Assembly (NCBI GenBank): GCA_028819305.1 | Contig: JAPPLY010000065.1 | Coordinates: 1 to 38,018, forward strand | Length of the DNA: 38,018 nt | Reading direction: 5' to 3' | Origin: Bdellovibrionales bacterium | GTDB taxonomy: Bacteria > Bdellovibrionota > Bdellovibrionia > Bdellovibrionales > UBA1609 | In this document: positions 1 to 38,018 of the stretch, piece by piece | How the letters are laid out: each line of letters starts with the position of its first letter | How positions within the stretch are numbered: the stretch's first letter is position 1 | Translations under genes and position numbers: made by a program | The notes under the pieces: generated by a model | What the model saw: the letters and a program-made list of their open reading frames with translations, nothing else | Databases searched by the model: none | Told to the model about the DNA's origin: nothing

Positions 1-1
1 A

Positions 2-169
2 GAAAAAGGACGCTGGGAGGGAGAAAGAAAAGGACGACAAGAAGGACGACAAGAAAGAAACAAGGAAGTTGTTTTAAATATGCTGAAAAAGAAAACAGAT
101 ATTTCTTTTATTTCCGAAGTGACAGGTCTTTCTGAAAAAGCAATTAGAAAATTAAAAAACGGTTCTTAA
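2..169 (+). CDS. C-terminal end of an Rpn family recombination-promoting nuclease / putative transposase (5' truncated by window edge)
   Basis: Frame 2 reads EKGRWEGERKGRQEGRQERNKEVVLNMLKKKTDISFISEVTGLSEKAIRKLKNGS*, with the charged EG(R/Q) repeat and the 'VVLNMLKKKTDISFISEVTGLSEKAIRKLK' tail typical of Rpn/PD-(D/E)XK transposase-like proteins. Confidence 0.6.
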   Translation, partial: EKGRWEGERKGRQEGRQERNKEVVLNMLKKKTDISFISEVTGLSEKAIRKLKNGS

Positions 170-233
170 AAAGTTAGTATTCTATTTTATAAACATACCA
201 TGTTATTGAAAAATATAATCGTGAATTAAAAGA

Positions 234-428
234 TTATGTGCCTGTAGAAAAATACATCTGAGTATTATCTATAGATACAGCAGAGATTTTTTCAAAATCT
301 TCTTCCTGACTTTCAACTTGGCTTACAACAGCTTTTATATCTTTTGTAAGTTGTAGCAGTTCTCTACTACTTTTTAATTCAAGTTCTTTGAATATAACTT
401 TAAAACTTTCGCTTTTTTTTTGTTCCAT
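234..428 (-). CDS. small 64-aa hypothetical protein, tightly coupled to upstream protease gene
   Basis: ORF starts 3 nt after the protease stop codon on the same strand; charged, helix-prone; no recognised domain. Confidence 0.5.
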   Translation of the reverse strand: MEQKKSESFKVIFKELELKSSRELLQLTKDIKAVVSQVESQEEDFEKISAVSIDNTQMYFSTGT

Positions 429-431
429 TTT

Positions 432-1585
432 TTATACAACCTTTTGTCTAGCTTGAGCTTCTATTTGTCGCCTCAAATCTGATAATTCTATTATGGTCTG
501 ACAACTAGGGCATTTCAACTGATTATTTTGTGGAAATTCGATAAGACCTTTTTGTAGTGGCTGTTTTTTTCCTATATTTGCTTGAATTTTAACAACAAAA
601 CTACATTTATGACATTTTAAATCAACTTCTGCTATTCGTCCACCCCTATTTCTTGGTATTGGTGCAGGTTGATTAGCAAACCTATAGATTTGAGATTTTT
701 CAGTTTCTATCAATTTATATATATTGCTATGAAAAGTCATTTGTAGAAGAGTGTAATATCTATTAAGAGATTCATGTAATTCTTTATTTTCCGAATAGTC
801 AGTAACTTTTAATCTCATTTCTCTTAAATCTTTTATTGTAATCGACCGACCATGAGTTAGCCAATGACTATGATTGCTCAATTGACTAGCTATCTCTTCT
901 GCCCTTTTTATTTTTTCTTCTTCTATAACATCCTTACCACTTGTTGAATGTTTATCCCAACTTTTAAACTTATAATCAGCCAACCATTTCTTCACCAATT
1001 CAATGGCGAAGTTTTTTGCATTCTCAGCACTTTCTAATTCACCAGGAGATATACCCTGTAACATAGGTATATAAGCTTGGTTCAATTTCCCTGTGCCCTC
1101 CACTTCAGATTTTATTTTTTGGAACCCTTTTAAAAGTGCATCTGCTGAAAAAACTTTCCCTTGTGGTGACATAATTTGAGCGTCAATGGGTCCAAGAGTT
1201 GAAGCTGGTTCCATAAGAATCTCATCAGCTGCCATTACTAAAATTGTTCCAGCACTTTTTGCAGTACCCGGTATGATTATAGCTATTTCTTCAAATTTTT
1301 CTCTCATTAAATTCACTATATCTTCAGCTATTTCACCTGAACCACCTGGAGTTTCCAATATAATATCTATTTTTTTGAGTTAATTTCTGGTATCTGATCT
1401 CGAAATAACAATAAATCCGAGTAATCAATTGATATAGGTATCCTGTTTTTGTTCAGGTCTGATGCATATATGAGAACTGGTCTTTCTCTAATTTCTTGGA
1501 TTTTTTTAATTTGATTTTTTCTCTCATTAGAAAGAGACTCAAAATCAAATTCTTGTTTATTTAAGTATTCAGAATAATATCCCAT
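432..1585 (-). pseudogene. SDH (serine dehydrogenase proteinase)/SppA-ClpP-fold serine protease with C-terminal zinc ribbon; reading frame split by -1 frameshift at an A7 run
   Basis: ORFs 1367..1585 and 432..1358 join as ...EINSKK|IDIILETPGGSGEIAEDIV...GTAKSAGTILVMAADEILMEPASTLGPIDAQI... if one A is re-read at 1370-1376. SAGT nucleophile motif; CHKC...CPSC zinc ribbon at C terminus. May be a true pseudogene, a recoded gene or an assembly indel. Confidence 0.75.
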
Positions 1586-1804
1586 CGGGTCAACCCCCTA
1601 TCATTGTGGACAAAATTGATTACTTGAGTTTGAGTTATAAAATAGAGATGAAATAAGCAATATCAAAACAAATCCCGTCTTTAGTCTTAACATGACTTCT
1701 CTTGGCATATACTCCTGATACAAGGTATTGATATAATGGATGGGGTTTTATTTTCCCGTACAGTAGGAAAATAAGATCAATAGGGTTTGGAAAGCAGGTG
1801 TGTA

Positions 1805-2881
1805 ATGGCTCGGTTTTTAAAAACGCGTACAAAAGTATTAGGGTTACATCCCGGTTCTCTTGTCTATATTGGCGATTCAGGAGATAAGGAAAAAATAAAT
1901 ATCAATCTGATAAACTATACTAAAGAGTCTTTTTTTGAATCGCATTCAGCTACTTTTGAAAAATGTGTTGAAAGTGTAAAAGATGGCAGTCACATTACCT
2001 GGGTTGAATTTCGCGGTTTATCTGACAAGAAGGTGATTGAGGAAATTGGAAATCAGTTTGGTATTCATCGTCTCTGGCTGGAAGATGTTTTAAACACAGA
2101 TCACCGTCCCAAGGTGGAGGAGATGGATAACATGCTCTTCTCTATTATTAAATATGTTTCTACAGAAAAAAAAACAGGAAAAATGTATATCAGGGTTTCC
2201 CAGACGAGTATCTTTTTTGGTCAAAATTTTGTTCTTTCCTTCCATGATAGAGAGGATGATATTTTTGAACCAGTAAAAGAGCGACTTAGAAAATCCATCT
2301 GGAAGATTAGAGCTTTAAAAGCGGACTATTTGTTTTATTCGTTAATAGATTTGCTCATTGACCAATATTATATCGTTCTTGAAACAATGGGAGACTATTT
2401 TGAAGAATTAGAAGAGCGTGTGACGGCTAATATCAATAAGTTAAATCCCGTGGATATTCTCTCGCTTAAGGGGGAGTTTTTATATCTTAGAAAAACGGCT
2501 TTTCCGGTAAAAGAAGCCTTAAATAAAATTATTATCAGTAACCATCCCTGGGTGGAACCAAAAAACTTGCGCTACTTTAAAGATATTCAGGATCATACTG
2601 TTCAGATTATTGAGGTTATTGATTATTATAATGAATTAACGACTTCTCTTATGGATTTTTATCAAAATACGATAAATAGAAAAATGAACGAGATTATGAA
2701 AGTTCTCACTATTTTTGCAGCTATTTTCATTCCTATGACCTTTATCGTAGGTATTTATGGTATGAATTTCAAATTCATGCCTGAGTTAAATTGGAAGTAT
2801 GGTTATTTGGCAATATGGGTGCTTTTTTTAATTGTGGGGGGAGGGATGATCTTTCTCTTCAAAAAAAAGAAGTGGTTATAA
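1805..2881 (+). CDS. corA: CorA family magnesium/cobalt transporter
   Basis: C-terminal two-TM region with YGMNF (GMN) signature: TFIVGIYGMNFKFMPELNWKYGYLAIWVLFLIVGGGMIFLFKKKKWL; ATG at 1805 preferred over TTG at 1787. Confidence 0.93.
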   Translation: MARFLKTRTKVLGLHPGSLVYIGDSGDKEKININLINYTKESFFESHSATFEKCVESVKDGSHITWVEFRGLSDKKVIEEIGNQFGIHRLWLEDVLNTDHRPKVEEMDNMLFSIIKYVSTEKKTGKMYIRVSQTSIFFGQNFVLSFHDREDDIFEPVKERLRKSIWKIRALKADYLFYSLIDLLIDQYYIVLETMGDYFEELEERVTANINKLNPVDILSLKGEFLYLRKTAFPVKEALNKIIISNHPWVEPKNLRYFKDIQDHTVQIIEVIDYYNELTTSLMDFYQNTINRKMNEIMKVLTIFAAIFIPMTFIVGIYGMNFKFMPELNWKYGYLAIWVLFLIVGGGMIFLFKKKKWL

Positions 2882-3379
2882 ACTTCCCTAGAAGGAAAAA
2901 AAAATTCAATAATGTGGATTTTCCTGTCCCACTAACTTCAAATAAAAAAAACTTTGCCGGGTTTTTATATTTTAAAATTCAAGATAACATCAAGAGGATC
3001 AAGTAAAAACTTCCTTATAAAATTACTAAAAAAGCAATAAAAGTTTGATAAAAACATAGTTTTATTAGTAAAATGCTTATTCTGATAGTTTTTTAAGGAC
3101 AAAAGTTATTTAAAATCAAAGCATAAATATATGAAAATCACGGATTACCAAATATAATGAAAGACATTTTTAATGTAACAGCACCTATTAGAAATAAAGT
3201 AGGATGCCATTGGAACGATATAGGACAACATTTTTCTGATCATCAAACCATGTCATTTTTAGAAAAAACAATTGAGTTTGGAAAAGTACTTATATGTAGT
3301 CAATGTGGAGGATTACCTAATAAGAAAAAAGCAGATTGTTGGAAATGTGATTGTGAAAAAGAAAGCCTTTATCCTCTTC

Positions 3380-5202
3380 TCAAATGGTTTAAAAATTGCG
3401 GAAAAACAAGAACAAGGGGGTTTTAAAGAAGAGGTGATAAAAGCTCAAATCAGGAAAACGATAGAAACCCATTTTGAAAAAGAAATTCAATTAAAGAACA
3501 CAGGAATAAAAGTTTTATCCCTCTTTTTTTTGGATCGTGTAGAAAATTATAGGATTTATAATGTAGGAGAGGTTTCTTTAGGAACTTACGGAAAATGGTT
3601 TGAGGAGATTTATAAAGAATTATCTGAAAAATATAAAAAAGAGCTAAATATTATACATGTTTCTAAAGTCCACAATGGATATTTTTCTCAAGATAGAAAA
3701 GGCCATTTTAAAAATACCAGAGGTAATACTAAAGAAGATATAAGCACCTATAATTTAATTATGAAAGAAAAAGAAAAACTACTTGATATTAACAATCCCC
3801 TAAAATTTATTTTTTCTCACTCTGCTTTAAGAGAAGGCTGGGATAACCCCAACATTTTTCAAATTTGCACATTGAATGAAATAGACTCTTCTATAAAAAA
3901 AGACAGGAAATTGGCAGAGGTTTGAGACTCCCTGTGAATCAAAATGGGGAAAGAGTGCAAGATGATTTGATTAACAATCTTGTGGTTGTAGCCAATGAAA
4001 GCTACGATGAGTTTGTAAATAGTTTGCAAAAAGAGTTTGAAGAGGAGTGTGGATTTACTTTTGGCGTTTTACCTCCTCATGCCTTTGTTGGAATAACTTT
4101 TGAGAAACAAGGTCAGGAATATAAAATCAAGCTAGAAGAATCCAAAGAAATATGTAATGAGCTTAAAAAATCCTCTTATTTATCTGAGGAGGGAATAATT
4201 AAAGAAAAATTTACAGAAGCTGTTCAAAGGAATGAATTTTCTATCTCTGAAAAATTTAACAATATCGTTGATAAAATTATTTGCACAGTGGAAGAATATC
4301 AAAAAGATCCTTATATTCGGAGGCATAAAACAAAAAAACGGGCAGGATTAAATAAAAAAACTTTCTTAGACCCTGAGTTTCAAAAGTTTTGGGAGGCTAT
4401 TTCCAAAAAAACATTTTATAACGTATGTTATGATTCAAAAGATTTAATAAAAAAAGCGGCAAAAGCAATCCATGATATGGAAACTGTGCCGGCAATTAAA
4501 ATTTCTATTTCTGATGTAGATATTGAGGTTGAAACCAAAGGTGTAACAGCTCATTTAACTAAAACACCAGAACATTTTTATCTTCTTGAAAGAAATAAAA
4601 TTCCTGATATTTTATCTTATATTCAAAATAAAATTCCCATTACTAAAAGAACAATTTTTGAAATTTTAGAGCAATCAGAGAGATTAAGTGATTTTATTTC
4701 TCATCCACAAAAATTTATGGATTTAGCTGTTAAAGAAATACAAACTGTTTTGAACCAATTAATAATTAAAGGCATTAAATATGAAAAACTGGACAAAGAA
4801 TCTTATGAAATGTCTCGGTTTAAAGAGGATGAGCATAAAATGGAGTTTATAGATGATAAAATTATTCCTACTAAAAAATCAATCTATGATTATATCTATT
4901 ATGAATCCACTCCTGAAAAAAGATTTGCTGAAGCTCTTGAAAATATGAAAAATATAAAATATTTTATTAAATTACCAAGCTGGTTCAAAGTCTCAACTCC
5001 CGTTGGAGAATATAATCCTGATTGGGCTATTCTCAAACAAAATGGAGATATTGTATATATGATAAGGGAAACAAAATCCTCTTTAGATAAATTAGGCTTG
5101 CGAGGTTTGGAAAGAAAAAAAATTCAATGTGGGAGAGCCCATTTTGAAAGCATCGGTGTTAATTACAAGGCTTGCACTTCTATTGAGAGCGCAGACTTAT
5201 AA
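3380..5202 (+). pseudogene. 3' part of type III restriction enzyme Res subunit (helicase C-terminal half + endonuclease domain), N-terminus missing and frame broken near 3901
   Basis: EEVIKAQIRKTIETHFEKEIQLKNTGIKVLSLFFLDRVENYR ... HSALREGWDNPNIFQICTLNE ... IGRGLRLPVNQNGERVQD ... DWAILKQNGDIVYMIRETKSSLDKLGLRGLERKKIQCGRAHFESIGVNYKACTS. Helicase motifs split between frames 3272..3925 and 3922..5202; 5' limit approximate. Confidence 0.8.
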
Positions 5203-5374
5203 AATTACTTACTGGATCATCTTTAAAAAGGGAACTACCCCAGGTGCCCCGGTTAGTTTCTCATTTTTTAATCCCCTGCCAATGTCTCTATAAATTTCTC
5301 AAATTTTGCTAATTTTACTAAAAATAAAAGAAATTTTATTGACTTTTGTTAAAAATTCTAAGAAAATTGAACAA

Positions 5375-6688
5375 ATGGTATACAAAAAACGCATTATTAA
5401 AGTTCCAGACAATAAGAACATCTTTTTATTTGGAGTAAGAGGAAGTGGTAAAACGGCCATGTTAAAACGGCTTTATCCCTCTGCTCTTTATATTGATTTG
5501 TTAGATGAATCTCGTTATCAAAATTACCTTTTTAATATAGGTTTATTTTATGAAAAGGTTAGTGCCTTTAGAGACGATGGTTTAGTTATTGTTGATGAAA
5601 TTCAAAGAATGCCTCAGCTTTTAAATGAAGTTCATCGTCTGATTGAATCTTCAAACCGTCGTTTTATTTTGACTGGTTCTAGTGCGAGAAAAATCAAAAC
5701 TCAAGGAGTGAATCTTTTAGGTGGGCGAGCTGGGACAAAATATCTTTATCCTTTTATACCTGAAGAATTAGGAGAGGACTTTAACTTAGAGCAAGCTTTA
5801 CGTTATGGCTTGCTTCCTATTATCTGGTCTTCCTATGATAGATCAGATAAATTAAAAGATTATGTTGGAACTTACCTTAAAGAAGAAATTAAAGCTGAAG
5901 CTTTAGTTAGACACTTGCCGAGCTTTGCCCGCTTTTTAGAAGTAGCAGGCTTATATCATGGGCAAATTGTTAATATCAGTGCTATCGCGAGAGAAGCTAA
6001 AATTGATAGACGATCAGTGAGAGAGTTCTTTTCTATTTTAGAAGATACAATGCTAGGCTTTTTTTTGTCGGCTTATTCCCCAAAACTAAGGTTGAGAGAG
6101 CAAAAAGGTAAAAAATTTTATTTTATTGATCCGGGGCTTGCTAGAACAGTTAAGAAAAATTTTGGTTCAATTTCTATTGAAGAAAAGGGATTTCTTTTTG
6201 AAGGCTTAGTTGCTCAAATTTTAAGGACCTGCGGAGAATACTATAATCTTTATGATGATATTTATTATTGGTCTTCTTTGGGATCTAAACAAACAGAAGT
6301 TGATTTTCTGTTAAAAAGAGGAAAAGAGTTAATAGCTATAGAAGTTAAAGCCAAAGCTGATGTTTCTTCTCGAGATTATAGAGGATTAAAAGCTATTGGA
6401 GAATTATCAAATGTAAAGAGGCGAATTGTCGTTTATATGGGGAAGTTTATAAGAAAAACAGAGCAAGGTTTTGAGATATGGCCTTTTGATTTTTTTTGTA
6501 AAAACTTAAAAGAGGATTTTGAATCTCCTGTTACTTATGAGGAAAAAAAATCTGTTCATGTGCCCTTTATAAAAGAAAGTATATTTTTAAAACCCTCAAT
6601 AATTGATCCTACTCAAAACAAGAAACAGTTGGAGGAGTATAAGGGACTTAATTGGTCAAAAAATAAAAAAGACAGAGGAGAGAATTAA
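5375..6688 (+). CDS. AAA family ATPase with C-terminal DUF4143 (PD-(D/E)XK-like) domain
   Basis: Walker A FGVRGSGKTAML, Walker B VIVDEIQRMPQLL, FILTGSSARKI, LLGGRAG, C-terminal KQTEVDFLLKRGKELIAIEVKAK; ATG at 5375 preferred over the upstream TTG at 5306. Confidence 0.85.
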   Translation: MVYKKRIIKVPDNKNIFLFGVRGSGKTAMLKRLYPSALYIDLLDESRYQNYLFNIGLFYEKVSAFRDDGLVIVDEIQRMPQLLNEVHRLIESSNRRFILTGSSARKIKTQGVNLLGGRAGTKYLYPFIPEELGEDFNLEQALRYGLLPIIWSSYDRSDKLKDYVGTYLKEEIKAEALVRHLPSFARFLEVAGLYHGQIVNISAIAREAKIDRRSVREFFSILEDTMLGFFLSAYSPKLRLREQKGKKFYFIDPGLARTVKKNFGSISIEEKGFLFEGLVAQILRTCGEYYNLYDDIYYWSSLGSKQTEVDFLLKRGKELIAIEVKAKADVSSRDYRGLKAIGELSNVKRRIVVYMGKFIRKTEQGFEIWPFDFFCKNLKEDFESPVTYEEKKSVHVPFIKESIFLKPSIIDPTQNKKQLEEYKGLNWSKNKKDRGEN

Positions 6689-6782
6689 AGCTTAAACCTC
6701 TCGATTTTTTAATTTACAGAAATGAGTCTTCTTTAAGAAAGATTATTTCTTACTAAAAATTTTCTAATTTCTCTACGCTAAT

Positions 6783-9700
6783 ATGAAGGAAAATATAATT
6801 ATGTCTTTAAACCCATCAGATTTTCAAATTCCTCCACCTGAAAATGAAGAACAGTTTGAAAGCTTGTGTTTAGATTTATATAAGTCAGAGTTTGGAGATC
6901 AAACTCAAAGAAATGGAAGAAGAGGGCAGTCTCAAGATGGTGTGGATATTTTTGTACAAGATCAACAAATAGGTATTCAATGTAAAAAAAAAGATTTAAA
7001 TGATAAAATAAAAAAATCAGAATTAAAAGAAGAAGTAAAAAAAGCTAAAAATTTTAAACCCCCTTTAAAAAGGTATATTTTAGCAACCACTTGTAAAAGA
7101 GATGCAGAAATACAAAAAGTAGCTCGGTTAATTTCAGAAAATCATAAAAATCAAAATCTTTTTTCTATTGAAATTCATAGTTGGTATGAAATAAAAGAGT
7201 TTCTTGATAAACATTCTGAAGTTTATGAAAAATATTATCCTAGCTCTCAAAAAGCTCCTTCTATTAATTCAGCTATAATAAGTTCCATTCAAAGCGAAAG
7301 TCACCATCAAGAACTAAATAGAATAAGAGATTTAATAAATGAAGATAAACCTAAAGCAGCCCTTAAGTTATTGGAAAACTTTAAAAAAGAAAAGTGGAAT
7401 CAACTGGAGAATAAAGAAAAATATAAAGTTTTAACTAACATGGCTTGGGCAAAAATAAAAATGCGACAAGAGACGCAAGCTTCTGAGTTACTTATAGAAG
7501 CTTTACAATTTAACAAAGAAGATGAAAATGCTAATGAGAATTGTGCTTTGGCTTATCTAATTATTAACGATATAAAAAATACAAAAAAATATATAGAAAA
7601 AACAAAACAGCTTAATCCTTTAAACACAACAGCTTATACTCTTGAAGTTCAGATTAAAGATAAAGAAAATCAATCTTTAAATGATATTGTTTCTTCCATT
7701 CCACAGAATATAAGAACAAAACATCAAATTGCTCATATTCTGTCCCACATCAGCATAAAAAGAAAACAATACAAAGAAGCGGAAAAATGGCTCAACATTT
7801 TTTATGATATAATAGAACAAAAAAATGGAAACTGGAAAGATATAAATAGCGAAATAGCTTATGCGGATATGTCTTTAGGTCTTATTTTAGCAAAACAAGA
7901 CATTTTTTCAGGAAGGCATATACCAGACAATTTAAAAGATAAACTTGAAGAGATTATAAAAATCTATAAAAAACTGATTACAGATAGCCAATACAGCGAG
8001 TTAAAAGACTTTAATCCCAACTGGTATTTGCATTATGCTTTAGCTCTTGAGTTGAAAGGGAAGCTGAATGATGCGATTTGCATTCTTCAAGAGGGTATTC
8101 GTAAATTCTCATACGATGATCATCTAAAAATAGAACTTAGCCGGTTATTTACACGGAAAGGTGACATAACACAAAGTATTTCTATATTGGAAAAGTTAAT
8201 CGGTTTACAATCTTTAGAATCTAATGATTTTCCAGATTCTATGAGTAAAATATCGCTAACCTCAGACAAAATAGATATATCGGAAAAACTGTTTACTTTA
8301 GCTTTAATTCTGACTGATTTATATTTTCAAAATCAACAATCAGAAAAGGCTCAAAAACTACTAAATAAAATTAAGGAAGCACTGCCTATAAGTGAAGATG
8401 ACCGACTAGAGGTGAATCAATATTCAATATTTAGGCTTATTAATTTTGGAAAAATAGATAAAGCGGAAGAAATATTAAACCCCTTATTTGCAGAAGAGAG
8501 TAATAATATATTTAATCTCATCCTAAAGGCAAAAATAGAGGAAGCTAAAGAAAAAATTAGTGAAACAGAAAAAGAATCTGTAGATCATAAAAATAAAAAA
8601 ACTCAATATCTTAAAAGGGCTTATACTACCTTTAAAGATAAACAATATAATAATGATGAATTAAATCAAAATCACTCCTTTTTTAAGAAAAAAGAGCAAC
8701 TGAGAGATATTGAGCAACTTTCTAAAGAACTTTATTACTGTAAAATGTTTATAGAAGCAGAACCTCTGTTGGAGGAAATTACAAACAAAAACCTTAATCA
8801 TCCAGATATTTTTAAATTATTACATATCTATTTTGAAAATGGTAAGAACAAGTTAGCTATTGAACTGGCAGAAGATTTAATTAAGAAGTTTCCTGATAGA
8901 GTAGAACCGGCAAATATATTATTTCTTATTTATGAAAGCTTGGGGAATAAACAGAAAGCCATCCAATGTTATGAAAATTTCTTCAAGTCAAACCCCACGA
9001 ATGATCTTATAAGAATAGAGTTAGCTTATACATATACATATAGTGAACATGTTTCAAAAGCAAAAGAACTTTTAAAAAAGGATTTTAACTTAAATCCATT
9101 ATCCTCAGAACAAATGAGCAAACTTTCTCTCGCATATATGAAAACAGGGAATATTAAAAAAGCTTTAGAAACTCAATATCAGTGTATCAAAAAAAATCCT
9201 GGAAAAATGGAACCTCAAAGCGTATATTTTGAATTAATCACTTTTTTAAATCATCAAAATTTATATGAAATACACAACCAAGATAAATCTTCTAATATTC
9301 TTAATTCAGTGGAAACTAAATTAGATAAATCTTTTCTTCATCCAGAAAAATTAGATATAGATTGTTATGTCCAAATTAAAGATGCTGAGGATTTAGATGA
9401 AACAGACATTATCATAGAAGAAGATGCAGATATATACACTCCAGATCACGAATTATCAAAAGCTCTTTTAGGAAAGAAAAAAAAGGAAGTAGTTTTATTT
9501 CAGGACAAAAAGTATCAAATTATAAAAATTCAAAGTAAATATATTCGTAAATATCAAGAGATTATCAAAGAAACAGAAAATAGATACCCTTCAAAGCCTT
9601 TTGTTAAGTCTTTTTCAATTCCTCATAATGCTGATATAAAAGAACTTGCACACATTTTTAAGAAAGTGCAACCAAATATTTTAAAACAATATGAAACCTT

Positions 9701-10802
9701 AGATCAATTATTTGATTTTTATAATGAGGGTAAAGCAACTATTGGTTCTATAGCAAAAATACTCAGTAAGCATTCTATAGAAATAATTAGAGAGTTCATT
9801 ACCTCTAAAAAGTATAAGCTTATATCTGATGTTCCAGAATGGAGTGATTGTAGAAACACACAAGAAATTTTAGACAATAAGTCAAAAATTGTAATTGACA
9901 TTTCATCTTTAATCACGATTCATTGGCTAAAAATGGAGAAATACATTGAGAAAAGTAGCTTCAAAATTTATGTATGTCAATCTACTATAGACTCTTTAAA
10001 AGAGTATATAAAAGAAACAGCCTTGCACTCTAAAGACGGCTGTTTAACTGTGGGATTTGACAGAGAAGGCAGTCTTAGAAAAAGTTTTATTTCATCTGAA
10101 GTAATAAAGGAAAATTTAAACTTCTGGGTGAAGGTTAAATTATGGGTTGAAAATTATTGTTCAATAAAATTTTTATCGAAAGATAATATTTTAAGTAGAA
10201 AAGAGAAAATAGAAAAAGAAAATATTTTAGGAAAAGAATTTTTTGATTCGCTATTAGTTGTTGATAATAATTCTATATTTTTATGTGAAGATACTTTTTT
10301 AAGAAGATTTGCTAAACTTAAATATTCTATTTCAGGAATGAGATTATTTGATCTTATAGAATATTTTGAAAACAAAGTGATTATTGATAACAACCAGGCT
10401 GTTAAATTTAAGGCCAAGCTTGTCCAACTCAATCACACTTATATTCCTATTGATCATAACATATTGCTTTTTTTGTTAAAGGAATCTGAATATTCAGTTA
10501 ATGATATTGGTTTTCAAAGGGGATTGTTTTTTTTAGGCCCTATTTCCGATTTGTCAGGGGTTGTTAATATAGTGGCAAACTTTCTCATTGAAATTTGCCA
10601 AGTGCCATCCCTTTTACCCTACAGCAAACAAATAATCACGAAGAAATTATTGGATAAAGTTAGTTTAGGAAGAAATGAGAATCCAAAAACAATAGCTAAT
10701 CAAGTTTTTCATTTAGTTCAAATTAGAACAAAGCTTTTGCCGTTTCTTCAAAATGAAATACATGGATATATTATAGAGTGGCTAAAAGGTAAAATATACT
10801 AA
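6783..10802 (+). CDS. multidomain conflict-system protein: N-terminal PD-(D/E)XK (Mrr-like) nuclease, TPR array, GreA/GreB C-terminal-like domain, C-terminal PIN-like RNase domain
   Basis: N-term FESLCLDLYKSEFGDQTQRNGRRGQSQDGVDIFVQDQQIGIQCKKK (D...QxK motif); TPR-like helical repeats about 7270-9290; GreAB-C-like EEDADIYTPDHELSKALLGKKKKEVVLFQDKKYQIIKI at about 9410-9540; PIN-like KIVIDISSLITIHW ... FFDSLLVVDNNSIFLCEDTFLRRFAK. Confidence 0.75.
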   Translation: MKENIIMSLNPSDFQIPPPENEEQFESLCLDLYKSEFGDQTQRNGRRGQSQDGVDIFVQDQQIGIQCKKKDLNDKIKKSELKEEVKKAKNFKPPLKRYILATTCKRDAEIQKVARLISENHKNQNLFSIEIHSWYEIKEFLDKHSEVYEKYYPSSQKAPSINSAIISSIQSESHHQELNRIRDLINEDKPKAALKLLENFKKEKWNQLENKEKYKVLTNMAWAKIKMRQETQASELLIEALQFNKEDENANENCALAYLIINDIKNTKKYIEKTKQLNPLNTTAYTLEVQIKDKENQSLNDIVSSIPQNIRTKHQIAHILSHISIKRKQYKEAEKWLNIFYDIIEQKNGNWKDINSEIAYADMSLGLILAKQDIFSGRHIPDNLKDKLEEIIKIYKKLITDSQYSELKDFNPNWYLHYALALELKGKLNDAICILQEGIRKFSYDDHLKIELSRLFTRKGDITQSISILEKLIGLQSLESNDFPDSMSKISLTSDKIDISEKLFTLALILTDLYFQNQQSEKAQKLLNKIKEALPISEDDRLEVNQYSIFRLINFGKIDKAEEILNPLFAEESNNIFNLILKAKIEEAKEKISETEKESVDHKNKKTQYLKRAYTTFKDKQYNNDELNQNHSFFKKKEQLRDIEQLSKELYYCKMFIEAEPLLEEITNKNLNHPDIFKLLHIYFENGKNKLAIELAEDLIKKFPDRVEPANILFLIYESLGNKQKAIQCYENFFKSNPTNDLIRIELAYTYTYSEHVSKAKELLKKDFNLNPLSSEQMSKLSLAYMKTGNIKKALETQYQCIKKNPGKMEPQSVYFELITFLNHQNLYEIHNQDKSSNILNSVETKLDKSFLHPEKLDIDCYVQIKDAEDLDETDIIIEEDADIYTPDHELSKALLGKKKKEVVLFQDKKYQIIKIQSKYIRKYQEIIKETENRYPSKPFVKSFSIPHNADIKELAHIFKKVQPNILKQYETLDQLFDFYNEGKATIGSIAKILSKHSIEIIREFITSKKYKLISDVPEWSDCRNTQEILDNKSKIVIDISSLITIHWLKMEKYIEKSSFKIYVCQSTIDSLKEYIKETALHSKDGCLTVGFDREGSLRKSFISSEVIKENLNFWVKVKLWVENYCSIKFLSKDNILSRKEKIEKENILGKEFFDSLLVVDNNSIFLCEDTFLRRFAKLKYSISGMRLFDLIEYFENKVIIDNNQAVKFKAKLVQLNHTYIPIDHNILLFLLKESEYSVNDIGFQRGLFFLGPISDLSGVVNIVANFLIEICQVPSLLPYSKQIITKKLLDKVSLGRNENPKTIANQVFHLVQIRTKLLPFLQNEIHGYIIEWLKGKIY

Positions 10803-10940
10803 TCCCTCTTGATTTTTCATATTAAAAAAACGATTATTTAAAGTGAGGCTAAAGAGAATCCTTCTGGATCGTCCCTGAAAAATGGACAGTTGGTAGGCAA
10901 CATTTCCAAAGGAAATTTATAAGCTGTTCAATAAATGAAT

Positions 10941-10969
10941 TTGACAGTGCCATAGTCTCCATTTACACT
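10941..10969 (+). promoter_or_regulatory. putative sigma70-type promoter upstream of leuS
   Basis: TTGACA (10941-10946), 17-nt spacer, TACACT (10964-10969), in the intergenic region before leuS. Confidence 0.35.
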
Positions 10970-11106
10970 GGATGCTCTGGTAATGGATTATTATTCTCAA
11001 CATAAGAGGAAGATAATCAATATACCCTCATTTCAAGCTTTTATAGCTTGGCAATACAAGATAAAAAATCTTAAAAAACCTGACAAATAAAAACGGAGCG
11101 GTTTGA

Positions 11107-13503
11107 ATGGCCTTTGACCACAAAACACTAGAACAAAAATGGCAAAAAAAATGGGAAGAAAATAAATGCTTTAAAGCGGAAGTTAATTTCAATAAACCTA
11201 AGTTCTATGCTCTGAGCATGTTTCCCTATCCTTCTGGTTCCGGCCTGCATATAGGACATCTGGCCTCCTATACCCCTACAGAAATTGTCGCGCGTTTTAA
11301 AAGAAGCCAGGGATTTAATGTGCTTCACCCTATGGGCTACGATGCCTTTGGGCTTCCGGCGGAACAATACGCCATCCAAACCGGTATCCACCCTTCTGTT
11401 ATCACCCAACAAGCTATTGATAACTTTCGCCGACAACTAAAATCTTTCGGGTATAGTTTTGATTGGGATCGGGAAGTTTCCACTTGCGAGCCAGATTACT
11501 ATAAATGGACTCAGTTTCTTTTTATTCAATTTTTAAAAAAAGGACTAGCCTATCAAAAAAAAGTACCGGTGAACTGGTGTCCCGCTCTTAGAACCATCCT
11601 GGCTAATGAAGAAGTGATAGACGGCAAAAGTGAAAGAGGTGGCCACCCTGTAATTAAAAAACCCATAAAACAGTGGTTACTGGCTATAACAAAATATGCG
11701 GAAAAGCTGTTGCAGGATATGACACTGCTGCAATGGCCGGAAAGAACCATCGAAGGGCAAAAAAACTGGATCGGAAAAAGCCCAGGGGCTTTTATATTTT
11801 TTCCTATTAAAAATGCGAAGAAGAACATAGAAGTTTTTACCACCCGACCGGATACTTTGTTCGGAGTGACTTTCATGGTGTTATCCCCGGAGCATCCTTT
11901 AACAGAGGAAATCACCACGAAAGAACAAAAAAAAGCAGTTCTTACTTATAAGGAAAAAACCCTTCGCATGTCCGATGTGGATAGAAAAGCATCTGAAAAC
12001 AAAACCGGTGTTTTTACAGGAGCCTATGCCATTCACCCTTTTACGAAGGAAGAGATCCCTATGTGGATAGCTGATTATGTGCTTATGGACTACGGAACAG
12101 GGGCTATTATGGCTGTGCCCGCTCATGACGAAAGGGATTTTGAATTTGCAAAAAATTTTAAGCTGCCGATTAAAAAAATTATGGAATGTGAAAAGCTTCC
12201 TTTTACTGAAGATAGCTTACATATCCAATCAGATTTTTTAAACGGACTGAATAAAGAGGAAGCTATTAAAAAAACGATCAGTGAAATAGAAAAAAACAAC
12301 TATGGGAAACAAGAAACGCAATATAAATTAAAAGACTGGATTTTTTCCAGACAAAGATATTGGGGAGAGCCTTTTCCTGTTGTGCATTTTAAAGATAAAA
12401 TTAAAGCTATTGATGAAAAAGACCTCCCTGTGATTCTCCCTCAAACCACCCATTATGAGCCTTCGGAAAAAGGAGAGTCTCCCCTGGCGCGCCACTCTGA
12501 GTTTATCAATTACACAGATCCGCAAACCGGAGAAAAAGGGAGAAGAGAAGATAGCACTATGCCCGGCTACGCCGCTTCTTCCTGGTACTTTTTACGCTAT
12601 ACAGACCCTAAAAATAAGCAAGCTCCTTTTGACTTTGAAAAGCAGAAATATTGGATGCCGGTGGACCTCTATGTAGGAGGGGCGGAGCATACTGTAGGAC
12701 ATTTGTTATATGCTCGCTTTTGGCAAAAATTTTTATATGACATGAAAATGGTCTCCCACAAGGAGCCTTTTAAAAAATTAATACATCAGGGGATGATCTT
12801 GGGGGAAGACGGTCAGAAAATGTCTAAGTCCCGGGGCAACACAGCCAACCCGGATTCCTTAAAAGATAAATATGGAGCTGATACAATTCGGGTTTATATC
12901 ACTTTTTTAGGTCCTTTAGAGAAAGACAAACCTTGGTCTTCCCAAGGTATCGAAGGGAGCCGGCGTTTTCTGGAACGGGTATGGAGGCTTTGTTTTAATG
13001 ATAAAGGGGAGGTGCTTCCTGAAATAGGACAAATGAGCCAAAACATGGCTGCTCTATTGAATCGCACTATTAAAAAAGTAACAGAGGATATTGAAAGCCT
13101 TAACCTTAACACAGCAATCAGTGCGATGATGGTCCTAGTAAATGAACTCTATAGAAAACAAGTAAGAAACCACAAAACATTAAAAATATTAGCTCAATTA
13201 TTGATGCCTTTTGCCCCTCATATAGCTGAAGAGATATGGTCTGCCCTGGGAGGGGAGGGTTTTGTCTCTTTGAACGCCTGGCCCGCCTTTCAAAAAGAAT
13301 TAATTAAGGAAAAAGAACAAACCATAGGTGTACAAGTCAACGGGAAAACCAGAAGTTCTATTACCTGTTCAAATAACACCAGCGAATCTGTGGTTCTGGA
13401 AGCGGCTAAAGAGAAAACAGCCATTCAAAATGCCCTTAAAGGCAAAATAGTAAAAAAAGTTATTTACAAAGCCGGCCGTATCTTGAATATTATTACAAAC
13501 TAA
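11107..13503 (+). CDS. leuS: leucyl-tRNA synthetase
   Basis: HIGH motif region FPYPSGSGLHIGHLASYTPTEIVARFKRSQGFNVLHPMGYDAFGLPAEQYAI; editing-domain TTRPDTLFGVTFMVLSPEHP; KMSKSRGN. Confidence 0.97.
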   Translation: MAFDHKTLEQKWQKKWEENKCFKAEVNFNKPKFYALSMFPYPSGSGLHIGHLASYTPTEIVARFKRSQGFNVLHPMGYDAFGLPAEQYAIQTGIHPSVITQQAIDNFRRQLKSFGYSFDWDREVSTCEPDYYKWTQFLFIQFLKKGLAYQKKVPVNWCPALRTILANEEVIDGKSERGGHPVIKKPIKQWLLAITKYAEKLLQDMTLLQWPERTIEGQKNWIGKSPGAFIFFPIKNAKKNIEVFTTRPDTLFGVTFMVLSPEHPLTEEITTKEQKKAVLTYKEKTLRMSDVDRKASENKTGVFTGAYAIHPFTKEEIPMWIADYVLMDYGTGAIMAVPAHDERDFEFAKNFKLPIKKIMECEKLPFTEDSLHIQSDFLNGLNKEEAIKKTISEIEKNNYGKQETQYKLKDWIFSRQRYWGEPFPVVHFKDKIKAIDEKDLPVILPQTTHYEPSEKGESPLARHSEFINYTDPQTGEKGRREDSTMPGYAASSWYFLRYTDPKNKQAPFDFEKQKYWMPVDLYVGGAEHTVGHLLYARFWQKFLYDMKMVSHKEPFKKLIHQGMILGEDGQKMSKSRGNTANPDSLKDKYGADTIRVYITFLGPLEKDKPWSSQGIEGSRRFLERVWRLCFNDKGEVLPEIGQMSQNMAALLNRTIKKVTEDIESLNLNTAISAMMVLVNELYRKQVRNHKTLKILAQLLMPFAPHIAEEIWSALGGEGFVSLNAWPAFQKELIKEKEQTIGVQVNGKTRSSITCSNNTSESVVLEAAKEKTAIQNALKGKIVKKVIYKAGRILNIITN

Positions 13504-13538
13504 ACCCGGATTGTTTGGATTCCCGTTTTCACGGGACG

Positions 13539-13560
13539 GAAAGCCACTAAAGTGGCTTTC
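13539..13560. terminator. hairpin downstream of leuS (possible terminator / repeat-derived)
   Basis: gaaagccact-aa-agtggctttc perfect 10-bp inverted repeat just after the leuS stop; no strong U-tract. Confidence 0.4.
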
Positions 13561-13593
13561 AGTTTAGCAAACTAGATGCTCGCTTTCGCGGGA

Positions 13594-13618
13594 CGGAAAG
13601 TCCTTAGAGGGCTTTCCG
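13594..13618. terminator. second hairpin between leuS and speA
   Basis: cggaaagtcc-ttaga-gggctttccg, 10-bp stem with one G:U. Confidence 0.4.
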
Positions 13619-13677
13619 TTGTGTTAGTCTTCACCCCGTTCACAGGACTTCAAGGAGTAATAGGAGAACAGTAATTG

Positions 13678-15690
13678 ATGAAGAAAAAAAGTGTATTTAA
13701 AAAAAATAAATTTTCCATCTCTCCAAAAAAGGAATCTAATGAAATGGAGCAAATAAAATTCCTTAAGGAAAAATCTTCCGATGAAGGTATAAAATGGTCC
13801 ATTGAAGACAGCTCTAAAGCTTATGGAGTAGATATATGGGGAGGGGACTTTTTTACCCTCAATTCCAAAGGGCATATTGAAGTGGCTCCACAAGGAATAA
13901 AAGGCCCTCGTTTGGATCTTTACAAAATTATTACGGAGTTGGGGAAACAGCATATTCGTTTGCCGGTTCTCATCCGTTTTCCTGACATTATTCATGCGCA
14001 GATGAACAAACTTGTTACTTGTTTTAATCAAGCTATAAAAGAATATGGCTACCAGGGCCAGTATCAAGGTGTTTTCCCTGTTAAGGTGAATCAGCAAAGT
14101 TATGTCATAAGAGATATTATAAAATCGGGCAGTAAATACGGTTTTGGCTTAGAAGTAGGAAGCAAACCAGAATTACTTATTGCTCTCGCTCTCTTGGATG
14201 AACCGCACCGGATTATTATATGTAATGGTTTTAAGGACACAGAGTACATACAAACAGCTTTACTGTCTTTAAAAGCCGGCATGCGCATTTTTATTGTTGT
14301 AGAACGTTTGGAAGAGTTAAGTATCATTTTAAAAACAGCTCAAAATTTAAAGGTGAAACCCAATATAGGGTTTAGAATTAAATTGAACACGCAAAGCCGG
14401 GGTAAATGGATGGATAGCACCGGGTTTAAATCCAAGTTTGGCTTAACAGCCAGTGAAATTGTTCAAGGGGTAGAAATATTAAAGGAATACTCTTCCCTGG
14501 AAAATTTAAAACTTCTTCATTTTCATATTGGCTCACAAGTACCCTCTATTCATCCTATTAAATCGGCGATTCGGGAAGCGGCTCGGATTATGACAGAGCT
14601 ATATCACTTCGGAGTGCAAGTGGAATACATGGATGTAGGAGGAGGTTTAGGAGTGGATTACGATGGTTCGGGGCAATCTCATTCCTCTACTAATTACAGC
14701 GCTCAAGAATATGCTAATGATATTGTCTATCACCTCCAAAGTATTTGTGATGAAAATAAGAGTCCTCACCCTCATATCATCTCCGAATCTGGCCGGTTTC
14801 TAACCGCCCCTAGTTCTCTTCTCGTTTTTAATGTAATGGATGCTAATTTAATTGAGAAAAACGAAGAATCTGAATTTCAAATGGAGTCTGATACACATGC
14901 TTTTGTAAAAGACCTATACGAGATATATAAAGGTCTTAATAAAAACCCCATTAGTGAATCTTTTAATGATTTAATTGAAAAAAAGAAGGATATTCATCAA
15001 TTGTTTATTTATGGTGTACTCAATTTAAAAGAAGCCGCTTTAGCGGAAAATGTTTATTGTGTAGCCGCCTCTCGCTTAAAAAGTATGACAGAGGGAAAAG
15101 AAGATTATGAAGAGATATTTCAAGCTCTTACAGATGAGCTTTCCGATATTTATTTCTCCAACTTTTCCGTATTTCAGAGTTTGCCGGACTCATGGGCTTT
15201 AGGACATTTATTTCCCGTCATGCCCATTCACCGTTTGGCAGAGAAACCGGTAAGACGGGCCTGTTTGGCGGACTTGACCTGTGACTCTGACGGAAAAATA
15301 GCTCATTTCATGAACTACCATTTATGGAAAAATGAAAAACATTTAATGGTGCATCAACTCAAAAAAAAGGAGCCTTACTACATGGCTGCTTTTTTAACAG
15401 GAGCTTACCAGGAGATTTTAGGAGATATGCACAATTTATTTGGAGATACGGACGCCATTCATGTTTCTATCAGTAAAAATGGAAATTATTCAGTGGATCA
15501 TTGTATGGAAGGGGATTCTATATATGACATACTTAAATATGTAGGCTACCATAAAAGGGATTTGATTGAAAAAATTCATCAAAAAACAGAAGCTGCTGTA
15601 TTAAATGAAAATTTATCCAGAGAGGAAGCGGGACGTTTGTTAAAAAACTACTCTCAGGCATTAGCAAGCTATACTTATCTATCAGAATGA
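13678..15690 (+). CDS. speA: biosynthetic arginine decarboxylase (PLP-dependent, alanine racemase-fold)
   Basis: YGVDIWGGDFFTLNSKGHIEVAPQG ... YQGVFPVKVNQQSYVI (PLP lysine) ... GRFLTAPSSLLVF ... DLTCDSDGKI; ATG at 13678. Confidence 0.92.
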   Translation: MKKKSVFKKNKFSISPKKESNEMEQIKFLKEKSSDEGIKWSIEDSSKAYGVDIWGGDFFTLNSKGHIEVAPQGIKGPRLDLYKIITELGKQHIRLPVLIRFPDIIHAQMNKLVTCFNQAIKEYGYQGQYQGVFPVKVNQQSYVIRDIIKSGSKYGFGLEVGSKPELLIALALLDEPHRIIICNGFKDTEYIQTALLSLKAGMRIFIVVERLEELSIILKTAQNLKVKPNIGFRIKLNTQSRGKWMDSTGFKSKFGLTASEIVQGVEILKEYSSLENLKLLHFHIGSQVPSIHPIKSAIREAARIMTELYHFGVQVEYMDVGGGLGVDYDGSGQSHSSTNYSAQEYANDIVYHLQSICDENKSPHPHIISESGRFLTAPSSLLVFNVMDANLIEKNEESEFQMESDTHAFVKDLYEIYKGLNKNPISESFNDLIEKKKDIHQLFIYGVLNLKEAALAENVYCVAASRLKSMTEGKEDYEEIFQALTDELSDIYFSNFSVFQSLPDSWALGHLFPVMPIHRLAEKPVRRACLADLTCDSDGKIAHFMNYHLWKNEKHLMVHQLKKKEPYYMAAFLTGAYQEILGDMHNLFGDTDAIHVSISKNGNYSVDHCMEGDSIYDILKYVGYHKRDLIEKIHQKTEAAVLNENLSREEAGRLLKNYSQALASYTYLSE

Positions 15691-15741
15691 CGAAGTAATT
15701 GTTGTCATTCCAGCTAGAGCTGAAAAACGGAAACAGGAAAT

Positions 15742-16980
15742 ATGGACATTATTATTATTGGACTTTCTATTTTATTTTTTCTAGGGCATGCTCTAAGTTG
15801 GTTTTTTGTAAAAACTAAAATCCCTGATTTACTAATTCTTATTATTATTGGCTTTATTTTGGGACCTACCGTTACTGGTGTAATTCAACCGGATATTCAT
15901 CTAGGGCAAGCTGGAAAAGTTTTGTCTATTATTACTTTGATTATCATTCTCTATGAGGGAGGTTTGCACTTAAGTTTTAAAGATTTAATGGAATCGTCCC
16001 TATCTGCTCTCAGTCTTTCCCTCTTAACTTTCTTTTCCATAACAGCCATTACGGCTATTGCTCTTTTTCCGGTGTTGCCTCTCATGTCTGCCCTTCTCGT
16101 GGGTGTGGGTATTGGAAGCACCTCTTCCGCCATTGTGATTCCTATGGTGAAGCCTCTTTCCATAAATAAACAAACAAAGACGGTGCTTTCGTTGGAGTCT
16201 GCTTTTACGGATGTATTGACTATTGTTATTTTCCTGGGTTTATTGGAATATTTGACTTCAGAAGATAGTAGTGGAGGGCAATTTTTTATCAGCCTTAGCT
16301 CCACTCCTATCATGTCTGTTGGAATTGGAGTATTAGCTGGTATTGTATGGGCTTTTTTAAGGAAAAAAACAGAAGTATCCCGACTACCCTTTGCGGGAGA
16401 AGCTGGGGCCTTATTAACTTATGGTATTTTAGAGTTCTTATCCTTAAACGGTGCTATCGGTGTGCTCAGCCTGGGTTTTACTTTGGCGAATATCAACCTT
16501 TTACCTCCTGCTTTAAAAACGCTTTTAGAAGATAAACCCGTTTCTTCAGATGAATTAGCTATTCTCAGTGCAGTCACTTTTCTCCTCCGAACTTTTTTCT
16601 TTCTTTACCTGGGATTATTGATTCAAATTAAGGGAATGTCCTCTGTTCTATGGGCTATTTGTTTAACAAGCTTAATTTTTATTACTCGCTATTTTTCTAT
16701 TCGCACCGTATTTAAGAGCAATACCTTTTCTAAACTGGATGCTATAACGGCAACCGCTATGGGTCCCCGAGGTTTGGCTTGTGCCGTATTAGCTACCCTT
16801 CCGTTACAAAGAGGTTTAGAACAAGGGGAGTGGATTCAGAATCTTGTTTTTGCTGTTATTCCTCTTTCTATTCTTATCACTTCTCTTTTTGTGTCTTTAG
16901 CGGAAAAAGACTGGTTTAAAAAGAAGATACATACCTTATTCAAATCTTATTCAGAAAATGAATCTAATATTTTAATGTAG
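15742..16980 (+). CDS. cation/H+ antiporter (CPA2/KefB-like Na+/H+ exchanger)
   Basis: Polytopic membrane protein with LILIIIGFILGPTVTGVIQ, LIIILYEGGLHLSF, GIGSTSSAIVIPMV, MGPRGLACAVLATLPLQ. Confidence 0.85.
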   Translation: MDIIIIGLSILFFLGHALSWFFVKTKIPDLLILIIIGFILGPTVTGVIQPDIHLGQAGKVLSIITLIIILYEGGLHLSFKDLMESSLSALSLSLLTFFSITAITAIALFPVLPLMSALLVGVGIGSTSSAIVIPMVKPLSINKQTKTVLSLESAFTDVLTIVIFLGLLEYLTSEDSSGGQFFISLSSTPIMSVGIGVLAGIVWAFLRKKTEVSRLPFAGEAGALLTYGILEFLSLNGAIGVLSLGFTLANINLLPPALKTLLEDKPVSSDELAILSAVTFLLRTFFFLYLGLLIQIKGMSSVLWAICLTSLIFITRYFSIRTVFKSNTFSKLDAITATAMGPRGLACAVLATLPLQRGLEQGEWIQNLVFAVIPLSILITSLFVSLAEKDWFKKKIHTLFKSYSENESNILM

Positions 16981-16993
16981 CTATTACGGTATT

Positions 16994-17140
16994 ATTAATT
17001 AGTCGGGAAAAAGTTTTCTTATCCAAAATTTTTCCCTCTTATTTGCAATAGTTTTGAATGAAAGAAGTGTTTTCTTACTAAAATTACTTCTTTAAAATTA
17101 AATTAAATTGTTAGGACTTTTTCAGTACCGACTAATTGAT
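16994..17140. repeat. MITE-like element with imperfect terminal inverted repeats
   Basis: Left end attaattagtcggg-aaaaagt; right end acttttt-cagta-ccgactaattgat (about 12/13 matches at the outer ends, then shared GAAAAAGT); AT-rich interior without coding potential. Confidence 0.6.
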
Positions 17141-18106
17141 ATGTTGTTGCCACCATTTAAGTGAGTTGTTAATAGCTTGTTTAGCTGTCATAGGGGTGAA
17201 ATCCAGTTCTTGTTTGGCTTTGGAATGGTCAAACCAATGGTAGAGAGTGGCTAGTCGAGCACTTTCCCTGTGAATAGGAAAGGAAAAGCCCAGACTCTGT
17301 AAGCCCGTTCCTATTTCCGATAAACTATGTAAAAGAAAGTTGTTTAAATGAATAAACGGCGGTTTCATTTTATTTGCTTTTGCAATGAGAGAAAACAACT
17401 CTTTTATACTAATGTTCTCTCCGCTTAAAATATATCTTTCTCCTGGTCGTCCTTTTTCAACAGCTTTTATACAAGCTGATACGACAGATTCCACATCTAC
17501 CACACTAACTCCTCCTGAAGTATAAAAAGGGAAACGCCCTTGCGCCACTTTTAGCTGTACTCTACGGCTTTCTTTTTTCATGTCTCCAGGTCCATAGATA
17601 GTAGAGGGATTCAAAATCGCGGCTGTTATTTTTCCTTCTTTACAAGCTTTTTGTACTAATATTTCCGCTTGTTTCTTGGTGTGGAAATAACCTATTTGAG
17701 AGAGGGAAAGATCATAGGGGGATTGTTCATTTAAGACTATAGGTTTTTTACTGGCTCCCACAGCGACAACGGAGCTGATATGAATTAACCTTGCTTTCTG
17801 TGCCTGACAAACTTCGATAGCATGAGCTGTCCCTTGCACATTCACTTTTTGCATGGGGTTTAACTGTTTTGATGTGTGAGACACTAAGCCTGCCAAATGA
17901 AAAACGATCTCCACTCCCTGGCTGGCCCTCATAAAAGAGTCCAGATCAGTAACATCCCCTGTGTGGAAATGCAGGTTCAAATCCTTAAGAGTGCTTTTAT
18001 CGCTGGTAGGACGGAGTAGAGTATGCACCTCCCAGCCTTTTTCACACAAAGCTTTACAAAGCCATCCACCTAAAAAACCGCTGGCTCCTGTTACTAATAC
18101 TTTCAT
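17132..18106 (-). CDS. NAD-dependent epimerase/dehydratase (dihydroflavonol reductase/HpnA-like SDR)
   Basis: MKVLVTGASGFLGGWLCKALCEKGWEV Rossmann GxxGxxG; YFHTKKQAE (YxxxK-type); LNPSTIYGPGD. Confidence 0.87.
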   Translation of the reverse strand: MKVLVTGASGFLGGWLCKALCEKGWEVHTLLRPTSDKSTLKDLNLHFHTGDVTDLDSFMRASQGVEIVFHLAGLVSHTSKQLNPMQKVNVQGTAHAIEVCQAQKARLIHISSVVAVGASKKPIVLNEQSPYDLSLSQIGYFHTKKQAEILVQKACKEGKITAAILNPSTIYGPGDMKKESRRVQLKVAQGRFPFYTSGGVSVVDVESVVSACIKAVEKGRPGERYILSGENISIKELFSLIAKANKMKPPFIHLNNFLLHSLSEIGTGLQSLGFSFPIHRESARLATLYHWFDHSKAKQELDFTPMTAKQAINNSLKWWQQHIN

Positions 18107-18218
18107 TCTTTGTTTGTATCAGGTTCTGTCTATCTTTGAAAAGGTAATTTAGATTTAATTACAGAACAGGAGACAGATCCCTTCTTTTACGGGTTCCAAA
18201 AAAAGATCCTTAGTTAAG

Positions 18219-18620
18219 ATGCCCAAGGGGGTTTTGCGTGATAGTGGATTGATAAATTATTTATTAGATATAAAAAATAAGGATCAATTTTTAAGATCTC
18301 CAAAAGCAGGTTATATTTTTGAAGCTTTTGTTATTGAAGAGTTGCTCAAAGGTTTAAGTAGTAAGTTTCCTACAGGTCGCTGGGAGTATTCATACTATCG
18401 AACGCGAAACGGAGCAGAAATTGATCTCATCCTAGAAGGAAGCTTTGGTTTGCTTCCGGTGGAAATTAAGTTATCTACATCTGTAGAAAACCGAAGCCTT
18501 ATAGCACTAACACAGTTTCTTAAAGAGCATTCTCTCCCTTTTGGTGTTGTTATTAATCATTCTTCGGAAGTTAAAATGCTTTCGGAAAAAATTATACAAA
18601 TTCCGGTTTCTTTTATTTAG
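18219..18620 (+). pseudogene. 5'-truncated DUF4143 C-terminal fragment of an AAA ATPase
   Basis: MPKGVLRDSGLINYLLDIKNKDQFLRSPKAGYIFEAFVIEELLKG...WEYSYYRTRNGAEIDLILEGSFGLLPVEIKLS is the C-terminal half only; no Walker A/B ATPase domain upstream. Confidence 0.7.
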
Positions 18621-18692
18621 ATGTTATACCGAACAGATCAGGAACCTCTGTGACCACGGGGGTTAAAAAGGTCAGTATAATAAAGTTTTACA

Positions 18693-18726
18693 AAAAATAA
18701 GGTACTGATTACAGTACCTTATTTTT
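18693..18726. terminator. bidirectional intrinsic terminator between convergent genes
   Basis: aaaaataaggtactg-atta-cagtaccttattttt: 15-bp perfect stem with A-tract/T-tract flanks. Confidence 0.88.
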
Positions 18727-18742
18727 CAAAAAGATTTATTTA

Positions 18743-19633
18743 CTATCCTTTATTACAAAGTTCTCGTATTCTTTGTGCTATCTTTATTAGGGCTTTTTGA
18801 AGACCCCCAGCAGCTACAACATCCTCCATCCGAATCATATTTTTTGTAAAAGCGAGCATGAGTGCAGTGTTTACATTTATCTCATGACCTACTACAAGAC
18901 CAGTTAGTACTCTAGAATGAGGGCTATTAAGAGCAGGAGGGCCAGGTATTTGCAATGATACCTCTATATCTTCTTTAATTGCCCTTTTGCCTAATTTCTC
19001 ATTGAAGGTTTTAAGTACACTCATAACCGTCGTGCGAGGCTGGGCTTCCCAAAAAGGCATATCATGTAAATTTTGTACTAAATCAAGTAAAACATTAGCC
19101 TCTGCAGGTTTATTTTCATTTGGCCTTTCACGGGTCATTGAGTGCAAGGAGATGTTTTCTGCAAATTTTACTATTACTTCCACATCTTCAGTACGGGCCA
19201 ATTCCACTTTTTTAGCTAGTTTTAATAAAGATGATCCTATTTCGGAACCCGTTTTATTAATCTCTTCTATGAGATTTTTCTTTGTAGTTTCTGATACTTT
19301 TCCTTCTCCCAATTTGTGAGATAATGCATCTACAATAGAGGTGGCCTCTTTGAGTGAAATAAAAACGATAGGGCTGGCTTTTTCTCCAGAATTTTTATCA
19401 GAATTTTTGTCTAAGTCCCTTAGAGTAACCTTACGAGGAGATAAATTCAAATCCTCGGACCTTTGCTGGTTTTCGGACTCGTATCTTGTTTCTGCTTCCT
19501 GATTAACATTTCTGTTTCCGAGTTCCCTATTTTTTGGGTCTTTGTGAGGACGTCGTTTTGCTTCTACATCAAATGAGCTAAGAATAAATAATATAGGTAA
19601 TAATAAGATAAAAATTCCACTAGTTGCGTTCAT
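18743..19633 (-). CDS. secreted hypothetical protein (signal peptide)
   Basis: MNATSGIFILLLPILFILSSFDVEAKRRPHK: hydrophobic signal sequence; SD ggcaaaaaggag upstream of ATG; no recognised domain. Confidence 0.7.
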   Translation of the reverse strand: MNATSGIFILLLPILFILSSFDVEAKRRPHKDPKNRELGNRNVNQEAETRYESENQQRSEDLNLSPRKVTLRDLDKNSDKNSGEKASPIVFISLKEATSIVDALSHKLGEGKVSETTKKNLIEEINKTGSEIGSSLLKLAKKVELARTEDVEVIVKFAENISLHSMTRERPNENKPAEANVLLDLVQNLHDMPFWEAQPRTTVMSVLKTFNEKLGKRAIKEDIEVSLQIPGPPALNSPHSRVLTGLVVGHEINVNTALMLAFTKNMIRMEDVVAAGGLQKALIKIAQRIRELCNKG

Positions 19634-19902
19634 AGTTTTATACTCCTTTTTGCCGTATTACTTTTCCCCTATTACATAACGGAAACAATCGCAAAATAAA
19701 AGCATTTTTTCTAATATTAGCATATTTTTTAAGGTAGCGTGAAAAATTTTCACCATCTCTCTACAAAATACACATATACTTTTACCCCACATGAGTCTTT
19801 TTTATACCAGATATAAGTTTATATTAAACTCAAAGGGTTTTATTTGGCGAACTCCCGTAAAATCTATGACAAATTGATCTCTTTATTAAACCCAATGAAA
19901 AG

Positions 19903-20034
19903 CTTCAGGAGAGAACAGGATTTAAAAGCGAGTTCGGCTTTGAACACAGAGTGGCCTATCCTCGCTTTTGCGGGGATGACAGCTCTGTGACAAAAGGCAT
20001 GTCTGAGCCTTTTAAATCCTGTTCTCTCCTGAAG
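19903..20034 (+). repeat. nested inverted-repeat element, copy 1 (+ orientation)
   Basis: Perfect 26-bp outer arms cttcaggagagaacaggatttaaaag (19903-19928) / cttttaaatcctgttctctcctgaag (20009-20034); inner stem cacagag (19945-19951)/ctctgtg (19983-19989) capped by cctcgcttttgcgggg. Confidence 0.85.
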
Positions 20035-20106
20035 AAAACTATTATTTTATATTATGTGTATAAGCTCCATATAAGGGGGGTTCTGTTAAAATAAAGAACT
20101 TAGTTT

Positions 20107-21306
20107 TTATATAACCAACTCTTTTGGGGGTTTTTGTGCGTTGTAGTTATTTATCATGACAGATCCATAAGCACCTGTGTCCAAAATAGCTAAAAAATCT
20201 CCTTCTTCCAGACCGGAGAAAACGCGATCTTTGCCCAGTACATCTGATGATTCACATATAGGCCCTACAACATCATAGGCTCGACCAGAGCCGGGTTTTT
20301 TCTCTAGTTGTACAATATGGTGATAGGCTTGATATAAACAAGGACGAATGAGATGATGCATTCCTGTATTAATAATAGCAAAATTTTTATACGAGCTGCT
20401 TTTTATGTACTGCACTTCTCCAATTAAACAGGCAAAACGAGCTGTTATAATTCTCCCGGGTTCTGTCAAAATTTGCGCCTTAACTGACTTAGAAAGTTCT
20501 TTTAAAAAAAAACCATATTCTTTTATTAATTTTAAATCCTGGTCTCTGTCCTGGCTTCTATAATCCATTCCTAAGCCCCCGCCTACATCAAATGTTTTGA
20601 GATCAAACTCCTCTTGCATCTCTTTATAAAGGTTCTTTATCTTCAATATGCCAGCTTTTAAAGGTTTTAAGTCGTGAATTTGAGAACCCATGTGCAAAGT
20701 TAAACCCTGTAATTTTAGCTGGGAAGGGTACTGTTTTAAAATTTCTTTTAACCCGGAAAGTTGCTCTAGTTCCATACCAAATTTATGTTCTCTTAAACCT
20801 GTTTTAATATAGGGGTGAGTGCTTACATCTATATCTGGATTCATACGAAAAGCTATGCTAGCTCTCTTACCTAAAGAGGTGGCTATTTCTGCTAATTTTT
20901 TTAGTTCAGAGGGGCTTTCTACATTAAACTGTAAAATATCTTTACTAAGAGCTAATTCCATTTCCTCTTTTGTTTTACCTACGCCTGAAAACACGATGTC
21001 TCGTCCTTTAAATCCGGCTTTTAAAGCTAATTGAATTTCTCCACCGGATACGACATCCACTCCTACCCCTTCTTTGCAGAAGGTTTTTAGTATTTCAGGA
21101 TGGGAATTAGCTTTCATGGCATAGTGCAGATGTGCTGGGGCTGTGTGTTTTTTAAAAACTCTCAATCTTTCTATAAGACCGATAAGATCGTATAAGTAAA
21201 AAGGAGTGCCTGTTTTTCGAGCCAAAGAAAGTAAATTATGTTTTTGCTTTTCCTGAATCAAATAAAGCTGATTTTTTTGATATTCCAGTGACATAAATTT
21301 CTCCAA
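20107..21306 (-). CDS. lysA: diaminopimelate decarboxylase
   Basis: PLP decarboxylase: LHYAMKANSHPEILKTFCKEGVGVDVVSGGEIQLALKAGF, GLTLHMGSQIHDL, FDVGGGLGMDY, TEPGRIITARFACLIGEV, GPICESSDVLGKDR. Confidence 0.93.
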   Translation of the reverse strand: MEKFMSLEYQKNQLYLIQEKQKHNLLSLARKTGTPFYLYDLIGLIERLRVFKKHTAPAHLHYAMKANSHPEILKTFCKEGVGVDVVSGGEIQLALKAGFKGRDIVFSGVGKTKEEMELALSKDILQFNVESPSELKKLAEIATSLGKRASIAFRMNPDIDVSTHPYIKTGLREHKFGMELEQLSGLKEILKQYPSQLKLQGLTLHMGSQIHDLKPLKAGILKIKNLYKEMQEEFDLKTFDVGGGLGMDYRSQDRDQDLKLIKEYGFFLKELSKSVKAQILTEPGRIITARFACLIGEVQYIKSSSYKNFAIINTGMHHLIRPCLYQAYHHIVQLEKKPGSGRAYDVVGPICESSDVLGKDRVFSGLEEGDFLAILDTGAYGSVMINNYNAQKPPKELVI

Positions 21307-21310
21307 TAGT

Positions 21311-21335
21311 TGTCACCCCCGCGAAAGCGGGGGTC
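21311..21335. repeat. GC palindrome (tgtcacccccgcgaaagcgggggtct) of the dispersed CCCGC-GAAA-GCGGG family
   Basis: Perfect short palindrome in the lysC-lysA intergenic region; same core at 22665, 22711, 23184 and elsewhere. Confidence 0.8.
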
Positions 21336-21375
21336 TATTTAGAACTATCCTCCCACAAGCAGGAATTAAACAAAG

Positions 21376-22587
21376 TTAGTATATAAGTATAAATTCTTCG
21401 TGGATAGCCTGAGCTGCCTCAGAAAGATATTTTTTATCTATAATAGCACTGATTTTAATTTCCGAGGTAGTTACCAAATGCATATCCACTCCTATTTTAT
21501 TTAAGACTTTAAAAAAACGGGCAGCCACCCCCGGATGGTTGGCCATTCCCACTCCGACAATAGATAGTTTTGCCAGGCCTTCAATAATATGGACCTTTTT
21601 TTGCTCGATTATTTCATAGATAATTTTTTTAGCCGCTTCTAAATCTTCTGCAGTTATGGAAAAGGCCAGCCTTTGCCCCTCTTTATGGTAACTTTGAGAG
21701 ATAATATCTACAGAAATATGTTTTTCAGCTAGCATAGTGAACAGATTAGCAATAAATTCCGTTCCGCTGGGAACCGGGTACATTTTAATAATCACGGTAT
21801 TTCTATCGTGGGTGACAGCAGACACTAATGGATTTTCCATAAATTCCTCCTTTGGAAGAATCCATGTTCCCTCTGTTTGTTCAAATGTGGATCGAACATG
21901 GATTTTGATTTTATATTTTGCTGCTATTTCAACAGAGCGGCAATGTAAAACTTGGCTTCCCAAGGAGGACATTTCCATCATTTCCTCGAAACTGAGTTTT
22001 GGAATTTGAGTGGCTTTTTTTATTAAGCGAGGATCGGCTGTGTAGATTTTGGGTACATCTGTAAAAATCTCACACTCGGATTGTTTGAAGGCGACAGCTA
22101 AAGCCACAGCCGTTGTATCACTTCCCCCTCTACCTAAAGTAGTGATGGTATTTCCGTTAGTGACTCCCTGAAAACCAGCTACTAAAGGAATATGGTTCAT
22201 TTTCAAGCAAGTCTTAATTTGTTTTGTGTTGATTTCTTGAATACGGGCACGAGAAAAAAGAGAATCTGTTTTAATACCTACCTGATGAGCTAAGAGCGGT
22301 GTGGCTTTTATATTTCTTTTTTCCAAAGCCAGAGCCAGAAGAGCTACACTGACCTGTTCGCCTGAAGCTAGTAACATATCATAAGCTTGTCCTCTACAAG
22401 AAGGAGCAATTTGTGTGGCTAGGCTAATCAGGCGGTTCGTCTCTCCAGACATGGCAGAAACCACAACTAAGGGGTTTTGTCCTAATAATTTATCTTTGGC
22501 AATGCGATCGGCTACCTGTTCAATTTTTTCAATGGACCCGACAGAGGTGCCACCAAATTTTTTAATATGTATTTGTTTGTGGTTCAT
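21376..22587 (-). CDS. lysC: aspartate kinase with C-terminal ACT domains
   Basis: IHIKKFGGTSVGSIEKIEQVADRI; TTLGRGGSDTTAVALAVAF; EIFTDVPKIYTADPRLI; ACT region LSIVGVGMANHPGVAARFFKVLNKIGVDMHLVTTSEIKISAII. Confidence 0.95.
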   Translation of the reverse strand: MNHKQIHIKKFGGTSVGSIEKIEQVADRIAKDKLLGQNPLVVVSAMSGETNRLISLATQIAPSCRGQAYDMLLASGEQVSVALLALALEKRNIKATPLLAHQVGIKTDSLFSRARIQEINTKQIKTCLKMNHIPLVAGFQGVTNGNTITTLGRGGSDTTAVALAVAFKQSECEIFTDVPKIYTADPRLIKKATQIPKLSFEEMMEMSSLGSQVLHCRSVEIAAKYKIKIHVRSTFEQTEGTWILPKEEFMENPLVSAVTHDRNTVIIKMYPVPSGTEFIANLFTMLAEKHISVDIISQSYHKEGQRLAFSITAEDLEAAKKIIYEIIEQKKVHIIEGLAKLSIVGVGMANHPGVAARFFKVLNKIGVDMHLVTTSEIKISAIIDKKYLSEAAQAIHEEFILIY

Positions 22588-22618
22588 GTTTTTTTAATTT
22601 ATTTTACTCTTAATTTTA

Positions 22619-22764
22619 GAGAAAAGAGCTTTAAAAGTTCAAACACGCGTTTTGCCACAGATCTGTCATTCCCGCGAAAGCGGGAATCTAACCTCTCTGT
22701 GCTCAAGTTTGTCCCCGCGAAAGCGAGGAACAGGGAGCTGAACTCATTTTAAAGCCCTTTTTTT
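22619..22764 (-). repeat. nested inverted-repeat element, copy 3 (minus orientation, in the 5' leader of lysC)
   Basis: Outer arms gagaaaagagctttaaaa / ttttaaagcccttttttt (one mismatch, two G:T); contains two GC palindromes (22665-22687, 22711-22728) and core GAGTTCaGC ... TCTGTGGCAAAACGCGTGTTTGAAC on the minus strand. Confidence 0.75.
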
Positions 22765-22892
22765 CTAATTAAAAGATAACATTTATTTTAACTAAAAAAG
22801 CTCAAAATCCTGTCTCCTTGGAAACAAAATTCAAACAGAGTAGGTATATAAAGGACTATCCTTTTCGTCAAAGAGAAATGTAATTTAGATAC

Positions 22893-22915
22893 TTAGTCGG
22901 TTCTGAAAAAGCCCT
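22893..22915 (+). repeat. solo copy of the MITE terminal repeat
   Basis: ttagtcggttctgaaaaagccct matches reverse complement of the right end of the 16994-17140 element (ttagtcggtactgaaaaagtcct) at 21/23 positions. Confidence 0.6.
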
Positions 22916-23183
22916 CACAAACTGTCATCCCCTTGAAAGCATTGTCATGCCCGCAAAAGCAGACATCTAGTCCTAATAATAGGCTGTATAAGTTTTAAAC
23001 AAGTATAAACATTATGAATAGTATAAATTAAAAACTCTTATTTGTTTAGCCTAATCCAATTGTATAAATTTTAAACATCAATGTAATTATTTCATTCGAG
23101 AAAAATATATCTTTATTTTTTAAATTTTCTCATGTTTATATTGTGTTTCCGATGTGCTCACTTTTGTAGTAACTCTACTGATT

Positions 23184-23207
23184 GTTCCCGCTTTCGCGGG
23201 AACGACA
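23184..23207. repeat. GC palindrome gttcccgctttcgcgggaacgac
   Basis: Perfect palindrome, same family as other dispersed copies. Confidence 0.8.
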
Positions 23208-23246
23208 GAGAGAGTGGGAACGACAAAGAAGGCGAAATAGAGATAA

Positions 23247-23389
23247 GCTCTTCAGGAGAAAATAGGGAGCAAAAGTGAGTTCGGTTCCCCGTTTCCACGG
23301 GGACAAGCTTGAGCACAATGCGACTGAAAGTTGCTTTGTGGCAAAACGCATGTTTGAGCCTTTTGACTCCCTATTTTCTCCTGAAGAGC
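23247..23389 (+). repeat. nested inverted-repeat element, copy 2 (+ orientation, upstream of 1391-aa gene)
   Basis: Outer arms gctcttcaggagaaaatagggagcaaaag (23247-23275) / cttttgactccctattttctcctgaagagc (23360-23389), complementary with a single-nt bulge; inner hairpins ccccgt-ttcc-acgggg and cacaa-tgcgact-gaa-agttgc-tttgtg. Confidence 0.85.
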
Positions 23390-23501
23390 AAGAGCGACTG
23401 GATTTCCGTTTATACGAACTATCAGGATCAATATAAAAAGAAGATTCATTGGAGCTTAAAGGCGCTGATTTTTACAGCAACTAAAAAAAGAGAAGAGGAA
23501 T

Positions 23502-26500
23502 ATGAAGTATAGATATATTGTAATTACTTTGCTTTTTTTTATCCCTGTTTTAACTCATGCTGTAAGTGGGGAACGGGCTTCTTTTTCTGAAGAAGATAAA
23601 GGGGCCATGCGCCCAGATCAAATTACCTGGGATCATGTAGAAGAGCTACTTAACTTTATGAATTTGGAATTAACGGAAAAAGAAATTGTAAAAGAAAACA
23701 GATTACTTGAGGCTCGACAAAACGAGGACTATAGTATCCTTCAAAGACTGGATTCTATAAAACAGAGAACATATTCTGGGGTAGCTGGACATCAGCTTAA
23801 AGGTTTTGGTCCGGAGGCCGCTATTTTTTACGCAGCTATCGGTGGTAATATGGTAGTAGGGTCTTATATAAATTCCATAACGAAAGAAGGGAGATCAGAC
23901 CCTCGATGGATGGAAAACCTACTTTATGAAATGACATCACCGGTAGGTGTTTTTAGCTTTTTTTGTTTCGTGATGGCAAGTGGGCAAACCAATCTTCTTT
24001 ATTCCCGTCTGCTTTCTCCTGGATGGGATGTTCATTTTAAAAGAGGACCTTTTAAAGGCCGGCGAATAATAAAAACAAAGCCTTTGTTTTCACCTGGTAT
24101 ATTACAACCCCGTCTGGATCTCTTAAGAAGAAAAGCCACCTCCCAAAGGCTTTTGAAAGAGTATGGTGCATCTGGAACACCTCATACTAGTTTTCGCACC
24201 GCACTTAGATACCAAAAAGCAAGGTTCGGACCGAAGCTAGGTCTCTCCTTTGCCGGTCCCTTGGGGATGAGTGTTGGTATGCTGGCCTCTAATATAGTAC
24301 ATGAACTGGATTACATTCGGCTTTATAATCCTCATGTTGGCCCTTGTTGGGATAGCTTTACAGGTAAGGAAGGTGTAATAGATGAAGCAGATATGAAACT
24401 CCATTGTGATCTATTTTGGGATGGGATGGGTAGTACTATAGTGTCTTGGGCACCGGGTTTGGCCTCTCTAGTGACGGCTTCTGTTATTTCTCATGCGGCT
24501 GTGAATGCTGCTTACGGATTAGCAGGGAGAGCTATCGAAGGTGCTAAACATTTAAGAACTAGACCTTTTCAAATGAGTCAAAATATTTTAAACAATTGGG
24601 CCAAGCGAACCGGTGTTCGTGTTCCCTGGAAGATGCTAACTAGTGCGGCCTCTTTTATTCCCACTCCTGCCACTACGGGTGTTAAGGCTGGTGCTAAAGG
24701 ACTTGGACTCGGTATTGAAGCCATAGCTCAGTGGATAAAAGGATTCATCCTACCCCCTGGCACGCAAATAGTGAAAGGTAACAGGGTGAACAACAAGGGA
24801 TTTGGTTCTAGGTTCATAAACTTATTGGCTTTTATGTTAACGGATACATGGATCACTCATGATTTTTATAGTGCTATCTGGACAGAAACCATAAAAGCCG
24901 GTGATGTTTCGGATGGGATGAGAGATTTTATAACATATAGTAATGTGGACTCTAAAATCTGTGATAGGGATGATGACTGTGAATACCATGAGAGTATTTT
25001 TTCCGCCCATGAAACCGCTTTAACATTTGATCGCTGGAGACAGTTTAGGATGGAAAAGGCCGCAGCATCCTGGCAGAACTGGTTTAAATATGTTTCCAGT
25101 ACAACAGGTTCTTTTGAACAAATTTATTATTTATACTACCTGCTTTTTCAAGCTAAAAGGAATAAAAACAACTTCCATGATGTGAAATACTTTGGTGATC
25201 TTAGTGAAGAGGCTTTGTTTTCCAGTGATGTAGGCTATGCACCAAAAGAGGGTACAGCAAGGTCTTTTTTTGAGGGTATGATAAGTCAGATCAATGAACA
25301 TATTGGAAAAAGTAACATATCTAAGCCATCTAATGTAGCACTGGATGTGGTATCTGATTCTCCTTATCATTTTTTAAATCCGGAGATTAGTGTAAGTAGA
25401 AATGAGGGGGATCGTCCCTTTGTTTTAAGATCTCTTTTTAGTGTTGTAGATACTCGTGTTCCCTTAGAACCTTTTTATGGTGATCATTGGGGGGAAGCTC
25501 TAAGACAGGAAGAGGAGAAAATATATAAATACGAGAACCCGGATAGGATAATTAAGGAACATTTTGTTTATTTAGAGGAAATAACTAAAGATTACATGGG
25601 TACCCTTTTAGAAAAAAATTCTGAGACGAATGAGGATTATGAAGAAATCATAAGTGATTTGAAGAAATATTATACGAAAATATTGGAACCATCTATTGAC
25701 CTCTTGGAAAGGGAAATGAAAGGTGTGCCAATAAACTCTAATGGAGGAACAAAGCTCAATAATTATGTTGATGAAATCTTGAGTTTATATGCAGAACGCT
25801 TTAACCTGCTGGTAGAATCGCAACCAAATGATCTAGATGTCAATTTTTCTGCTTTTAATTTCCTTATTCATTGGTATTTTAATGATTGGCTTGAACAGCT
25901 CGCCTTGGAAAAAGATAAAATTCTTTCACAAGGGGTGCTAGTAGATGGAGCCGCCGTTGCAGAAAGAGTTGCAAATCGTTTAAGAAAAAAAATACTCTCG
26001 GCAGGGCTGGAGTATCTCAATAAAATTATAGAATGGGAGAAGAAAAAATATTCCGGCAGATATGTAAATTATATCTATTCAGATTTAAAGGACCAAATAA
26101 AAAACCTGCCTCCTGAGATGATAGGTGTTTATCAGAGACTAGGGACAGATAATATTTTCGCTCAACTATACGCAAGAACCTTTGTACCAAATAAAACAGC
26201 AAGTAAAGAAGACCATCCTGCTGAAAATAAAGCTCAAAAATACATTCAAATAAAACCCGAAGCTCCAGGTATGTTTACAGTAAAGACCGTAAACGCAGAT
26301 TATCGTTTGAGAGAGGATACATTTGATGTGAATTATCACCCCGATCGTTTGTTGGGACTTCGTACAAAAGGCTTTATGGATTTTGTAATAGCTTCTGCTG
26401 TTTGTGGCCCCGATCCAATGGAAATAGCAAAGCCAACAGAAGAGCAAATGAATGGGTTATTATCCAACAATGAGGATAAGTTTTTAAAGGAGCTTAAGGA

Positions 26501-27677
26501 GCTTATGGATTCTGTTCCTCTTTTTAGTTCTTTTATAGGTATGGACTGGATAGCGGGAAAAGGAGCTTCTTATGCTTTTTACCCCCCTCGTATTACGACC
26601 CTGGATGAAAAGACGAGAAAGGCTATATGTCGTGATTTGTATTCCCGTAGCGGTATAGTGAAGGATCTTTATAATGGGCATTTTCCGGTAGGAGACAGGG
26701 TCTATAACAACCTTTTACATCTAGTTTTGGACCATATCGGGTTTAAGGATGGAGAGACACAGGTGTCCTCTTTAGAAGATTTTGTTGAATGGTGGAATGA
26801 AAAAATCAGCCTCTATATGACATTCTTTCAGATAGCATCGGATCAGGAGTATAAGAGGATTGTTAAACATGATTTTATGGGGCCTCTTTTTATGAAAGAT
26901 ATAGAAGACACAACAATGACCAGTTATTTATTACAGACCGATTTTTCAAAACTAGATTTCTCAGGTTCATCTGAATGGGATAATATATCTCTATTATCTC
27001 ACGGCGGGTTTATAAAAAAAGGCCCGCGTATACATAATCACTATGACAGTCGTGTTGGTGTGGCTAGACCACGGAGGGTCTATAATGTGAGTTTGCCTAA
27101 AGGGGTATTTCAGAGTATGCACTTTGAGGCGCTCTATTGGTCGGATATGATATTGCATTTTGCCAGGAAGAAAGGTCTTTCCGATGAAAACAGGGGAAAA
27201 TTAAGAGGAGCCTTAAAACAATTTGCAGAAGAATTTAATATATCAGAAGAATGCTCTTTTTCAGAAGATGTATCATTATGGTCTGTTGAACAAATGGCCT
27301 GTCATATAAAATGGGCCAAGGGGTTTTTAAAAAACGGAGGAAAATTACAATACTTGAATAATTTATTGGAGGTGGATGTAAATAACGCTCTGGATATTTC
27401 TGTAGAACTGTTGATCGAGCGAGCTAATCCAGATGATCCTGACAATCAAACATTCTCTCTTTCCCAGGAGGAGCAGAAGGAACAACGAGAAAGGGCTATT
27501 AGTGCTTTTAAATGTGAGCCGGAAGCCGAGGGTTGTGATTTACCTCTTCAGCTTATCAATTTTTTTATTATCAGGCTCAATCAGATTTTAACAGAGGCTA
27601 CTACTTACGCGGATCAGGTGGGTTATATCTCTGAACATCCTGATGTTAAGGAAATAAATACACCATCGTTCCAGTGA
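23502..27677 (+). CDS. large (1391 aa) secreted/envelope hypothetical protein
   Basis: Single long ORF with N-terminal signal peptide MKYRYIVITLLFFIPVLTHAVSG and internal hydrophobic segments; SD-like agagaagagg before ATG; no recognised domain. Confidence 0.85.
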   Translation: MKYRYIVITLLFFIPVLTHAVSGERASFSEEDKGAMRPDQITWDHVEELLNFMNLELTEKEIVKENRLLEARQNEDYSILQRLDSIKQRTYSGVAGHQLKGFGPEAAIFYAAIGGNMVVGSYINSITKEGRSDPRWMENLLYEMTSPVGVFSFFCFVMASGQTNLLYSRLLSPGWDVHFKRGPFKGRRIIKTKPLFSPGILQPRLDLLRRKATSQRLLKEYGASGTPHTSFRTALRYQKARFGPKLGLSFAGPLGMSVGMLASNIVHELDYIRLYNPHVGPCWDSFTGKEGVIDEADMKLHCDLFWDGMGSTIVSWAPGLASLVTASVISHAAVNAAYGLAGRAIEGAKHLRTRPFQMSQNILNNWAKRTGVRVPWKMLTSAASFIPTPATTGVKAGAKGLGLGIEAIAQWIKGFILPPGTQIVKGNRVNNKGFGSRFINLLAFMLTDTWITHDFYSAIWTETIKAGDVSDGMRDFITYSNVDSKICDRDDDCEYHESIFSAHETALTFDRWRQFRMEKAAASWQNWFKYVSSTTGSFEQIYYLYYLLFQAKRNKNNFHDVKYFGDLSEEALFSSDVGYAPKEGTARSFFEGMISQINEHIGKSNISKPSNVALDVVSDSPYHFLNPEISVSRNEGDRPFVLRSLFSVVDTRVPLEPFYGDHWGEALRQEEEKIYKYENPDRIIKEHFVYLEEITKDYMGTLLEKNSETNEDYEEIISDLKKYYTKILEPSIDLLEREMKGVPINSNGGTKLNNYVDEILSLYAERFNLLVESQPNDLDVNFSAFNFLIHWYFNDWLEQLALEKDKILSQGVLVDGAAVAERVANRLRKKILSAGLEYLNKIIEWEKKKYSGRYVNYIYSDLKDQIKNLPPEMIGVYQRLGTDNIFAQLYARTFVPNKTASKEDHPAENKAQKYIQIKPEAPGMFTVKTVNADYRLREDTFDVNYHPDRLLGLRTKGFMDFVIASAVCGPDPMEIAKPTEEQMNGLLSNNEDKFLKELKELMDSVPLFSSFIGMDWIAGKGASYAFYPPRITTLDEKTRKAICRDLYSRSGIVKDLYNGHFPVGDRVYNNLLHLVLDHIGFKDGETQVSSLEDFVEWWNEKISLYMTFFQIASDQEYKRIVKHDFMGPLFMKDIEDTTMTSYLLQTDFSKLDFSGSSEWDNISLLSHGGFIKKGPRIHNHYDSRVGVARPRRVYNVSLPKGVFQSMHFEALYWSDMILHFARKKGLSDENRGKLRGALKQFAEEFNISEECSFSEDVSLWSVEQMACHIKWAKGFLKNGGKLQYLNNLLEVDVNNALDISVELLIERANPDDPDNQTFSLSQEEQKEQRERAISAFKCEPEAEGCDLPLQLINFFIIRLNQILTEATTYADQVGYISEHPDVKEINTPSFQ

Positions 27678-27682
27678 GGAAA

Positions 27683-27729
27683 GAACTGAAAAGTTACGGA
27701 AAAGCTTGTCCCCGTAGAAATGGGGATTA
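27683..27729. repeat. dispersed repeat with GC palindrome; homologous to 35243-35300
   Basis: aactgaaaagttacggaaaagcttgtccccgtagaaatggggattatatcct resembles agctgaaaagtggcggaaaaactgatccccgtggaaacgaggatcatacct. Confidence 0.7.
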
Positions 27730-27733
27730 TATC

Positions 27734-29278
27734 CTATGGGTATAAAACAGCCGTAATAAAAATATTCAAACGGGTATATTCTTTGATTTTTCCTTTGAAG
27801 GAAAGAACACGACCGGCCAAGGGTAAGCGAAAAATCTCTGCAGGAGCAGAATAAGCTCTTCCTGTCTGCCGACGAATGAGCTTGGAAAGTAGAAAGCTTT
27901 GCCCACTTTTCATTGTTATTGAAGAATGAATGCGACTGCTTTTAAGAGAAGGAGCAGAACGAGCGGAATAGGTATGATCCACTTCGGAAATATTCGCTTG
28001 CGTATCTACATATATATTGTGGTTTCTATCCGCTTTAGCTGTAAAATTCAACTGCACCCCATAAGATTTCCATTTAATACTTTGTGTTTCCCTCTCTGGA
28101 TGAAAGTGAGGAATAGGCACTTCTCCCCCGGAGTGGAAGTGAGATTTTTTACCACTCTCCATTAATAATGTAGCGGAAGAGAAAATACGTGCCTGACCTT
28201 TGTCTTCCATAGTTTTAAATGTAGATAGTAATTCCTTAAACAAATTTCCATCTAAAAGTCGTTTTACTACTTTCTCCCCCCAATCTATATGAGTTTGAAA
28301 AGAGTGGTTAGCACTGCTTTCTACAAGTAATAATTTCAATTCTATAAGCGGTGGAGAAGGGAGCAGGGTGGGGTCTTTTTTAATAAGGACACCAAAGCGT
28401 CTAAGGCGTGTTTTATATAGTTCCGCTAAAGATGGATCATTGGGAATAAGAAGGGTCAAAGGCTTATGCCATAACAAAACAGGGGAAGGTAAAGAAGAAG
28501 CTTTGTCCTCTTTTATTGTATTTTGAATATAAGTTTGTAATTTCTGCCGCAGGGATGTTTCTACCTCCGCTTCAAATAGATAATCCAAATTTTGCTCTTG
28601 CGCTATTTTTGAAAAATCTAAGAAATCTTTTATTCTATAGAGCCAGCCTCGGATGCGAATTTGACCAGCCACCATTTCTGCTTTTAAGCCCATACGGTTA
28701 GATAGAAAATCCCTTACAATAGTAAAATCATGTTTTTGTTCCGCACTTAATACATAAATAAGGTATAGGCGAGAGTCCAAATTCAGTAATACCTCTCCCT
28801 CTTTTCGAGCCTGAATATTTAAATAGGCCCCTGTGTCCCGAATAGAAACAACGCCCGATTGGCTTAACCATATTTGCTCAGAGGAGGAAATGGGAAGATT
28901 TTTGCTTTCTCCTTTTTCCATTAATAAAATATGTTTTTCTTTTACACTGCTCGCCGCAGGCACCTGTTCCGTTCCTGACTTGGTTTCCACGAATCCAGGC
29001 CTTTGTGAGATCCGGCTTTGCAAGGACAAGGTCCCCAACTGTGTAAGGACAGGATTTTCCAGATTGTCATTCCCGTGAAAACGGGAATCTAGCCCTTGCT
29101 TTTGCAAGAACAGGGGTTTTGGTCGTCTCTTTTTTTTTCTATAGGAGATGGTAGCTCCCGATGGTGCCACTTTTATCCCAGGCTGATGTACACCTTCCTG
29201 TTCATTCTCGGTTGCCGACAAAACACAGAAAGGATGCCAAAAAGAAAAAAAAAGGATAAACAGATAAGAATATTTCAT
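27734..29278 (-). CDS. secretin-domain protein (CpaC/RcpA-like, type II/IV pilus secretion outer-membrane channel)
   Basis: C-terminal secretin-like region SGGEVPIPHFHPERETQSIKWKSYGVQLNFTAKADRNHNIYVDTQANISEVDHTY...KSGQSFLLSKLIRRQTGRAYSAPAEIFRLPLAGRVLSFKGKIKEYTRLNIFITAVLYP; N-terminal MEKGESKNLPISSSEQIWLSQSGVVSIRDTGAYLNIQARKEGEVLLNL resembles the CpaC pilus N domain; signal peptide. Confidence 0.72.
   Translation of the reverse strand: MKYSYLFILFFSFWHPFCVLSATENEQEGVHQPGIKVAPSGATISYRKKKRRPKPLFLQKQGLDSRFHGNDNLENPVLTQLGTLSLQSRISQRPGFVETKSGTEQVPAASSVKEKHILLMEKGESKNLPISSSEQIWLSQSGVVSIRDTGAYLNIQARKEGEVLLNLDSRLYLIYVLSAEQKHDFTIVRDFLSNRMGLKAEMVAGQIRIRGWLYRIKDFLDFSKIAQEQNLDYLFEAEVETSLRQKLQTYIQNTIKEDKASSLPSPVLLWHKPLTLLIPNDPSLAELYKTRLRRFGVLIKKDPTLLPSPPLIELKLLLVESSANHSFQTHIDWGEKVVKRLLDGNLFKELLSTFKTMEDKGQARIFSSATLLMESGKKSHFHSGGEVPIPHFHPERETQSIKWKSYGVQLNFTAKADRNHNIYVDTQANISEVDHTYSARSAPSLKSSRIHSSITMKSGQSFLLSKLIRRQTGRAYSAPAEIFRLPLAGRVLSFKGKIKEYTRLNIFITAVLYP
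29064..29090. repeat. GC palindrome inserted in frame inside the secretin gene
   Basis: ttgtcattcccgtgaaaacgggaatctagc; translated as GLDSRFHGNDN in the minus-strand CDS. Confidence 0.8.
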
Positions 29279-29594
29279 TACTGTTTATCTCTAGCAAAAT
29301 CTATGCCTGATTTTTTTAACTTATAAACTCAAGAAAATTTAACCCTTTTCCCGGACTTCAGGACAATAAAAAATAGCAAATCCGTATTTATAATAACTAA
29401 ATATTTGGATATCGGATTTTTATATCTTATAAGAAGTAGTTCAAAGCCCCCCTCTTTCTATTTTTAAGATGCAAGTAGTTTTTTTATTTTGGTTAAAAAC
29501 AATATACTGGACGATAGGTTATCCTCAAATTATATAACTTATAGAAATGAAATTCTTTTTTACTTCGTATAGGATAAGTACCTTGTCGTTACCT

Positions 29595-30239
29595 CTACTC
29601 GCCTCCACTTTTTTGAGAACTAGTAGTAGGGCAATCTAAGTCGTCACTCGGATCACAATCCGTTCCCATCCTCTTTTTTGAGACAGTAGGGCAATCTAAG
29701 TCGTCACTCGGATCACAATCCGTTTTTTTACCCCCCATTTGCTCACTTCCCTTTTTTGATAAATACTTACAGTTACTTGTATTTTTGCTTGCTTTTTCTA
29801 CATCAGGAGCATTCCACTGGTACTTCATAATAAGGCGCGTGTTAGGTTGAATTGTGTAGTGGTCGGGCACGGGACATTTATATTGTTCATTACTGTTGTC
29901 ACATATTATAATAGAGTCTGGCCAAATAATTTTTAAGTTATTAAATTGGGATTTTGCTAACTTTACACAATCATCACTGTCCAGAGTCATAGAGACCGAA
30001 CCAGAACTGACTTGAATAAGATTGAAGTTGTCTTCTGTACCGATGGCAGGTTTATAACTCAGTTTATTGGTAATAGTATAGATGTATTCTGATTGTGTGT
30101 CTGGTGTGGTGGGTTCATTTGGTCCATCTGATCCGGTTTGTGGTTCACCTACTCCAGGTGATGTGCTGGATTTATTGTCTTTGCAACTTATAAGAGAAAA
30201 CGCGATAAAAATTAAATTTATAATGATGAGTTTTTTCAT
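29595..30239 (-). CDS. lipoprotein, hypothetical, with tandemly duplicated C-terminal Asp/Cys-rich motif
   Basis: Lipobox LISC in MKKLIIINLIFIAFSLISCKDNKSS; perfect SD aaaggagg; C-terminal TDCDPSDDLDCPT x2. Confidence 0.75.
   Translation of the reverse strand: MKKLIIINLIFIAFSLISCKDNKSSTSPGVGEPQTGSDGPNEPTTPDTQSEYIYTITNKLSYKPAIGTEDNFNLIQVSSGSVSMTLDSDDCVKLAKSQFNNLKIIWPDSIIICDNSNEQYKCPVPDHYTIQPNTRLIMKYQWNAPDVEKASKNTSNCKYLSKKGSEQMGGKKTDCDPSDDLDCPTVSKKRMGTDCDPSDDLDCPTTSSQKSGGE
29605..29724. repeat. two-copy tandem repeat, period 60 nt (20 aa), within lipoprotein gene
   Basis: agtagggcaatctaagtcgtcactcggatcacaatccgtt at 29625-29664 and again at 29685-29724, with related preceding cttttttgaga sequence. 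Confidence 0.9.
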
Positions 30240-30416
30240 GGAGACCTCCTTTTTGTTAGATAATGAGCTTATTTTACTTGTTTTGCAGCAGTGATATCAA
30301 TCTAAAAATGTCCTCGATTTCCAAAAAGAGGCTATTTTAAAGCCCAATCTTTTGAAATTTCAAAAGTTTTTTCAAATAAATCTGTTTTAAGCTACATTTA
30401 TTTATCATAGGACTGT

Positions 30417-31157
30417 TTAATTCCCGCAAATAGCTAAATATTTGCGTACCACTGTTTCCATTCCCTGGTATAAAGATTCGCAAATAAGGGCGTGACCGAT
30501 AGACACCTCTTTAATTTGCGGGATTTTTTTCAAAAGCCAGGTCAAATTATCTAAGTTGAGATCATGTCCTGCATTGACCTTTATTCCCTGGTTCATTAGC
30601 TTTTCGGCTGCTTCAATATAAGTACGAGTAACAGATTCTTTTTGTGGTGTAAAATAAGCTGAAGCATATATCTCTGTGTAAAGCTCTCCTCTATCCAGTT
30701 GGAGATAATCAAGTGTATGCAGTTCTTTTTCTGTAAGAGTAAAAGGATCTATAAAAAGAGAAGTTCTGATATTATCTTTTTTTAGGGATTCGAGAACAGA
30801 ATGTAAAAAATCTCTGTTTTCCTGAATCCGCCATCCGGCGTTGGAAGTAAGAGCAGTAGGAGCGTCCGGGACCAAGGTGCATTGATCTGGCTTTATTTCT
30901 TCCATTAGTTGCAGGAAGTCAGCGCTGGGGTACCCCTCCACATTCAGTTCTACTTCTTTTTGTGTGTTTAGCTGTTGTTTAATATTTCGTATATCCTGAT
31001 AGAGGATATGGCGGCCATCCGGACGAGGATGTACAGTGATCCCCTTCACACCAAAACCGATTAATTGCTTTACGGCTTCTATTAAATTCGGCTGGTTTTT
31101 TCCTCTTGAATTGCGAAGAGTGGCAATTTTATTGACATTGACGCTGAGTCTGGTCAT
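30417..31157 (-). CDS. pdxJ: pyridoxine 5'-phosphate synthase
   Basis: MTRLSVNVNKIATLRNSRGKNQPNLIEAVKQLIGFGVKGITVHPRPDGRHI; INAGHDLNLDN-type motif (KVNAGHDLNLDNL); EVSIGHALICESLYQGMETVV. Confidence 0.95.
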   Translation of the reverse strand: MTRLSVNVNKIATLRNSRGKNQPNLIEAVKQLIGFGVKGITVHPRPDGRHILYQDIRNIKQQLNTQKEVELNVEGYPSADFLQLMEEIKPDQCTLVPDAPTALTSNAGWRIQENRDFLHSVLESLKKDNIRTSLFIDPFTLTEKELHTLDYLQLDRGELYTEIYASAYFTPQKESVTRTYIEAAEKLMNQGIKVNAGHDLNLDNLTWLLKKIPQIKEVSIGHALICESLYQGMETVVRKYLAICGN

Positions 31158-31306
31158 AAATTCCTTTCTATAAAGGGACGCAGAAATTTTAACATAAATT
31201 TAATAAAGTGGCAGTCTTATCTGGTGTAACTTCTTAAGGAGTTGATTGTTTACTTGTGAAAACAGTACTGTCAGATATGTGTGGGATGTGAGAAGAAGGT
31301 TTTGCT

Positions 31307-32365
31307 ATGCGTATAGTCTATTGTATCTTAATTTTGAGTGGCTTGCTTCCTGTAGCATCAATGGGAGTGGCTTCGTTAAAGTCCGACAACAAACCGCTTT
31401 TGATTAACGGAGCGGGGGCTTCTTTTCCTTATATTCTCTATTCCAAGTGGTTTTTAGAGTATAGAAAAATAAATCCGGGGATTAGGATTAATTATCGCTC
31501 CATTGGTAGTGGAGGGGGAATCCGTCAGTTTTTAACCGGCACTTTGGATTTTGGAGCAACGGATGTTCCTATGCCAAAGGAACAAATCCAAAAGTCTAAA
31601 AAGGAAATATTGCATCTTCCCACAGCATTAGGGGCTGTTGTTGTTAGTTATAATCTGCCGGCTGTGGAGAAGAAAGAGATCCGTCTAACCGCTTCCGTGT
31701 TGGCAAATATTTATATGGGGAAAATCACAAAATGGAATCATAAAGAAATAAGCGAGATCAATCCTGATATAGCGCTACCCGATCAAAATATTGTTCCCGT
31801 TTATAGGGCGGATGGGAGTGGCACTACAGCTGTTTTTACCGAGTACTTGGCTCAATTTTCATCAGAATGGTTACAAAAAGTGGGAAAAGGAAAATCTGTT
31901 AACTGGCTTACAGGTATTGGTGGAAAAGGAAATGAGGGAGTTATGGGTTTGATTCGGAAAATGCCTGGGGCCATAGGTTATGTGGCAATGAGTTATGCGG
32001 TTAATCGTCAGCTACCTATGGCGGAGATACAAAATATGTCCGGGCATTTTGTGAAGGCCAGCACTCATACTGTAAAAACCTCGGCCCAACAAATTTTGGA
32101 AAAAACAAACGATCTATTTCACCCCTTAACTGCCGTTCAGGGGACAGATGTTTATCCCATGTCTTCTTATACCTATTTGTTGGTGTATAAAGAAATGACT
32201 TCAGACAAAGGGGCAGCCCTGGTTCAATTTCTGAATTGGTATTTAAAAAACGGACAAAGTTTTTGTGAGTCGCTACACTATATACCTCTTCCTTCTTTAG
32301 TTATACAAAAAGTGAAACACAGAGTGCGGTCCATTAAAGTGACTAATGATGATAGAAAAACTTAA
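31307..32365 (+). CDS. pstS: phosphate ABC transporter substrate-binding protein
   Basis: INGAGASFPYILYSKWFLEYRK...NYRSIGSGGGIRQFLTGTLDFGATDVPM; VYRADGSGTTAVFTEYL. Confidence 0.95.
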   Translation: MRIVYCILILSGLLPVASMGVASLKSDNKPLLINGAGASFPYILYSKWFLEYRKINPGIRINYRSIGSGGGIRQFLTGTLDFGATDVPMPKEQIQKSKKEILHLPTALGAVVVSYNLPAVEKKEIRLTASVLANIYMGKITKWNHKEISEINPDIALPDQNIVPVYRADGSGTTAVFTEYLAQFSSEWLQKVGKGKSVNWLTGIGGKGNEGVMGLIRKMPGAIGYVAMSYAVNRQLPMAEIQNMSGHFVKASTHTVKTSAQQILEKTNDLFHPLTAVQGTDVYPMSSYTYLLVYKEMTSDKGAALVQFLNWYLKNGQSFCESLHYIPLPSLVIQKVKHRVRSIKVTNDDRKT

Positions 32366-33407
32366 TCCTATTTTTGTTTTTTCTTTTTTTAAAAAAAAAG
32401 AAAAAAAAAAAGATATTCATGCCCAAGATCGCTTCTTTTATTTCTTTCTTAAAGCTCTTTCCTGGTCTCTTATCTTTTTGTTTTTTTATATGTTGTTTGT
32501 TATTTTTCAAATGTCCTGGCCTGCTTTTTCCCACTTTGGTATGAATTTTTTTGTTAATGCGGATTGGAATAGTTGGACCCAAAGTTTTGGCGCTTTATCT
32601 CTTGTTTACGGAACAGTCGTAACTTCTATATTAGCCTTGTTATTAGCTGTGCCTGTGAGTGTAGGTGTGGCCCTTTTTCTTAGTGAGTTAGCCCCCAACT
32701 GGTTGGCGAAACCACTTAGTTTTATTGTAGAAATGCTGGCGGCAGTGCCCTCTATTGTATATGGTTTATGGGGACTGTTTGTGTTGGCTCCCTTATTGCG
32801 TGATTATATTCAGGCTTTTTTATCTAAGTATTTTCACTTTCTACCCTTTTTTCAAGGTCCTTATTACGGGGTGGGTATGATGTGCGGGGGGGTTATTTTA
32901 GCTATTATGATTATCCCTACTATTTCTTCTGTGTGCCGGGAAGTCTTTCGCACTATTCCTAAGTCTAATAGAGAGGCTGTTTTAGGTTTGGGGGCCACTC
33001 GTTGGGAGATGCTGAAAATAGCTGTATTGAGGGGAAGCTCTACCGGTATTATTGGGGCGGTTATTATGGGGTTGGGGCGTGCTTTAGGAGAGACTATGGC
33101 CGTCACTATGGTTATAGGAAATGCTCCCTCTATTAAAATTTCTCTTTTTGAACCAGCTCAAACTATGGCTAGTATTTTAGCTAACCAATATGCTGAGGCG
33201 GATAATGAGTTGCATCTGGCTTCTTTAACAGCCGTGGGTTTTACTTTATTTTTCTTGTCCCTTATTATTAATATTCTGGCCTTTCTCTTGGTATGGAAAA
33301 TGAAAAGATCCACCACAGGCATAAGCTCCACTAAACGCTTTTCCTCTGCGAGTAGAGGACCTTCTCTTTCCGGTTTAGATTATACAGGGAAGGAGAAAAA
33401 AGAGTGA
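32346..33407 (+). CDS. pstC: phosphate ABC transporter permease PstC
   Basis: GTVVTSILALLLAVPVSVGVALFLSELAP; AAVPSIVYGLWGLFVLAP; EAVLGLGATRWEMLKIAVL; GRALGETMAVTMVIGNAP. Confidence 0.95.
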   Translation: MMIEKLNPIFVFSFFKKKEKKKDIHAQDRFFYFFLKALSWSLIFLFFYMLFVIFQMSWPAFSHFGMNFFVNADWNSWTQSFGALSLVYGTVVTSILALLLAVPVSVGVALFLSELAPNWLAKPLSFIVEMLAAVPSIVYGLWGLFVLAPLLRDYIQAFLSKYFHFLPFFQGPYYGVGMMCGGVILAIMIIPTISSVCREVFRTIPKSNREAVLGLGATRWEMLKIAVLRGSSTGIIGAVIMGLGRALGETMAVTMVIGNAPSIKISLFEPAQTMASILANQYAEADNELHLASLTAVGFTLFFLSLIINILAFLLVWKMKRSTTGISSTKRFSSASRGPSLSGLDYTGKEKKE

Positions 33408-34300
33408 AAGCAAAACAAGTAATATGGTCTTATTCTTTAGGGGACAGATGGAGAAAATGGCTTAATTTTTTTATGCTCTCCTGTTTATTTCTATTGAGTG
33501 TGATAGCGGCTGTTCCTTTCTTGTTTATTATATATTATGTATTTGATAAGGGTGTGTCTGCTATTAATTGGGACTTTTTTACTCAGTTACCAAAACCACC
33601 AGGAGAGGGGGGAGGGGGAATGTCAAATGCCCTTATTGGCAGTGCTGTTGTTGTGGGTATGGCTAGTGTTGTGGGTATTCCCTGGGGAATGGGAATGGGG
33701 GTCTATTTAAGTGAATACAAAAGCACTAAAACAGCCAAAATATTAAGGTTTGTAATAGATTTGCTCATTAGCGCGCCTTCTATTGTTGTGGGTATTTTTA
33801 TTTACGGTCTGATTGTCATTAGGTATGGGTTTTCCTCTTATGCAGGGGCGGCGGCTTTACTGTTGATTATGTTACCTGTTGTTGCCCGAGGGACGGAGGA
33901 AATTTTAAAGATGATACCCAACCATATTCGTGAAGCTGGTTTAGCTTTAGGTATTCCCCGATGGAAAGTTATTACTCGTATTCTTATTCCCAGCGTTTTA
34001 AGTATGTGTGTGACAGTGATTATGTTGGCTATTGCCCGTATTGCGGGGGAAACAGCCCCTTTATTATTTACTTCCTTGGGTAATCAGTACCATATCAGGA
34101 GCCTCAGTGAGCCTATAGCTACCTTACCGGTGCAAATATATGAGTTTGCTAATACCGGTTTTGAGCAAATGGAACAACAAGCTTGGGCAGGGGCTATGGT
34201 TTTGGTGTTTTTTGTATTTTTTATTAATTTTTTTACTAGATTGTTTTTATTTTTTCGTAAAAAAGATAGAGTGGGATTTTACTCTAAAATGAGGAAATAA
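33404..34300 (+). CDS. pstA: phosphate ABC transporter permease PstA
   Basis: [81 protein letters not shown]. Confidence 0.95.
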
Positions 34301-35064
34301 TGAAAGAAACAAAAACACTTGTGAAAATTCAGGATCTGAGCGCGTCTTTTTTTTCCATCCCGGTTTTAAAAAATATTGATTTGGAAATTCCTATCCATAA
34401 GGTAGTGGCTTTAATTGGTCCCTCTGGTTGTGGAAAATCCACATTTTTGCGTTGTTTGAATCGTATGCATGAGGAGGTTTCAGGAGCGGGCATTCAAGGT
34501 CAGGTTTTTCTGGAAGGTCAGAATATTTACGCCCCATATATTGACCCTGTTTTGGTTAGGAGAAAAGTGGGAATGGTTTTTCAAAAGCCCAATCCTTTTC
34601 CTGGTTTAAGTATTTTTGATAATGTAGCAGTGGGTCTTAAGTTAATGGGAGTTAAAAGGAAAGTTTTATTTGAGAGAGTGGAGAACTCGCTCAAACAGGC
34701 GGCTTTATGGGATGAAGTGAAAGATATTTTAAAGCGACAGGGTACTTCTCTGTCTGGCGGACAACAACAGCGTCTTTGTATTGCCCGTACTTTAGCTATT
34801 AATCCTTCTGTTGTTTTAATGGATGAACCTACATCCGCTCTGGATCCTATATCCACTGCGCGTATTGAAGGTTTAATCAGGGAGTTGAAAGAAAAGGTGA
34901 CGGTTATCATTGTTACTCATAATATGCAGCAAGCTTCGCGGGTTTCAGATAAAACTGCTTTTTTACTTTCTGGAGAACTGATAGAATATGGGAAAACATC
35001 CCAAATATTTACTAATCCCTCAAAAGGGAAAACAGAATCTTATATTACCGGTAGATTTGGTTGA
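34300..35064 (+). CDS. pstB: phosphate ABC transporter ATP-binding protein
   Basis: Walker [64 protein letters not shown]. Confidence 0.97.
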
Positions 35065-35251
35065 TTTTTAGATTATATATGTATTTGTATAATAGAGGAA
35101 GGGATGGAAATAGAGGGAAACAGATAGTCCGGTTTGGCTTTTCCGGTCGTCTCTTTTTTTCTCTCAAGGGAAGAGAGAGCGGTTTGAAAAGGTGCGACCT
35201 CTATACCAGTTCGGTGTAAAAAACCAGCTACTAAGGGAAACAAGCTGAAAA

Positions 35252-36013
35252 GTGGCGGAAAAACTGATCCCCGTGGAAACGAGGATCATACCTAAGGGCA
35301 AGGGGTATAAATTGAGAAAAGTAAAAAATAAATTAGATGAACGATTAAACTATATCCGATCGCTCATTTTAAATATGGGTGCTTTTGTGGAAAAAACCAT
35401 TTCTAGTGCAAGTGATATCTTATTAAATAAGCATTCTGATTCTGATGTTATGTGTGAATTACGCAAGCGGGAGGAAAAGATTAATGCTCTTCAACTGAGG
35501 GTATCCAGGGTGTGTTTTAAAATTTTAGCACGAGAGTCTCCCGTGGCTGGAGATCTGCGGCTAATCCTGGCCATTGTCAACGCCAACACAGATCTGGAAA
35601 GGATGGGTGATTTAGCTTTTAATATTGCTGTGCGGGCTGGTTCAGTTCAAAAAGATCCTATACTGGATGAGTCTCTTCGTTTGTTTGAATTTATGTTCAC
35701 CCAAGTGAGTAAAATGGTACATCAGTCTCTTGATGCTTTTGTTGCTGAAGATGAGAAGCTCGCTCGACAGATTTTGATTCAGGATGATAATGTGGACCAG
35801 GCTAGAAATAAAATTCGAGAAGGATTGGAACAAATCACCCTCTCTCATAATCGTTTAATAAAACCTTGTATTGATTTGATTATTATAGCTGGTGAGCTAG
35901 AGAGAATTGCCGATCACGCTACTAATATTGCGGAAGAAGTCATCTTTTTAAAAACCGGAGATGATATACGACACCAGGATATTCCAGATGAGGATGAATA
36001 CAAAAATGAGTGA
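35252..36013 (+). CDS. phoU: phosphate transport system regulator PhoU (true start possibly TTG 35312)
   Basis: LDERLNYIRSLILNMGAFVEKTISSASDIL; ARESPVAGDLRLILAIVNANTDLERMGDLAFNIAVRA; ELERIADHATNIAEEVIFL; N-terminal 15-20 codons overlap the dispersed repeat at 35243-35300. Confidence 0.93.
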   Translation: MAEKLIPVETRIIPKGKGYKLRKVKNKLDERLNYIRSLILNMGAFVEKTISSASDILLNKHSDSDVMCELRKREEKINALQLRVSRVCFKILARESPVAGDLRLILAIVNANTDLERMGDLAFNIAVRAGSVQKDPILDESLRLFEFMFTQVSKMVHQSLDAFVAEDEKLARQILIQDDNVDQARNKIREGLEQITLSHNRLIKPCIDLIIIAGELERIADHATNIAEEVIFLKTGDDIRHQDIPDEDEYKNE

Positions 36014-36725
36014 TATGTTTATGCATTCTATATTAGTTGTTGAAGATGAATTGGATATTCAAAATCTGATGTGTTTGCATTTATCTCAGGAAGGTTATCA
36101 TGTGGAGTCGGCTCAGACGGGGAAACAAGCTTATAATATGCTCTCTGAACGATCTTATCAGTTAATCATATTGGATTGGATGATACCGGAGATCAGTGGT
36201 CTGGAACTTTTAAAATGGCTGAGGAAGGATAATACCCGTCATAAAAATATTCCGGTTTTATTTGTGACGGCTAAAACAAACCCGGAAGATATTGTTCAGG
36301 GGTTGGAGGCGGGGGCGGATGACTATATTACCAAGCCTTTTGATTTTTCTGTTTTTAAAGCACGGGTGAATAATCTGATAAAGAGATTGAAATTTGTGAG
36401 TACACTTACAGAATCGGGGAAGGCGCAAAATTTAAAATTTCAGTTGGGGGATTTGGTTGTGGATACCAGTGCGCATAAGGTGTTCATGGAAGGCCAGGAA
36501 ATTACTTTAACTGTATCGGAATTTCGTTTGTTGGAAACACTCCTTAGAAATCAGGGAAAGGCTCTCTCCAGGCAACAGATGATAAGTTTTATTCAAGGGG
36601 AAGATGTTAATGTCACCGGTCGGACAGTGGATACGCATATTTCCATTTTAAGAAAAAAACTGGGAAAATATGGTAAATTTATTGAAACAGTGAGAGGCAT
36701 AGGGTATCGTATTGGCTTTATCTGA
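36006..36725 (+). CDS. phoB: phosphate regulon response regulator PhoB (OmpR family)
   Basis: Receiver HSILVVEDELDIQNLMCLHLSQEGYHVE...LIILDWMIPEISGLELL...PVLFVTAKTNPEDIVQGLEAGADDYITKPF plus winged-helix domain; start overlaps phoU stop. Confidence 0.93.
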   Translation: MSDMFMHSILVVEDELDIQNLMCLHLSQEGYHVESAQTGKQAYNMLSERSYQLIILDWMIPEISGLELLKWLRKDNTRHKNIPVLFVTAKTNPEDIVQGLEAGADDYITKPFDFSVFKARVNNLIKRLKFVSTLTESGKAQNLKFQLGDLVVDTSAHKVFMEGQEITLTVSEFRLLETLLRNQGKALSRQQMISFIQGEDVNVTGRTVDTHISILRKKLGKYGKFIETVRGIGYRIGFI

Positions 36726-37959
36726 TATAATCATTTTGTTTTTTGTGGCTGTTCTTTGTTTTGTCGCTGGTGTTCTTTGTTTTTATATTCCTTTTCAAAA
36801 TTTAAAAAAACAAATCCTTCATCTTATAAGTAAGGATAACATATCTCTCGATACCTCTCTGGATGAAGAGGACTTGTCTATTCCATTAAACAATTACATT
36901 CAGCAGATAAAAAATCAGATAAAAGACCAATCGGATCGTTTTGTTTTTTTACAAAAAAAAATAGATAAGGTAGCAGCTGTGTTAAAAGAAGCTGTCATTA
37001 TTCTGGATGAGGAAGGAAGCTTGCTTTTTCATAACTCCCAAGCGAGGGAAATATTTTATTTGGATGAGCAACAGTCCACACATTACTTAAATGAAATGAT
37101 CCGTTCTCCTGACATAATGGATCTCTTTCGGCAATGTTTGGAAAAAAAAACTAAGGTTACGAAAGATTGTGTTTTTCGGAAAAAAAATCAATACCTTAAA
37201 AGTAACTTTCAGGTAACGGCTCTTCCCTTTTTTGATGAAAAGCGAAACACAGTCATTTTATTATTTTACGATCAGACGAATATTAAAGAATCACAGCAGG
37301 CTCATATTGATTTTGTATCGAATGTATCTCATGAGTTAAAAACTCCTTTAACTTCTATCCGTGGATATGTGGAGATACTTATACAGGATTTGTCACAAAA
37401 AAAGTTTGATCAGTTTGAAGGTTTTTTACAAATTTTATTAAGAAACTGTAAAAGAATGGGTGATTTGATAGATGATCTCCTTACTTTATCTAGTTTAGCT
37501 TCTCAGGTAAATTTGAAAAAAAAACGTCTTGATACTAAAGAAATCACCAGCCATGTTATTGAGCAGATAAAACCCCGTGGTCATAAATTGCATTTCTTTT
37601 TTTCTGCTCCTTATGTCATGGCTAATCCGAGATGGGTGGATTTGGTGCTGCATAATTTAGTGGACAATGCTTGTCGGCACACTGGTGAAAACTGTGATGT
37701 GCATATTCGTTGGGAGAAAATGAGGGATCGAGTGGTACTAAAAGTAAAAGACAGCGGGGAGGGAATTCCAGAGCAGTATCTCCATAGGGTATTTGAAAGA
37801 TTTTTCAGAATGGACCCTGCTCGGTCCAGAGAAAAAGGAGGTACAGGAGTGGGTTTAGCCTTGGTTAAGCAGTCCATGGAAAAGCATGGAGGTTGTGTAC
37901 GGGCAGTGTCCCCTAAGGAAGGTGGCACAGAGTTTATATGTGAGTTCCCCAACGGCTGA
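36712..37959 (+). CDS. phoR: phosphate regulon sensor histidine kinase PhoR
   Basis: PAS region; H box DFVSNVSHELKTPLTSIRGYVEIL; N box LHNLVDNACRHTG; KDSGEGIPEQYLHRVFERFFRMDPARSREKGGTGVGLALVKQ. Confidence 0.93.
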   Translation: MALSDIIILFFVAVLCFVAGVLCFYIPFQNLKKQILHLISKDNISLDTSLDEEDLSIPLNNYIQQIKNQIKDQSDRFVFLQKKIDKVAAVLKEAVIILDEEGSLLFHNSQAREIFYLDEQQSTHYLNEMIRSPDIMDLFRQCLEKKTKVTKDCVFRKKNQYLKSNFQVTALPFFDEKRNTVILLFYDQTNIKESQQAHIDFVSNVSHELKTPLTSIRGYVEILIQDLSQKKFDQFEGFLQILLRNCKRMGDLIDDLLTLSSLASQVNLKKKRLDTKEITSHVIEQIKPRGHKLHFFFSAPYVMANPRWVDLVLHNLVDNACRHTGENCDVHIRWEKMRDRVVLKVKDSGEGIPEQYLHRVFERFFRMDPARSREKGGTGVGLALVKQSMEKHGGCVRAVSPKEGGTEFICEFPNG

Positions 37960-38018
37960 TTTTGAACAAAGCTTAAAAGAAGGAAAAGCTCTGATTCCTA
38001 TTATACCTGTAGTTTTCT
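37940..38018 (+). CDS. start of a further gene running off the window (possibly anthranilate/aminodeoxychorismate synthase component I)
   Basis: GTG-initiated frame overlapping phoR end: (V/M)SSPTADFEQSLKEGKALIPIIPVVF...; resembles TrpE N-termini but is too short to be sure. Confidence 0.35.
   Translation, partial: MSSPTADFEQSLKEGKALIPIIPVVF

What the first reader, a model, noticed from the sequence alone, without database searches (positions are those of the whole stretch)
6783..10802. 1339-aa PD-(D/E)XK + TPR + GreAB-C + PIN protein: a candidate RNA polymerase-associated nuclease defence effector
The protein joins a predicted DNA nuclease (GVDIF...IQCKKK) to a long TPR scaffold, a domain resembling the GreA/GreB C-terminal domain (ADIYTPDHELSKALLGKKKKEVVLFQDKKYQIIKI vs Gre IVG..EAD....IS..SPLG.ALLGK.VGD...), and a PIN-like RNase. 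TPR-GreAB-C-PIN proteins have been predicted computationally as conflict systems. The N-terminal restriction-type nuclease would add DNA cleavage to RNA cleavage in one chain, possibly targeting transcription complexes on foreign DNA. It lies in an island with restriction remnants.
Basis: partly seen in the sequence, partly recalled or inferred. Interest (0 to 1): 0.72.

Follow-up and report, generated by a model that had tools for sequence, protein, structure and literature searches.

The report
Two-nuclease RNA-polymerase-docking defence protein
The gene encodes an intact large protein that joins a DNA-cutting domain, a repeat scaffold, a domain related to transcription factors GreA/GreB and an RNA-cutting domain; this is a member of a bacterial defence family already predicted in print, here sitting directly behind an ATPase gene that travels with it in three genera.

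Summary
Window 6783-10802 is one intact ORF (likely real start 6801, 1333 aa). It has an Mrr-type PD-(D/E)XK domain, TPRs, a GreA/GreB C-terminal domain and a PIN domain (Pfam PF20698, 'PIN-TPR-GreABC'). Each part was tested by profile comparison. The Gre-like segment's closest solved structures are E. coli GreB, GreA and Gfh1. The PIN acids and the REase D...QxK motif are conserved across homologues. I found REase-bearing members in alpha- and betaproteobacterial plasmids, some near Gabija, Shedu or CBASS genes. One detail is not in that paper's account. In three genera of this family, a same-strand AAA_14/DUF4143 ATPase with a PD-(D/E)XK-like motif lies directly upstream, in different surroundings. 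The paired ATPases carry a ~45-residue C-terminal tail that four close unpaired ATPases lack. That suggests, but does not show, a two-gene system. RNA polymerase binding, nuclease activity and phage defence are unproven. AlphaFold was run without an alignment and was uninformative.

The parts
6801..10802 (+). REase-TPR-GreA/B-C-PIN protein; ORF from 6783, likely start 6801
   Evidence: Intact ORF; PF20698 over cut-off; start by AAGGA and alignment with homologues
6822..7232 (+). Mrr-type PD-(D/E)XK domain, residues 14-150; D55, Q66, K68
   Evidence: Mrr_cat PF04471 E 3.6e-5, 24.3 bits over cut-off 21; 10 of 15 homologues match; D and QC(K/R) conserved in all 16 REase-bearing proteins aligned
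7320..9272 (+). TPR scaffold, about residues 180-830
   Evidence: PF14559, PF13428, PF07719 and PF13181 over cut-off
9333..9572 (+). GreA/GreB C-terminal-like domain, residues 851-930
   Evidence: hhalign P 2.4e-15 vs GreA C-termini; homologue profile vs GreB E 4.9e-7; PF01272 in 16 of 21 homologues, sub-threshold in the window copy itself
9891..10316 (+). PIN domain, residues 1037-1178; acids D1039, D1070, D1155, D1170
   Evidence: PF20698 47.8 bits; D1039 and D1155 in 23 of 23, D1170 in 22 (E in 1), D1070 in 20 (N 2, E 1)
5376..6688 (+). AAA_14/DUF4143 ATPase with PD-(D/E)XK-like motif, candidate partner gene; ORF from 5306, likely start 5376
   Evidence: PF13173 and PF13635; same gene directly upstream of the homologues in two other genera
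6545..6688 (+). C-terminal tail of that ATPase, found only in the paired copies
   Evidence: Alignment of three paired and four unpaired close relatives
3272..5202 (+). Remnant of a type III restriction (res) gene: N-terminus missing, frameshift at about 3922
   Evidence: PADLOC REase_III model positions 368-543 and 548-970 in two frames

Best explanation
It is a member of the TPR-GreA/B-C-PIN conflict family with a restriction-type nuclease at the N-terminus. The most likely working model is this. The Gre-like domain, without the catalytic Gre coiled coil, docks the protein near the secondary channel of RNA polymerase, or on a similar surface. The PIN domain cuts the transcript of an invader. 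The Mrr-type nuclease cuts DNA, either the invader's or, as a last resort, the cell's own. The TPR superhelix spaces the two nucleases and senses the trigger. In this bacterial family an adjacent AAA_14/DUF4143 ATPase may help to control it. Shown here: domain content, conserved catalytic residues, defence-rich surroundings of several relatives, and the ATPase adjacency. Inferred: RNA polymerase docking, substrates, order of events and phage defence.
For: PF20698 over cut-off; Gre-C homology; Mrr_cat over cut-off in the window copy; active-site conservation in 23 homologues; published definition and docking model. Relatives lie beside an ATP-dependent endonuclease with a UvrD helicase (Gabija-like), Shedu, AAA ATPase with helicase, and CBASS. 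The ATPase pair recurs in three genera. The gene is patchy: 8 of 370 genomes of the phylum, absent from both congeners.
Against: No experiment on this architecture was found. In the alignment the loop matching the E. coli GreB D121-S122-P123 loop (which I recall, without a test here, as part of the RNA polymerase contact) reads D-H-E in the window copy and varies among homologues, so RNA polymerase docking may not be kept. Structure prediction gave no usable model.
Confidence: 0.6

Rival explanations
1. The Gre-like (FKBP-fold) domain is a general protein-recognition module that reads an invader protein or a phage RNA polymerase, not host RNA polymerase; PIN and REase are then ordinary abortive-infection effectors.
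For: The loop residues at the position of GreB 121-123 vary strongly among homologues; the constant core evolves fast (one search says so too; 11-26% identity of the window copy to distant members in this domain).
Against: The homologue profile is specifically closest to GreB, GreA and Gfh1, with a trigger factor only at E 0.32.
Confidence: 0.25
2. The pair is a two-gene system: the AAA_14/DUF4143 ATPase is an obligate regulator or loader whose tail docks on the TPR protein.
For: Directly upstream on the same strand in all three cases of this family where the upstream side is visible, with otherwise different flanks; tail in 3 of 3 paired and 0 of 4 unpaired close relatives.
Against: The ATPase family is abundant (13 matches in this genome), close relatives stand alone, the three cases are related, more distant family members lack it (L012, L017; plasmid loci), and Kaur et al. 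call the systems mostly standalone.
Confidence: 0.3
3. A decaying or silent gene in a degraded island, with no present function.
For: The neighbouring type III res gene is a broken remnant, and 18219-18620 is a DUF4143 fragment.
Against: The 4-kb ORF is intact and all nuclease residues are kept; homologues in other genera at 63% identity, about as conserved as LeuRS (62%), are intact too.
Confidence: 0.07

Closest known systems
TPR-GreA/B-C-PIN conflict systems (Kaur et al. 2021, eLife 10:e70394; Pfam PF20698)
   Same: Same constant core (TPR, Gre-C, PIN), and REase is one of the N-terminal effectors they list
   Different: They describe mostly standalone genes; here an AAA_14/DUF4143 ATPase is directly upstream in three genera
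GapS6b (NCBIfam NF047936, named as an anti-phage family)
   Same: Weak collinear profile similarity of some plasmid homologues in TPR (model 388-581) and PIN (773-891)
   Different: Far below the 850-bit cut-off; no match of the window protein itself; the primary paper was not available here
GreA/GreB/Gfh1 transcription factors
   Same: C-terminal FKBP-like domain
   Different: No Gre N-terminal coiled coil with the catalytic acids is detected; the window copy alone is sub-threshold for PF01272 (15.0 vs 26.9 bits)
Mrr-type restriction endonucleases (PF04471)
   Same: D...QxK catalytic motif, Mrr_cat over cut-off
   Different: Fused to TPR-GreC-PIN; methylation dependence not tested

Membership tests
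TPR-GreA/B-C-PIN conflict system | PIN domain of the PF20698 type | tested here: met
   47.8 bits, cut-off 27.8
TPR-GreA/B-C-PIN conflict system | GreA/B C-terminal domain before the PIN | tested here: met
   hhalign P 2.4e-15 with negative controls; GreB top PDB match of the homologue profile
TPR-GreA/B-C-PIN conflict system | TPR repeats | tested here: met
   Several TPR models over cut-off
TPR-GreA/B-C-PIN conflict system | Interchangeable N-terminal effector | tested here: met
   Mrr_cat here; phosphorylase domain PF01048 in the Nostoc member; no Mrr motif in the Salipiger and Pseudohalocynthiibacter members
TPR-GreA/B-C-PIN conflict system | Mostly standalone gene | tested here: inconclusive
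   ATPase directly upstream in three of three assessable cases of this bacterial family, none in the others
TPR-GreA/B-C-PIN conflict system | Binds RNA polymerase, cuts RNA, blocks invaders | not testable with these tools
   Prediction only, in the paper too
GapS6b | NF047936 over its curated cut-off | tested here: not met
   No match of P0001; best relative 31.8 bits against 850
Gre transcript-cleavage factor | N-terminal coiled coil with catalytic acids | tested here: not met
   No Gre N-terminal model among Pfam matches; TPRs lie before the Gre-C domain
Mrr-type PD-(D/E)XK nuclease | Mrr_cat domain with D...QxK | tested here: met
   24.3 bits, cut-off 21; motif conserved

The most novel reading that the evidence does not exclude
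A dedicated AAA_14/DUF4143 ATPase, itself carrying a PD-(D/E)XK-like motif, forms a two-gene system with the REase-TPR-GreC-PIN protein through a partner-specific C-terminal tail, so that an ATPase switch controls a polymerase-docked RNase/DNase.
Probability: 0.28. Interest if true: 0.6.

Novelty: new member of a known kind. Interest (0 to 1): 0.35.

Why it matters
If the published model is right, this family couples host RNA polymerase to destruction of the transcript and DNA it is handling, a defence logic not yet shown by experiment as far as I could find. The window supplies an intact example in which both nuclease active sites are kept and there is a candidate partner gene, which makes the polymerase-docking idea and the role of the ATPase directly testable.

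Tried and rejected
Searches of the genome-contig collection failed with machine errors and the cap was then counted as used, so homologues came from the 370 held genomes of the phylum and from plasmids. Phage records: only an N-terminal stretch similar to the REase in one Salmonella record, none of the core. AlphaFold without an alignment gave pLDDT 40 (Gre-C) and 50 (REase); the REase model's helix-strand order fits alpha-beta-beta-beta-alpha-beta, but its Foldseek search gave no match below E 0.1, so I do not use it. Rows from the genome search and plasmid loci were not sent to the structure tool because its rule does not name them. Profile searches of the REase and PIN alignments against PDB sequences gave no significant match. 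The paper that I recall as the source of GapS6 is not held.

Full report
WHAT IS THERE. The ORF 6783-10802 (+) is intact. Translation probably starts at 6801: AAGGA precedes that ATG, and the close homologues align from the same MS(L/W) methionine. In the full-length scan Pfam reports TPRs and PF20698, 'PIN-TPR-GreABC', over its cut-off.

REase. Scanned on its own, residues 14-150 match Mrr_cat over the curated cut-off (24.3 vs 21 bits), and 10 of 15 homologues match at E < 0.05. D55 and Q66-C-K68 are kept in all 16 REase-bearing proteins of the alignment (K is R in two). The whole-protein scan misses this domain in the window copy, so the test on the segment mattered.

Gre-like domain. Residues 851-925 of 23 homologues, compared as a profile with GreA C-termini from the same genomes, give P = 2.4e-15; the other 76-residue stretches of the same proteins give P > 0.25, except the one that overlaps it (a smaller first test is). 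The 21-row profile finds E. coli GreB (4.9e-7), GreA (1.2e-5) and Gfh1 forms as the best six PDB sequences. PF01272 matches 16 of 21 members, best 2.5e-8; the window copy alone is weak (E 0.024). In the GreB alignment D121-S122-P123 faces D-H-E in the window copy, and this loop varies in the family, so polymerase docking is plausible but not shown.

PIN. Two of the four acids are invariant in 23 homologues (D1039, D1155), the other two nearly so.

KNOWN OR NEW. Kaur et al. 2021 (PMC8195603, section 7) define exactly this: a constant TPR-GreA/B-C-PIN core with one of 13 interchangeable N-terminal effectors, REase and HNH among them, predicted to act on RNA polymerase hijacked by viruses, the PIN cutting the transcript and the N-terminal effector as back-up. 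The window protein is a new member, not a new kind.

DISTRIBUTION. PF20698 occurs in 8 of 370 held genomes of the phylum and once in this genome. The two held congeners lack it, while two other genera of the family carry it at 63% identity, about as conserved as LeuRS at 62%; this patchiness fits transfer or repeated loss. In the congeners LeuRS is preceded by other genes than here, so the left side of LeuRS differs in this genome. Plasmids of alpha- and betaproteobacteria and of Nostoc carry the family. Neighbours include an ATP-dependent endonuclease with UvrD helicase, Shedu genes, an AAA ATPase with helicase and a RES/Xre pair, and CBASS. In G256 the locus lies a few kb from CBASS cyclase, E2 and phospholipase genes.

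THE ATPASE. Directly upstream, same strand, lies an AAA_14/DUF4143 gene with the sequence EVDF...AIEVKAK, a PD-(D/E)XK-like motif. The homologues in G256 and G233 have its 71%-identical counterpart in the same place, while the rest of the surroundings differ. A fourth (G235) is cut off by its contig end. Gaps from ATPase stop to the likely start are about 112, 57 and 29 bases (from the coordinates). The three paired ATPases end in a ~45-residue tail that four close unpaired relatives (70-80% identical) lack; one of those four ends 72 bases before its contig does, so its downstream neighbour is unseen. With 13 matches in a genome of roughly 1,900 genes (my estimate), one chance adjacency is about 0.7%; but the three cases are related, and 3-of-3 against 0-of-4 is only p = 0.03 by Fisher's test if they are counted as independent. 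More distant members lack the ATPase. I therefore rate a two-gene system at about 0.3.

GapS6b. The NCBIfam anti-phage family GapS6b shows weak similarity to some plasmid homologues in TPR and PIN, in the same order and with a gap of about 190 positions where Gre-C would sit. This is a lead only: the scores are far below the cut-off and I could not read the source paper.

LIMITS.

Noticed in passing
5376-6688; L013 4122-5438; L014 8831-10147: Paired AAA_14/DUF4143 ATPases carry a C-terminal tail missing from close unpaired relatives (L065-L068).
   Followed up: partly
G000, G235, G236: AAA_14/DUF4143 ATPases are strongly multiplied in this bacterial family: 13, 14 and 24 matches in single small genomes.
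   Followed up: no
18219-18620: A DUF4143 C-terminal fragment without its ATPase part, probably a remnant.
   Followed up: no
3272-5202: Type III restriction gene remnant, truncated and frameshifted.
   Followed up: partly
23502-27677: Intact 1391-aa ORF with no match in Pfam or PADLOC, next to a secretin gene on the other strand (27734-29278).
   Followed up: no
L080 2414-3133 and the like position in L079: In several rhizobial plasmids a helix-turn-helix gene and a small gene (239 aa in L080, weak Abi_2 / HEPN_Swt1) lie directly upstream of the TPR-GreC-PIN gene, another possible conserved neighbourhood.
   Followed up: no
L072 3989-7111, L071 3983-7054: The same REase domain (about 40% identity) heads 1020-1040-aa proteins with a weak nSTAND NTPase match on enterobacterial and Janthinobacterium plasmids, so it is a shared effector cassette.
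   Followed up: partly
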